From Acidobacteriota bacterium (GTDB lineage: Bacteria > Acidobacteriota > Thermoanaerobaculia > Multivoradales > JBCCEF01), in assembly GCA_039028635.1 (NCBI GenBank), contig JBCCHV010000049.1:1-49714 (forward strand): DNA of 49,714 bases, read 5' to 3'. Shown here piece after piece: positions 1 through 49,714 of the stretch. A program made the translations under genes and the position numbers. Each line of letters starts with the position of its first letter. Within the stretch, counting starts at the first letter, position 1. Under the pieces are notes generated by a model. The model was given only the letters and a program-made list of their open reading frames with translations. It ran no database searches and was not told the DNA's origin.

Positions 1-81
1 CACCGGCTTCGGTTGGGCGAGGGCCGGGGCGGCGAGCGCGAGAAGAAGAATGAGAATCGCGGCGAGGACGAGGCGGCTCAC
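1..81 (-). CDS. N-terminus of a secreted protein (runs off the left edge)
   Basis: Read on the minus strand, a GTG at 81-79 opens a frame of 27 codons that continues past base 1. The visible residues form a classic Sec signal peptide: VSRLVLAAILILLLALAAPA followed by LAQPKPV, with a short basic start, a long Leu/Ala/Ile core and an ALA-type cleavage site. The GTG overlaps the TGA of the upstream gene (GTGA, shared bases 79-80), so the two genes are probably translationally coupled. Nothing of the mature protein is visible, so no function can be given. Confidence 0.75.
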   Translation of the reverse strand, partial: MSRLVLAAILILLLALAAPALAQPKPV

Positions 82-707
82 GGCGACACCTCCTCGCCGC
101 TCCAGATCAGCTCCAGGGTCGACGTGTCGATCACCACCAGTACGTCCTCCGGCTGCAACGATCCCGGCAGCTCCGAGCCACCGTCTTGGGCGGCGAGGGA
201 CGACAGCGAGAGATTCACCGAGCCGTCTTCGAGGCCGTCGCCATCCGCCGAAGAGCCATCACCGATCGACTGACGCCAGCCCGCGGTGCCAGGACGCACC
301 AGGAATGCCTCCACCTGACGATTCGGCAGAGTCAGCGACTCCCCCGAGGGATCGAGCGCCGTCGCCGGCAGGCTCGACACCGAGCCCTCCCAGCCCGGCG
401 AGGGAAGCACCGTCACCTGGCCAGTAGTTAGGTCCGCCACGCCCCACGAGGCCAGCACCGGCATACCGCCCGCGGGCTCGTAGATGATCCGGCCGTCGCC
501 GTCCGCATCGCTCAAGGTCTCCGAGTAGGTCGTCAGCACACGGTTGTAGCCGTCCCGGCTCTTGCCTACCCCGAAGAGCCAGAGCTCCGAGTCCGCCGGA
601 ACCCGGGCGATCGTCAGGGACTTCGATCCCGAAACCAGCTCCAGGCCTGATAGCGAACCACCTACCGTCAACAATCCCAACACCGCCAAAATCAACGCTC
701 GACGCAT
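78..707 (-). CDS. Secreted protein of unknown function
   Basis: This is a 209-residue protein starting MRRALILAVLGLLTVGG, a Sec signal peptide with likely cleavage near residue 20. I chose the ATG at 707 because a GGGAGG sits nine bases upstream; the in-frame TTG nine bases earlier abuts that site. The mature part is acidic and Gly/Ser/Asp-rich, with stretches such as SDADGDGRI and SADGDGLEDGS that could bind calcium, but no family is recognised. It has its own promoter-like sequence at 749-778 and is followed directly by another exported protein (1-81) with overlapping stop and start. The pair probably forms a two-gene unit acting outside the cytoplasm. Confidence 0.75.
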   Translation of the reverse strand: MRRALILAVLGLLTVGGSLSGLELVSGSKSLTIARVPADSELWLFGVGKSRDGYNRVLTTYSETLSDADGDGRIIYEPAGGMPVLASWGVADLTTGQVTVLPSPGWEGSVSSLPATALDPSGESLTLPNRQVEAFLVRPGTAGWRQSIGDGSSADGDGLEDGSVNLSLSSLAAQDGGSELPGSLQPEDVLVVIDTSTLELIWSGEEVSP

Positions 708-748
708 CACGTCCAACCTCCCAAGAAATGCCCTCGTCCTTCCAGGAC

Positions 749-778
749 AACATAAAACTGGATTCAGTTCCTTGCCAA
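749..778 (-). promoter_or_regulatory. Sigma-70-like promoter for the 707 gene
   Basis: On the minus strand TTGGCA (778-773) is followed after 18 bases by TATGTT (754-749), about 40 bases before the ATG at 707. The boxes match consensus at 5/6 and 4/6 positions. It stands out in an otherwise GC-rich setting. Confidence 0.45.
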
Positions 779-838
779 AGCGCTACAGCAAGCCACGTGC
801 CATGGGGGACTTCGCCGTTTTACAGGCGTTTTCGGCGA

Positions 839-1270
839 TCAGGCCCGAAAAAGATGTCCGAAAGATGTCCGGAAGACGTCCGGAAGATGTCCGAAAGATG
901 TCCGGAATCTCGAGGAGGGCGGTGGCCTCCCTGCGGGAGGGCGCAGGTGGCTCAGGCTCTCAAGAGAGCGCGCCAACAGCTCGAGGGAAACCGCGGCACG
1001 CTCGGCAAAGGCGGCGCGGGTCACATCGCAAGGCTCGCCCCGCGGGTCCATTCGGCGCAGCAGACGGCAGAGGTACCGCAGGTCGCTGGCCACGGCGGCA
1101 AGCTCCGGGGCGAGGGAGCGGTCGACGCTCGGTGGCGTGGGCTGGCAGACGAGGCGCTCGTGGAGCGCCTCACCCAGCCAGCGCAGGGCAGAGCGAGATT
1201 CAGCGTCCGTCACCAAGGCGAGAGCGCTTTCTCGCAGAACCGATTCCGGCACGGGAGCTCGCAAGCTCAA
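839..1270 (-). CDS. Unknown protein, second gene of a coupled pair
   Basis: This frame gives about 143 residues from a TTG at 1270 whose bases overlap the TGA (1269-1267) of the gene before it, which suggests coupled translation. No standard ATG is available, and a GTG at 1252 is the alternative start. The protein is rich in Leu, Ala, Arg and Glu and looks helical (for example ESALALVTDAESRSALRWLG and LAAVASDLRYLCRLLRRMD). It has no signal peptide or membrane segment. The last 20 or so residues, with FRTSFGHL twice, are encoded by an 11-bp tandem repeat and look like a late addition. No family is recognised. Confidence 0.55.
   Translation of the reverse strand: MSLRAPVPESVLRESALALVTDAESRSALRWLGEALHERLVCQPTPPSVDRSLAPELAAVASDLRYLCRLLRRMDPRGEPCDVTRAAFAERAAVSLELLARSLESLSHLRPPAGRPPPSSRFRTSFGHLPDVFRTSFGHLFRA
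852..906. repeat. Five tandem 11-bp repeats
   Basis: Five head-to-tail units follow without gaps: AGATGTCCGAA, AGATGTCCGGA, AGACGTCCGGA, AGATGTCCGAA, AGATGTCCGGA. The unit is not a multiple of three, so three units (33 bp) are needed to return to the same reading phase. On the minus strand the array encodes the repetitive C-terminus of the 839-1270 gene just before its stop codon. Confidence 0.9.
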
Positions 1271-1812
1271 GACACGTTCGCCTGCGAGGGGTGGCCCGGC
1301 GACTGGCGCGACAGGCGCTCGGCGAGGGCGAGCTCGACCTCGGTCAAGCCCCGCACCCGAGGGTTGGTGAGCACCACCCACACCGTGTTGAGGACCACTG
1401 CCATCGCCGGGAAGGAACCCGCGGCCTGCAGAATGCCGGTGATGAACGCCGCAAAGCCAAGGGCCGCTTCCGAGCTGTCGAGCACGAAGGGCCGCACCAG
1501 GCTGCGGTTGTCGTCCGCCAGGCGCCAGCCCGCAAAGGCCTCGGAACGCTCGCGCAGGGCGGCATCCCCCAGTCGCGGCAGGGTGATCGCGGGGCCGGGG
1601 GCGGATTTCTTGCCCGGGGAAAGGAGCGCCGCCCGGCCATGAGCCAGGGTCTTCTGGATACGCTCCGGCTTCAGGTGGCCGGGCAGGTCGCCCGGGCCCG
1701 GAAAGCCGGCGAGGCCGCTCTCCCAAAGGAGTTGGTAGTAAGAGGCCGGTTCCCAGGGATCCGGCCTCGGCGCGTTGGGATTGGGCAAAGTACCTTCGGA
1801 GATTCGTGGCAT
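1267..1812 (-). CDS. Unknown protein, first gene of a coupled pair
   Basis: This is a 181-residue protein starting MPRISEGTLPNPNAPRPDPW, with AGGAG about nine bases before the ATG. The first 60 residues are Pro-rich. The middle holds a moderately hydrophobic stretch (GFAAFITGILQAAGSFPAMA, then VVLNTVWVVL) that could be a buried helical core or a membrane-associated hairpin. The end (GLTEVELALAERLSRQ) looks like an amphipathic helix. It is divergent from the XRE/TPR regulators, behind a promoter at 1925-1953, and its stop overlaps the next gene. It may be a target of the XRE regulator, which is inference. No family is recognised. Confidence 0.7.
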   Translation of the reverse strand: MPRISEGTLPNPNAPRPDPWEPASYYQLLWESGLAGFPGPGDLPGHLKPERIQKTLAHGRAALLSPGKKSAPGPAITLPRLGDAALRERSEAFAGWRLADDNRSLVRPFVLDSSEAALGFAAFITGILQAAGSFPAMAVVLNTVWVVLTNPRVRGLTEVELALAERLSRQSPGHPSQANVS

Positions 1813-1924
1813 CGTGTGGCTCCTGGTCTCTCCGCTGGCCAGTTCATCGACTCGCGAGGCTGGAGTGGCATGGCGGCGGCTTGCATCATTACGTGAGAAG
1901 GTGCGATCTCATGGAATGACGACA

Positions 1925-1953
1925 ACGCTAAGAGACTCCCAACGAAAAGTCAA
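1925..1953 (-). promoter_or_regulatory. Promoter for the unknown pair at 1812-839
   Basis: On the minus strand TTGACT (1953-1948), a 17-base spacer and TAGCGT (1930-1925) give a good sigma-70 layout. The leader to the ATG at 1812 would be about 105 bases. It lies in a locally AT-richer divergent region shared with the XRE promoter, so one operator there could control both directions. Confidence 0.45.
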
Positions 1954-2030
1954 CACTTTATGCTTACTTTTTTCGAGACAAAGGTACCACTATCTAGGTG
2001 AATCGACTCCAACCTCGGGAATCACTGCAT

Positions 2031-2060
2031 TTGACACCTACTCTCTGAATCCTCTAACAT
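2031..2060 (+). promoter_or_regulatory. Promoter for the XRE/TPR genes
   Basis: A perfect TTGACA (2031-2036) is followed by an 18-base spacer and TAACAT (2055-2060, 4/6). The expected start of transcription is within about five bases of the ATG at 2072, and no ribosome-binding site lies between. The first gene may therefore be read from a leaderless or nearly leaderless mRNA. Confidence 0.5.
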
Positions 2061-2071
2061 CTTGGTTAGTA

Positions 2072-2533
2072 ATGAATGAGATTCAGCAGGCTTACTCCCA
2101 GCAGATCCCGACGGCCCTCCGCCAACTGCGCCGGCGGACCAGCTCGACCCAACACGAGGTCGCGCGCAGGGCTGGAATCCACAAGAACCACATCAGCGCC
2201 TACGAGAATGGCCGGCGGCTCCCGAGCCTGGCAACGCTCTTTCGGCTGATCGCGGCTCTCGATGCCGATCTCCTCGATCTGGCCGCCGCGATGGGTATGG
2301 AAGGGGTGCGGCCGGAGACCCGCGCCCGGCTGCTGGAAGCCTGGGGCATCGCCCCAACGGAAGCAGAGGAGGACAATTCCGAGGCGACGCGTCGCCTTCT
2401 GCACTCGGCCACCGACTCTTTGATCGCCAGCCTGGTTCGCAGCCTGGGAGAAGCGCAGGGTGTCAAGGATGAGCTGCTGCAGCCGAACAGCGAGGCGATA
2501 CCTCAGGAGGAACGAAGCCGTGTTGACCGTTGA
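2072..2533 (+). CDS. XRE-family helix-turn-helix regulator
   Basis: This is a 153-residue protein with an N-terminal Cro/C1-type domain at about residues 10-68. The core is TQHEVARRAGIHKNHISAYE followed by NGRRLPSLATLFRL, the usual helix 2-turn-helix 3 and scaffold pattern. The rest is acidic and helical with no catalytic motif. The open frame extends upstream to 1775, but only the ATG at 2072 lies at the promoter, and the upstream translation does not look like protein. The next gene starts inside its 3' end on another frame, so the two are coupled. It likely regulates its own unit and perhaps the divergent pair at 839-1812. Confidence 0.85.
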   Translation: MNEIQQAYSQQIPTALRQLRRRTSSTQHEVARRAGIHKNHISAYENGRRLPSLATLFRLIAALDADLLDLAAAMGMEGVRPETRARLLEAWGIAPTEAEEDNSEATRRLLHSATDSLIASLVRSLGEAQGVKDELLQPNSEAIPQEERSRVDR

Positions 2534-3545
2534 GGCTCTCCGTCGCCTCGAACCCCGTGGGCGACGCATCGCCGTCGCCCGCGAAACGGTTTCCGCGCAG
2601 CTGGTCCGAAGGCTGGTGCAAGAGCACGTAGATCAGCGCCAGAAGGGCTCGCCAGAAGCCACGAACTGGGCCTTGCTGGCCGTCAACGCAGCCCAGCTCC
2701 TATCCTCCCGGGAAGCGGTGGATTGCTTGCCCCAGGCCCTCGCCCACCTGGGCAATGCGCATCGTGTGGAAGCTCGCTTCGACCTCGCCGAGCGCTATCT
2801 GCGAGAAGCCTGGAAGCGCTGCAGCGATTCGGCGCCGCTGATTCGGGCCGAAGTCGCCTCTCTCTACGCCTCCGTCGCTTGCGATCGTCGACAGTTTGCC
2901 CGCGCTCACCGCTTCCTCGACGAGGCGATACCGTTGGTGAAGAGGCACTCCGGCATTCCGCACGAAGTAGCGAAACTCGAGCTGCAGCGAGCGAATGCTT
3001 ACGGCTCGGCAGGACGCCTCGCCGAGGAGAAAAGGACCCTGCTGCGGGTGGCCGAGCGGCTCGACGCCCAGCACGACCCGCGCTTGGCCTGCCATGTCCT
3101 GCACAACCTTGCGTTCTGCCTGGTCGACTCCGGCGAGACCGCGGAGGCTCGGCGTCTCTTCGACCGCCTTTCGCCGGAGCTGGTCGAGCTCCACCTTGGC
3201 TCGGCCGGAGTGTGGCGCCGAGGCCTCCTCTCGGCCCGTCTCGCCCACGCCGAAGGCGATTCGGGCACCGCACGCGAGACCCTGCGCGAGCTGCGCAGAG
3301 ATCCCCCGTGCGGAATCATCGATCGAGCACTCCTCGAGCTGGCCCTGATCGAACCCAGCGCCGCCCTAGGCCGCCTGGACGAAGCTTCCGAATCCGCCCT
3401 CCTAGCGGCCTCCTTAGCCAACACGCTCGAACTCGATGCCGAAGCCGCGGCGGCGGCCCGGGCCCTCGAGAGCTTGGTCGAGATCCGCGCCGGCCAGGCT
3501 TTCCTGCTCGAAGCGGCCCGACGCCTCCGGCGGTACCTGTCCTAA
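2520..3545 (+). CDS. TPR-like helical repeat protein, partner of the XRE regulator
   Basis: This is a 341-residue protein from a GTG at 2520 with AGGAGG nine bases upstream (2505-2510); it overlaps the XRE gene by 14 bases. From about residue 70 the sequence repeats the helix-turn-helix rhythm of tetratricopeptide repeats. Examples are ALAHLGNAHRVEARFDLAER, LYASVACDRRQFARAHRFLD and LAFCLVDSGETAEARRLFDR. There is no DNA-binding domain, signal peptide or enzyme motif. In RRNPP-type regulators of Firmicutes such a repeat domain binds a signalling peptide and controls a linked XRE domain. Here the two parts are separate coupled genes, and a small peptide gene lies directly convergent. A sensor role is inference. 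Confidence 0.8.
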   Translation: MLTVEALRRLEPRGRRIAVARETVSAQLVRRLVQEHVDQRQKGSPEATNWALLAVNAAQLLSSREAVDCLPQALAHLGNAHRVEARFDLAERYLREAWKRCSDSAPLIRAEVASLYASVACDRRQFARAHRFLDEAIPLVKRHSGIPHEVAKLELQRANAYGSAGRLAEEKRTLLRVAERLDAQHDPRLACHVLHNLAFCLVDSGETAEARRLFDRLSPELVELHLGSAGVWRRGLLSARLAHAEGDSGTARETLRELRRDPPCGIIDRALLELALIEPSAALGRLDEASESALLAASLANTLELDAEAAAAARALESLVEIRAGQAFLLEAARRLRRYLS

Positions 3546-3622
3546 CCGTTCGGGTCGACTCTTCCCCCAGCCTCGGTGTGGTCTTCGCCGAGCCCCAGCA
3601 GCGACAAGATCCAATCCCACAT
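3542..3622 (-). CDS. Candidate 26-residue peptide gene convergent with the TPR gene
   Basis: A short minus-strand frame starts with ATG at 3622-3620 and has AGGAGG at 3635-3630 with seven bases between, a near-ideal ribosome-binding site. It encodes MWDWILSLLGLGEDH, then a polar Gly/Thr/Glu part ending RVDPNG. Its TAG (3544-3542) overlaps the stop of the TPR gene. The Trp/Leu/Ile-rich head could be amphipathic and the tail is charged. Upstream on the same strand a TATATT box (3734-3729) could serve as a -10, and a GGCTTC/GAAGCC hairpin (3707-3721) would sit in the leader. It could be a signal peptide precursor, a small membrane-active protein or chance; the spacing argues against chance. Confidence 0.45.
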   Translation of the reverse strand: MWDWILSLLGLGEDHTEAGGRVDPNG

Positions 3623-3795
3623 AGTCCCGCCTCCTTATTGGCGCAGTCCCGGCCCGGGCCTCCATGGCCCGCCGGGCCACGCGAACCGTTGATTTTCTCA
3701 CCTACCGGCTTCGCAGAAGCCCTAGAGGAATATATACGCCAATTCTCCAGAGGTGGAGTCGGGCACGGCCGGGCAGCTCGACCTGTCCAGACCAC

Positions 3796-3821
3796 AAAAA
3801 AGCCCCCCGTCGCCGGGGGGC
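3796..3821 (-). terminator. Strong intrinsic terminator on the minus strand
   Basis: Read on the minus strand the sequence is GCCCCCCG, a GCGA tetraloop of the stable GNRA type, CGGGGGGC, then six T residues. The 8-bp perfect GC stem and clean T tract make it a textbook intrinsic terminator. No open frame on the minus strand ends just upstream of it, so it either ends an unannotated RNA from about 3930 or guards against antisense transcription from prfC. Confidence 0.8.
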
Positions 3822-4011
3822 CTGCCCGATGGGGCCTGGGAGCCGGCCCCGAGGACGTGGGGGACGGCTTCCGGGGGGGACTCGACCGACCAGGAGGAGC
3901 GGCCGGCCGAGCACCAAGTTGGTTCTATCTATTTAGGCGCAAAGGGCGCGGCGAATCCCTCACCCAGGATCCTTCGCCGGCGGGCCGAGGGTCTGGTAGG
4001 CTGCCCCCTCA

Positions 4012-4029
4012 CGGGTCGGTTCCGACCCG
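4012..4029. repeat. Inverted repeat in the prfC leader
   Basis: CGGGTCGG, TT, CCGACCCG form a perfect 8-bp inverted repeat that ends 19 bases before the prfC ATG. It could be a short leader hairpin or a dyad bound by a regulator. No T tract follows, so it is not a terminator. Confidence 0.5.
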
Positions 4030-4048
4030 CCATACCAGGACCAAATCC

Positions 4049-5638
<1,590 letters not shown>

Positions 5639-5648
5639 GCTCGGTGCC

Positions 5649-7475
5649 GTGGCCCCTCCCCCTGCGCCTCGTCGCTGGCTGTTTCCCGCCCTGCTGACGG
5701 CGGTCCTCGCCCTGTGGCTGTTTCCAGGGCCCTACTTCTCGCAAGCCGTCGGCCTCGATGGCTCCTATGCTTGGGGAATCAACGCCTTCGAGGCCCACGG
5801 CGCCGCCTGGGGAGCGGATGGTGCCTTCACCTTCGGCCCCCTCGGCTACCTGCTGCTACCGCTCGACGGCGACGGGCATCGTGGCCGCGCCCTGATCTTC
5901 TGGCTCTTCGCCCACGGCCTCTTCGTCGCCGCCTTCGCCCGCCAGGCCTGGCGCCATTCCGATCGCGCGACCGCCTTCGCCGTCTTGATGGTGGCCGCCG
6001 AGGTTCTCGGCCTGGCCTTCGGCTACCGGCTCTTGGCCTTGGTGATTCTGCTGCTGGCGGCGGAGCGCCGCGATCGCCTGCCCTTCGCGACCACCTGGGC
6101 CGCCCTGTTGGTGGCGGCTCTACTGCTCGCCCGCTTCCACCTCGGCATCGCCGCCGGCGCCTGCCTGCTGGTCCACCTACTGAGCGAGAAGCGACTCAGC
6201 GCCTGGATCGAAGCCACCGTCGTCGCCATCGCCGCCGGCGCTTCCGCCTTCGTCGTCTGCTTCCAGGGCTCCGGGCAGAGCGTCCTCACCTGGCTGACCG
6301 CCCAAGGCCAGCTCGCCACCGGCTTCGGAGCCGCCATGAGCCTGCCGAATCCCGACCGGGCGGTGTTGGCGGCGGGTCTGGTGGCACTGGTCGGCGGCAG
6401 CGTCGCGGCGGCGGCAGCGCTGCGGGCCGGCCAGGGCCGCCTGTGGTGGCTCGGCGCCGTGCCGCTGCTGCTCGCCTTCAAGCACGGCTTCGTCCGCCAA
6501 GACGGCCACGTCCAGATCTTCTTCGCTTTTCTGGTCGCCTTCGCCGGCCTCGCCATGCTGTTCTCGGAGGGGCGATCGGCGGCCGCCCTGGCGGCCCTCG
6601 CGCTGCTCGTCGCCCTGCCCGGAGCGCCGGCGGCGGCCAACCACCAAACCGTCCTCGGGATCGAGGGTTGGCGCCATCTCCGGGCCCTCTGGACACCCTC
6701 CGAGACCGCCGCGGCCCTCGACCGTCAATCTCGCCGCGCCCTCGACAAAAGGCGCCTCCCCGGCTCCTTCGTGGCCGACCTGCGAGGCGTCCCGTCGGTC
6801 GACGTCGTGCCCTGGGAGCTCACCTACCTGGCGGCCAACGATCTGCCCTGGCAGCCCCACCCGACGCTCCAGCTCTACACCGCCTACACCGAAGACCTCG
6901 ACCAGCAGGTGGCGGCGCATTTCGCCGCCGACGACGCCCCCGAGCGCCTCCTGGTGCACTTCGAATCCCTCGGCCAGCGCCACCTGCTGTGGGACACGCC
7001 GCGAACCTGGCGTCAGCTCCTCGCCCGATATCGGCCGCAGCGCTTCGACGGCCGTCGGCAGCTCGCCCTTCTCACCCGCCGCGACGGCACCGCGCCGTTG
7101 GCCCGTCCACTCGCTGAGCAGAAGCTGACAGGAGACCAGTGGGTGGCTCCCCCGGGCGGCCAGGCGGGACGGCCTCTGTGGGCCGAGATCGACCTCCGGC
7201 CGACGCTTCTCGACCGCCTCGCCCAAACCCTCTGGCGCACCCCGCCGGTCTTCCTCGAGATCGATCTCGGGGGTGAGCGAGTGCACCGCCACCGGCTGCT
7301 ACCGGCGACCGCCGAGGGCGGCCTGCTGGTTCCCCCGCCGACCACCTTCGAGGCCTTTCGGGCAGTCCTTCGCGGTCGCGCCGTCGGCCAGCCCCGGCGG
7401 GTCCGGCTGACCGGCCCCGGCCTGTCCTACTTCCGCCAGCCGGTCACCGTGCGATGGGCGACGGATAATTATTGA
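5649..7475 (+). CDS. Large polytopic membrane protein of unknown function
   Basis: This is a 608-residue protein from a GTG. About eleven hydrophobic segments fill residues 1-330 (for example LFPALLTAVLALWLF and LLALVILLLAA). A soluble C-terminal part of about 270 residues follows. After the first segment comes GLDGSYAWGINAFEAHG and then FTFGPLGYLLLP. This resembles the D-[GP]-S-W and FTYGPLG signatures I associate with uncharacterised GT-C-like membrane proteins of Acidobacteria and Planctomycetes. It may be a lipid-linked glycosyltransferase or an envelope polymer enzyme, which is inference. It starts ten bases after prfC. Confidence 0.75.
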   Translation: MAPPPAPRRWLFPALLTAVLALWLFPGPYFSQAVGLDGSYAWGINAFEAHGAAWGADGAFTFGPLGYLLLPLDGDGHRGRALIFWLFAHGLFVAAFARQAWRHSDRATAFAVLMVAAEVLGLAFGYRLLALVILLLAAERRDRLPFATTWAALLVAALLLARFHLGIAAGACLLVHLLSEKRLSAWIEATVVAIAAGASAFVVCFQGSGQSVLTWLTAQGQLATGFGAAMSLPNPDRAVLAAGLVALVGGSVAAAAALRAGQGRLWWLGAVPLLLAFKHGFVRQDGHVQIFFAFLVAFAGLAMLFSEGRSAAALAALALLVALPGAPAAANHQTVLGIEGWRHLRALWTPSETAAALDRQSRRALDKRRLPGSFVADLRGVPSVDVVPWELTYLAANDLPWQPHPTLQLYTAYTEDLDQQVAAHFAADDAPERLLVHFESLGQRHLLWDTPRTWRQLLARYRPQRFDGRRQLALLTRRDGTAPLARPLAEQKLTGDQWVAPPGGQAGRPLWAEIDLRPTLLDRLAQTLWRTPPVFLEIDLGGERVHRHRLLPATAEGGLLVPPPTTFEAFRAVLRGRAVGQPRRVRLTGPGLSYFRQPVTVRWATDNY

Positions 7476-7500
7476 CCGATCATTCCAAATCGTCTAGGGT
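7472..7500 (+). promoter_or_regulatory. Promoter of the TetR-led operon
   Basis: TTGACC (7472-7477), a 17-base spacer and TAGGGT (7495-7500) lie directly before the TetR start. Transcription would begin at or next to the start codon at 7507, and no Shine-Dalgarno is present, so a leaderless mRNA is likely. The -35 box lies at the last codons of the membrane protein. Confidence 0.55.
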
Positions 7501-7506
7501 TCGACC

Positions 7507-8100
7507 ATGCACCGCGGCCGGCCCAAAGCCTTCGAGCGCTCCGAAGCCCTCTCCAAAGCCATCGAGGTGTTCTGGGAGAAGGGCTTCGGCGGCGCCGCCA
7601 TGAGTGAGCTGACGACGCGCATGGGTATCGGCCGGCAGAGCCTTTACGACACCTTCGGCGACAAGCGACGGCTATTCCTCGAAGCCGTCGATCACTACGG
7701 CCGCGAGCGCGTCGCGCTCCTCGAGGAGGTCCTCGCGGCAGCCCCCACTCCCCTCACCGGCCTGCGCGACTTGTTCGGTCAGTTGCGCGAGATGGCTCAG
7801 GAGAAGAGCTTCTGCGGCTGCATGGTGGGCAACGCGCTGCCGGAGCTCGGCAGCGCCGACGCCGAGCTCCAGCAGGCGCTGGCAGGCCAGCTCGAGGTCA
7901 TGGCCGCAGCCCTCGAGGGCTGCCTCGAGGCGGCCATCGCCGGTGGAGAGCTACCGGCCGACCGCGACCCTCGGGCCCTCGCCCGGGGTCTCGTCGCCAC
8001 CACCCACGGCATCCTCCTCCTCGGTCAGTCCGGTCTCGATCAGGAGTTCATCGACGATGCCCTCCGCGTCGCCGAGGAACGGCTCCTCGGCCGGCCCTGA
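7507..8100 (+). CDS. TetR/AcrR-family regulator
   Basis: This is a 197-residue protein. The N-terminal DNA-binding domain covers about residues 8-55, with ALSKAIEVFWEKGFGGAAMS and MGIGRQSLYDTFGDKRRLFL, the classic TetR helix-turn-helix. The C-terminal ligand domain contains a CGCMVGNALPELG stretch, as in the AcrR/YxaF group, whose Cys residues might sense redox state or electrophiles. It heads a same-strand run with an RND transporter, a LolA-like protein and an outer-membrane barrel, and probably represses that operon and itself. The ligand is unknown. Confidence 0.9.
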   Translation: MHRGRPKAFERSEALSKAIEVFWEKGFGGAAMSELTTRMGIGRQSLYDTFGDKRRLFLEAVDHYGRERVALLEEVLAAAPTPLTGLRDLFGQLREMAQEKSFCGCMVGNALPELGSADAELQQALAGQLEVMAAALEGCLEAAIAGGELPADRDPRALARGLVATTHGILLLGQSGLDQEFIDDALRVAEERLLGRP

Positions 8101-8164
8101 ATCCGCCCGTTCACCGTCGCTCGAGCTCTTCAAACACCGTTCTCGAATCCACGAGGTTTTCTCG

Positions 8165-10546
8165 ATGAACCGCAATGCGCACTCCTGGGACCACCGGCTG
8201 CAGGCCTACGGCCGCGCGGTGGTGAGATTCCGCTGGCTGGTGATCGCCGCCTCCCTCGGCGTCATCGGCCTGCTCGGCGCCGGCACCACCCGGCTGGTGA
8301 TCAACGACGACTATCGCCTCTTCTTCAGCGACGACAACCCGCAGCTGCAGGCCTTCGAGGCGATGCAGAACATCTACGCCAAGAACGACAACATCCTCTT
8401 CGTGGTCACCCCCGAAGACGGCGAGGTGTTCAGCCCGCGCACGCTGGCGGCGATCGAGGAGCTCACCACCGGCGCCTGGCAGATCCCCTTCGTCAATCGG
8501 GTCGACTCGGTGACCAACTTCCAGCACACCGAGGCCGAAGGCGACGACCTGATCGTCGAGGCCCTGGTCGAGGGCGCCGACGGCCTCTCGCCGGAGAACC
8601 TCGAGCGAGTGCGGGCGATCGCCCTGGCGGAGCCGCTGCTGGCCCACCGCCTGGTGTCGCCGGCGGCCGACATCACCGGCGTCAACGCCGTCCTGCAGAT
8701 GCCGCGGGACATCCCCGACGAGACCCAGCAGGCGGCCTTCGCGGCCCGCCAGCTCGCCGAGCAGGTGAGCCGCAACCATCCCGGTATCGAGGTCCGCCTC
8801 ACCGGCTTCGTGTTCCTCAACAACGCCTTCAAGGAGGCCTCCCTAGACGACCTGACCCTGCTGATGCCGTTGATGTACCTGGTCATCGTGGTCTTCCTCG
8901 CCCTCCTCTTCCGCTCCTTCTGGGCGACCTTCGCGACCGTCGTCGTCATCATCACGGCCACCGTCGGCGCCACCGGCGCGGCGGGCTGGCTGGGGACCCC
9001 GGTGACCTCGCCGATGGCCATCGCCCCGACCCTCATCCTGACCCTGGCGGTGGCCGACAGCATCCATCTCCTCAAGGGCATGCTGGTCAAGATGCGTCAA
9101 GGGATGGACAAGATCGACGCCCTGATCGAATCGTTGCGCGTCAACGCCTGGCCGATCTTCCTGACCAGCGCCACCACCGCCATCGGCTTCCTGAGCATGA
9201 ACTTCTCCGATGCGCCGCCCTTCCAGGACCTCGGCAATACCACCTCGATCGGCGTCAGTCTCGCCTTCCTGATCTCGATGACCCTGCTGCCGGCGCTGAT
9301 CTCGATTCTGCCGCTGCGTGCCGGCAGCGTCCGCCGCCAGACCGACAGCGACTTCTGGCGGCGCTTCGCCGATCACGTCATCACCCATCGCCGGCGCTTC
9401 CTCTGGGGCGGCGCGCTGGTGGTGATGGTCTTCGCCATGGCGGTGCCGCGCAACGTCCTCAACGACCAGTTCGTGGAGTACTTCGCGCCGCGCATCGAGT
9501 TTCGCCGCGACACCGACTACGCCATCGAGCGGCTCACCGGCATCTACCAGGTGGAGTACTCCCTCGAAGCCGGCGACAGCGGCGGCATCAGCGAGCCCGA
9601 GTACCTCGCCAAGCTCGACGCCTTCGCCGACTGGTGGCGGCAGCAGCCGGGGGTGGTGCACGTGCGCACCCTGGCGGACACCATGAAGCGCATCAATCGC
9701 AGCATGCACGGCGATGACGACGCCTACCATCGCTTACCGGAGGAGCGCGACCTCGCTGCCCAATATCTGCTGCTCTACGAGATGTCGCTGCCGTACGGCC
9801 TCGACCTCAACGACGAGATCAGCATCGACAAATCGGCGACACGCTTCTCGATCACCTTCGGCGACCTCACCGCCCGCGAGTTGATCGACGCCGCCCAGCG
9901 CGGCGAGGCCTGGCTACGCGACAACGCGCCGCCGGCGATGCACGCCGTCGCCGCCGGCCCGGCCCTGATGTTTGCCCATCTCAGCCAGCGCAACATCCGC
10001 GGCATGCTGACGGGCACCTTGTCGGCCCTGGTGCTGATCTCTTTCTTGCTGATATTCGCCCTGCGCAGCCTGCGCTTCGGACTGCTCAGCCTGGTGCCCA
10101 ATCTCGCGCCGGCGGCCCTCGCCTTCGGCATCTGGGGCTTGATCGTCGCCCAGGTCAACATCGGCCTGTCGATGGTGCTCGCCATGACCCTGGGAATCGT
10201 CGTCGATGACTCGGTGCACTTTCTCGCCAAATACCTGCGCGGCCGCCGCGAGCGCGGCTACGAGCCGCCGGACGCGGTGCGCTATGCCTTCGAATCGGTG
10301 GGCGGCGCCCTGTGGACCACGTCGGCGGTGCTCACCGCCGGCTTCATCGTGCTGTCCTTCTCGGCCTTCGACATGAACGCCGGCATGGGCCGCCTCACCG
10401 CGATCACCATCGTCCTCGCCCTGGTCACCGACTTCCTGCTCCTACCTGCCCTGCTGCTGACCTTCGACCGCCGCCAACGCCAGCCGGTGGTTCTGCCAGC
10501 CGGCACCGAGAGTGCCAGCGTCGCGCCCTCCGGGGCGCCATCCTGA
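8165..10546 (+). CDS. RND/MMPL-family transporter
   Basis: This is a 793-residue inner-membrane protein with two copies of the RND pattern. Each copy has one helix (first at about residues 20-40), a large periplasmic domain, then five helices. The fourth-helix signatures are PTLILTLAVADSIHLLKGML in the first half and MTLGIVVDDSVHFLAKYL in the second; the GIVVDDSVH motif is typical of the MMPL/HpnN-like branch of proton-driven exporters. I chose ATG 8165 because it gives the expected cytoplasmic N-terminus; the open frame upstream is out-of-frame TetR. With the next two genes it probably moves a lipid or hydrophobic compound across the envelope. Confidence 0.92.
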   Translation: MNRNAHSWDHRLQAYGRAVVRFRWLVIAASLGVIGLLGAGTTRLVINDDYRLFFSDDNPQLQAFEAMQNIYAKNDNILFVVTPEDGEVFSPRTLAAIEELTTGAWQIPFVNRVDSVTNFQHTEAEGDDLIVEALVEGADGLSPENLERVRAIALAEPLLAHRLVSPAADITGVNAVLQMPRDIPDETQQAAFAARQLAEQVSRNHPGIEVRLTGFVFLNNAFKEASLDDLTLLMPLMYLVIVVFLALLFRSFWATFATVVVIITATVGATGAAGWLGTPVTSPMAIAPTLILTLAVADSIHLLKGMLVKMRQGMDKIDALIESLRVNAWPIFLTSATTAIGFLSMNFSDAPPFQDLGNTTSIGVSLAFLISMTLLPALISILPLRAGSVRRQTDSDFWRRFADHVITHRRRFLWGGALVVMVFAMAVPRNVLNDQFVEYFAPRIEFRRDTDYAIERLTGIYQVEYSLEAGDSGGISEPEYLAKLDAFADWWRQQPGVVHVRTLADTMKRINRSMHGDDDAYHRLPEERDLAAQYLLLYEMSLPYGLDLNDEISIDKSATRFSITFGDLTARELIDAAQRGEAWLRDNAPPAMHAVAAGPALMFAHLSQRNIRGMLTGTLSALVLISFLLIFALRSLRFGLLSLVPNLAPAALAFGIWGLIVAQVNIGLSMVLAMTLGIVVDDSVHFLAKYLRGRRERGYEPPDAVRYAFESVGGALWTTSAVLTAGFIVLSFSAFDMNAGMGRLTAITIVLALVTDFLLLPALLLTFDRRQRQPVVLPAGTESASVAPSGAPS

Positions 10547-10593
10547 TGGTCCTGGCCTGGCGACCGACAACCCGATCTCCGAGGAATCCTTCG

Positions 10594-11382
10594 ATGCTTC
10601 GCACCACCACCTTCTTCCTGTTGCTCACCACCCTTTTCGTCCTCTCTCCCCTCGCCGCCCAATCGGCCGCCGAACGTGGTCTCGAGATCGCCCGCGAGGC
10701 CGAGCTCCGGGACACCGGCTTCGGAGACTTCAAGGCCGATCTCCGCATGGTGCTGCGCAATCGCCAGGGCCAGGAGAGCACCCGCTCCCTGCGCACCCGC
10801 GTTCTGGAGCAAGAGAACGACGGCGACAAGTCGCTGGTCATCTTCGATCACCCGCGGGACGTCAAGGGCACCGCCTTCCTGACCTTCAGCCACACCACCG
10901 GCAACGACGACCAGTGGCTCTATCTGCCGGCCCTCAAGCGCGTCAAGCGGATCTCGTCGAGCAACAAGAGCGGCCCTTTCATGGGCAGCGAGTTCGCCTA
11001 TGAGGACATCTCGTCCCAGGAGGTCGAGGAGTACACCTACAGCTTCCTGCGCGAGGAGGAGCTCGACGGCCAGGCGAGCTTCGTCATCGAGCGCGTCCCG
11101 GTGGACAAGAAGTCGGGCTACACCCGTCAGGAGGTGTGGATCGACCAGGCCGAGTACCGCACCCTGAAGGTGGTCTTCTACGACCGCAAGGGAGCCCTTC
11201 TCAAGACTTTGGTGCAGAGCGACTTCGAGCAGTTCCTGGAGCAGTACTGGCGGCCCGGCAAGATGTCCGTCGAGAACCACCAAACGGGCAAGAGCACGGA
11301 TCTGCTGTGGTCCAATTTCGAGTTCCGCAACGGCTACCAGGATGGTGATTTCGATCGCGCCAGCCTGGCCCGAGCCCGCTGA
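10594..11382 (+). CDS. Outer-membrane lipoprotein-sorting (LolA-like) protein
   Basis: This is a 262-residue protein with a signal peptide (MLRTTTFFLLLTTLFVLSPL, cleaved after AQSA). The mature part has the LolA-like signature DDQWLYLPALKRVKRISSSN then GSEFAYEDI. This signature is found in COG2834/LolA_like proteins encoded next to RND exporters. Such proteins fold as an open beta-barrel that carries an acylated cargo through the periplasm. It is the third gene of the TetR operon, 47 bases after the transporter and five bases before the barrel gene. A role as periplasmic shuttle between them is inferred from order and fold. Confidence 0.88.
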   Translation: MLRTTTFFLLLTTLFVLSPLAAQSAAERGLEIAREAELRDTGFGDFKADLRMVLRNRQGQESTRSLRTRVLEQENDGDKSLVIFDHPRDVKGTAFLTFSHTTGNDDQWLYLPALKRVKRISSSNKSGPFMGSEFAYEDISSQEVEEYTYSFLREEELDGQASFVIERVPVDKKSGYTRQEVWIDQAEYRTLKVVFYDRKGALLKTLVQSDFEQFLEQYWRPGKMSVENHQTGKSTDLLWSNFEFRNGYQDGDFDRASLARAR

Positions 11383-11387
11383 TCGCC

Positions 11388-12575
11388 ATGCTCCGCCGGG
11401 CGCTCCTCACCGCTGGCGCATGGCTCGTCGCCGCCGCCTTCGCCGGTACCGACGCCACCGCCCAGGAGTGGACCGGCTTCTTCGCCATCGAAGGTCGCGG
11501 CTTCTGGGAATCGGCAGCGGAGAGCCGCCAGGACCAACAAGGCACCGCCTCGGTGGTCCTCGAGCCGGAGCTCTACGTCTCGTGGCAGGACGACCGGCAG
11601 AGTTTGGTGGTGCGACCCTTTCTGCGCTGGGACAGCGCCGACGACGAGCGCACCCACTTCGACCTGCGAGAGCTCTACTGGCGGCGCGTCGGCAGCGGCT
11701 GGGAGCTCGATATCGGCCTACGCAAGGTCTTCTGGGGGGTCACCGAATCGATCCACCTGGTCGACATCGTCAACCAGACCGATCTGGTCGAAGATATCGA
11801 CGGTGAGGCCAAGCTCGGCCAGCCGATGATCCGCCTGGGCCTGTCCCGCGACTGGGGCCTGCTCGAGCTCTTTCTGCTGCCGGGATTCCGCGAACGCACC
11901 TTCCCCGGTGCCGAGGGCCGGCTGCGCTTCCCGCTGGTGGTCGACGAGGGCGACGCGGTCTATGAGTCGAGCGCCGAGGAGGGCCACGTCGACGCCGCCG
12001 TGCGCTGGTCCCATTTCCTCGGCCCCGTCGACCTCGGTCTGTCCTACTTTCGGGGAACCTCTCGTGAGCCGGATCTCCTGCCCCGCGCCGATGGCCGCCT
12101 GACCCCCTTCTACGCTCAGCTCGACCAGGCCGGCATCGACCTCCAGGCCACCCTTGGGAGCTGGCTCCTCAAGACCGAGGCGGTGGCCCGCTGGCGCCGC
12201 ATCGGCGACGACAGCCTGGCCGCTGCGGCCGGCTTCGAGTACACCTTCGGCGACATCCGCTCGACCGGCCTCGACCTCGGCTTGCTCGCCGAGTACCTGT
12301 GGGGCGAGCGCGAGCTCACCCCCTTCGAAGACGACCTCTTCATCGGCGCTCGCCTCGCCCTCAATGACGTCCAGAGCACTGAAGTCCTCGCCGGCGTGGT
12401 CACCGATCTCGGCGACGGTGGCCAGTTCTTCAATGTCGAAGCCAGCCGCCGCCTTACCGATCACTGGGAGGCCGAGCTCAAGGTCCGCGCCTTCGCCGGT
12501 CTCGACGAGCGCGATCCGCTGGCAGGGCTACGCCGCGACGATTACCTCGAGCTACGTCTCGTGCGCTTCTTCTAG
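11388..12575 (+). CDS. Predicted outer-membrane beta-barrel protein
   Basis: This is a 395-residue protein with a signal peptide (MLRRALLTAGAWLVAAAFAG, then ATAQE). The rest shows alternating short strands such as ASVVLEPELYVSWQDD, SLVVRPFLRWDSAD and HFDLRELYWRRVGSGWELDI, and ends YLELRLVRFF. A terminal aromatic Phe is the usual signal for insertion by the BAM complex. It lies five bases after the LolA-like gene, so the two are co-translated. This context suggests the outer-membrane end of the RND system. No named porin family is recognised with certainty; DUF1302-like proteins in similar loci are the nearest comparison. Confidence 0.8.
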   Translation: MLRRALLTAGAWLVAAAFAGTDATAQEWTGFFAIEGRGFWESAAESRQDQQGTASVVLEPELYVSWQDDRQSLVVRPFLRWDSADDERTHFDLRELYWRRVGSGWELDIGLRKVFWGVTESIHLVDIVNQTDLVEDIDGEAKLGQPMIRLGLSRDWGLLELFLLPGFRERTFPGAEGRLRFPLVVDEGDAVYESSAEEGHVDAAVRWSHFLGPVDLGLSYFRGTSREPDLLPRADGRLTPFYAQLDQAGIDLQATLGSWLLKTEAVARWRRIGDDSLAAAAGFEYTFGDIRSTGLDLGLLAEYLWGERELTPFEDDLFIGARLALNDVQSTEVLAGVVTDLGDGGQFFNVEASRRLTDHWEAELKVRAFAGLDERDPLAGLRRDDYLELRLVRFF

Positions 12576-12908
12576 CGGGCTGCCGAAAAAGTCCGCTACG
12601 CGGATTCTCCAGCGCCGCTGGCTGCTTGTTTCAGGGGCGTGCGCCCGGCCAGGGGCGCCCATTCACAACAACTCAACCAACGCTATTGAGACGCATCGGC
12701 AAAATCTATGCATTTGAACTAATTGCAAAGATTTCCTCTATGGGGTTAAAAATGCTGTATTTTCTTCTTGATCGACCTTGTATATATGTCTATACTCTCC
12801 AAAATCGTTCACCACCGCCGCCCCTGTAAAGGCGCACCGATGGCTTATTGAGATTCGTCACGGCAAGCGCAGCACTGCCCCGGGCCGGCACCGAACCAGG
12901 AGAGCTCT
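12576..12908. other. AT-rich gap with a possible insertion-sequence scar and a promoter
   Basis: Directly after the barrel stop codon, GGGCTGCCGAAAAAGTCC (12577-12594) resembles the terminal inverted repeats of several transposon families, which often read GGGCTGTTGAAAAAGTC. No transposase and no second copy is present, so at most it is a relic. From 12660 to 12830 base composition shifts sharply to AT-rich, unlike anything else in the window, and no protein-like frame is found. A good promoter for the reductase operon lies at 12768-12796. Confidence 0.4.
12768..12796 (+). promoter_or_regulatory. Promoter of the molybdoenzyme operon
   Basis: TTGATC (12768-12773), a 17-base spacer rich in A and T, and TATACT (12791-12796, 5/6) form the strongest -10 region seen in this window. 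The leader to the ATG at 12909 is about 105 bases. No clear FNR dyad is seen next to it, only a TTGAT half site that overlaps the -35 box. Confidence 0.5.
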
Positions 12909-13580
12909 ATGACCGAGCGCGATGTGCTGCCATGGGAAGAGGTCGGACCGGAGCAGCGCCGGCAAGCGGGCCGGGCGGGAATGGTGGTCGATCTGCGCCG
13001 CTGCATCGGCTGTCATGCCTGCAGCGTCTCCTGCAAGACCGAGCACGAGGTTCCCCTCGGTGGCTTCCGCACTCGGGTGCGCTATCTGCAGCGGCCCGAC
13101 CGCCCGACTCTCGCGTTTCTGCCGCTCCTCTGCATGCAGTGCCAGGATGCACCCTGTCTGAAGGCATGCCCGACGGAGGCGCTGGTGCGATGCGACGACG
13201 GCACCATCACGATCGCGCAGGAGCGCTGTTGCGGCAACAAGGCCTGCCTCGCCGCCTGCCCCTATGACGCCCTCTACATCGACCCGCAGTCGCAGGTCGC
13301 GGACAAGTGCGACTTCTGCGCCCACCGCACCGAGGTCGGACTCGATCCAGCCTGTGTCAGCGCCTGCCCACCGGAAGCGCTGCGTTTCGGAGATCTCGAC
13401 GATCCCGAGGATCCGGTGGCCCGTTATGCCCGCGAGAACGGCGCTCGGCCATATCGCAGCGAGCAAGGCACCCAACCGAGCGTCCTGTTCGTCGGGCTGG
13501 AAGACTGGATGGAGGACCGCAGCCGCGGTGGCGTCCAGCTCGAGTCCGAATCGGACGAGATCATCTACGAGCGGAGTTGA
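12909..13580 (+). CDS. Four-cluster ferredoxin subunit (TtrB/SrdB/DmsB type)
   Basis: This 223-residue electron-transfer subunit should pass electrons from the membrane quinol oxidase to the catalytic subunit. Its Cys groups are 32/35/38/42 (CIGCHACSVSC), 75/78/83/87, 107/108/113/117 and 134/137/149/153, the pattern of four [4Fe-4S] clusters. In the third group the second position is Asn110 (CCGNKACLAAC) where most relatives have Cys, and the extra Cys108 sits beside it. No TAT signal is present, so it would be exported in complex with the A subunit. It is the first gene of the B-C-A-D operon, the order of ttrBCA and srdBCA. The substrate cannot be fixed from this subunit. Confidence 0.9.
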   Translation: MTERDVLPWEEVGPEQRRQAGRAGMVVDLRRCIGCHACSVSCKTEHEVPLGGFRTRVRYLQRPDRPTLAFLPLLCMQCQDAPCLKACPTEALVRCDDGTITIAQERCCGNKACLAACPYDALYIDPQSQVADKCDFCAHRTEVGLDPACVSACPPEALRFGDLDDPEDPVARYARENGARPYRSEQGTQPSVLFVGLEDWMEDRSRGGVQLESESDEIIYERS

Positions 13581-13583
13581 GCC

Positions 13584-14378
13584 ATGCTGCTGCACGAGAT
13601 GCCCTTTGGTTGGCCCGTCGTCGCCTACCTGAGCTGCGCCGGCCTCGCCGCCGGAGCCGCCCTGGGGGCCGCCCTCGACCTGCGCGGCGAGCATCGCCGA
13701 CGGGCCCAGCACGGCTATCTGGTGGCCTCCGTCGCCATTCTGATCGGCGCCCTGTTTCTGATCGTCGACCTCGAGAAGCCGGCCTCCTTCGCGGCCGTGC
13801 TCCTGCACTTCAACCCGGCGTCCGCCATCTCCTGGGGGGCTCGGGCGCTTCCGCTCTTCGCCCTGAGCTGCCTGTTCGCCGGTTGGTTGCTGCGTCGCGA
13901 CCGGCGCCACGCCCGCCCCTTCCAGGCCGTCGCCACCGGCCTCGGACTCTTCATCGCCGCCTATCCCGGGGTCGTGCTCTACCAAGCCTTGGGCCGACCG
14001 CTGTGGCACAACCCGATTCTCGTCCCGCTGCTCTTCGTCTCGGCGCTGCACATGGGACTCGCGGCGCGCCGCTGGATCGGCTCACGAAGCTCTCTCGCGG
14101 GAGAAGGCTGGCTGCTCGGCCTACAGCTCACCTTGCTCGTCGCCTGGCTGATCACCGCGAGCGGCCAGGCACCGGGAGCCGTGGTCCGGTTGACCGCCGG
14201 GTCCTTGGCTCCTTGGCTGTGGGTCGGTGTCGTCGCCGTCGGCTTGATCACTCCCTGGTGGGCAATCCGCCACCGGGGAGCTCAGCGCTTCGCCCTCGGC
14301 ATCGCGCCGATCCTCGGCGGCATCGCCTTGCGCGCCATCGTGATCCTCGGGGGACAGGGGGTCGACGGTGTCGCCTGA
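13584..14378 (+). CDS. NrfD/PsrC-type membrane subunit
   Basis: This is a 264-residue integral membrane protein with about eight hydrophobic helices and no haem-binding His pattern, as expected for the quinol-binding NrfD/PsrC/TtrC subunit. Typical NrfD stretches are DLEKPASFAAVLLHFNPASA and RPLWHNPILVPLLFVSAL. It should anchor the B and A subunits to the periplasmic face and take electrons from menaquinol or ubiquinol. It begins three bases after the B subunit stop and overlaps the A subunit start by 11 bases, so all three are tightly co-translated. Confidence 0.88.
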   Translation: MLLHEMPFGWPVVAYLSCAGLAAGAALGAALDLRGEHRRRAQHGYLVASVAILIGALFLIVDLEKPASFAAVLLHFNPASAISWGARALPLFALSCLFAGWLLRRDRRHARPFQAVATGLGLFIAAYPGVVLYQALGRPLWHNPILVPLLFVSALHMGLAARRWIGSRSSLAGEGWLLGLQLTLLVAWLITASGQAPGAVVRLTAGSLAPWLWVGVVAVGLITPWWAIRHRGAQRFALGIAPILGGIALRAIVILGGQGVDGVA

Positions 14379-17097
14379 AGATCGCCCCAGCCGCCAGCCT
14401 CGCCAGGAGGATTCGTCCGCCAAAGGTCTGTCGCGCCGGGACTTCGTGCGTCTCGCCGGCGGCGTCTCCTTCGGTCTCGCCACCGGTGCCCTCTCGCTGC
14501 CGATCCTCAAGCGCCTGGCCGACGGAGGGCCGCAGAGGGCTGCGGCCCCGGCCGGCAAGATCGACTACACCCGCGCCACGGCCAAGCCCACCATCTGCTT
14601 CGGCTGCACCACCCATTGCGGAGTCATCGGATGGGTCCAGGACGGCCGAGTCCGCCGCATCGAGGGCAATCCCCTCGACCCGAATAGCAAGGGAAAGATC
14701 TGCGCCAAGGCCAACGGCATGATCGCCTACACCTACTACCCAGAGCGCCTGCTCTACCCCCTCGAGCGGGTCGGTCGGCGCGGCGAGGGGCGCTGGAAGC
14801 GCATCACCTGGGATCAGGCGCTCGACAAGATCGCCGATCGCCTACGCCCGCTGCGCGAGAACGGCACCCCGGAGCGGTTCGTGTTTCAGTATGGCCGCGA
14901 CAAGACCAAGGGCTTCACCAGCAGGTTCACCAACGCCTTCGGCACGCCCAATCGCCTCAACCGGCGCTCGATCTGTAGCTCCAACCGCCGGGTGCCGCTG
15001 ATGAGCTTCTACGGTCGGGATTTCGAGTGGGAGACTCAGGACTTCGAAGAGACTCGCTTCATTCTCAACTTCGGCGGCAATCCGATGGAGGCCTATCAAG
15101 GGGGCTTCTACATGATGCCCCGGATCCAGCAAGCGCGGGTCGATCACGGCGCCCGCATGGTGACCTTCGAGGTCCGGCCATCGGCGACCGCGTCGGTGTC
15201 GGACGAGTACTTCCAGATCGCCCCCGCCACCGATGGCGTCGTCGCCCTCGCGATGGCCAATGTCCTGATCGAAGAGGACCTCGTCGACCACCAATTCTGG
15301 AGCCGTTGGGTCAACGTCTCGCTGGCCGAGGTGCACGACCACATCGCCCATTTCACGCCACCGGTCGCCGCCGCCCACAGCGGTATACCGGCCGAGGACA
15401 TCCGGCGCCTCGCCATCGAGTTCGGCAAGGCGGCTCCGCGTTGCTGCACCCTGTCGAACCGGGGCTCCGCCAAGCACTACAACGGCGTCCAGACGGACCG
15501 CGCGATTCGCCTTCTCGACGTGCTGGTCGGCAATGTCGGCAAGCCCGGGGGCTTCTGCCTCTCCACCCTGCGGGGCTGGAACCGACGCTACGGCCAGGAC
15601 GATCTTCCGGTGATCTCTCAGCCGGCGCCGAAGCCCCCGAAGCCGCAGCCCTGGAAGCCCGGAACGAGGCAGTTCGAGAGCCTCCCCGAGGCCGTGCAGC
15701 GGCGTGTCGCGGCGTTCCCGGAGGAGTGGCAGAACACGTATTTCGGAGAGCTTGCGACGCCCTCCGAGTTCCCCCTGTCATGGCACTGGTACAACATGCG
15801 GGTCGGCCAGCTAGTTCCGGACTATATTCGCCAGGGCGTCCAACCGGTCGACGTCTTCATGTCCTACAGCCTCGGGGCCGCCTACAGCTTTCCGGAGGCC
15901 GGTGATGTGCGCGAGGTCTTCCTCGACGAAGGCCTCATCCCGTTCCACGTCGCCATCGACATCGGCTACGGCGAGCAAACGGCCCTGGCGGACATCGTCC
16001 TGCCGGACGCCACCAGCCTGGAGCGCTGGGATGCTCACTCGACCAACAACTATGGACTGGTGCCCTACACCGGGATTCGCCAGCCCCTGGTCGAGCCCCT
16101 CGGCGAAGCTCGCCCACTGCAGATCATCCTGCGCGACCTGGCGCGCCGCATCGGCGGCGGCATGGAGCAGTACTTCGACTTCGAGGACGTCGAGGACTAC
16201 TACCGGGAGTGGTACTCGCAGGTGCCGATCGCTTGGGAAGAGCTCAAGCGTCGGGGTATCTGGCAGCCACCGGGCCGCGCCAAGGACTACGAGCTCTACG
16301 AGCGCCCGGTGGCGGCGGAGAAGCTCGCCGACAGCCGAGTCGATCCGGCCACCGGCTTGGTCTATGACCGCCGCGGCGGCAAGGAGAAGGTGGTCGGCAT
16401 CGAGCAAGACGGCCGACCGGTTCAGGGTTTCCCGACGCCGTCGCGCAAGATCCAAGTTCTCGACGAGATCTTCCCCCGTGCCGCCGCCAAGCTCGGCATA
16501 CCTCTCGACGATCCGGTCGCCGACCCTCTGCCGAGCTGGTTCCCGGTCCCCGGCCTCGAGGGACTGCCGAAGGACCGCTTGATCCTGACCTCCTTCAAGT
16601 GGAACGTTCACACCCAAGGAAGGTCGAGCCACCTGAAGTATCAGGCCGAGATCGTGCACACCAATCCCCTCTTCATGAGCCCCGAAACCGGACGACGGCT
16701 GGGACTGGAGAGCGGCGACGAGGTCGAGGTGACCGTCTACCGCCCCCAGGGCCGCACCTATCGCGCCGGCGAGACGGAGCCCGTCGGTAGCTTTCGCAAC
16801 CAGGTGCGCCTGCTGGCCGGCGTTCACCCCCAGGTCATCGCCTGCGCCCACCACGGCGGTCACTGGGAGCACGGCGCCGTCGCCCGCGGCGAACATCGCC
16901 AGAGCCCGGTCGCCGCCGTCGCCGGGGACCCCCAGGCCCTCGCCGATCGCGACCTGCCGGCGAACATCTGGTGGTCCCGGGAGCGGGGAGGAACCGGGAC
17001 CGGACACCGGCTCAACGACGCCCTACCAATCAACCCGTCGCCGATGGTGGGAGGCCAGAACTGGTACGACAACGTGTGCAGCCTGCGCAAGGTGTGA
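14368..17097 (+). CDS. Molybdopterin oxidoreductase catalytic subunit (TtrA/SrdA-like)
   Basis: This is a 909-residue catalytic subunit with a twin-arginine signal (LSRRDFVRLAGG, residues 21-32). Cys77, Cys80, Cys84 and Cys112 (CX2CX3CX27C) bind the FS0 [4Fe-4S] cluster. Cys203 in RSICSSNRR is the likely Mo ligand. The C-terminal molybdopterin-guanine-dinucleotide part is intact (HTNPLFMSPETGRRLGLESG). Gene order and the FGCTTHCGVIGWV start match tetrathionate (TtrA) and membrane selenate (SrdA) reductases. Thiosulfate, polysulfide and arsenate reductases are other members of the family, so the substrate is open. The GTG start overlaps the C subunit; the stop overlaps the chaperone start. Confidence 0.92.
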   Translation: MSPEDRPSRQPRQEDSSAKGLSRRDFVRLAGGVSFGLATGALSLPILKRLADGGPQRAAAPAGKIDYTRATAKPTICFGCTTHCGVIGWVQDGRVRRIEGNPLDPNSKGKICAKANGMIAYTYYPERLLYPLERVGRRGEGRWKRITWDQALDKIADRLRPLRENGTPERFVFQYGRDKTKGFTSRFTNAFGTPNRLNRRSICSSNRRVPLMSFYGRDFEWETQDFEETRFILNFGGNPMEAYQGGFYMMPRIQQARVDHGARMVTFEVRPSATASVSDEYFQIAPATDGVVALAMANVLIEEDLVDHQFWSRWVNVSLAEVHDHIAHFTPPVAAAHSGIPAEDIRRLAIEFGKAAPRCCTLSNRGSAKHYNGVQTDRAIRLLDVLVGNVGKPGGFCLSTLRGWNRRYGQDDLPVISQPAPKPPKPQPWKPGTRQFESLPEAVQRRVAAFPEEWQNTYFGELATPSEFPLSWHWYNMRVGQLVPDYIRQGVQPVDVFMSYSLGAAYSFPEAGDVREVFLDEGLIPFHVAIDIGYGEQTALADIVLPDATSLERWDAHSTNNYGLVPYTGIRQPLVEPLGEARPLQIILRDLARRIGGGMEQYFDFEDVEDYYREWYSQVPIAWEELKRRGIWQPPGRAKDYELYERPVAAEKLADSRVDPATGLVYDRRGGKEKVVGIEQDGRPVQGFPTPSRKIQVLDEIFPRAAAKLGIPLDDPVADPLPSWFPVPGLEGLPKDRLILTSFKWNVHTQGRSSHLKYQAEIVHTNPLFMSPETGRRLGLESGDEVEVTVYRPQGRTYRAGETEPVGSFRNQVRLLAGVHPQVIACAHHGGHWEHGAVARGEHRQSPVAAVAGDPQALADRDLPANIWWSRERGGTGTGHRLNDALPINPSPMVGGQNWYDNVCSLRKV

Positions 17098-17621
17098 TCG
17101 CCGAAATCGCGCCCCTCCTAGGGCGCCTGCTGTTGGCCGAGATCGATGCCCCTCTGATGGCGCTCCTCAGCCACCCCGATGTCGCCGCGGTGCTCGACCA
17201 GGCGGAGCCCGGTTGCGGCGCCTGGTTGGAGAACGAGCACGACCTCGACGAGCTGGCGGCGGACTATTGCGATCTTTTCGTACTGCCCGGTGGGCTGGCG
17301 CCGGTGGCGGGAGCCTGGGCCGAGGGCGTCGATCGCCAGGACTTTCTCCACCGCCTGGCGATGGTCTTTCCCTTCGAAAGCGAGATCGCGAGCTCCTTCG
17401 AGACCCCCGCGGATCACTTCGGTCGCCTGCTCACCGTTCTCGGCCGAGCGACCTCCCCGGACGCTTCCTGGAGCTCTCCGCTGATCGACCTGGTGGGGCC
17501 ACCGATGGCGGCCTTCGGTGAGGCCCTGGCCAACCACCCCACGATCCCGCCTTACCGCGCCTGCGGTCGCCTGCTGATGGCCCTCCTGCCGCCGCAGGGG
17601 AGCTCCGGCCGCGCCCTCTGA
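17094..17621 (+). CDS. TorD/NarJ-family maturation chaperone
   Basis: This is a 175-residue, soluble, all-helical protein starting with a GTG that overlaps the TGA of the catalytic subunit. It contains LAADYCDLFVLPGGLAPVAG, the conserved Y-x-x-L-F segment of TorD/DmsD/NarJ chaperones, and ends with a helical region. Such proteins bind the TAT signal of the molybdoenzyme and hold it until the cofactor is inserted. Its place as fourth gene of B-C-A-D supports that job. The open frame extends upstream inside the A gene, but only the overlapping GTG gives a sensible N-terminus. Confidence 0.85.
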   Translation: MIAEIAPLLGRLLLAEIDAPLMALLSHPDVAAVLDQAEPGCGAWLENEHDLDELAADYCDLFVLPGGLAPVAGAWAEGVDRQDFLHRLAMVFPFESEIASSFETPADHFGRLLTVLGRATSPDASWSSPLIDLVGPPMAAFGEALANHPTIPPYRACGRLLMALLPPQGSSGRAL

Positions 17622-18028
17622 CCTCCCCGGCCGACGCCGCGGCGCGAGCGCCGGCCCTGCCGCTGTCCTCACTCGGGCTCCCCCTTCGGGCCGTTCGAAC
17701 CCGATCTCGTCGACGACGAGGGCGAGTTCGCTGTCTGCGAATCCCCCCGCAAGCTGATTCGTCCGCCAGGGTGACTCAGAAGCGCGAAACCGCCGGCCCG
17801 GAGCTGCGCCGGCGAAGAGGTAAGAATAGGCGGCGCGCTCGAGTTCGAGGTAGGACTGCTTGGACATGCTATGGTTCGTTATTACTTAAAATTCACTTGA
17901 CCGCGCGGCCGTAACGAAGATCCCGGCACCAGCGTCGACCGTAGTCCGCGCTGGACCCGGGCCGACTGGCGCTGCACGACCTCCGGTGGAGGCTGTCCCA
18001 GCATCGTGATCGAAGGAGAAGAACCGGA
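17622..18028. other. Stretch without a convincing gene
   Basis: A minus-strand frame starts at 17867 with MSKQSYLELERAAYSYLFAG, after an AT-rich TTTTAAGTAATAACG that could be a promoter. The frame runs on antisense through the chaperone gene to 17118, so a full-length protein is unlikely. A shorter or decayed gene from 17867 to about 17640 cannot be excluded. On the plus strand only the ribosome-binding site of the 18029 gene is seen (GAAGGAGAAG at about 18012-18022). Confidence 0.35.
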
Positions 18029-20320
18029 GTGCCAAGACCTTTGCCCATCGGGTTCGCCCTCGTCTTCGCCCTTCTGTTGGGCGCGGACACCTGGGCCGAC
18101 ATCCAGGGATCTTCGCCGCTCCCGGTGATGCTGCAGGCTTCCGCGGCCGACGGCGCGGCTCTCGGTCCGGGCAGGTTCCTTCTCCAATCGCTGTCCGATG
18201 ACGCAGCGCCGAGCGCCACGGTGGCGTGGACCGCAACACCCGGCGAATCCCGCTCCCAAACCCAGCTCGAGCTGCCGCATCGCTCTCGCTGGCGAGTCTG
18301 CATCGAGGTCGACGGACAGTGGGCCCCCTGCCGAGAGCTGACCGTCACCAAGGGCGCGACTCTCGACTTTCGGACCTGGCCAACCAACGCCATTCAGGGC
18401 ACTTTTCGAGCCACCGATCCGGCCCGGGCGCCGCCGGAGCAACTCACCCTGCACTTCGCCCCCGCCGCCGCTTCCGGCCAGGCCCCTTTTGCACGCTCTT
18501 CGGTTTCCTGTGACGTGGACGGCTTGCGCTGGCGTTGCCACGTTCCAGCCCTGGCCTTGGACCTCGAGCTTCGCCCACAGGGCTTTGTTCCGATCTATCG
18601 ATTCGGTATCGACGTCCCGGCGACCGGCGATTTCGTCCTCGGCAGCCTTGACCTGCAGCGTGGAGCGAGTCTGGTTGCCCGAGTCGAGGCGGAGGACGGC
18701 GCCATGCTCAGCGACCGGGGCCGCGGTCGCCTGGTGCCCTTCGTCCCAGGACAACGGCAGAGGAATCTGGCAGACCGCCTCTCCCGAAGCGTCGCCGAAG
18801 CGACGATCCAAGGCGATGGTTTCTTGCAGCTCGCGGCCCTGCCGGCCGGGGTCTATGCCCTGGAAGTCACCCATCCCGGCTTCGCACCAACGATCGAGTA
18901 CCCCATCGAGCTCTGGCCTGAGACGGAAGTGCGGTGGCGCGATCCGGTGGTCCTGAACCGGCCCCTGGACCTCGCGGTGGAGATCTCACCGTCGAGCGAC
19001 TGGCGGGGACACCCTTGGCGGCTGCAGCTCTCCCGCGTCTCCGAGCTGACCGGAGCCGATACGGAGGCGATGGTCTTCGATGGCCTCGTCGATGAATCGG
19101 GCAGCGTGCGGATTGCAGGCCAGGCCGCTGGCCGCTATTCGCTGCAGGTCTTCGACTCCGCGGGAAATCCTCTCTATGGCGAGCTCGATCGCCGAGTGTC
19201 GGGGGCCGCCGACGCCAAGATCGCCATCGCTCTCGATCTGGTGATGGTTCGAGGGCAGGTTCGCTACCGCGACGAGCCGGTCCTGGGCAAGGTCTGGTTC
19301 GGCGGACGACACGGCGCCGTCCGCAGCGCCATGGCGACCTCGGCGGAAGGCGACTTCCTCGGCGTCCTGTCACACCCCGGCTGGTGGACCATCGATGTCG
19401 AGGTTCCAGTGCTCGGAAGCTCCCGCTTGCGCAGCCGGGTGCTGGTCGAACCCGATTCGAGCGGTGACGCCGAGGTCGTCGTCGAGCTCCCGGACACCGA
19501 GCTCGCCGGCCGCGTCGTCGACCCCGCAGGGCAGCCCATCGGCGATGCCGATGTCCTTCTGCTCACCGCTGCCGGCAGCCTGCGATCACGCACCGACGCC
19601 GACGGAAAGTTCAGCTTTCGCGCCTTTGAGGGCGGCACCGTCACCCTCCTCGCCCGATCGGTCCAGGGAGAGACAGAACGGGTCAGCAACTCGCTCGACC
19701 TGGAGGTTTCCGAAGGGATGCAGGCGGGTCCCTTCGATCTCGTCCTCGAAACCGTGGAGACCTTCGCCGGCAAGATCGTCTCCGAGGGAGGTCCGGTCGC
19801 CGGCGCAATGGTGGAGTTGATTTCCATCGATCCCGCGATCGCCGCCTACTCGGAAGCACGGACCGACATCGAGGGGCGCTTCGAGGTTCGTCTCAGGCCT
19901 GAGATCGATCATCTCCGCATCATCGTCAGCCCGCCCGGACACGCCCTGAAAGGGGTCGAGGTGCCGCTACGCCGGCCGCTCCATCTGCGCATCCCCACCG
20001 CCGGCGGAACCCTCGCCATCCGGTGGACCGGGGAAGACTCTCACGCCGCGAAATCGCCTTCGAGACTGCAGGTCGAGCAGGACGGTATCGCCCTTTCGCC
20101 TCACCTTCTCTGGGCTTGGGCACGGGGCCATGGGGGGCGCGGCAATCCGCGCGCAGGGCTGGTCACGATCCCCCGATTGGCACCCGGCTTCTATCGCGTC
20201 TGTGAGCTCACGGTCGAGCTTTCCGACGACCGTGGATCGTCATCCCCGAACTGCGCTGGAGGGTATCTCGACGCCGGCGGCTCTCTCGAGCTCGAACTCG
20301 CCTCCTCCGGCGTCGAATAG
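18029..20320 (+). CDS. Large secreted protein with carboxypeptidase-regulatory-like domains
   Basis: This is a 763-residue protein from a GTG with GGAG ten or so bases upstream. The signal peptide is MPRPLPIGFALVFALLLGAD. The rest is a string of beta-sandwich modules. At about residues 490-545 the sequence ELAGRVVDPAGQPIGDADVL then RTDADGKFSF is a clear CarboxypepD_reg repeat. A second copy follows (FAGKIVSEGGPVAGAMVELI, then DIEGRFEVRL). No transmembrane anchor, sorting signal or catalytic motif is seen at the C-terminus. It is a surface or periplasmic adhesion or scaffold-like protein; its partner is unknown. Confidence 0.8.
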   Translation: MPRPLPIGFALVFALLLGADTWADIQGSSPLPVMLQASAADGAALGPGRFLLQSLSDDAAPSATVAWTATPGESRSQTQLELPHRSRWRVCIEVDGQWAPCRELTVTKGATLDFRTWPTNAIQGTFRATDPARAPPEQLTLHFAPAAASGQAPFARSSVSCDVDGLRWRCHVPALALDLELRPQGFVPIYRFGIDVPATGDFVLGSLDLQRGASLVARVEAEDGAMLSDRGRGRLVPFVPGQRQRNLADRLSRSVAEATIQGDGFLQLAALPAGVYALEVTHPGFAPTIEYPIELWPETEVRWRDPVVLNRPLDLAVEISPSSDWRGHPWRLQLSRVSELTGADTEAMVFDGLVDESGSVRIAGQAAGRYSLQVFDSAGNPLYGELDRRVSGAADAKIAIALDLVMVRGQVRYRDEPVLGKVWFGGRHGAVRSAMATSAEGDFLGVLSHPGWWTIDVEVPVLGSSRLRSRVLVEPDSSGDAEVVVELPDTELAGRVVDPAGQPIGDADVLLLTAAGSLRSRTDADGKFSFRAFEGGTVTLLARSVQGETERVSNSLDLEVSEGMQAGPFDLVLETVETFAGKIVSEGGPVAGAMVELISIDPAIAAYSEARTDIEGRFEVRLRPEIDHLRIIVSPPGHALKGVEVPLRRPLHLRIPTAGGTLAIRWTGEDSHAAKSPSRLQVEQDGIALSPHLLWAWARGHGGRGNPRAGLVTIPRLAPGFYRVCELTVELSDDRGSSSPNCAGGYLDAGGSLELELASSGVE

Positions 20321-20358
20321 TCGCGCCGCGGCCCGCTTCCGGCCACCACTCTCGGGAG

Positions 20359-20826
20359 CTACTCGCTCCAGGACACCCGGCCGCGAACCATGCCGCCACA
20401 GCCGCCTTCGGCGAAGGGCTTCATGCAACCCCCGGCGGTGTAGCAGACCCGACCGGAGAAGCCGTCCGGGTTGATGGTGGTGATCCAGTCCTTGACCTTC
20501 TCACGCACCTGCTCGGCGTCGTAGCCATGCTCGGCGATCAGCTTGTTGGAGAGGCCCCAGATGGTCAGGGACATGTTGCAAGGGCAGCAGCAGGTGTAGG
20601 CCGTGTTGTCGCTGCAACAGGGGGCCGGAAGGGCCTCGAGAGCCTCTTTCTTGATCGCTTCCTGGGCCGCCGTCAGCTTGATCGAGCTCTCCCAGCCGAT
20701 GAACTGCTGCGACAGGGCCTTGGGATCGTCGAACGGGATCGGATCGCCGGCACCGAAGAAGGGTTGAATGGCGAATCCGGCGCCGACCAGCACGCCGAGA
20801 ACCAGGACGATGGCAGCTTTCTTCAT
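20359..20826 (-). CDS. Cys-rich secreted protein of unknown function
   Basis: This is a 155-residue protein with a signal peptide or N-terminal anchor (MKKAAIVLVLGVLVGAGFAI) and a GAGGAAGG ribosome-binding site. A dense cluster of Cys (70, 71, 79, 80, 81, 83: PCCSDNTAYTCCCPCN) is followed by a helix (GLSNKLIAEHGYDAEQVREK) and by Cys128, 134 and 143. The Cys cluster plus helix recalls PCYCGC-type and CcmH-like thiol domains and would suit metal or persulfide binding, which is inference. It is divergent from the DUF3311/symporter pair. No Fe-S CX2CX2C ferredoxin spacing is present. Confidence 0.8.
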   Translation of the reverse strand: MKKAAIVLVLGVLVGAGFAIQPFFGAGDPIPFDDPKALSQQFIGWESSIKLTAAQEAIKKEALEALPAPCCSDNTAYTCCCPCNMSLTIWGLSNKLIAEHGYDAEQVREKVKDWITTINPDGFSGRVCYTAGGCMKPFAEGGCGGMVRGRVSWSE

Positions 20827-21005
20827 CAGCCTTCCTCGCTATCGAGTCCTACGGAATTGATGGACAGCTTCTTCGCAACTTGCAGAGATCGCAACCGATC
20901 GCCGCGCCGAACTATTTCGCGCCGCGCCAACTCTCGGCTATCGCAGGACATTCTATCGCCAAGCAGGCGGCGGCCACCGCCGCTCCTGGTATGGTCGCCG
21001 CCACG

Positions 21006-21200
21006 ATGAAGACGAATCACCTGGTGGCCTGGTCGGGCCTCGCCGTTCTCCTCGTCCTGCACCTCGATTTCTGGCGTCCCCAAAGACCCCAGCTCTGGCT
21101 CGGCTGGATCCCCGAAGAGCTCGCCTGGCGCCTCGGTTGGCTGGCCCTGGCGAGCCTCTACCTGTGGTTCTTCACCCGCTTCGTCTGGAGGGACGAATGA
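21006..21200 (+). CDS. DUF3311 small membrane protein
   Basis: This is a 64-residue protein with two hydrophobic helices (LVAWSGLAVLLVLHLDFW and LGWLALASLYLWFFTRFVW) around PQLWLGWIPEEL. DUF3311 proteins are regularly encoded just before sodium/solute symporters. Here the stop overlaps the symporter start (ATGA), so the two are co-translated and probably form one complex. I placed the start at ATG 21006, since the longer frame upstream is not protein-like. A TATGGT about 10 bases before the ATG could be a -10 for a nearly leaderless mRNA. Confidence 0.8.
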   Translation: MKTNHLVAWSGLAVLLVLHLDFWRPQRPQLWLGWIPEELAWRLGWLALASLYLWFFTRFVWRDE

Positions 21201-22648
21201 GCACCGCGGCGGTTCAACTGGCGATTGCCGCCGGCATCTACATCGGCGTCGTGCTGGTGCTCGGCTTGATCGCCACGCGGCGCGCCGGCAAGTCGCCGGA
21301 GGAGTACTTCCTCGCCGGCCGCAAGCTCGGCCCGGTGGTGCTCTTCATGTCCCTCTTCGGCACCAACAACACCTCCTTCGTGCTGGTCGGCATTCCCGGT
21401 CTGGCCTACCTGCTGGGGATCGGCGTCTTCGGCCTCAACGCCCCCATCGTCGCCCTCGGGATTCCGCTCACCTTCTGGGCCATCGGCTCCCCGGCGCGGC
21501 GCCTCGCCGCCCAGCACGGCGCCCTCACCCCGGCGGAGCTCTACTCGCGCCATCTGGGCTCGAAGACGGTCGGCTTCGCCCTCTTCGCCCTCTTCACCCT
21601 CTACACCGTGCCCTACATGGTGCAGGCGGTGAAGAGCGCCGCCCTGATCCTCTCCCAGTCGAGCGACGGCGCTCTGCCGGTGGCCGCCGCCGCCCTCGGC
21701 GTGGTGTTGGTGGCCCTGGTCTACACCAGCCTCGGAGGGATGCGCGCCACCGCCTGGACGAACGTCTTCCAAGGCGCCGTCTTTCTGGTCTTCATGGTCG
21801 CCGCCTTCTTTCTGATGTCCCACTCCCTCGGCGGCCTGACGGCGGCCATGGAGAAGGTGCGCGACACCAATCCCGACCTCCTGGTGGTCGGCAGCGGAGG
21901 CCTGTTCGCCCCGCGTGCCTGGGCCTCCTGGGGGCTGGTGATCTCGCTCACCGTGGTGGCCTTCCCCCACATGCTGGTGCGGCTGATGGCCGCCGACCAG
22001 GAACGCACCCTGAGACAGGTGTGCCGCTACTACCCCATCGCCCTCGGCATTCTGTGGGTGCCGGCGGTGCTCATCGGGGTGTGGGGAGCGGCCGCCTTCC
22101 CGGGCCTCGAGAACTCCGACCAGATCTTCCATCTGATGACCGCCAACCATCTGCCGGCGGTCCTCGGCTCGCTCGGCTTCCTGGCCGTCCTGGCGGCGGT
22201 GATGTCGACCCTCGACGCCCAGATCCTGACCCTCAGCTCGATGGTGGTGCGCGATGTCCTCGAGCCCGCCTTGGGCCGCCGCCTCCGTTCCGAGGTGTGG
22301 AGCGGACGACTGTTCTCGGCCGCCGTCGGCGCCGTCGTCTTCGTCCTCGCGGTGACCTGGGACGAGTCCGTCTTCGGCATCTCGCGCAAGGCCTTCGAGG
22401 GCTACCTGACGCTCTTCCCCACCCTCTTGCTGGGCGTGCGCTGGCAGCGCTTCACCGCCGCCGGCGCCCTCGCCTCCCTGGCGGCGGGCAATCTGGTGCT
22501 CTTCCTGGGCTGGACCGGCAGTCTCCCGCTCGGCGGTTTCCTGCCGCCTTTCTGGGCTCTGGTGGCGGGCTTTGTGGCCGGTATCGGCGTCAGCCTGATC
22601 AGCTCCCCGGCGCGCCCTGCCCAGAACCCCGAGGGTCGGCTACAATAG
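21197..22648 (+). CDS. Sodium:solute symporter (SSS family)
   Basis: This is a 483-residue transporter with about 13 hydrophobic helices. The N-terminus has the SSS signature GKSPEEYFLAGRKLGPVVLF followed by FGTNNTSFVLVG. The middle holds VYTSLGGMRATAWTNVFQG, a strongly conserved SSS segment, and AVMSTLDAQILTLSSMVVRD marks the helix with sodium-site residues. It should take up an unknown solute with sodium. It is co-translated with the DUF3311 protein before it. The substrate cannot be told from sequence alone; carboxylate or amino acid uptake are the usual family roles. Confidence 0.92.
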   Translation: MSTAAVQLAIAAGIYIGVVLVLGLIATRRAGKSPEEYFLAGRKLGPVVLFMSLFGTNNTSFVLVGIPGLAYLLGIGVFGLNAPIVALGIPLTFWAIGSPARRLAAQHGALTPAELYSRHLGSKTVGFALFALFTLYTVPYMVQAVKSAALILSQSSDGALPVAAAALGVVLVALVYTSLGGMRATAWTNVFQGAVFLVFMVAAFFLMSHSLGGLTAAMEKVRDTNPDLLVVGSGGLFAPRAWASWGLVISLTVVAFPHMLVRLMAADQERTLRQVCRYYPIALGILWVPAVLIGVWGAAAFPGLENSDQIFHLMTANHLPAVLGSLGFLAVLAAVMSTLDAQILTLSSMVVRDVLEPALGRRLRSEVWSGRLFSAAVGAVVFVLAVTWDESVFGISRKAFEGYLTLFPTLLLGVRWQRFTAAGALASLAAGNLVLFLGWTGSLPLGGFLPPFWALVAGFVAGIGVSLISSPARPAQNPEGRLQ

Positions 22649-22715
22649 GCGATCGGGCCACTCGGGACCCACGAATCCTTCAGCGAGTCTTCCTCCTCGA
22701 CCCTCGAGGTTCACG

Positions 22716-24521
22716 ATGACGATTACCGAAACTCCTCAGGTAGCCTCCGAATACCAGCTCTCCGGTTGGGATCTCTCCGAGCTCTTGCCGGACACGGCGA
22801 GCGACGAAGTCGATCGCCGAATCGCCGACCTCGAGGCCGCCGTCCAGGCCTTCGAAGGTCGCCGCGACGGCCTCCAGCCGACCATGGATCGCCAGCAGTT
22901 CCTGGCCACGGTGCAGGCCTTCGAAGGCATCTTCGAGCAGTTCGACACCCTCCTCGGCTACGCCTCCCTGTGGTTCTCGGCGGACACCCAGTCGCGCGCC
23001 GCCCAGAGCTTTCGCAACCGCATCGACCAGGTGGTCACCGGCTTGCACAACCGCATCCTGTTCTTCGAGGTGTGGTGGAAGTCCCTCGACGACGCGGCCG
23101 CCGAGGCCCTGCTGCCGACGGTCGACGAGCACGCCGACCACCGCCACTTCCTGTCGGACCTGCGGCGCGCCAAGCCATTCACCCTGGCGGAGACCTCGGA
23201 GCAGCTTGTCAACCTCAAGGACAGCAATGGCATCGAGGCGGTGATGACCCTCTACTCGATGCTCACCAACCGCCTCGAGTACCACCTCGACGTCGACGGT
23301 GAAGAGCAGGTTCTGACCCGCGACGCCCTGATGGGCTACGTCTACTCGCCGCGGCCGGAGCTCCGCGAGGCGGCCTATCGCGAGCTCTACCGGACCTATG
23401 AGCGCGAGGCCACGATCCTCGGTCAGATCTACATCAACCGAGTGCGCGACTGGTCCGCCGAGAATCTCGACCTGCGCGGCTTCGCCTCCCCCATCGCGGT
23501 CCGCAACCTGCGCAACGACATTCCCGACCAGGCGGTCGAGGTCCTGCTCGAGGTGGCGGCCGAGAACGCCCACATCTTCCGCCGCTACTTCCGCATGAAG
23601 GCCGGCTGGCTCGGGCTCGAGCGCCTGCGTCGCTACGATCTCTACGCCCCGATCACACCGTCCGACCGCGAGATCTCCTACCAGGACGCGGTGAGCTCCG
23701 TGCTGGCGACCTTCCGCCAGTTCCACCCCACCGTCGCCGACCTGGCGGAGCGCGTCTTCCGCGACAACCACATCGACAGCGAGATTCGCAAAGGCAAGCG
23801 TGGCGGCGCCTTCTGCTCCACCGTTCTGCCGCGCTTCACCCCATGGGTGCTGGTCAACTACAACGGCCGGGTGCGCGACGTCGCCACCCTCGCCCACGAG
23901 CTCGGCCACGCCGTCCACAGCATGCTGGCGGAGCACCACTCGTGCTTCACCCAGCACGCCTCCTTGCCGCTGGCGGAGACCGCCTCGGTATTCGCCGAGA
24001 TGCTGATGACGGACCGCCTGCTGCGTGCCGAGCAGGACCCCCTGGCCCGCCGCGAGCTATTGGCTTCGGCCCTCGATGACTTCTATGCCACGGTGATGCG
24101 CCAGGCCTACTTCGTTCGCTTCGAGATCGCCGCCCACGAGGCGGTCCGGTCGGGGGCTTCCGTCGACGAGCTCAACAACCTCTACATGGCGGGGCTCGAG
24201 CACCAGTTCGGCGACAGCATCGAGGTGGCGTCGGAGTTCCAGTACGAGTGGCTGAGCATTCCCCACATTTTCCACACGCCCTTCTACTGTTATGCCTACA
24301 GCTTCGGGCAGCTGCTGGTGCTCTCTCTCTACCGGCGCTATCTCGAAGAGGGCGAGGCCTTCAAGCCCGGCTACCTCAAGCTGCTGTCCTACGGCGGCTC
24401 GGCGCGACCGGAGGAAATCCTGACGGAGGCCGGCATCGACATGACCGATGCCGATTTCTGGCGCGGAGGATTCCGTCTGGTGGAGGACCGGGTCGACGAG
24501 CTGGCCGCCCTCGAAAGCTGA
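22716..24521 (+). CDS. M3-family oligoendopeptidase F
   Basis: This is a 601-residue cytoplasmic zinc peptidase, the normal length for PepF. The zinc motif HELGH lies at about residue 394 (TLAHELGHAVHSM) and the third ligand Glu is in LAETASVFAEML about 25 residues on. It lacks a signal peptide. It should cut short peptides of roughly 7-17 residues. The ATG at 22716 is 67 bases after the symporter stop, so the two might be one transcript, and the stop overlaps the ATG of the ogt-like gene by one base. Confidence 0.93.
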   Translation: MTITETPQVASEYQLSGWDLSELLPDTASDEVDRRIADLEAAVQAFEGRRDGLQPTMDRQQFLATVQAFEGIFEQFDTLLGYASLWFSADTQSRAAQSFRNRIDQVVTGLHNRILFFEVWWKSLDDAAAEALLPTVDEHADHRHFLSDLRRAKPFTLAETSEQLVNLKDSNGIEAVMTLYSMLTNRLEYHLDVDGEEQVLTRDALMGYVYSPRPELREAAYRELYRTYEREATILGQIYINRVRDWSAENLDLRGFASPIAVRNLRNDIPDQAVEVLLEVAAENAHIFRRYFRMKAGWLGLERLRRYDLYAPITPSDREISYQDAVSSVLATFRQFHPTVADLAERVFRDNHIDSEIRKGKRGGAFCSTVLPRFTPWVLVNYNGRVRDVATLAHELGHAVHSMLAEHHSCFTQHASLPLAETASVFAEMLMTDRLLRAEQDPLARRELLASALDDFYATVMRQAYFVRFEIAAHEAVRSGASVDELNNLYMAGLEHQFGDSIEVASEFQYEWLSIPHIFHTPFYCYAYSFGQLLVLSLYRRYLEEGEAFKPGYLKLLSYGGSARPEEILTEAGIDMTDADFWRGGFRLVEDRVDELAALES

Positions 24522-25030
24522 TGGAGCCCCTCGCCGAGGGCCGCATTGAAACGCCCCTCGGTCCGATGGTGGCACTCGCCGACGACGACCGGCTCTATCT
24601 ATTGGAGTTTGCGGACCGCGCCGTTCTGCAAAGCCAAATTCGCCGCCTCGTCCGACTCACGGGCCGCCAGCATCGACCGGGCGACAGCCCGGTCTTCGAC
24701 CGCCTTTCGAAGGAGCTGGAGGAATACTTCGGCGGCCGGCGGCGGACCTTCTCGGTGCCCCTCGCGATGCCCGGCACCGCCTTCCAGCGCTCCGTCTGGG
24801 AGCAGCTCCTCGCCATTCCGCCGGGGCGAACCAGCACCTACGGCGAGATCGCGCGACACCTCGGCAAGCCGCAAGCGACCCGCGCCGTGGGCAAGGCCAA
24901 CGGCGACAATCGCCTGACCATCCTGGTGCCCTGCCATCGCCTGGTGGGACAGAACGGCAGCCTGACCGGCTACGGCGGCGGTCTGTGGCGCAAGCGCTTC
25001 CTCCTCGAGCACGAGAGCAAGCCGAGGTAA
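24521..25030 (+). CDS. ogt: Methylated-DNA-protein cysteine methyltransferase
   Basis: This is a 169-residue suicide repair protein that removes alkyl groups from O6 of guanine. The active-site motif is PCHRL, with Cys138 as acceptor. The DNA-binding part FQRSVWEQLLAIPPGRTSTY and RAVGKANGDN are intact, as is LTGYGGGLWRKRFLLEHE. The usual fifth residue after PCHR is Val, here Leu, a mild change. There is no Ada regulatory domain. Its ATG overlaps the last base of the peptidase gene (TGATG). Confidence 0.93.
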   Translation: MEPLAEGRIETPLGPMVALADDDRLYLLEFADRAVLQSQIRRLVRLTGRQHRPGDSPVFDRLSKELEEYFGGRRRTFSVPLAMPGTAFQRSVWEQLLAIPPGRTSTYGEIARHLGKPQATRAVGKANGDNRLTILVPCHRLVGQNGSLTGYGGGLWRKRFLLEHESKPR

Positions 25031-25052
25031 GGACCGGATCCTCAACGACCTG

Positions 25053-25418
25053 CTAAGGCAGCAGCAACCGGCAGGCGAGGGCGAGGAGTGCCGGCAACCC
25101 CTGGACGAACAGAATGCGGCGGTTGACGGTGGCACCGCCGAAAATCGCCGCCACCACCACACAGGCGAGAAAGAACAGCTGAATCTGGGCCCCGACCGCC
25201 GGCGACGGATGGAGCAAGCCCCAGATCAAGCCGGCCGCCAGAAAGCCGTTGTAGAGCCCCTGGTTGGCGGCCAGAGCTTTCGATGCTTCGGCGAACTCGC
25301 GGGTGGTTCCGAAGATCCTTCGGCCCCGCGGGCTGGTCCACTGGAACATCTCGAGAACGAGGAAATAGAGATGCTCGATCGCGACCAACGCGACCAGAGC
25401 TTTGCAGGCGACTTCCAT
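25053..25418 (-). CDS. DUF1304 membrane protein
   Basis: This is a 121-residue protein with four hydrophobic helices. It begins ALVALVAIEHLYFLVLEMFQ and contains NQGLYNGFLAAGLIWGLL, both signatures of DUF1304 (COG3759). These proteins are small integral membrane proteins of unknown role. It is convergent with the ogt gene (22-base gap) and divergent from the GNAT gene. Confidence 0.85.
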   Translation of the reverse strand: MEVACKALVALVAIEHLYFLVLEMFQWTSPRGRRIFGTTREFAEASKALAANQGLYNGFLAAGLIWGLLHPSPAVGAQIQLFFLACVVVAAIFGGATVNRRILFVQGLPALLALACRLLLP

Positions 25419-25475
25419 GGGGCCCCCTTGGTGACGATCAGAGAAACGTCCCCGAGATTACCAGGCGGCGCACGA

Positions 25476-25504
25476 TTGACTCACCGGCAACCCGCCGCTA
25501 CCTT
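25476..25504 (+). promoter_or_regulatory. Promoter for the GNAT gene
   Basis: TTGACT (25476-25481), 17 bases and TACCTT (25499-25504) precede an ATG at 25511, so the transcript would start at or near that ATG. The ATG opens a 12-codon frame rather than the acetyltransferase itself. Confidence 0.45.
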
Positions 25505-25510
25505 CGCACC

Positions 25511-25549
25511 ATGGACCATCGATCCGCGAGCCTCGGACCCAGGCCGTGA
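25511..25549 (+). CDS. Possible 12-residue leader peptide
   Basis: The ATG at 25511 encodes MDHRSASLGPRP and stops with TGA at 25547-25549, overlapping the GTG start of the acetyltransferase (GTGA). As the acetyltransferase has no Shine-Dalgarno of its own, translation of this leader could deliver ribosomes to it. The frame is short, so chance is a real alternative. Confidence 0.3.
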   Translation: MDHRSASLGPRP

Positions 25550-26007
25550 TCCGGCCGGCCCGCAGCAGCGACTGCCGCCGCCTGATCGAGCTGCGCCTGG
25601 CGGTCAAGGAAAACGTCCTGACGGATCCCAGCTGGCTCACCGAAGCGATCGTCGATGAGGCGGTGGGCCGCCTCGGCCGAGGCTGGGTGTGGGAGGAAAC
25701 GGGCGAGATCCGGGGCTTCAGCATCGTGCTCGAGCGCGGACCGGAGATCTGGGCGCTGTTCGTCGAGCCCGAGTTCGAGGGCCGAGGAATCGGCCGTGCC
25801 CTGCTGCGGGTCGCCGTCGACTGGGCCTGGCGGCAGGGCGCCGAACGCATCAAGCTGAGCACCGATCCGCAAACCCGCGCCGCCACCTTCTACCGCCGCC
25901 AGGGCTGGCAGGAGGTGGGCAAGAACGCCCAGGGCGAGGTGATCCTGGTCCTCCGCCGGCCGCCGGATCAGGGAATCGACGATTCCGGCGTCAACAGGTC
26001 GTCATAG
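25546..26007 (+). CDS. GNAT-family N-acetyltransferase
   Basis: This is a 153-residue protein from a GTG. The acetyl-CoA site is the motif A segment FVEPEFEGRGIGRALLRVAV (residues about 66-85), with the R/Q-x-x-G-x-G/A form as GRGIGRA. Motif B is present as AATFYRRQGWQEVG. The substrate is unknown. The last 40 bases overlap the end of the convergent hydrolase gene, which is unusual but in agreement with both stops. Its start overlaps a 12-codon leader frame. Confidence 0.85.
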   Translation: MIRPARSSDCRRLIELRLAVKENVLTDPSWLTEAIVDEAVGRLGRGWVWEETGEIRGFSIVLERGPEIWALFVEPEFEGRGIGRALLRVAVDWAWRQGAERIKLSTDPQTRAATFYRRQGWQEVGKNAQGEVILVLRRPPDQGIDDSGVNRSS

Positions 26008-28766
26008 CGCGGATCTCCCGACAGCATGCGGCAGGCGATGCGCCCGCTGTCCTCCTCGAGCTCGCAGCGCGAGAAATAGAGCGGCTGGAGATAGGCGGAC
26101 GGTCCGAGGGGGATCATCGCCGGACGGGAGTCGCTGGCGACATCGGATTCGACCAGAAAGCCCTCCGGTGAGCGTTCCAGGACCACCGGACGACCGCCGT
26201 AGGAGCTGCGGTAGCGCCCGATGCGGGGATCCTTCGCCGCCACCCGGTTGAGCTCCGGAGCCGCCTTCACCGCTCCTTCGGGGGCCTCCCAAGGAGCCTT
26301 CTCGCTCCCCGTCGCCAGTTCGGCGATGGCCTCCGCCCAGCCGGCCGGAACGGCGTAGCTGTTGGCCAGGCTGACCACGATGACGTCATCCGCCGGATCG
26401 TAGAGCACTTTGGCGACGAAGCCCGGTGAGCGCCCCTGACTGGAGAAAATGCCATCGTCGGCGCCCAGGAAGCGCTGTCGCTCCTCGCCGCTCAAGAAGC
26501 CCTCGCGGAACACCGCCCGCACGAAGGTCAGGAGATCCCCGGTGGTCGAGTAGAGGGACCCGCCGCCGGGCCGGGTCTCGACGGCATAGAAGCGCGCATG
26601 ACGGCGCTCGCCGGGTACCGGTCCGGGCTCGTAGCCGGTCGCCATTGCCGGTACCGGATGGCGGGCATCCGCCAGGTGGCCCGAGTCCTTCATCCCTAGG
26701 GGCTCGAACAGGGTGTCCTCCAGGACCTGATCGTAGGTGCCGCCGCCGGCCACTTCCATGACCTTGGCGAGGACCGCGTAGCCGCCGTTGCTGTAGCGCT
26801 TGTTCTCCCCGGGGGGAAAGTCGAGGGGCAGCTCCGCGAGGCGCGCCACGATCTCGTCAAGACTGAGGGAGGTTTTGGCGTTTCCCCAAGGCTGGGCATT
26901 GCTGTGCGGAATGCCGGAAGAGTGGTCGAGGAGCTGGGCGACAATGATCTCGTCGGCGTTGGGAAAATCCGGCAGATAGCGCGCCAAGGGCGCCGTCGGA
27001 TCGAGCGCCCCGCGGCGCACCAGGCGCGCGACGGCGGCGTCCGTGAGGGTCTTCGACACCGACGCGATACGAAAGCGCGTGTCGGCGCGGTGTGGCAGCC
27101 CGAGCTCGTAGTGGGCCAGGCCGAAGGAGCGATCGAAGACCACCTCTCCGGCGACGTCCACCACCACCCGGCCGTCGAACATCGCCAGCTCGACGAAGGG
27201 ATCGACGAAATCTTCGATACGCCGTCGGATCAGCACCCGATCGTCAATCTCGGCCGGCCCGCCGACGGCCCTCGGGAAGGGCACTTCGATTCGTTCCCGA
27301 CGCGCCACCGAACCACCGCCGAAGAAGGTCTCCATGCGCTCGAGGATGAGCGGCGAGGACAGGAAAAGGGGATCGCTGTGGCCGGCGCCGGCGAGCACCA
27401 GATGGGCGCCGCGCCGGAAGCCCGGGAGCAGCTCTTCGGCATTGCTGACCGGCGTTCGGCCATCGAAGGTCCCCGAGATGAAGAGGGCCGGAATGTCGCT
27501 CTCGAGAGGAGCGCGAAAGGACTCGCCGAGATCCCGCACCGGCACCGTCTCGAGCATGATGCCGAGGGGGAAATTGATCGCACCCTGCAGGTGGCCTGCG
27601 GAACGCCCCTCGGCCACCAACCGCCGCCGCGCCGGCGAGGCTCCTGAGGCGACATCCATGGCCGCCGACATGGTGGCGATCGATCCCGAGCGCAGCCGGG
27701 GCAAGAACCCGCCGAGGGCCTCGAACCGCCCGGCCGCCATCGCCTGCAGGGCCGGCGGTAGCTGCACCATCGTCTCCGGCCCACGCAGCATCGCCGAAAC
27801 CAGCAGGCGAAGGTCGAAGGGGCCGATGCGGGCCAGCTCACCGCTGGGCAGCGCGACCTCGGCGGGCTCGTCCTCCAGGCGCTCCAGCACCCGTTCGAGA
27901 TCCGCCAGCAGAGCCGACTCCCCACCGTCCGCCGACGGGCGCTCGGCGAAGGCGGTGAGCATGGCCTCTGCGTCGCCCGGTCGCTTGAGGGTGTGATCCG
28001 GCCCCTCGGCACCGGCCAGCACGGCGCGCTCGATCCTCTCCGGATGCCGTCGCATGACGCTCATCGCCAGATGAGTGCCGTAGGAGATGGCCCAGAGCTG
28101 GAGCTTCTCCACCCCTAGGAAACGGCGCAGATCTTCGAGATCGTCAGCGCTCTCCTCGGTGGTGAAGGCGTCGAGATCGACTCCTCGACGGCGCCATTCG
28201 TCACGGCATCCCGCGACGGCGCGGCGGACCGCCGCCTCGTAGACGTCGCGGCTGCCGACCTCACTCAAGGGCACCGCCCAACCCTGCGAACAGGGTTCGG
28301 GAGCATCGCTGGCACCGGTTCCGCGTTGATCGAAGGCGATCACGTCAGCGACCCGTCGCAACGCCTGGAAGAGCTCGAAGCGGGATCCCCGGGCGGCGGC
28401 GATGCCGCTCCCACCGGGCCCCCCCGCGAGATAAACGATCGGAGCCCCCGGGCGATCGGCGGTCGACGGAAAGCGCACGAAGCGCAGCGTGAGGCGCTCC
28501 TCACCGCCGCGATGACGGTTCGCCGGCACCTCGAACCAACCCGCCTCCGCCGCCACCGAACGTCCGTCGGCGGCCTCGAAGACGGTGTCCTCGATCGCGC
28601 CGCGAGGGATCTCCCCTTCGCCCTTGCCGGCGACCGAGCCGGGCCTCGCAGCGGTTGCGACGGCAGCAGCGGCCGAGGCACTACCCTCGTCGATCACCGG
28701 CCACCCCCACCAAGCCATGGGCGCGACCAGGAAACAGATCAGCGACGCCGGACGGATTCGAAACAT
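25968..28766 (-). CDS. Exported fusion of an alpha/beta-hydrolase and a class C beta-lactamase-like domain
   Basis: This is a 932-residue protein. I chose ATG 28766 because it follows AAGGAG and opens a signal peptide (MFRIRPASLICFLVAPMAWW). Residues about 90-480 are a tripartite-peptidase-like alpha/beta hydrolase. The oxyanion stretch is AGGPGGSG, the nucleophile Ser228 lies in AISYGTH, with Asp435 (SGTFDGRTPVS) and His463 (GAGHSDP). Residues about 525-820 are a serine beta-lactamase/DD-peptidase-like fold with SVSK (Ser569, Lys572) and YSN (658-660). The third KTG-type motif is not evident; GGGSLYST sits near its place. Two complete catalytic sites in one periplasmic chain suggest peptide or ester processing in the envelope. 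The substrate is unknown. Confidence 0.9.
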   Translation of the reverse strand: MFRIRPASLICFLVAPMAWWGWPVIDEGSASAAAAVATAARPGSVAGKGEGEIPRGAIEDTVFEAADGRSVAAEAGWFEVPANRHRGGEERLTLRFVRFPSTADRPGAPIVYLAGGPGGSGIAAARGSRFELFQALRRVADVIAFDQRGTGASDAPEPCSQGWAVPLSEVGSRDVYEAAVRRAVAGCRDEWRRRGVDLDAFTTEESADDLEDLRRFLGVEKLQLWAISYGTHLAMSVMRRHPERIERAVLAGAEGPDHTLKRPGDAEAMLTAFAERPSADGGESALLADLERVLERLEDEPAEVALPSGELARIGPFDLRLLVSAMLRGPETMVQLPPALQAMAAGRFEALGGFLPRLRSGSIATMSAAMDVASGASPARRRLVAEGRSAGHLQGAINFPLGIMLETVPVRDLGESFRAPLESDIPALFISGTFDGRTPVSNAEELLPGFRRGAHLVLAGAGHSDPLFLSSPLILERMETFFGGGSVARRERIEVPFPRAVGGPAEIDDRVLIRRRIEDFVDPFVELAMFDGRVVVDVAGEVVFDRSFGLAHYELGLPHRADTRFRIASVSKTLTDAAVARLVRRGALDPTAPLARYLPDFPNADEIIVAQLLDHSSGIPHSNAQPWGNAKTSLSLDEIVARLAELPLDFPPGENKRYSNGGYAVLAKVMEVAGGGTYDQVLEDTLFEPLGMKDSGHLADARHPVPAMATGYEPGPVPGERRHARFYAVETRPGGGSLYSTTGDLLTFVRAVFREGFLSGEERQRFLGADDGIFSSQGRSPGFVAKVLYDPADDVIVVSLANSYAVPAGWAEAIAELATGSEKAPWEAPEGAVKAAPELNRVAAKDPRIGRYRSSYGGRPVVLERSPEGFLVESDVASDSRPAMIPLGPSAYLQPLYFSRCELEEDSGRIACRMLSGDPRYDDLLTPESSIP

Positions 28767-28919
28767 GAGGTTCTCCTTGCGGTGTCGCACTCGAGCATCG
28801 GGCACGACTCGACCTCAACCTACGGGCCGGCGGGGCCTTCCTCTCGACCCCGTCGCCGAATCGCACCGTCGAGCGCTCAATGGCACCCGGAGGGCTTGTC
28901 GGACTGAGAGAATCTCGCC

Positions 28920-30617
28920 ATGGATCGTCGCCTCCACCTACTGATCTGGCTGCTCCCGGCGCTGGCCGCCTGCACCCCGGCAGTCAACCCCATGACCAGG
29001 GTGACCTCGTGGCACTACACCTCCGAGGAGGTCGCCGGCGCGGCAGCGGACGTCGACCTGTCGGCCTGGACCGAGGCCGCCCCTTGGCAGCTACCGCAGG
29101 GCGAGGGAGTGCTCTGGCTGAGGACCGAGATCGAGCTTCCCCGGACCACCACACCGCAGGCGGTGATGGTCTCCATGCTGGCGGCTCACGAGGTCTACTG
29201 GGACGGCCAACTACTGGGACGATCCGGCAAGGTCGGCCTGCAAGCCAGCAGCGAGGTGCCGGGACGCATCCGCGAGCTGCATCCCCTGCCAGCGCAGCTC
29301 GCCGGCTCCGGCAAACACCAGATCGCGCTGCGCCTTTCGACCTGGCGGGCTGGCTTTCTACCGGCGAACCGGTTCTACGGCGTCGTGGTGGGTGACCAGC
29401 GAGCCCTCGCCGAGGGCCCGCTGCGCGCTGCCCTCTGGCCGGCCGCCTGCAGCGGTGCGTTGGTCATCGGCGGCCTGTTCTTTCTCAGCCTCGGGCTCGC
29501 CGACCGTCAGCGCTCGGCGGACCGCCTGTTCGGCCTGCTGTGCCTCTCAGCGGCCGCCCAAGCCGGCGCCGAGTCGGTACGCCTCTGGCTCGACTATCCC
29601 TACGACTGGCATTTCGCCCGTTTGCTGGCGATCTTCGCCTTCGCCTGGCTCACCGGCACCCTGCTGGTTCTCTTCGTCAGCCGCATCACGAACACCGCGC
29701 GCCCCGGCCGCTGGGTCGCGCTGGCGGCGGCCTCCTCCCTGCTCACCGCGCTGCTCCTCGCCGGCTGGGACCCGAAGACCCTCGCCGTCCTCGTCATCCA
29801 TCTCGTGATCGCTTTCGGCCTCGCCCTCGTCGGCATCCGCCGGCGGTCCCGCGGTGCCCTGCTGATCGCCACCGGCATTGCCGCCTGCCTCGCCCTCTTC
29901 CTGTCGAATCCACTGGGATTCCTCGACCTGCCGCTGTTCGTCGGCGAAGGGCTGCTCGTTCTCGCCCTGGCGATTGCACACAGCCTGCAAAGTCGCCAGC
30001 AGCGTCGCGCCCACGACGAGGCCCAGCTCACCGCCGTGCGACTCGAGCTCGAGTTGCTCAAGCGCTACCTCAACCCCCACTCTCTGATGAACAGCCTGAA
30101 CAGTCTCGCCGAGGTCTTCGAAAGCGAGCCGGAGCGCGCCGGCAGCGCCATCGAGGCCCTGGCTCACGAAGTCCGCACCCTCGGTCGCATGGCCGATCAA
30201 CGCTTCGTCACGGTGGCCGAGGAGCTCGCCCTCTGCCGGGCGCACCTCGAGGTCATGGGCCTCCGCCACGACCGACGGTTCGAGCTCGAGGCGGAAGTCG
30301 AGGGCGACCGCCGGATTCCTCCGGCGATCTTTCACACCCTGGTCGAGAATGCCCTCACCCACGGCGCCGCCGCCGTGGCACGCCGACCATTGCGCCTCAG
30401 CCAAGCGCTGCAAGGTCCCGATCTGGTCTACCGATTCGAGGCGCCGACAGCACCGCCTGCTTCGCCCACGGCGCCACCCGGCGGCGGCCTGAGGTACATC
30501 GAAGCTCGCCTGGGAGAAAGCTACGGTGAGCGCTGGAACCTGCACCACGGAGAGGCGAGGCCGACGGCAGAAATCCCCACCTGGATCACCACCATCACCG
30601 TGCCGGCGACGCCATGA
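28920..30617 (+). CDS. LytS-type sensor histidine kinase with periplasmic and 7TM modules
   Basis: This is a 565-residue protein. The N-terminus has a lipobox-like signal (LLPALAACTP). A periplasmic beta-sandwich follows (about residues 30-170, with AHEVYWDGQLLGRSGKVG), then about seven membrane helices (180-360): a 7TMR-DISM layout. The kinase core has the His_kinase signature LNPHSLMNSLNSLAEV, with His at NPH as acceptor, and an N-box LVENALTHG. The expected DxGxG ATP loop is not visible; RFEAPTAPPASPTAPPGGG stands in its place before LRYIEARLGESYG. The response regulator gene overlaps its end by four bases. Confidence 0.88.
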   Translation: MDRRLHLLIWLLPALAACTPAVNPMTRVTSWHYTSEEVAGAAADVDLSAWTEAAPWQLPQGEGVLWLRTEIELPRTTTPQAVMVSMLAAHEVYWDGQLLGRSGKVGLQASSEVPGRIRELHPLPAQLAGSGKHQIALRLSTWRAGFLPANRFYGVVVGDQRALAEGPLRAALWPAACSGALVIGGLFFLSLGLADRQRSADRLFGLLCLSAAAQAGAESVRLWLDYPYDWHFARLLAIFAFAWLTGTLLVLFVSRITNTARPGRWVALAAASSLLTALLLAGWDPKTLAVLVIHLVIAFGLALVGIRRRSRGALLIATGIAACLALFLSNPLGFLDLPLFVGEGLLVLALAIAHSLQSRQQRRAHDEAQLTAVRLELELLKRYLNPHSLMNSLNSLAEVFESEPERAGSAIEALAHEVRTLGRMADQRFVTVAEELALCRAHLEVMGLRHDRRFELEAEVEGDRRIPPAIFHTLVENALTHGAAAVARRPLRLSQALQGPDLVYRFEAPTAPPASPTAPPGGGLRYIEARLGESYGERWNLHHGEARPTAEIPTWITTITVPATP

Positions 30618-31333
30618 GCGGCCTGCGGATCCTGATCGTCGAAGACGAGGGCCGCGCCGCTCAGCGCTTGGTGCGCCTGGTGCATGAGCTCGCCGAAGAC
30701 CGGGTGGCATCGCTCCAGGTCATCGACAATTTGTTTGCGGCCGAGGATCGCCTCGCCGAGTCACCGCCGGATCTCCTGTTGCTCGATCTCAACCTCGGCG
30801 GGGCCGACGGCTTCGAGTTGCTGCTCACCGCCGTCGCCGGGGCCTTCCACACCATCGTGGTGTCGGCCCATGCCGAGCGCGCCGTGGAAGCCTTCGAGCA
30901 CGGCGTTCTCGACTTCGTGCCCAAACCCTATTCTCGCCAGCGTTTGGCACGCGCCCTCGAACGAGCCCTCGGTCGGGATCGAAGTCCCACGCCGGCGCGC
31001 CTCCTGGCGATTCGCAAGCCGGGTCGAATCGAGCTGATCAAGATTGCCGAAGTCTCCCACCTGAAGGCTGCGGGAGACTACGTCGAGGTGACCACCGAGG
31101 GCGGTGAGCGGCATCTCCACGACAAGAGCCTCGACCGCCTGGCGAGCTTGCTGCCGGCGCGCTTCGTGCGCATCCATCGCTCCTGGATGGTCGACCTCGA
31201 ACGCCTCGAGCGAGTCGACGTCTACCCCGGCGGTCGCTACGAGGCCCGCTTGCGCGACGGTACGACCATGCCCGTCAGCCGCTCCCGTTGGCCCGAGCTG
31301 CGGCGACGGATGGAAGGGGAATCAAGCCGATGA
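30614..31333 (+). CDS. LytTR-family response regulator
   Basis: This is a 239-residue protein. The receiver domain (residues 1-120) begins LRILIVEDEG with the acidic pair, has the phospho-acceptor Asp in LLLLDLNLGG and the conserved Lys in FVPKPYS. The LytTR DNA-binding domain (about 135-235) has IAEVSHLKAAGDYVEVTT and FVRIHRSWMVDLERLE, both typical. It overlaps the sensor kinase by ATGA, so the pair is a complete two-component system. LytTR proteins bind short direct repeats; none is obvious here. Confidence 0.95.
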   Translation: MSGLRILIVEDEGRAAQRLVRLVHELAEDRVASLQVIDNLFAAEDRLAESPPDLLLLDLNLGGADGFELLLTAVAGAFHTIVVSAHAERAVEAFEHGVLDFVPKPYSRQRLARALERALGRDRSPTPARLLAIRKPGRIELIKIAEVSHLKAAGDYVEVTTEGGERHLHDKSLDRLASLLPARFVRIHRSWMVDLERLERVDVYPGGRYEARLRDGTTMPVSRSRWPELRRRMEGESSR

Positions 31334-31780
31334 AGCTTTCAGGGCCAGCCGCACCAGCACCGCGTCATAGGTGGTGATCTCGAGCCGGTGACCCCAAGGG
31401 TCGCTGAAGTAGATGGACCAAGCCTTGCAGTGGTCGCTGACGTCACCGGCGGACACCGGCCGCCCTTCGGCATCGCGCAGCGCGAGCTCAGGAAGACGTT
31501 TCAAGAATTCGAGAAAGGCTTCGCCGGCAACTCGGAACGCGACGCGCCGAAAACCGGCGACAACACGCTTTCCGGGCGCATCGCCGACGAACAGGGCGAG
31601 CTTGGTGACCCCACCATCGCTCGAGACCATCAGCGGACCGGCGGTGGGCTCGGCCCAGTCACGGAAGTCCTCGAGGATCTCGAAGCCGAGCACTCGGCCA
31701 TACCAGTCGGCGGCCTCTTGCCGGTCCGGAACGAACATCTCCACATGGTCGATCTGCTCGACCCGGAAGCCCTCGCTCAT
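31322..31780 (-). CDS. VOC-superfamily (glyoxalase-like) protein
   Basis: This is a 152-residue protein of two beta-alpha-beta-beta-beta halves. The first half begins IDHVEMFVPDRQEAADWYGR and the second carries SIYFSDPWGHRLEITTYD; the His in IDHVE and the His and Glu of GHRLEITT would be metal ligands. Its start (ATG 31780) overlaps the epimerase stop as ATGA, so it is translated after it. It is convergent with the response regulator and overlaps its last 12 bases. It might be a lyase, dioxygenase or drug-modifying member; the substrate is unknown. Confidence 0.85.
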   Translation of the reverse strand: MSEGFRVEQIDHVEMFVPDRQEAADWYGRVLGFEILEDFRDWAEPTAGPLMVSSDGGVTKLALFVGDAPGKRVVAGFRRVAFRVAGEAFLEFLKRLPELALRDAEGRPVSAGDVSDHCKAWSIYFSDPWGHRLEITTYDAVLVRLALKASSA

Positions 31781-32739
31781 GCTTCCTGCGCACGCCGGCG
31801 GCGCCACTCCCGGCAGAGCTCACGGGCAGCTTCCGGCCAATTGGGATAGCGGAACTCGAACCCCTCGGCGAGCAGGCGGCCCGGCACGACGCGGCGACTC
31901 TTGAGGACCAGCTCGGTCTCGGTGCGCAGGATGAGGGCCCCGATCTCCAGCATCCAGGCGGTCGCTGGCAGGCCCCAACGGGCTCCCCAGGCGTGGCGCA
32001 ATGCCGCCATGAACTCGCCGTTGGGGAGCGGTTCCGGAGCCGCCAGGTTGACCACGCCGCGGACCTCCCGATGGTCGATCAGCCAGCGCACGGCGTCGAC
32101 GAAGTCCTCACCGTGGATCCAAGAGACGAACTGGCGTCCGCTGCCGGATCGGCCACCGAGACCGCGGCGAGTCAGACCGAGCAGAACGTCGAAGATGCCG
32201 CCGGCGTCGGGGCTCATCACCATCGCCGTGCGCAGCAGGACCTTGCGGGTCTCGGGGGTCGGCGCCGCCAGCGCTGCTTGCTCCCAGCGCTGGGCGACCT
32301 CGATGCTGAAGTCCCAGGAACGGGGCGCGCCCGGCTCGCCGCCTCCAATCTCCCCCGACTCCTCGTCGTTGGAGGCGTCGAAGCGATGGGCGTAGATGGT
32401 GGCGGTGCTCATCTGCAGCCAGACCGGCGGCGGAGCCGCAGAATCGACAATCGCCTCTCCCACCACCCGGGTGGAGTCGAGGCGCGAATTCAGGATGCGT
32501 TCGCGATTGCGCCGGTTGTAGCGGCAGTCGACGGAGAAACCGGCCAGGTTGATGACCGCATCGCAGCCATCGATGGCGGCGCACCAGTCGCCGCGAGTCT
32601 TGCCGTCCCAAGTCCGCGTCGACCAGGGCGTCGCCGCCGGCCGGCGGCTGAGCACGGTGACCTCGTGCCCCTCACCGTGCAGAGCGCGGGCCAGCAAAGT
32701 GCCCACCTGACCACTGCCACCGGGCACGACGACTCTCAT
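31777..32739 (-). CDS. TIGR01777-family NAD(P)-dependent epimerase-like protein
   Basis: This is a 320-residue member of the short-chain dehydrogenase fold. The nucleotide motif is VVVPGGSGQVGTLLARAL (residues 3-20), followed by NLAGFSVDCRYN and an R-x-x-I-L segment, typical of the YfcH/SulA-like TIGR01777 family. The C-terminal part (WMLEIGALILRTETELVLKS) corresponds to DUF1731. It is co-translated with the VOC protein. The family's reaction is not established. Confidence 0.9.
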   Translation of the reverse strand: MRVVVPGGSGQVGTLLARALHGEGHEVTVLSRRPAATPWSTRTWDGKTRGDWCAAIDGCDAVINLAGFSVDCRYNRRNRERILNSRLDSTRVVGEAIVDSAAPPPVWLQMSTATIYAHRFDASNDEESGEIGGGEPGAPRSWDFSIEVAQRWEQAALAAPTPETRKVLLRTAMVMSPDAGGIFDVLLGLTRRGLGGRSGSGRQFVSWIHGEDFVDAVRWLIDHREVRGVVNLAAPEPLPNGEFMAALRHAWGARWGLPATAWMLEIGALILRTETELVLKSRRVVPGRLLAEGFEFRYPNWPEAARELCREWRRRRAQEA

Positions 32740-32763
32740 GCTTCCGGTCTCCCGATACCCGCG

Positions 32764-33102
32764 TCAGCGGAAGATGAAGTAGGCGGCGCCCGCCAGACAA
32801 GCCGCGGCCCACAGGTAGTCGGTCTTGATCGGACTACCCATCACCACGATCGAGAAGGGAATGAACAGCAACAGGGACATCCCGACCTGAAGAATCTGAA
32901 GCTGCGACAGGCTCATCACTTCGTGGCCGATGCGATTGGCCGGGATGTGCACCGTGTACTCGAAGAATGCGATGCCCCAGCTCACCGCCGAGGCGATGTA
33001 CCAGGGACGGTGATTGAGCAGCTTGAGGTGGAGATACCAAGCCGTCAGCATGAAGAGATTGGAGATCACCAGCAGCAGGATCGTGCGGGTCAGGATGGAC
33101 AT
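32764..33102 (-). CDS. DUF486 small membrane protein
   Basis: This is a 112-residue protein with four hydrophobic helices, starting MSILTRTILLLVISNLFMLT. WGIAFFEYTVHIPANRIG and the following LSQLQILQ are the signature of DUF486, a small relative of the drug/metabolite transporter fold. I used the ATG at 33102, seven bases after GGGAG, rather than the GTG just before it. It ends 24 bases before the epimerase start, so an operon with it is likely. Function is unknown. Confidence 0.88.
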   Translation of the reverse strand: MSILTRTILLLVISNLFMLTAWYLHLKLLNHRPWYIASAVSWGIAFFEYTVHIPANRIGHEVMSLSQLQILQVGMSLLLFIPFSIVVMGSPIKTDYLWAAACLAGAAYFIFR

Positions 33103-33199
33103 CACTCTCTCCCTTAACGAGCGTCCGTTCGGCCGGCGCTCGCCTCGAAATCAATCCTTCAGGGTCGTCGCCCGGGCCCGCGCCCGCGCGACCGCCACC

Positions 33200-33595
33200 T
33201 CAGCGCTGCATGGTCAGCGTGCCGAGCGTGCGCTCGCCGCTGCGACGCACTTCCCCGTGGGTGCCGGCAAAGGCTCCGTTCTCGAAGCTACCTTCGAAGG
33301 TGAAGGTGCGACGCTTGTTCTCGGTACGCACCTGTCCACGCAGATCGCCTTCCGTCAAGCTGCCCTCGGCGGTGCCTCGGTAAGTGTGACGCTTGCCATT
33401 GAAGCGAAAGCGAAAGGCAACATCCCAGGTGTTCTCACTGGTGGATTCGAAGGTCACCTCGAGGGGACCGCGACTGCCGTCCCCCTCCCAGAAATACTCG
33501 CCGGTGAGCACGGTCTTTTCCGTCGCCGGTGCGCTCCAGGCGCAGGCCAACAGGAGCAGGGCGACGGCGAACCAGCGAAAGCTTGAAGTCTTCAT
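33200..33595 (-). CDS. Secreted beta-rich protein of unknown function
   Basis: This is a 131-residue protein. ATG 33595 was chosen as it has GGAGG about nine bases upstream and gives a clean signal peptide (MKTSSFRWFAVALLLLACAW, with a Cys-free cleavage region after SAPAT). The mature part is small, basic and strand-rich with repeated T-x-E/F-x-G patterns (LTGEYFWEGDGSRGPLEVTF, FTFEGSFENGAFAGTH), like lipocalin- or MORN-like sheets. No family is recognised. Confidence 0.75.
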   Translation of the reverse strand: MKTSSFRWFAVALLLLACAWSAPATEKTVLTGEYFWEGDGSRGPLEVTFESTSENTWDVAFRFRFNGKRHTYRGTAEGSLTEGDLRGQVRTENKRRTFTFEGSFENGAFAGTHGEVRRSGERTLGTLTMQR

Positions 33596-33679
33596 CGGGG
33601 CGGGCCTCCTCGGTCGTTCGCGGGTGTTCTCGGACACTTTACCTCTTGATACGTCGAAACACCGCCGAGGGACGAGGAT

Positions 33680-34312
33680 TCAGGCGTTCTTGCGGACCAC
33701 CCAGGTGGTCATGCAGCGCTGCTCGTCCACCACCGTGGTCTTCAGCGGTTCGAGCAGCTCGCCACCGAGCTGGTCCGTCGCCGCCATCAGGAAGGGACGG
33801 TCGACCAAGAAACGATCGGAGCCGTCGAGGAGGCGGAAGCGGCGTCCTTCGAGGCGTACGAAGCGCCCCTCGAGGCCGATGTCCGAGGCCAAGCGGCTGA
33901 ACCACAGACCGCCCGGCCGCAGCGCCTCCCAGCAGGCCGCGAGCATGGCGTGAAAGTGCCCTTCGTCGCGCGCGAAGTGCAGCACAGCGCTGACGATCAC
34001 GACGTCGGCGCAAGGGCGCGGAAAGGAGTGCTCCTCGATCGCCTCGCAGCGCACCTCGAGGCGGCCTTCGACCTCCGACAGGCGATCGACCGCCTCGGCG
34101 TTGTGATCGACCGCCCGAACGGCGTAGCCCTGGGCGAGGAAGTAAGTGAGGTTTCGCCCACCGCCGCAGCCGGCGTCGAAGATCGTCATGCCGGGCCGAA
34201 TGCGCCCCTTGAGGAGTTGGTCGAGGAGATAGATATCCATGCCGCCGAGGGCGGCTAGGGGGTCCGGGGCGCCGGCCAACGCGCTGGCCTCAGAGGGAGC
34301 TGCCGTCGACAT
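33680..34312 (-). CDS. SAM-dependent methyltransferase (class I)
   Basis: This is a 210-residue protein with the SAM-binding motif I FDAGCGGGRNLTYFLAQG (about residues 45-62), an acidic motif II AVRAVDHNAEAVDR, and motif IV ADVVIVSAVLHFA. It resembles the TehB-like group in length and in the CGGGRN form. The N-terminal residues before position 25 are low-complexity Ala/Ser. The substrate is unknown. It is separated by 120 bases from the cytochrome-like lipoprotein upstream, so it may have its own promoter. Confidence 0.88.
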   Translation of the reverse strand: MSTAAPSEASALAGAPDPLAALGGMDIYLLDQLLKGRIRPGMTIFDAGCGGGRNLTYFLAQGYAVRAVDHNAEAVDRLSEVEGRLEVRCEAIEEHSFPRPCADVVIVSAVLHFARDEGHFHAMLAACWEALRPGGLWFSRLASDIGLEGRFVRLEGRRFRLLDGSDRFLVDRPFLMAATDQLGGELLEPLKTTVVDEQRCMTTWVVRKNA

Positions 34313-34359
34313 CGGGCGAAACCGCGAATCTGAGGTTCATCACATGCCCCCAAACAGGC

Positions 34360-34393
34360 GCTACCGGGTCGCGGTGTTCCTCGACCCGGTAGC
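34360..34393 (-). terminator. 12-bp hairpin after the cytochrome-like lipoprotein gene
   Basis: GCTACCGGGTCG (34360-34371) and CGACCCGGTAGC (34382-34393) pair perfectly around a 10-base loop. It lies 40-75 bases past the stop of the minus-strand lipoprotein gene, and CTGTTTG follows on that strand, a poor T tract. A second hairpin (ACACC/GGTGT, about 34409-34428) lies between. This is probably the transcript end, with Rho perhaps needed. Confidence 0.45.
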
Positions 34394-34432
34394 CGTTGAA
34401 AAGATCCCACACCGCCAGCCGGTGGTGTCGGC

Positions 34433-36379
34433 CTAGGGCACACTCGGCGGCGGCTGCTCGGTGAAGGTCTGCTCCGTATCGGCATCGGCTCCGGCCTGAC
34501 CGGCGAGGAGCACGAAGCTGAAGGTGCTGCCGCGTAGCTGGGCGACGCCGTGGCAGCCCATGCAGCCCCCCATATTGTAGGCCCGGGCGTCGATATCGCC
34601 AGACTCGGTCAAGGTTCCGAAGGCGAGGTTGTAGTCATCGCGGGCGAACCCGGCCGAAGTGTTGGAGACGATCTTCTTGGGACACTTGTTGCCGACCAGC
34701 GGCACCGGACATTTCACCGGCTCGGTGCCGAGGAAGTTGCCGTTGACCACCGTCAGTGCCGCCAGCCCCTTGAAGTCCTGCAAGCCGAGACTGGTCTCGA
34801 GGGCGAGGTTGGCCATGAACTGCGGCTGACCGATGCCCAGCGGATCATTGGTCGACACCGGGAACTTCGGCGAGGTCGGCGGCGTGACGGCGTTCAGATC
34901 CACCGGCAGGAACTGAGTGCCGATGAGCCGGTAGTTGAGCCACGGCGAGTTGGGATTTCTTGCCGCGATGGCGCTCCAGACGTCTTCGTTGACCTGCTGG
35001 GTGTTGGGCAACACGGTGTTGACCTGGCGCTTCACCGGCAGCACCGCCGTCGGGACCTGCGGGTTGGGGTAGAAGCCGGCGCTGTTGGGCGCATCGAGGG
35101 GCCGGCCATCCCAATAGACGACGTAGTTGTAGCCCCCCTCCTGCAGCTCCTTGTGCTCCCAGGACGAGAAGATGAAGGTGCCGCCCACGCCCTTTTGGCC
35201 ACTCGACTGGTGAATTCGCTGGATGATGTGGAAGCCCACCAGACCGAAGATCGACTCCTGGCACTGCACCTTCTGGGTATCGGAGTTGAAGACGTAGTAG
35301 AGGGCCTTCTTGGTGTAGTAGCGCGAGTAGTCGCTCTCGTCATAGAGCGGTATCCAGGCCGACTTGGTGTGCACCGCTCCGGAAGCACAGGGATTGAGGG
35401 TCGGATCGGTCGGTCCGTTCATGTTCTGCTGCATGCAGTCGAGGGCCGAGTAGTCGAGGACGGCGTACTTGTTGGGCTTGCGAGGCGTCTCCGGCTGGCC
35501 GTTCGGCCGGGTGCTGGAGTTCGAGCGGTAAGGCAGGCGCAAGGGCGCCTCCGGATCCTGCATCGCCGCCTGCTTCACCGAGTCCTTGTAGAGGTCCGTG
35601 TAAGTCGCCGTCGTGGTCGTTTCGCTGCCGAAGGCGACGTAGTTGAAGAAGTCCCAGTTGACCTTGACCTCGTAGCGGATGGGCTGCGGATTGGCGTCCG
35701 TCGGCAGCCCCTTCCAGACGTGGGGCGACACCGCATGGCCGGCGACCTGCTGGCAGGTCTGGGCCTTGGGTCCGGTGGTGTAGCCGCCGCAGAGCTGGGC
35801 CGTCGACTCGCGTGCCTCGGAGAGCACCTCGAGGGTCTCGTCGAGGCTGTCCGGCAGCGACTTCGAGCTCTGGAAGAGGACCTCCGAGCCGTCCGCACCG
35901 CCAGCCCCCGGACAGTCGACGATGTCGCCTCCGACGTTGCCGAAGTAGCTCACCGCCTGGCGCCACTGGCCCGGCGGCTGTGGGTTCGGCGTCGGCAGCG
36001 GTCCGGGGCCGAAATCGAAGATCTCTCGCTTCTCCTTGAAGGTCTCCCACACCACCAGCGAGTCGAGGTCACCGGCGGTCGTATCGGTGAAGCTCGCCGA
36101 GCTGTCCGGGAAGCCGCGCGCATAGCTGTTGCCGGCGGAGGGATCGACCGCCGGCCAGTTGAGGGCGATGAAGCTGTTCCAGGAGAAGTAGTCGTAGTCC
36201 GGCTGCTGGGGCGCGGCGGGAACGTCGGGCAGAGCCGAGCAGGCGAGGTCGAGGCTGGTGGGATCGGTACAGACCTCGAGATCGACCTCGGGCTCCTCCT
36301 GATCACCCGCCGGGGGACCACAGGCGACCACCGATAAAAGGACAAGACAGCACGACGCGACCGGTAGACGAAAACTCAT
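34433..36379 (-). CDS. Lipoprotein with a C-terminal CxxCH haem motif
   Basis: This is a 648-residue protein with a lipobox signal (CCLVLLSVVACGPP) and GGAG six bases before the ATG. It is rich in Pro, Asn, Gln and Tyr and contains many Cys (about ten in the mature part). Near the end, YNMGGCMGCHGVAQ holds a CMGCH haem c attachment motif, followed by a hydrophobic stretch. Most of the chain matches no family I know. It may be a large periplasmic cytochrome-like binding or redox protein. A single CxxCH and no clear axial Met leave open whether haem is truly bound. Confidence 0.75.
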   Translation of the reverse strand: MSFRLPVASCCLVLLSVVACGPPAGDQEEPEVDLEVCTDPTSLDLACSALPDVPAAPQQPDYDYFSWNSFIALNWPAVDPSAGNSYARGFPDSSASFTDTTAGDLDSLVVWETFKEKREIFDFGPGPLPTPNPQPPGQWRQAVSYFGNVGGDIVDCPGAGGADGSEVLFQSSKSLPDSLDETLEVLSEARESTAQLCGGYTTGPKAQTCQQVAGHAVSPHVWKGLPTDANPQPIRYEVKVNWDFFNYVAFGSETTTTATYTDLYKDSVKQAAMQDPEAPLRLPYRSNSSTRPNGQPETPRKPNKYAVLDYSALDCMQQNMNGPTDPTLNPCASGAVHTKSAWIPLYDESDYSRYYTKKALYYVFNSDTQKVQCQESIFGLVGFHIIQRIHQSSGQKGVGGTFIFSSWEHKELQEGGYNYVVYWDGRPLDAPNSAGFYPNPQVPTAVLPVKRQVNTVLPNTQQVNEDVWSAIAARNPNSPWLNYRLIGTQFLPVDLNAVTPPTSPKFPVSTNDPLGIGQPQFMANLALETSLGLQDFKGLAALTVVNGNFLGTEPVKCPVPLVGNKCPKKIVSNTSAGFARDDYNLAFGTLTESGDIDARAYNMGGCMGCHGVAQLRGSTFSFVLLAGQAGADADTEQTFTEQPPPSVP

Positions 36380-36704
36380 AGCTCACTCCTTCGAAGAAAA
36401 TGACGAGAGGGCGGCCAACACCGCCCATCTGCACACCAAGAGACCAAGCAGCCGAAGCCTTCGAAGATCTCGAAGATCGAGAAATTTCTCAGCGCTGGCA
36501 GAGGCCTCTGCCGAGAAGTGACACCACGGGGCGATTCCATTTCGACCTTGCGGCGAATACTGAGAAATAAAGCTCTTACGGAGCCCGGCGAGGCGATCCC
36601 TCAGCTCAGCCCGAGGGCGGACCGGGCCCAGGCTGGATCGACCCACGATCGGGTCGACGCCGACTCGAGCCAGCCGGCGCGGCGCTACCGCAGGGCGAAG
36701 CGCT
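36380..36704. other. Gene-free gap upstream of the cytochrome-like lipoprotein
   Basis: No protein-like frame is seen. The stretch holds a 6-bp hairpin (GGGCGG/CCGCCC, 36409-36426) in the likely leader of the minus-strand lipoprotein gene, a 9-bp direct repeat TCGAAGATC-TCGAAGATC at about 36460-36478, and a perfect 12-bp palindrome GAGAAATTTCTC (36479-36490). The palindrome is AT-richer than its surroundings and could be an operator. Confidence 0.45.
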
Positions 36705-37679
36705 TCAAGGCAGCAGGACGACTTTGCCGTAGACCCCGGGCTCGACGGCCAGGAGGTGACCTCGGCCGCCATCGGCGAGCGGCAGCTCGGCCCCGACCAG
36801 CGGGACGAAAGCACCGCTCTCGAGGCCGCTGAACAAGCCGCGATGGATCTCGTCCATGGCTTCCGGCGAGCTGCTCGACAGAGCGAATCCCCGCACCGTC
36901 AAGTCCTTGCTGAGGGCAGCGCGGGGATCGACCTCGACCCTGCCGCGGCTGCCGATGATGACGATCCGTCCACCCGGCGCCGCGAGCTCGAGGTCACGGT
37001 CGAGATTGAGGTGCGCCGCCATCTCGAGGATCAGATCGGGCCCATCGCCGCCGGTGGCCTGGCGCACCGCCGCGAGATAGCCCTCGGCAGTGTGGTCGAA
37101 GGCCTGCGACGCACCGGCATCGCGGACCAGGTCGAGGCCTTCGGGGGTCCCCGCCGAGCCCAACACATCGAGGCCCCGGGCGCAGGCGATCTGCACCGCC
37201 GCCAGCCCGACGGAGCCGCTCGCGCCGTGCACGAAGACGGTCTCTCCGGAGCGGCCGCCGCCGATCTGGACCAGCCCCCGGAAGGCGGTCGCCCAGGGCA
37301 CTCCGAGGGCCGCCCCTTGGGCGAAGGACGCGGCCTGCGGCAATCGCCGAAGCTGGCTCTCGCGCACCACCATGCGCTCGGCGCAAGCCCCGGTGAGAAG
37401 GCCCTGAGAGCCGCCCGCCGTGTAGACCCGGTCACCGGCCTCGAAGTCGCCGACTCCCTTGCCGACGGCCATCACCACGCCGGCGGCGTCGCCGCCGGGA
37501 ACGTAGGGCAGCGGCGGCAGGCGCTCGTAGGTACCGGAGCGCACGTAGGTGTCGACCGGATTGACCCCGGCTGCCCGCACTTCGATCAGCACTTCGCCGG
37601 CCGCCGGCAGCGGATCCGCCACCTCGTCGACCTGCAGCACCTCGGGACCGCCGAATCGATGCACTCGCAAGGCCTTCAT
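36705..37679 (-). CDS. Quinone oxidoreductase-like MDR enzyme
   Basis: This is a 324-residue zinc-less medium-chain dehydrogenase/reductase of the QOR type. It starts MKALRVHRFGGPEVLQVDEV; the substrate domain has GVNPVDTYVRSGTY and PYVPGGDAAGVV, and the nucleotide motif is VFVHGASGSVGLAAVQIACA. The zinc-binding Cys cluster of alcohol dehydrogenases is absent. It should use NADPH to reduce quinones or enones. It lies 47 bases after pheA on the same strand, but no functional link is known. Confidence 0.92.
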   Translation of the reverse strand: MKALRVHRFGGPEVLQVDEVADPLPAAGEVLIEVRAAGVNPVDTYVRSGTYERLPPLPYVPGGDAAGVVMAVGKGVGDFEAGDRVYTAGGSQGLLTGACAERMVVRESQLRRLPQAASFAQGAALGVPWATAFRGLVQIGGGRSGETVFVHGASGSVGLAAVQIACARGLDVLGSAGTPEGLDLVRDAGASQAFDHTAEGYLAAVRQATGGDGPDLILEMAAHLNLDRDLELAAPGGRIVIIGSRGRVEVDPRAALSKDLTVRGFALSSSSPEAMDEIHRGLFSGLESGAFVPLVGAELPLADGGRGHLLAVEPGVYGKVVLLP

Positions 37680-37726
37680 GTCCAGTCCTCCTCGGCTGTT
37701 CCAGCCCCTGCCGACCGCGCTCCTGC

Positions 37727-38851
37727 TCAGCCCTTGGGATAGGTTCCGAGCCGAGCCATCTCGACCGTCAAGGGGCGCACCGCGGCGATCGCGGCGGCCA
37801 CCCGCTCGTGGTCACCATGGCCCTCGAGATCGAGATAGAAACGATACTCCCAGGGAGTGCCGGCGCGCGGACGGCTCTCGAGCTTGCAGACGTTGACGTT
37901 GTGCTCGGCGAGGGTGGTCAAGACCTTGCCGAGGGCTCCCGGCGTGTGGGACAGGACGAGCTGCAGCGAGGTCTTACAGTCGACGTCTGGGGGACAGAGG
38001 GCCGCCTCGATGCCGACCTCGAAGAAGCGGGTGGCGTTGCCGGCGGCGGTCTGGATGCCGCGTTCCATGATCTCGAGACCGTAGACCTTGGCCGCCGACT
38101 CGCTGGCGATCGCGGCCACCGTCGGATCGCCCCCCTGGCGCACCTTGCGCGCCGCCCCGGCGGTATCGAACTCGGCCCGCGGCTCGAGTTGGGGGTGCCG
38201 GCGCAGGAATTCCTCGCACTGCAGCAGCCCCTGCGGGTGCGACAGCACCCGGCGCAGATCGTCGAAGCGGGCACCGGGCAGAGCCAGCAGACAGTGCTCG
38301 ATGGCCCGAATCACCTCGCCGGTGATCACCAGATCGCCGGACGCCAGCTCGTCGTAGGTTTGGAGGATGCTGCCGGCGGTCGAGTTCTCCACCGGCAGCA
38401 GGGCGAAATCGGCCTCGCCGCGACGCACCGCCTCGGCGGCCTGGTGAAAGCTCTCGAAGCCGGTCAGCAGGGCCCCGCCAGGACGACCGCCGTAGCGCCC
38501 CTGGGCGGCAAGATGGCTGTACGAGCCCTCCACTCCTTGATAGGCGACCCGCAGCGGCGCCTCGGCCTTGCTGCGCAGGTGCTCCTGCTGGCGCGCGATC
38601 GACATCTCCATGATCTGCCGGTAGAGCTGCTCGACGCGATGGCTGTCGAGATCGAGGGAGCGGGCGATCTGGCGCACCCGCTGGAACACTCGGTCCTCGC
38701 GCTCGCGATCGCGGAACGGTGAGGCGGCCTGGATCTTGGCGTCGGCGATGGCATCGACCTGGTCCATGCGCCGACGCAGCAGGGTCAGCAGGTCGCGATC
38801 GATCGCCTCGATGGTCTCGCGCAGGTCTTGCAGGTCACGGGGTGCTGCCAT
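37727..38851 (-). CDS. pheA: Bifunctional chorismate mutase/prephenate dehydratase (P-protein)
   Basis: This is a 374-residue protein that makes phenylpyruvate from chorismate through prephenate. The chorismate mutase domain is residues about 3-90 (LRETIEAIDRDLLTLLRRRM). The dehydratase domain runs about 95-275 with AYQGVEGSYSHLAA, LLPVENSTAGSI and the catalytic TRF in GNATRFF. The ACT domain follows (LSHTPGALGKVLTTLAEHNV, then LESRPRAG), where phenylalanine would bind for feedback control. ATG 38851 gives the normal start; its first 17 bases overlap the end of the glycosyltransferase gene, which sits upstream. Confidence 0.96.
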   Translation of the reverse strand: MAAPRDLQDLRETIEAIDRDLLTLLRRRMDQVDAIADAKIQAASPFRDREREDRVFQRVRQIARSLDLDSHRVEQLYRQIMEMSIARQQEHLRSKAEAPLRVAYQGVEGSYSHLAAQGRYGGRPGGALLTGFESFHQAAEAVRRGEADFALLPVENSTAGSILQTYDELASGDLVITGEVIRAIEHCLLALPGARFDDLRRVLSHPQGLLQCEEFLRRHPQLEPRAEFDTAGAARKVRQGGDPTVAAIASESAAKVYGLEIMERGIQTAAGNATRFFEVGIEAALCPPDVDCKTSLQLVLSHTPGALGKVLTTLAEHNVNVCKLESRPRAGTPWEYRFYLDLEGHGDHERVAAAIAAVRPLTVEMARLGTYPKG

Positions 38852-40895
38852 GGCTCGAGCTCTCCGGCTGCGATTCCGCCGCCGGCGCCGCCACCTCGAA
38901 GGCGGTGAGGCGCTCGCCCGCCGGAATGCGGACATAGAAGAAATACTTGCCGTCCGTCGGCAGAGCGATCTCCTCCGCCGACACCACCGAGCCTATCGCC
39001 GTTCCTTCGCGCGCCCGCACCGCGATGTCGGCGGTGGCCGTGGCAGCGGCCTGCAGGCGATGAGGCCCGGCCGCGAAGTAGCCTTTGAAGACACACCAGG
39101 CGCCTTCCCCGACGAAGGCCAGACCGGCCTCCCGAGACTCCACGCCGGCGCTGCAGAAAGCCTCCTCGGCAGTGTAGCGACGCTGGCGGCGGAGGTCCGG
39201 CACGAGCGGGTCGAGGGCGTAGAGGCGCAGCAGCGGACCAAGACGGGTCGGGTTGGGAGGAAACTCGACCAGTGGCTCCATCTCGTCGAAGATGCGGCGA
39301 TAGCGCTCAGCGAACACCCGGTGATGCTCTTTGGTCAGCTCCTCGGGTTTGAGAAAGCGCCGGTAGGCGGCGCTCGCCAGCAGCAGATAGTCGTTGCTCG
39401 GGTGGCGGATCTCGGCCAGTGAGAAGCGGCCCGCGAAACGCGCCTTGAGGTGGGGATACTGCCCCTGCGAAAGGCGCGGCGTGTAGGACTCCTTGACGAA
39501 GCGGGCGCCGGCCGGGACGTGCTGGCGGATCCACTCGAGAGCGACCTCGCGATTGCTCGGCGCAGCCAGGCCGTGGCTCTGCTGCCAGGTGGCGTGCAGA
39601 GGGCCGGCGAGCGCCAGCAGCAGCACCACTAGCGCCAGGCCGTTGCGCCAGCCGAAGGATCCTCCGGTAGGGCGCGACCGCCACCACCCCGCCAGACCGA
39701 CGCCGAGGATCACCGCCAGCGCCGGCAGCACCGGCAGCAGATTGCGCTTCACCACCATCGTCATGCCCACCATCATCGCCAGGAAGAGCACCGGATAGGG
39801 CAGGTTCCAGGCCAGGCGGCGCAGCACTTCGCGGCGCTGCAAGAGCAGACCGATCAAGCCGGCACCGAGGGCCACCAGGCCGAAGGTCGTCACCAGCTCC
39901 TCGCCATACCAGGCGGCGTGGCTGGTGGGCTGGACGCCGAGCCAGCCGCCGCCGGCATACTGGCGCACGCCGAAGAAGATGCCGCGCTTACCGGCAAAGG
40001 CCGCCTGCGGGTAGACGAAGATCGCCGGCATCACCAGCAAGAATGCTCCCAGCGAGGCGGCGCCGGCGCCAAACAATCCCCAGCGCCAATCGCGCGAGCG
40101 CAGGCGATGAAAGAGCCAAACGGCGACGATCGCCACCGCCACCACGCCGGCGGGGTACTTGCTCGCCGCCGCCAGGCCCGAGGCGACCCCGGCGAGCAGG
40201 TAATCGCGCCAGCCCTCGCGCTCCGCCAGGCGCCCCACCAAGGCCAGACACCAGGTGGCGAAGAAGGCCGAGGGCACATCGCAGATGATCAGGTGGCTTT
40301 GCTGGTTGAGGAGCGGCGAAGCGATGGTGAGCAGTGCCGCGACGGCAGCGGCCAGGGGCCCCGCCAGGCGGCGCGCCAGAAACCACACCGGCGGCACCGT
40401 CAAAGCGCTGCTCAGGGCGACCACCGCGCGCAGCGTCAGCCACGAGCGCGCCAGGGGCTCGCGCACGCCGTAGAGGTGGTCGGCGAGGCCGGCGGCGAGG
40501 CCAGGGAGCAGCTCGCTGAGCCAGAGAGCGAAGGCCCCGGCCCAGTAGAGCAAGTGGGGGTAGTTGAAGGAGGGCGAGAACAGGCGTCCCTGATTGATCA
40601 GGCTCGCCTGTTTGTAATAAGTGCCTTCGTCGGCGTAGTAGCGCCCGTGGACCTCATGGTCGATGCCGACGAACCGCACCAGCAGGGAAAGGGCGAGAAA
40701 GGCCGCCGGCCAGCGCAGCTCCGGCCGCACCGCCAACAGCCTGATGGCCGCCCCGCCGGCGGCGAGAACGGTGAGCAAAGCCGCGCCGCGGGCCAAGACC
40801 AGGCCGGACCAGGTGCCCGAGACATCGAGCAACCAGAGCAACACCAAAGCCGACCCGAAGCCGAGGGCCAGCCGGCCGAACGGAGGCCACCGCAT
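38835..40895 (-). CDS. GT39-like (GT-C) membrane glycosyltransferase
   Basis: This is a 686-residue integral membrane protein. About a dozen hydrophobic helices fill residues 10-440, then a soluble domain of about 240 residues follows. The first luminal loop has RYYADEGTYYKQASLINQGR, whose acidic DE pair is the hallmark of GT39/PMT-type glycosyltransferases using a lipid-linked sugar. A K-x-P helix end, SHLIICDVPSAFFATWCLAL, is also typical. It could decorate proteins or lipids in the envelope; the acceptor is unknown. Its ribosome-binding site is held inside a perfect hairpin at 40905-40934. It overlaps pheA by 17 bases. Confidence 0.85.
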   Translation of the reverse strand: MRWPPFGRLALGFGSALVLLWLLDVSGTWSGLVLARGAALLTVLAAGGAAIRLLAVRPELRWPAAFLALSLLVRFVGIDHEVHGRYYADEGTYYKQASLINQGRLFSPSFNYPHLLYWAGAFALWLSELLPGLAAGLADHLYGVREPLARSWLTLRAVVALSSALTVPPVWFLARRLAGPLAAAVAALLTIASPLLNQQSHLIICDVPSAFFATWCLALVGRLAEREGWRDYLLAGVASGLAAASKYPAGVVAVAIVAVWLFHRLRSRDWRWGLFGAGAASLGAFLLVMPAIFVYPQAAFAGKRGIFFGVRQYAGGGWLGVQPTSHAAWYGEELVTTFGLVALGAGLIGLLLQRREVLRRLAWNLPYPVLFLAMMVGMTMVVKRNLLPVLPALAVILGVGLAGWWRSRPTGGSFGWRNGLALVVLLLALAGPLHATWQQSHGLAAPSNREVALEWIRQHVPAGARFVKESYTPRLSQGQYPHLKARFAGRFSLAEIRHPSNDYLLLASAAYRRFLKPEELTKEHHRVFAERYRRIFDEMEPLVEFPPNPTRLGPLLRLYALDPLVPDLRRQRRYTAEEAFCSAGVESREAGLAFVGEGAWCVFKGYFAAGPHRLQAAATATADIAVRAREGTAIGSVVSAEEIALPTDGKYFFYVRIPAGERLTAFEVAAPAAESQPESSSHGSTP

Positions 40896-40904
40896 GAGAC
40901 AACA

Positions 40905-40934
40905 CCCTCCCGAAGACGATCGCGATCGGGAGGG
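40905..40934 (-). promoter_or_regulatory. Hairpin that buries the GT39 ribosome-binding site
   Basis: On the minus strand CCCTCCCGA (40934-40926) and TCGGGAGGG (40913-40905) pair perfectly over nine bases around a 12-base loop. GGGAGGG is the only good Shine-Dalgarno for the ATG at 40895, nine bases away. The folded RNA would therefore block ribosome access. This is seen directly; regulation is inference. Confidence 0.55.
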
Positions 40935-41095
40935 CTGGCGCGCCGCGGAGCCGCTCCCGTCATTCCACCGGCGCCCGACCTCGACGACTGCCGCGCCGAA
41001 CGCTTCGGGAGGGTTCTATCACCCCGACGAAGGAGGGGGAACCACCAAATCCCGGCAGCTGCCAGGAAGTCCCCTCCGGGATCGACCGGCCGGAT

Positions 41096-41527
41096 CTATC
41101 GTTTCGAGCTGAAGATCTTGCTGATGATGCGCCACTCGCCGTCGATCTTGAGCAGCGACATGTAGTCGGTGATCAGGACTCCCGGATAGTCGAGCTCGAT
41201 CTTGGCCACCGCCGCCTCGCCGGTGACGTCGACGAAGACGATGCGGCGCTTGCGATCGGCCTCGTCCTCCGGCGCCTCTCCCTTGTGGCGCGAGATGTAC
41301 TCCTCGCTGGAGCGCTCGTTCAGGTTACCGTCGCGCACCCACCACAGGCTCGATCGCGGATGGAAGACCTTGCGGTGGTGAGCGCCGTCTCCGGTGGCGT
41401 GGCCGCGGAAGTAGTTCTCGAGGGCTGCCCGCACCGCTGCCTCGTCGGCGTCCGAGGCAGCCACCGGCGACACCAGCAGAAAGAGCAGGGGCAGAGCGAA
41501 AAGGGCAATGCGCAGAATCTTGGCCAT
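41096..41527 (-). CDS. Secreted NTF2-like (lumazine-binding type) protein
   Basis: This is a 143-residue protein with a signal peptide (MAKILRIALFALPLLFLLVS, cleaved near ASDAD). The mature part is one NTF2-like cone: DEAAVRAALENYFRGHATGD, then KVFHPRSSLWWVRDG, then AAVAKIELDY and DYMSLLKIDGEWRIISKIF. It matches the Lumazine_bd_2/DUF4440 pattern of small exported proteins of unknown ligand. A BlaI-type operator overlaps its promoter (41562-41591). It is the only gene on that transcript. Confidence 0.88.
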   Translation of the reverse strand: MAKILRIALFALPLLFLLVSPVAASDADEAAVRAALENYFRGHATGDGAHHRKVFHPRSSLWWVRDGNLNERSSEEYISRHKGEAPEDEADRKRRIVFVDVTGEAAVAKIELDYPGVLITDYMSLLKIDGEWRIISKIFSSKR

Positions 41528-41561
41528 GAACGGAAAGCTCCTCTAGGTTGTTCGAGAAGCC

Positions 41562-41591
41562 ATTCTACTACAGTCGTAGTTTTTATGACGA
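41562..41591 (-). promoter_or_regulatory. Promoter with a BlaI/CopY-type operator
   Basis: On the minus strand TCGTCA (41591-41586), 18 bases and TAGAAT (41567-41562, 5/6) form a core promoter. The dyad ACTAC-AGTC-GTAGT (41567-41580) lies in its spacer. Half sites ACTAC/GTAGT with a 4-base centre are the known form of BlaI/MecI/CopY operators (consensus TACTACA...TGTAGTA). A repressor bound there would cover the -10 box. No blaI or blaR gene lies in the window. Confidence 0.55.
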
Positions 41592-41629
41592 CATCGATAC
41601 GACACCAACGAAGCGCCAAAAGCGACAGC

Positions 41630-43297
41630 TCAGGGTGAGACCGAAAGGTGGAACTGGCGTCGGTGGCTCTGCGGCTTGCCGGTGACCGGCGAAGTCGATG
41701 CGTCCTCGACCTCGAGAGTGAAGCGAAAATCCCCCGCCCTCCGAGGGACTCCGGCCAGGGAGCCGTCGGGGGCGACCGCGAGGCCGGGCGGCACAGAGCC
41801 GGCGATCCGCTGCCAATGGCGGGAGCCGCTCCCCCCTCGGGCGCTAAAGCGATACTCGAAGGAAGCCCCGACCTGGGCCGGCGGAAGGTAAACCGAATCG
41901 GCAATCGCCAGGCCACGGAAGCCCTCGAGACGGCTGGTGAGGTCGGCGATGTGCGCCTGCTGCGCCGGCTCCCGGTGGCGGCTGTTCTCCTCGAAGGGGT
42001 CCGTCCGCAGGTCGTAGAGCTCGCGCTCGCCGGTGGCGTACTCGACCAGCTTCCAGTCAGCGGTCCGCACCGCAGTCCAGGCCGGCGTGACGTCCGGATC
42101 GACCCCGAAGCCCTCGAGGAGAATTTCGGACCGATCCACCCCGTGGTCGCCCATCAGCCAGGGACGCAGACTGTGACCCCGGCCGTCGAAGCGGACACCG
42201 GCGAAATCGAGAACGGTGGCGGCAACGTCGAGATCGACGGCGACTAGCGACTCGACGACCCGCGAGAGCGATCCCGGAGCCCGAATCAACAGCGGCACTC
42301 GGATCGCCTCCTCGTAGGGCATGGCCTTGGTGTAAAGGCGGTGCTCCCCCCACAGCATGCCGTTGTCGGAGGTGAAAATGACCACCGTACGGTCGCTCTC
42401 GCCGGCGGCTTCGAGGGCCCCCAGAAGCCCGACCACCAGCCGATCGACCAACTGCAGCGACGCCAGCTGGCGCTGCGGCAGATCGACCAGGCGTCCTCCG
42501 AGGGTCTGCTCGCGCTCGAAGAAACCCTGCCGACGACGCACGTAGTCGGGCTTGTCCGAGAGATCCTCTTCGCCCCAGGCGCGATCCCGGTACTCGAAGT
42601 CACGGTAGAGCCGACGGTCCTTCTGGGGAGCGATCGCCGGACGATGGGGCGCGTGGGTGGCGACCATCAAGAAGAAGGGGCGCGGATCATCGACTCCCAG
42701 GAAAGCGAGGGCCTGGCTGCGCTCGACCCGGGTGATGTGACGCTCGGAGACATAGGCTTCGCCGACGGTCGCGTGGCGCGGCCCGCTCGAGCCCCGGATC
42801 CAGGGCGTCCGGTACCAGTCGTGGGGCTCCTGAGAGGCGAAGAAGAAGTCCCAGCCGGGCGGCACCCGCGGTGCGATCAAGTCGTAGCGATTGAGGTACT
42901 TGCCGATCAGGCCGGTGCGGTAGCCCTGCTCCTGGAGCAGGGTCCCCAAGGTCCTTCGATCGTCGAACCGCGGCGCTGCGCCATTGGCCGGCGTGGCCGT
43001 CAGTACGCCGGTTTCATGGGAGTAGAAGCCACCCGCCAGCAGGCTCGAGCGGAAGGGGCAGCACACCGGGTTGGTCACGAAGGCGTTGTCGAACCGCACC
43101 CCGCGCGGACCGAGGGCGGCCGCCATTCGCGGCATTGCCGACAGCGTGTCCCAGCGTTGATCGTCGGTGACGACGAGGAGGATGTTGGGCGGATCCTCGA
43201 AGGGCGCCGGCTCGAGGCAACCAGCGAGGGTGAGCACTATCCCGGCGACCGACAGCCATCCGAGCCCAGCGCTGATCCTGATCCCCGATGTCGCCAT
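41630..43297 (-). CDS. Lipoprotein sulfatase with a C-terminal Ig-like domain
   Basis: This is a 555-residue protein with a lipobox signal (LGWLSVAGIVLTLAGCLEP). The sulfatase fold starts NILLVVTDDQRWD, which supplies the metal-binding Asp pair. The formylglycine site is NPVCCPFRSSLLAG, that is C-C-P-F-R, keeping the core C-x-P-x-R; the Ser usual before Arg is Phe here. TSDNGMLWGEHRLYTKAM carries the DNG metal/catalytic segment. Residues about 475-555 form an Ig-like He_PIG domain (SVPPGLAVAPDGSLAG). It should cleave sulfate esters outside the cell, with activation by a formylglycine enzyme not seen here. It follows the amidase gene by 36 bases. Confidence 0.92.
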   Translation of the reverse strand: MATSGIRISAGLGWLSVAGIVLTLAGCLEPAPFEDPPNILLVVTDDQRWDTLSAMPRMAAALGPRGVRFDNAFVTNPVCCPFRSSLLAGGFYSHETGVLTATPANGAAPRFDDRRTLGTLLQEQGYRTGLIGKYLNRYDLIAPRVPPGWDFFFASQEPHDWYRTPWIRGSSGPRHATVGEAYVSERHITRVERSQALAFLGVDDPRPFFLMVATHAPHRPAIAPQKDRRLYRDFEYRDRAWGEEDLSDKPDYVRRRQGFFEREQTLGGRLVDLPQRQLASLQLVDRLVVGLLGALEAAGESDRTVVIFTSDNGMLWGEHRLYTKAMPYEEAIRVPLLIRAPGSLSRVVESLVAVDLDVAATVLDFAGVRFDGRGHSLRPWLMGDHGVDRSEILLEGFGVDPDVTPAWTAVRTADWKLVEYATGERELYDLRTDPFEENSRHREPAQQAHIADLTSRLEGFRGLAIADSVYLPPAQVGASFEYRFSARGGSGSRHWQRIAGSVPPGLAVAPDGSLAGVPRRAGDFRFTLEVEDASTSPVTGKPQSHRRQFHLSVSP

Positions 43298-43333
43298 GGC
43301 TCGTCCCGGTCGCCTCGCGTCGCGGCCGAACGG

Positions 43334-45067
43334 TCAGTCCGCCTTGCGTCGCGCCCCGGCGGCGAGGTCCGGCGCCCGACGATGGAAGTCCGTCGCCTGC
43401 TGATAGGCGTGGGCCAGGCGGAGCACGTCCGACTCCCCGAACAAGCGCCCAACGAAGCTGATCGACGCCGGCGTACCGTCTTTGCGGAAGCCGTGCGGCA
43501 CCACCACCGTCGGATGACCGGTGAGGTTGGTGAGCAGCAGATTGTTGCCGCCGAAGGACGGCACCACATAGGCGTCGAGATCGCCGAGGGCCGCCTCGAG
43601 GCGCGCCATCACCAGGCGGCGAATGCGGCTCGCCTGCAGATACTCGACGGCCGGAATGGTGCGCGCCTGGCGAAACACGTTGGGCCAGGCGTTGGCGATC
43701 TGCCGCACCAGGCGATCGTCGTCGCCACTGCGCGTCAGGTCGTCGAAGGCGGTCGCCGCTTCGGCGCTCAAGATGAACGAGAGGTGACTCACCGGCAGGT
43801 CGTCGGGCAGCTCCCAGGGAGTCAGCTCGATGCCGAGGGTGCGCAGTCGAGCGAGGGCGGCACGATCCATGGCTCGCACCTCGGCGTCGTCGCTCTCCTC
43901 CACCGGCGCCTCGAACAGGGAGCGGACATAGCCCACCTTGAGGGTCCTGGGATCGCGCTGCGCATCCCAGCGGAAGGGCCGGTCGACGAGGCTGGGATCA
44001 CCGCCCATCGCACCGCCGTGGATGGCGTCGAAGATGAGGGCGCAGTCCTCCACCGAGCGGGCGATCGGGCCGATCTTGTCCATCGTCCAGGAGAGGGCCA
44101 TGGCGCCCTGCCGGCTCACCCTGCCGAAGGTCGGCCGCAGGCCGGTCACGCCGCAGCGAGTGCACGGCGACACGATCGAGCCCCAGGTCTCGGTGCCGAT
44201 GGCGAAGGCCACCAGCCCGGCCGCCGTCGCCGACGCCGAGCCCGCCGACGAACCGCTCGAGCCCTGTTCCGGATTCCACGGGTTGCGCGTCTTGCCGCCG
44301 AACCAGACATCGCCCCAGGCGAGGGCCCCGAGGGTGAGCTTGGCGACCAGCACGGCGCCGGCCGCGTCGAGCCGACGCACCACCTCGGCATCCTCGTCGA
44401 TCACCTGATCTTTGAAGGGCTCCGCCCCCCAGGTGGTGGGATGGCCGGCCACCGCCAGGAGATCCTTGGCTCCCCAGGGGACGCCGTGCAGCGGTCCACG
44501 ATAGCGACCGGCGGCGATCTCGCGATCGGCGGCCTCGGCCTGCGCCATGGCGCGCTCCGGCAAGCGGGTGGTGACGCACTCGAGCAGGCCGTCCCAGCGC
44601 TCGAGCCGCGAGAGATACATCCGGGTCAGGGCGACGGAGCTCACCTGCCGGGCTTCGATCTTCGCCGCCAGCTCGGTGACCGGACGGAAGGCGAGATCCT
44701 CGACCGCCGCGGGCGCCGCGCCGACTTCCACCGGACTGCGCCGCGACGGCCCGGGATCGTCGCGGTCCGCGACCGGCAGGACGGCGAAGGTCTGCGCCGG
44801 GGCGATCTCGTTGGCCACCGCGACCTGCCGCAGGGCCTGGTAGTCGGCGCGCAGCTCGGCCAGGCCTTCGAGCATCAGATCGCGCTCCTGGTCGCTGAAC
44901 TCGAGGCCCGCCAAGGCCTCGGCGTGCTGCAGGTCTTGGCGCGTGATCGGCGCTTCCTGCTCGGCGGCCCAGAGCAGTTTCGGAAAAGCTCCCCCGGCGA
45001 CGCCAAAGCTCAATAGCAGGGCACCGAAACGGCGCCGATCGAGGGTTTGCTGGGCAGCTCGGCTCAT
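43334..45067 (-). CDS. Secreted amidase-signature enzyme
   Basis: This is a 577-residue protein from ATG 45067 (GGAGG eight bases upstream). The N-terminus has a TAT-like signal (DRRRFGALLLSFGVAGGAFP). The amidase signature is complete: the catalytic Lys in VPWGAKDLLAVAG, the cis-Ser in GSSGSSAGSASATAAGLVAF and the nucleophile Ser in ETWGSIVSPCTRCGVTGLRP. It should hydrolyse an amide in the periplasm or outside. With the sulfatase 36 bases downstream it may degrade sulfated or amidated substrates, which is inference. The amidated substrate is unknown. Confidence 0.92.
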   Translation of the reverse strand: MSRAAQQTLDRRRFGALLLSFGVAGGAFPKLLWAAEQEAPITRQDLQHAEALAGLEFSDQERDLMLEGLAELRADYQALRQVAVANEIAPAQTFAVLPVADRDDPGPSRRSPVEVGAAPAAVEDLAFRPVTELAAKIEARQVSSVALTRMYLSRLERWDGLLECVTTRLPERAMAQAEAADREIAAGRYRGPLHGVPWGAKDLLAVAGHPTTWGAEPFKDQVIDEDAEVVRRLDAAGAVLVAKLTLGALAWGDVWFGGKTRNPWNPEQGSSGSSAGSASATAAGLVAFAIGTETWGSIVSPCTRCGVTGLRPTFGRVSRQGAMALSWTMDKIGPIARSVEDCALIFDAIHGGAMGGDPSLVDRPFRWDAQRDPRTLKVGYVRSLFEAPVEESDDAEVRAMDRAALARLRTLGIELTPWELPDDLPVSHLSFILSAEAATAFDDLTRSGDDDRLVRQIANAWPNVFRQARTIPAVEYLQASRIRRLVMARLEAALGDLDAYVVPSFGGNNLLLTNLTGHPTVVVPHGFRKDGTPASISFVGRLFGESDVLRLAHAYQQATDFHRRAPDLAAGARRKAD

Positions 45068-45148
45068 CACGAGGACCTCCGAAGAAGCGAATTGCGTCGC
45101 GCAGCGAAACATTCTCGCCACCGCGACCGTGGTGTGGGATGAACGCCA

Positions 45149-45162
45149 CGAGATCGATCTCG
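45149..45162. promoter_or_regulatory. 14-bp palindrome between divergent genes
   Basis: CGAGATCGATCTCG is a perfect 14-bp palindrome centred between the amidase start (45067) and the start at 45207. It is a candidate operator for either or both; no regulator is encoded close by. Its GATC core is common in GC-rich DNA, so chance is possible. Confidence 0.35.
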
Positions 45163-45206
45163 AGAGCTCGCTCGCTGACCCATAGCAATCTAGGAGATCA
45201 CGCCCC

Positions 45207-45758
45207 ATGAAAGCATTCAAGCTCCTCAGCTTCAGCCTGATCCTGTTACTCGCCGCCGGCTCCGCCGCCGCCTCCGACCTCTGGCTCCACGTCACCGTCG
45301 ACGAGGGCGAAGACGGCACCCAGGTGCGCGTCAACCTGCCCCTGAGCATCGCCGAGAAGGCCCTCGCCATGCTGCCCGCCGACGAGATCGAGCACGGCCG
45401 CATTCGCATCGACGACACCGACTGGAGCATCGCCGAGCTGCGCGAGCTCTGGCAGTCCTTCGAGGACACCCAGGACGCCGTCTTCGTCGACATCGACGAC
45501 AAGGACCAGCGCCTTCAGGTGCGCAAGGAGGACGGCTACCTGCGAGTCGCCACCGTCGAGTCCCGGGACGGTTCTCACATCGACGCCCGCCTGCCCCTCG
45601 AGGTGGTCGACGCCCTGCTCTCCGGAGACGGCAATGAAATCAACCTGATGGGCGCCATCCAGGCCCTCGCCGATCGCGGCGCCGGGGAGCTGGTGACGGT
45701 GACCGACGACGACACCCGGGTGCGGGTGTGGGTCGATCACTACGCCGAATCGCGCTAG
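45207..45758 (+). CDS. Small exported acidic protein, first of a related pair
   Basis: This is a 183-residue protein with a signal peptide (MKAFKLLSFSLILLLAAGSA) and AGGAG ten bases upstream. The mature part is very acidic and begins SDLWLHVTVDEGEDGTQVRV followed by LPLSIAEKALAMLPADE. A second similar stretch, LRVATVESRDGSHIDARLPL then VVDALLSGDG, follows. This V-x-V-x-E-x-G...LP-x-x-x pattern recurs in the next gene, so the two are likely paralogues. I know no named family; similar proteins appear with anti-sigma or DUF4097-like envelope-stress loci. The pair is ended by the terminator at 46283. Confidence 0.75.
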   Translation: MKAFKLLSFSLILLLAAGSAAASDLWLHVTVDEGEDGTQVRVNLPLSIAEKALAMLPADEIEHGRIRIDDTDWSIAELRELWQSFEDTQDAVFVDIDDKDQRLQVRKEDGYLRVATVESRDGSHIDARLPLEVVDALLSGDGNEINLMGAIQALADRGAGELVTVTDDDTRVRVWVDHYAESR

Positions 45759-45776
45759 GTCCGAGAGGAGAGAGCC

Positions 45777-46232
45777 ATGATGAAGAAAGCCTTCTGGATC
45801 GCCATCGGCCTGACCTGCGTCATGTTGGTCGGCACCGTCGGCGCCGCCGGCATCGCGGTCGCCAGCGTGCGCCACGCCGGGATGGTCCACGTCTCGGTGC
45901 AGGAAGTCGGAGAGCCGGCGATCAACATCACCGTGCCGGCGGCCCTGGTCGGCCTCGCCATGTCGGCGGCGACGCGCTTCATTCCGGAAGACGAGCGCGC
46001 CGAGATCCGCTCCGAGGTCGGCCCTTGGGCGCCGCACGTTCGCGAGGTGATCGACGAGTTCCGCGCCATGCCCGACGCCACCATCGTCGAAGTCCTCGAT
46101 GGCGACGACTCGGTGGAGGTGCGCAAGGTCCGCAACAGCCTGGTGATCGACGTCTCCGAGCCCGGCACCGAGGTCCACGTCGAGATGCCGGTGGTGCTGA
46201 TGAGCCAGGCCCTGAAAGTCGTCGACCTCTAG
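45777..46232 (+). CDS. Small exported protein, second of a related pair
   Basis: This is a 151-residue protein with a signal anchor (MMKKAFWIAIGLTCVMLVGT). The mature part has GMVHVSVQEVGEPAINITVP followed by ALVGLAMSAATRFIPEDE, then DDSVEVRKVRNSLVIDVSEP and GTEVHVEMPVVLMSQALK. It aligns by eye with the 45207 protein in order and spacing of its two strand-helix units. It starts 18 bases after that gene and ends the transcript. The function is unknown, and an envelope-stress or chaperone role is only inference. Confidence 0.75.
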   Translation: MMKKAFWIAIGLTCVMLVGTVGAAGIAVASVRHAGMVHVSVQEVGEPAINITVPAALVGLAMSAATRFIPEDERAEIRSEVGPWAPHVREVIDEFRAMPDATIVEVLDGDDSVEVRKVRNSLVIDVSEPGTEVHVEMPVVLMSQALKVVDL

Positions 46233-46626
46233 GCGCAAGCCACCTGCCGGTGATCGGCCGGCAGACTCCCCTCTCGGTTCCCACGGCCGGGGGTCGCTCC
46301 CAGGAGCGGTCCCCGGCCGTTTTCGTTGCCTGCTAGAACCGAGCACCCAAGGCTCGAATTCGTGCACCCGCCATCTCCTGGCGAGCAGCAAGCCCCCTGG
46401 CAGCGGCCCTCTCCTCCCCTTCCTGATCCGCTGAAGAAGTCCTGAAACCAGGGCTTTTCAGCGATCTCGAGGGCCTCCCTGCAAGCCTCCCAGAGAACCC
46501 GCCGCGAGCTCTGAGTCCGCTGGCCCTCGCCTTGCACAAAGGCCCTTCCATGAGGCCGCCGGTGCCGTCCTGCACCGGCGGCCATGAACCAACTCGGATC
46601 AACTTCAGGCGGAGGGTAGCTCACCC
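46233..46626. other. Gap between the small paired proteins and the IPTL-CTERM protein
   Basis: The first part holds the terminator at 46283-46327. From 46328 to about 46530 I see nothing definite. TTGCAC (about 46532-46537) could be a weak -35. Then a possible leader frame and hairpin (46550-46630) precede the large gene; its own Shine-Dalgarno, GGAGG, is about ten bases before the ATG. Confidence 0.5.
46283..46327 (+). terminator. Intrinsic terminator of the 45207-46232 operon
   Basis: ACGGCCGGGG (46283-46292) pairs with CCCCGGCCGT (46311-46320). An inner CGCTCC/GGAGCG hairpin extends the structure, and TTTTCGTT follows. It lies 50 bases after the stop at 46232. Confidence 0.8.
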
Positions 46627-46630
46627 ATGA
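46550..46630 (+). CDS. Possible 26-codon leader frame with a 12-bp hairpin
   Basis: An ATG at 46550 opens a frame of 26 codons (MRPPVPSCTGGHEP and onward) whose TGA overlaps the ATG of the large gene (CCATGA). AAAGG lies about seven bases upstream. Inside it, GGCCGCCGGTGC (46554-46565) and GCACCGGCGGCC (46572-46583) pair perfectly around CGTCCT. No T tract follows, so the hairpin is no terminator. A translated leader with an RNA hairpin would suit control by ribosome position. The composition is basic and short, so chance remains. Confidence 0.3.
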   Translation: MRPPVPSCTGGHEPTRINFRRRVAHP

Positions 46631-49212
46631 AAACCAACCATCGAGGACGACTCACAAACTTTTCACAGGGGCCCCAGGCCGGCTCGAGCCCACCGGCTCG
46701 CCAGGTCTGGACGGTGGCGAAGGTCGTCGGGAGATTCGCCCTGGTCGCGATCATCTCGACGGCCTTCGCCGTGCCCGGAGCGCTGGCCGCGACCTTCACC
46801 GTCAACGCCGCGGACGACGTCAACGACGCCAGCTGTGACGGCGTCCACTGCTCCCTGCGCGAAGCCATCCTCGCCGCCAATGGCGCCGCCGGTCCGGACG
46901 ACATCGAGTTCGACATCGCCGGCGGCGGCGTTCAGACCATCGCCGTCACCGGCTCGGCGCTACCGGCCGTGACCGAGGCCTTGACCATCGACGGCTATAG
47001 CCAGCCGGGGGCCTCGGCCAACACCCTGGCGGTGGGTTCCGATGCGGTGATCCTGATCGAGCTCGACGGCTCTGCCCTCGGTGGCGGCGCCGGCTTGACC
47101 CTCTCCGCTTCCGGATGCACCGTGCGCGGTCTCGCCATCGGCGGCTTTCCCGGCGCCGGCATCAACAACCCCGCCGCCAGCACCGGGCAAGTGATCGCCG
47201 GCAACTTCGTCGGCCTCGCCGCCGACGGCTCGACCGCCGCCGGCAATGGCGGCGTCGGCGTGCGCTGCATCGCCTGCTCGACGGCCCTGATCGGTGGCAC
47301 CGCCCCGGCCGACCGCAACGTCATCTCGGCCAACGGCGTCCACGGCATCAGCTTTCAGACCGCCGCCCCGGACAACACCGTCCAGGGCAACTACATCGGT
47401 ACCGACGCCTCCGGCACCCTCGACCGCGGCAACACCCAGCGCGGCATCTGGATCACCGGCGGCGGGGCGACCTCCAACACCATCGGCGGCTCGGTGGCCG
47501 GCGCCGGCAATGTCATCTCCGGCAATGGCAGCGAGGGCGTGCGGGTCAACGGCAGCTCGACGGTGATTGCCGGCAACTTCATCGGCACCGACGCCACCGG
47601 CAGCGCCGCCCTCCCCAACGGCTTGGGAGTACAGCTCCAAACGGCTCAGAACACCGTCGGAGGACTGCTCGCCGCCGCTCGCAATGTCATCTCCGGCAAC
47701 AACGGCCGCGGCATCTTGATCAACTCCGGAGCCAGCGAAAACCTGGTGGCGGGCAACTTCATCGGCACCGACGTCAGCGGCACCGTGGCCCTTCCCAACG
47801 GCTCCGGCATGTTGATCATCAGCGCTTCCGACAACACCGTCGGCGGCACCAGCAGCGCGGCTCGCAACGTCATCTCGGGCAACAACGGTACCGGTATCCG
47901 CATCGCCACCGGCAGCGATGCCACCAGCGGCAACACGGTAGCCGGCAACTTCATCGGCACCGACGTGTCGGGTACGCTGCCCCTCGGCAACGGCATCCAC
48001 GGCATCTCCCTGGCCAGCGATGGGGTGACGGCGCTGTCTTCCAACACCGTCGGCGGTGCCGCCGCCGGCGCCGCCAACGTCATCGCCGCCAACACCGAAG
48101 CCGCCATCGCGACCTCGGGCGCCACCTCGAGCTCGAACGCCGTCGTCGGCAACTTCATCGGCACCGACCTCGGCGCCGCCCTGGCGCTGCCCAACGCCAT
48201 CGGCATCCGCCTCGAGTTGGGCGCCAGCCTGCAGGTGCAGAGCAACCGCATCCTGAACAACGGCACCGGTGTCTTCCTGGAAGGCGCCGGCTCGTCCTTC
48301 GAGGCCGCCTCCGACGGCAACTGTCTGGCCTTCAACGGCACCGGCGTCGACAACACCACCGGCGCCGGCACCAGCTTCGTCGACAACTGGTGGGGGTCAC
48401 CGGATGGTCCTTCCGGCGTCGGACCGGGCGCCGGCGACTCGGTCAGCAGCGACGTTCTCTTCGCCCCCTTCCTGGCGGCTCCTCCCACCGGCTGCCCGAG
48501 CTCCACCGGCCAGGTGATCGTCTCCCAGGACACCATCCCCGACGGGCCTCAAGACTTCGCTTTCACCGGCGACCTCGGCGCCTTCAGCCTCGACGACGAC
48601 ACCGACCCGACGCTGCTGGCCTCACAATCCTTCTTCGTCCCCGCCGGCATCTACAACGTCACCGCCTCGGTGGTCGCCGGCTTCACTCTGACCGACCTGT
48701 TCTGCAGCGACCCGAGCGGCATCTCGACCGGCGACCTCGGCACCCGGACGGTGAGCGTCGACCTGCTCGCCGGCGAGACCGTCACCTGCACCTTCGTGAG
48801 TGTCGAGGACGGCTCCATCACCATCACCAAGGACGTCGTGCCGGACTCGCCGCAGGACTTCGACTACACCGGCGACCTCGGCGGCTTCAGCCTCGACGAC
48901 GACGCCGATCCGACGCTGCCCACCAGCGAGACCTTCATGGTGGCTCCTGGGACCTATCTGGTGACCGAGCTGGCGGTCGCGAACCTGCCGCTGACCGACA
49001 TCGAGTGCGTCGACCCGAGCGGCGACACCCTCGTCGACCTCGACACCGCCACCGCCACCATCGAGCTCGGCGACGGCGAGGCGGTGGCTTGCACCTTCGT
49101 CTCCGCAGCACCGGTGATCGCCATTCCGACCCTCGGCACCTACGGCCTGTTGGCGATGGTCGGCCTGCTGCTGGTGACGGCGATGCGGGTGCTGCGGCGT
49201 CGTTCGACCTGA
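46627..49212 (+). CDS. CSLREA/parallel beta-helix surface protein with IPTL-CTERM anchor
   Basis: This is an 861-residue exported protein. After a long N-terminal leader and hydrophobic stretch (FALVAIISTAFAVPGALAAT), residues about 57-85 hold the CSLREA domain (DCSREA-like NDASCDGVHCSLREAILA). Residues about 100-560 form a right-handed beta-helix with five long repeats built on NVISGN and AGNFIGTD. Two repeats of about 100 residues follow (from 628 and 729), built on PQDF-TGDLG-FSLDDD. It ends with APVIAIPTLGTYGLLAMVG, a helix and RRRST: the IPTL-CTERM signal, processed by an archaeosortase/exosortase-like enzyme not seen here. It is probably a surface adhesin. Confidence 0.93.
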   Translation: MKTNHRGRLTNFSQGPQAGSSPPARQVWTVAKVVGRFALVAIISTAFAVPGALAATFTVNAADDVNDASCDGVHCSLREAILAANGAAGPDDIEFDIAGGGVQTIAVTGSALPAVTEALTIDGYSQPGASANTLAVGSDAVILIELDGSALGGGAGLTLSASGCTVRGLAIGGFPGAGINNPAASTGQVIAGNFVGLAADGSTAAGNGGVGVRCIACSTALIGGTAPADRNVISANGVHGISFQTAAPDNTVQGNYIGTDASGTLDRGNTQRGIWITGGGATSNTIGGSVAGAGNVISGNGSEGVRVNGSSTVIAGNFIGTDATGSAALPNGLGVQLQTAQNTVGGLLAAARNVISGNNGRGILINSGASENLVAGNFIGTDVSGTVALPNGSGMLIISASDNTVGGTSSAARNVISGNNGTGIRIATGSDATSGNTVAGNFIGTDVSGTLPLGNGIHGISLASDGVTALSSNTVGGAAAGAANVIAANTEAAIATSGATSSSNAVVGNFIGTDLGAALALPNAIGIRLELGASLQVQSNRILNNGTGVFLEGAGSSFEAASDGNCLAFNGTGVDNTTGAGTSFVDNWWGSPDGPSGVGPGAGDSVSSDVLFAPFLAAPPTGCPSSTGQVIVSQDTIPDGPQDFAFTGDLGAFSLDDDTDPTLLASQSFFVPAGIYNVTASVVAGFTLTDLFCSDPSGISTGDLGTRTVSVDLLAGETVTCTFVSVEDGSITITKDVVPDSPQDFDYTGDLGGFSLDDDADPTLPTSETFMVAPGTYLVTELAVANLPLTDIECVDPSGDTLVDLDTATATIELGDGEAVACTFVSAAPVIAIPTLGTYGLLAMVGLLLVTAMRVLRRRST
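47317..48270. repeat. Five beta-helix repeats in the surface protein
   Basis: Each unit of about 60-70 codons has NVIS[GA]N, a GI/GV strand, and AGNFIGTD[AV][ST]GT followed by ALPNG. The units at about 47317, 47509, 47686, 47869 and 48070 are similar at DNA level, especially around GGCAACTTCATCGGCACCGA. The units probably arose by duplication and may recombine. Confidence 0.8.
48508..49110. repeat. Two tandem beta-sandwich repeats of about 100 codons
   Basis: The copies start at residues 628 (GQVIVSQDTIPDGPQDFAF) and 729 (GSITITKDVVPDSPQDFDY). Both continue TGDLG, FSLDDD, DPTL, a T-F-V strand and end CTFVS. They resemble prealbumin-like SpaA/DUF-type stalk domains. The DNA copies differ enough to be an old duplication. 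Confidence 0.8.
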
Positions 49213-49234
49213 TTCAGGACGCTCGGAAGCGAAA

Positions 49235-49270
49235 GGAGCCGGGCGGCGGAGGTTCTCGCCGCCCGGCTCC
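49235..49270 (+). terminator. 14-bp hairpin after the surface protein gene
   Basis: GGAGCCGGGCGGCG (49235-49248) pairs perfectly with CGCCGCCCGGCTCC (49257-49270) around an 8-base loop, 22 bases after the stop. No T tract follows (CGGCCCTC), so termination without a U tail or mRNA end protection are both possible. Confidence 0.6.
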
Positions 49271-49320
49271 CGGCCCTCACGGCAGTCTCCTCGAAACAAC
49301 TTTCAGCCAGGCGGTGACTC

Positions 49321-49714
49321 ATCAAAAGACTAAAAGTCCTTCTCCCGACTCTGCTGGCGTCCTTCCCGATGGCGACGCTGGCCAACCCGGTCCCCGAAAT
49401 CGAACCCCTACCGCGCATCGAGGCGGTCGCCGGCGAGTTTCGCCTCGCGGCCACCGGCGAGCGCCTCACGCCCCGCGGCAACAACTACGTCCGCCTGTCG
49501 TCGACCTCTCCGCGTTACCACTCGACCTTCGGCGCCGACTACGACCCGCAGGCCATCGAGATGGCCCTCTCCACCATGGCGGTCTTCGGCTACAACATCG
49601 TTCGGGTCTTCATCGACCCGGGCAACTGGAATCGCGAGACCGGCATCAATGGGCCCTGGGAGACCGGGCACCTCGACGAGGCCTACCTCGACCACTTCGC
49701 CGACTTCTTGCTGC
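49321..49714 (+). CDS. Start of a secreted glycoside hydrolase-like protein (runs off the right edge)
   Basis: The frame gives a perfect signal peptide from codon ATC at 49321: IKRLKVLLPTLLASFPMATL then ANPVPE. Then follow GEFRLAATGERLTPRGNNYV and MALSTMAVFGYNIVRVFIDP, typical of the first strands of a GH5/GH-A type TIM barrel (prGxNY, then NxVRV). No ATG, GTG or TTG lies between the in-frame TGA at 49315 and the signal peptide. The first in-frame ATG is codon 17 (49369), inside the signal peptide. So either ATC is the start or a base is wrong. About 131 codons are visible. Confidence 0.7.
   Translation, partial: MKRLKVLLPTLLASFPMATLANPVPEIEPLPRIEAVAGEFRLAATGERLTPRGNNYVRLSSTSPRYHSTFGADYDPQAIEMALSTMAVFGYNIVRVFIDPGNWNRETGINGPWETGHLDEAYLDHFADFLL

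Follow-up and report, generated by a model that had tools for sequence, protein, structure and literature searches.

The beginning of the window, by which we mean the whole stretch of 49,714 nucleotides of Acidobacteriota DNA analysed here, raises the question of whether an XRE-type regulator, a TPR protein and a 26-residue peptide, each encoded by its own gene, form a peptide-controlled switch, and what such a switch would control. The gene arrangement that an earlier note on this DNA described is largely borne out (Table 1): a 14-base overlap joins the XRE gene to the downstream TPR gene, and the convergent 26-codon frame does carry AGGAGG seven bases before its ATG and ends in a stop overlapping that of the TPR gene (4-base overlap of the gene ends). 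A second coupled pair diverges from the XRE-TPR operon. The claim of two good divergent promoters is half supported, because the minus-strand box at 1925-1953 fell below the threshold of the scan that found the plus-strand box; 11 bases separate the latter, TTGACA-18-TAACAT (one found versus 0.2 expected), from the XRE start codon. The palindrome in the peptide leader is placed at -54 to -57 in six of the seven module peptide leaders considered below, and its longer form, with up to two mismatches, occurs three times in the genome, always at modules. Rfam (E <= 1) gave one chance-level match, below the gathering score, at seven loci of the window's own genome (G000).

Table 1. Features of the locus, in window positions.
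Feature	Position	Strand	Remarks
5' part of next operon gene, cut by contig start	1-81	-	Counterpart position in C5 is a 1675-aa RHS protein
Protein with signal-peptide-like start, in operon of PF01329 gene	78-716	-	C56 91% identical, C5 37%, order kept
ORF2, without family	839-1270	-	TTG start at 1270; 4-base overlap with PF01329 gene
PF01329 (pterin-4a-carbinolamine dehydratase) fold protein	1267-1812	-	PF01329 E 2.8e-9, above Pfam cut-off
Sigma-70-like promoter of XRE-TPR operon	2031-2060	+	10/12 consensus bases
XRE-type HTH regulator, 153 aa	2072-2533	+	ATG start; PF01381 E 9.9e-13
TPR protein, 341 aa, putative peptide sensor	2520-3545	+	GTG start; TPR matches below Pfam cut-offs
26-aa leaderless peptide MWDWILSLLGLGEDHTEAGGRVDPNG	3542-3622	-	ATG start; convergent with TPR gene
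C-terminal octapeptide GGRVDPNG, proposed signal	3545-3568	-	Compare G-x-x-[MLI]-D-P-[ND]-G in TPR-linked precursors
Palindrome TGGCC-N5-GGCCA in peptide leader	3665-3679	-	57 bases before peptide ATG

The XRE/TPR/peptide layout recurs beyond chance expectation. Conservation of this order had been named beforehand as a check, and the order is kept at seven loci in two genomes, five in the window's own genome (the window and contigs C56, C5, C17 and C7) and two in G001, of the same genus (contigs C12 and C28). Homologues of the window TPR protein are present at all seven, XRE paralogues adjoin the TPR genes at C56, C5, C17 and C7, and the gene tails converge and overlap in five of the seven copies. 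Among 12 other XRE matches in the own genome, eight had no such peptide found alongside. The window peptide has four paralogues at 50-57% identity and two weaker ones in its own genome and two in G001; in 118 genomes, the own included, good matches to the peptide profile (A4) are restricted to these two, with four weak matches (E 0.002-0.007) in G002, G071, G080 and G104. The peptide gene codes for protein and is under codon-level constraint, the other check proposed in advance, as seen in dN/dS values of 0.14/1.47 for the C56-C5 pair, 0.17/2.85 for the window against G001 C28 and 0.22/0.82 for the C17-C7 pair.

The divergent pair had been taken for two coupled orphan genes and the possible output. 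The coupling stands, but the first of the two is no orphan, since its product has a PF01329 fold. HHP is the active-site motif of pterin-4a-carbinolamine dehydratase. FPA occupies the HHP column in the window protein (alignment to 3jst and 2ebb), which has the dehydratase fold but does not keep the active-site motif. ORF2, searched as 842-1282 (four residues more than 839-1270), has no Pfam or NCBIfam match; its homologues adjoin PF01329 genes at C56, C5, C24 and G001 C9. A PF01329 gene lies alongside the module at five of the seven loci but is absent at C17 and C7. Eight PF01329-like genes are of the window kind, and all seven with readable flanks diverge from a TPR gene or an XRE-TPR operon. 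The XRE gene is divergent from the putative output operon in the window, at C56 and C5 and, as far as the contig ends, at G001 C12 and C28. The divergent pair is supported as the likely output. At C5 the operon with the PF01329 gene ends in an RHS protein (1675 aa, RHS_repeat E 3.8e-20), to whose N-terminus the C56 continuation of the gene at 1-81 corresponds (74% over 34 aa).

The window TPR protein has no zinc motif and, by eye, no signal peptide. Its structure predicted alone is all-helical and of low confidence (pLDDT 61), too weak to reveal a binding groove. It matches the RRNPP receptors Rap105 (E 3.8e-6) and NprR (6e-6) in sequence, with consensus TPR and kinesin light chain ranking higher, and in structure comparison generic TPRs again rank above Rap and NprR; RRNPP receptors are not its clear best match. 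One query each of viral contigs and of phage records found no TPR relative, and a scan of named genomes gave one weak Elusimicrobia TPR locus, where the sigma and XRE profiles matched nothing.

Judged by sequence, the window module belongs, as one branch among others, to a wider family of TPR genes with DPxG-ended peptides, some of whose members have an ECF sigma factor instead of the XRE protein. The mark of the family is the peptide C-terminus G-x-x-[MLI]-D-P-[ND]-G, seen in 40 TPR-linked precursors that were themselves selected for DP[DN]G. The peptide genes are small, many have signal-peptide-like starts by hydropathy, and 13 of the 40 precursors carry tandem octapeptides. Small DP[DN]G genes occur at 31 of 66 TPR loci versus one of 95 control pieces, where a second control frame (L139) was lost when cut at a piece border (Fisher 1e-13), or at 29 of 64 without L099 and L100, both known beforehand; 35 of the 66 have no strict frame, and 22 of the 31 that do have one with a hydrophobic start. 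The 66 comprise 26 loci (L051-L076) and 40 regions hand-chosen in G000, G001, G005 and G006, with at most 17 TPR matches scored per genome; L075 lacks a whole TPR frame, and L101 and L109 overlap. The L026 peptide, outside this set, was missed by the strict count over 72 loci because its frame extends upstream to 199 aa. DPxG-stop sites in G000 and G001 number 18, of which 13 adjoin a TPR gene (seven being the modules themselves), three are multi-octapeptide ORFs and two are neither. Counts are close to those of the reversed-pattern control in G005 (7 versus 6), G013 (8 versus 5) and G020 (8 versus 7), and near zero in most class-level genomes.

Octapeptide repeats agree at two variable positions at 0.83 within a precursor (29 pairs) versus 0.20 between precursors (780 pairs). 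Agreement within a precursor is also expected from local duplication. TPR and peptide are correlated (Mantel r 0.29, p 2e-4, n=40), which common descent would also give. The partner gene is an ECF sigma factor at 22 of 72 TPR loci and an XRE gene at 11; at 39 neither lies immediately upstream. Both sigma genes tested exceed the TIGR02937 cut-off. A zinc motif is found in the TPR protein at 19 of the 22 sigma loci versus none of the seven of window type; this anti-sigma-like N-terminus reads H ... H-x3/4-C-x2-C and matches zf-HC2 in two of 16 hand-picked cases (set A7). In family f13 of the class, 13 of 30 loci, taken from 39 matches, have a gene with a signal-peptide-like start and the ending P..[PG] after the TPR gene, versus 0 of 399 control ORFs. 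With flanks of ~1.5 kb read around most TPR loci, the gene families (>=60 aa) present at four or more of 73 loci are sigma, two XRE groups, the peptide, a frame-shadow-like group and a dihydrolipoamide-acyltransferase-like enzyme.

How does the module compare with known systems? Its resemblance to the RRNPP/RRNPPA receptors (Rap, Rgg, NprR, PlcR, PrgX, AimR) lies in a TPR protein of ~340 aa that has a small peptide gene as its neighbour: the receptor falls within their ~250-500 aa, the peptide gene adjoins it, and the peptide, coding by dN/dS, falls within the 10-100 aa of their propeptides. Those propeptides are Sec-secreted (SHP and PrgQ excepted), whereas no signal peptide is seen by eye in the window type; the window TPR protein is not specifically nearest to these receptors in sequence and lacks a DNA-binding domain. 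As in Arbitrium (AimR-AimP), a prophage carries one copy of the module, close to its early genes, but AimR carries its own DNA-binding domain and the module has a separate XRE protein. An ECF sigma gene adjoining a protein with the zinc N-terminus recalls ECF/ZAS anti-sigma pairs, except that a TPR sensor replaces the membrane domain and a peptide gene is linked. Repeated mature peptides occur in RRNPP systems too (PMC9765709), and the published RRNPP scan covered Firmicutes and viruses (PMC10075063). Separation into three genes is not in itself new: a separate XRE repressor, TPR anti-repressor and peptide are described for RcoLS20-RapLS20-PhrLS20 of pLS20 and ImmR-RapI-PhrI of ICEBs1, where, as here, the XRE gene diverges from the output operon and the peptide gene adjoins the TPR gene (PMC3814332). 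By analogy with pLS20, whose Rap protein is an activator or anti-repressor, the window TPR protein may have the same role. PhrLS20, however, is a 44-residue exported pre-pro-protein yielding a pentapeptide (PMC3814332), whereas the window peptide is leaderless, DPxG-ended and convergent; moreover, the window host has a FadL-type outer-membrane protein (E 7e-66) and is therefore diderm, and the TPR partner in the family may be an ECF sigma factor. The LCPs and SIP of Firmicutes are signal-sequence-free and act with a cytosolic receptor, which we propose by analogy for the window peptide; SIP comes from a 24-bp gene (PMC10518010), whereas window-type peptides have 26-35 aa and a DPxG end. A literature search, mostly of open-access papers and with topics other than the peptide motif, found no paper on such a system.

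We suggest that the locus is probably a peptide-controlled switch of the Rco/Rap/Phr kind, in which a TPR peptide sensor gates an XRE repressor or, in relatives, a sigma factor. The XRE protein would repress the divergent operon (PF01329-like protein, ORF2, signal-peptide protein and RHS protein) and might also repress its own promoter. The co-operonic TPR protein would bind the XRE protein or its complex with DNA and set its activity, and the 26-aa peptide, or GGRVDPNG, would occupy the TPR groove and alter this effect. The operon would then respond to peptide level and, by that route, possibly to cell density or kin. In relatives, an ECF sigma factor in the place of XRE would be held by a zinc domain that resembles anti-sigma factors and forms part of the TPR protein; in many of them the peptide would be made as a precursor with a signal-peptide-like start carrying one or several octapeptides. 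Contact between peptide and TPR protein, passage of the peptide out of and back into the cell, the direction of regulation and the identity of the output are inferences of this model.

Secretion of the window peptide is doubtful because it has no signal peptide; by eye, one is also missing from the other window-type peptides and from certain relatives (L057, L060, L103), and the overlapping tails would permit antisense coupling with the TPR mRNA. The peptide might then work only within the cell that makes it, where it would bind or clamp the TPR protein and serve as a timer or translation-coupled sensor. We consider this unlikely, given the hydrophobic starts and tandem octapeptides of the family, and leaderless peptides such as Firmicutes LCPs can be secreted signals (PMC10518010). 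A domesticated prophage immunity switch without a communication role is a distinctly improbable reading of the window module: the C7 copy does sit within a prophage, where a small HTH-like gene diverges from it, but the five copies with a PF01329 gene opposite lie outside that prophage (C17 has neither setting), and the peptides remain under constraint. A RiPP precursor with the TPR protein as maturation helper is less credible still; the octapeptides are repeated and core-like, and one TPR protein matches HaaT, a RiPP TPR protein, far below threshold (E 4.3e-6, 25 bits, cut-off 1125), but the flanks read show no recurrent maturation enzyme. XRE proteins often serve as antitoxins and the MW[DE]xIL[ES]xLG start appears amphipathic by eye, but a small toxic membrane peptide silenced by the XRE/TPR pair is the least plausible reading, as what the peptides share is their hydrophilic DP[DN]G end, on precursors with very different middles, and sigma factors replace XRE in relatives.

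The proposed peptide-controlled switch gains a further aspect from the C7 prophage, which codes for 11 further octapeptide-like repeats. Six of these, all different, sit in one leaderless gene, and one of the six, GGQVDPNG, is one position off the window's GGRVDPNG. More tentatively, the diderm class may possess many, perhaps tens of, parallel peptide channels per genome, with secreted G-x-x-[MLI]-D-P-[ND]-G octapeptides read intracellularly by TPR proteins that serve as peptide-controlled anti-sigma factors or XRE partners; the prophage would use one channel for a switch of its own and emit its 11 repeats to confuse or call host channels. TPR receptors that sense peptides inside the cell are known from Firmicutes and their mobile elements (PMC10075063, PMC9765709). 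The present module appears to represent a type of signalling that is widespread in bacteria and has so far gone undescribed; if so, the diderm clade, with its many pairs and its sigma-factor branch, would be a second, perhaps independent case where the octapeptide code can be read and sequence alone suffices to match a signal to its receptor and output, and phage jamming of bacterial peptide signals would become a directly testable question.

The XRE gene, the TPR gene, and the convergent 26-residue peptide gene of the window form a recurrent module. In the source genome (G000, 6.3 Mb, of which the window is the entire contig C49), paralogs of the peptide lie on contigs C56, C5, C17, and C7 at 50-57% identity, and weaker ones on C32 and C94. 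The XRE protein search of that genome located 12 further places, four of them on C56, C5, C17, and C7, and at each of these four tblastn finds an XRE gene, a TPR gene, and a convergent peptide gene side by side. Two further complete copies (L041/L099 and L047/L100) are present in G001, another genome from this genus, and the test set out in the earlier note did not refute the module. The peptides follow the pattern MW[DE]xIL...LG...DP[DN]G, differences between their genes are commonest at third codon positions, and dN is below dS in the three closest pairs (0.14/1.47, 0.17/2.85, and 0.22/0.82), many of the remaining pairs being saturated at synonymous sites. The leader of six of the seven copies carries the palindrome TGGCC-N5-GGCCA 54-57 bases 5' of the start; a longer form occurs three times in G000, always at modules. 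At C32 and C94, the peptide encoded beside the TPR gene is longer and begins with a signal-peptide-like stretch. The features named in the earlier note were all found in the window, the minus-strand promoter being weak. A terminator-like hairpin with a T run (window 3800-3823, minus strand; three overlapping calls against 1.9 expected) lies upstream of the peptide gene, and no gene was recognised ahead of it.

The TPR protein has relatives (E <= 1e-12) in 63 of 118 genomes, its own included, with up to at least 17 scored per genome. Small frames with DP[DN]G within the last 16 residues occur at 31 of 66 TPR loci versus one of 95 control pieces (4 kb each); the same control left uncut (380 kb) gave two, one of which (L128) itself looks like a family member. 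The 31 placed frames lie upstream on the same strand (25), downstream on the other strand (5), or downstream on the same strand (1), and at 22 of these loci the frame has a hydrophobic start. Several loci scored empty hold near variants (e.g. LDPIG, MDPIG, MDPGG, GVDPNN, and LDPHG). DP[DN]G was the selection criterion for the precursors; among the unselected features, Gly stands four places ahead of the Asp in 33 of 40 precursors and Met, Leu, or Ile directly ahead of it in 31, a position occupied by Val in the octapeptide of the window, GGRVDPNG. Two to four octapeptides are present in 13 of the 40. A DNA pattern for DPxG-stop alone has nine sites in G000 (none in the reversed control) and nine in G001 (control two), of which 13 of 18 adjoin a TPR gene, seven of these being modules and one (L192) having a short TPR frame only. 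Two sites on G001 contigs C3 and C5 (L190 and L191) have neither a TPR gene nor a repeat frame. The enrichment is not general: genomes of family f4 are near zero and G005, G013, and G020 of family f5 near control.

The C7 copy sits inside a prophage (portal, head, tape-measure, Erf, and integrase genes), where the XRE gene is divergent from a small gene that by eye is HTH-like and gave no PHROG match. Two frames on opposite strands, about 2.5 kb from this module, consist almost wholly of octapeptide repeats. Four repeats of the first are DPxG and one is DLNG; the second includes GGQVDPNG, one position different from the octapeptide of the window. The similar C14 frame has no TPR neighbour in the 6 kb read.

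Coordinates of the second divergent gene and of the repeat frames
Feature	Position	Strand	Remarks
ORF2, second divergent gene of the window	TTG start at 1270		4-base overlap with first divergent gene
78-aa prophage gene, G000 C7	L171:14911-15147	-	signal-peptide-like start; five GP[HF]ID[PL]xG repeats
Leaderless prophage frame, G000 C7	L171 about 15211-15456	+	six different DPxG octapeptides; putative start
Five-repeat frame, G000 C14	L189:2781-3044	-	sequence close to C7 five-repeat frame

The ECF sigma factor is the largest gene family recurring around the TPR genes, and two XRE-like groups also recur. Directly ahead of the TPR gene, 72 loci have a sigma factor (22), a window-type XRE (7), a second XRE (4), or none of these (39). 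An N-terminal zinc motif of the TPR protein (H, then H-x3/4-C-x2-C) is found at 19/22, 0/7, 4/4, and 29/39 of these, respectively. The zf-HC2 profile matches just two of 16 N-termini, so the label of putative anti-sigma domain is based on the motif and on the order of the genes. In family f13 of the class, among the matches listed (L140-L169), a DP[DN]G frame is present at one of 30 loci; at 13, a signal-peptide-like gene whose product ends in P..[PG] lies at most 250 bases behind the TPR gene, versus none of 399 control ORFs. Most of these loci carry an ECF sigma factor. The arrangement of sigma factor, zinc-TPR, and short signal-peptide-like gene ending PPG, PKP, or PVG is perhaps the same system with a different peptide code.

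Of the two divergent genes called orphans in the earlier note, the first is no orphan, as it matches PF01329 past the Pfam cut-off (E 2.8e-9). In the alignment, its product has FPA where solved relatives have HHP, and an enzymatic role is therefore doubtful. Among the 118 genomes, own included, genes sharing this N-terminal part number four in G000 and four in G001, and a further three genomes give weak matches at E about 1e-6. The gene faces the XRE gene in the window, C56, and C5, and also in G001 C12 and C28 (cut by contig ends); in G001 C3 and C9, it faces a TPR gene, window-type XRE being absent. On C24, the contig ends ahead of any neighbour, and the C17 and C7 module loci lack the gene. 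The C5 operon, a candidate output, runs via a signal-peptide protein into a 1675-residue RHS-repeat protein (PF05593, E 3.8e-20). Window 1-1752 and C56 (L026:166-1896) share 90% nucleotide identity from the start of the next gene to near that of the PF01329 gene, yet the XRE proteins are 28% and the TPR proteins 27-29% identical, and the peptide is strongly diverged too. Judged from these identities, control and output blocks have separate histories, and the break looks like recombination between them. The 3' end of ORF2 (window about 845-910) contains short aagatgtccgg-type tandem repeats; the translated ends of the C56 and C5 copies resemble it.

No published account of such a system was found in the literature searched, which was covered in part. 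RRNPP systems have a Sec-signal criterion; no such signal is seen by eye in the window peptide. We do not file the module with them, because the low-confidence predicted model of the TPR protein is no more like Rap or NprR than generic TPR proteins, although it may work analogously. The nearest worked-out circuit is that of pLS20, in which an XRE repressor is divergent from its operon and a peptide blocks a TPR anti-repressor (PMC3814332). By analogy, we suggest that the window module follows the same logic: the peptide would be transported, the octapeptide would bind the TPR protein as its ligand, the divergent operon would be the output, and the sign of regulation may be that of pLS20.
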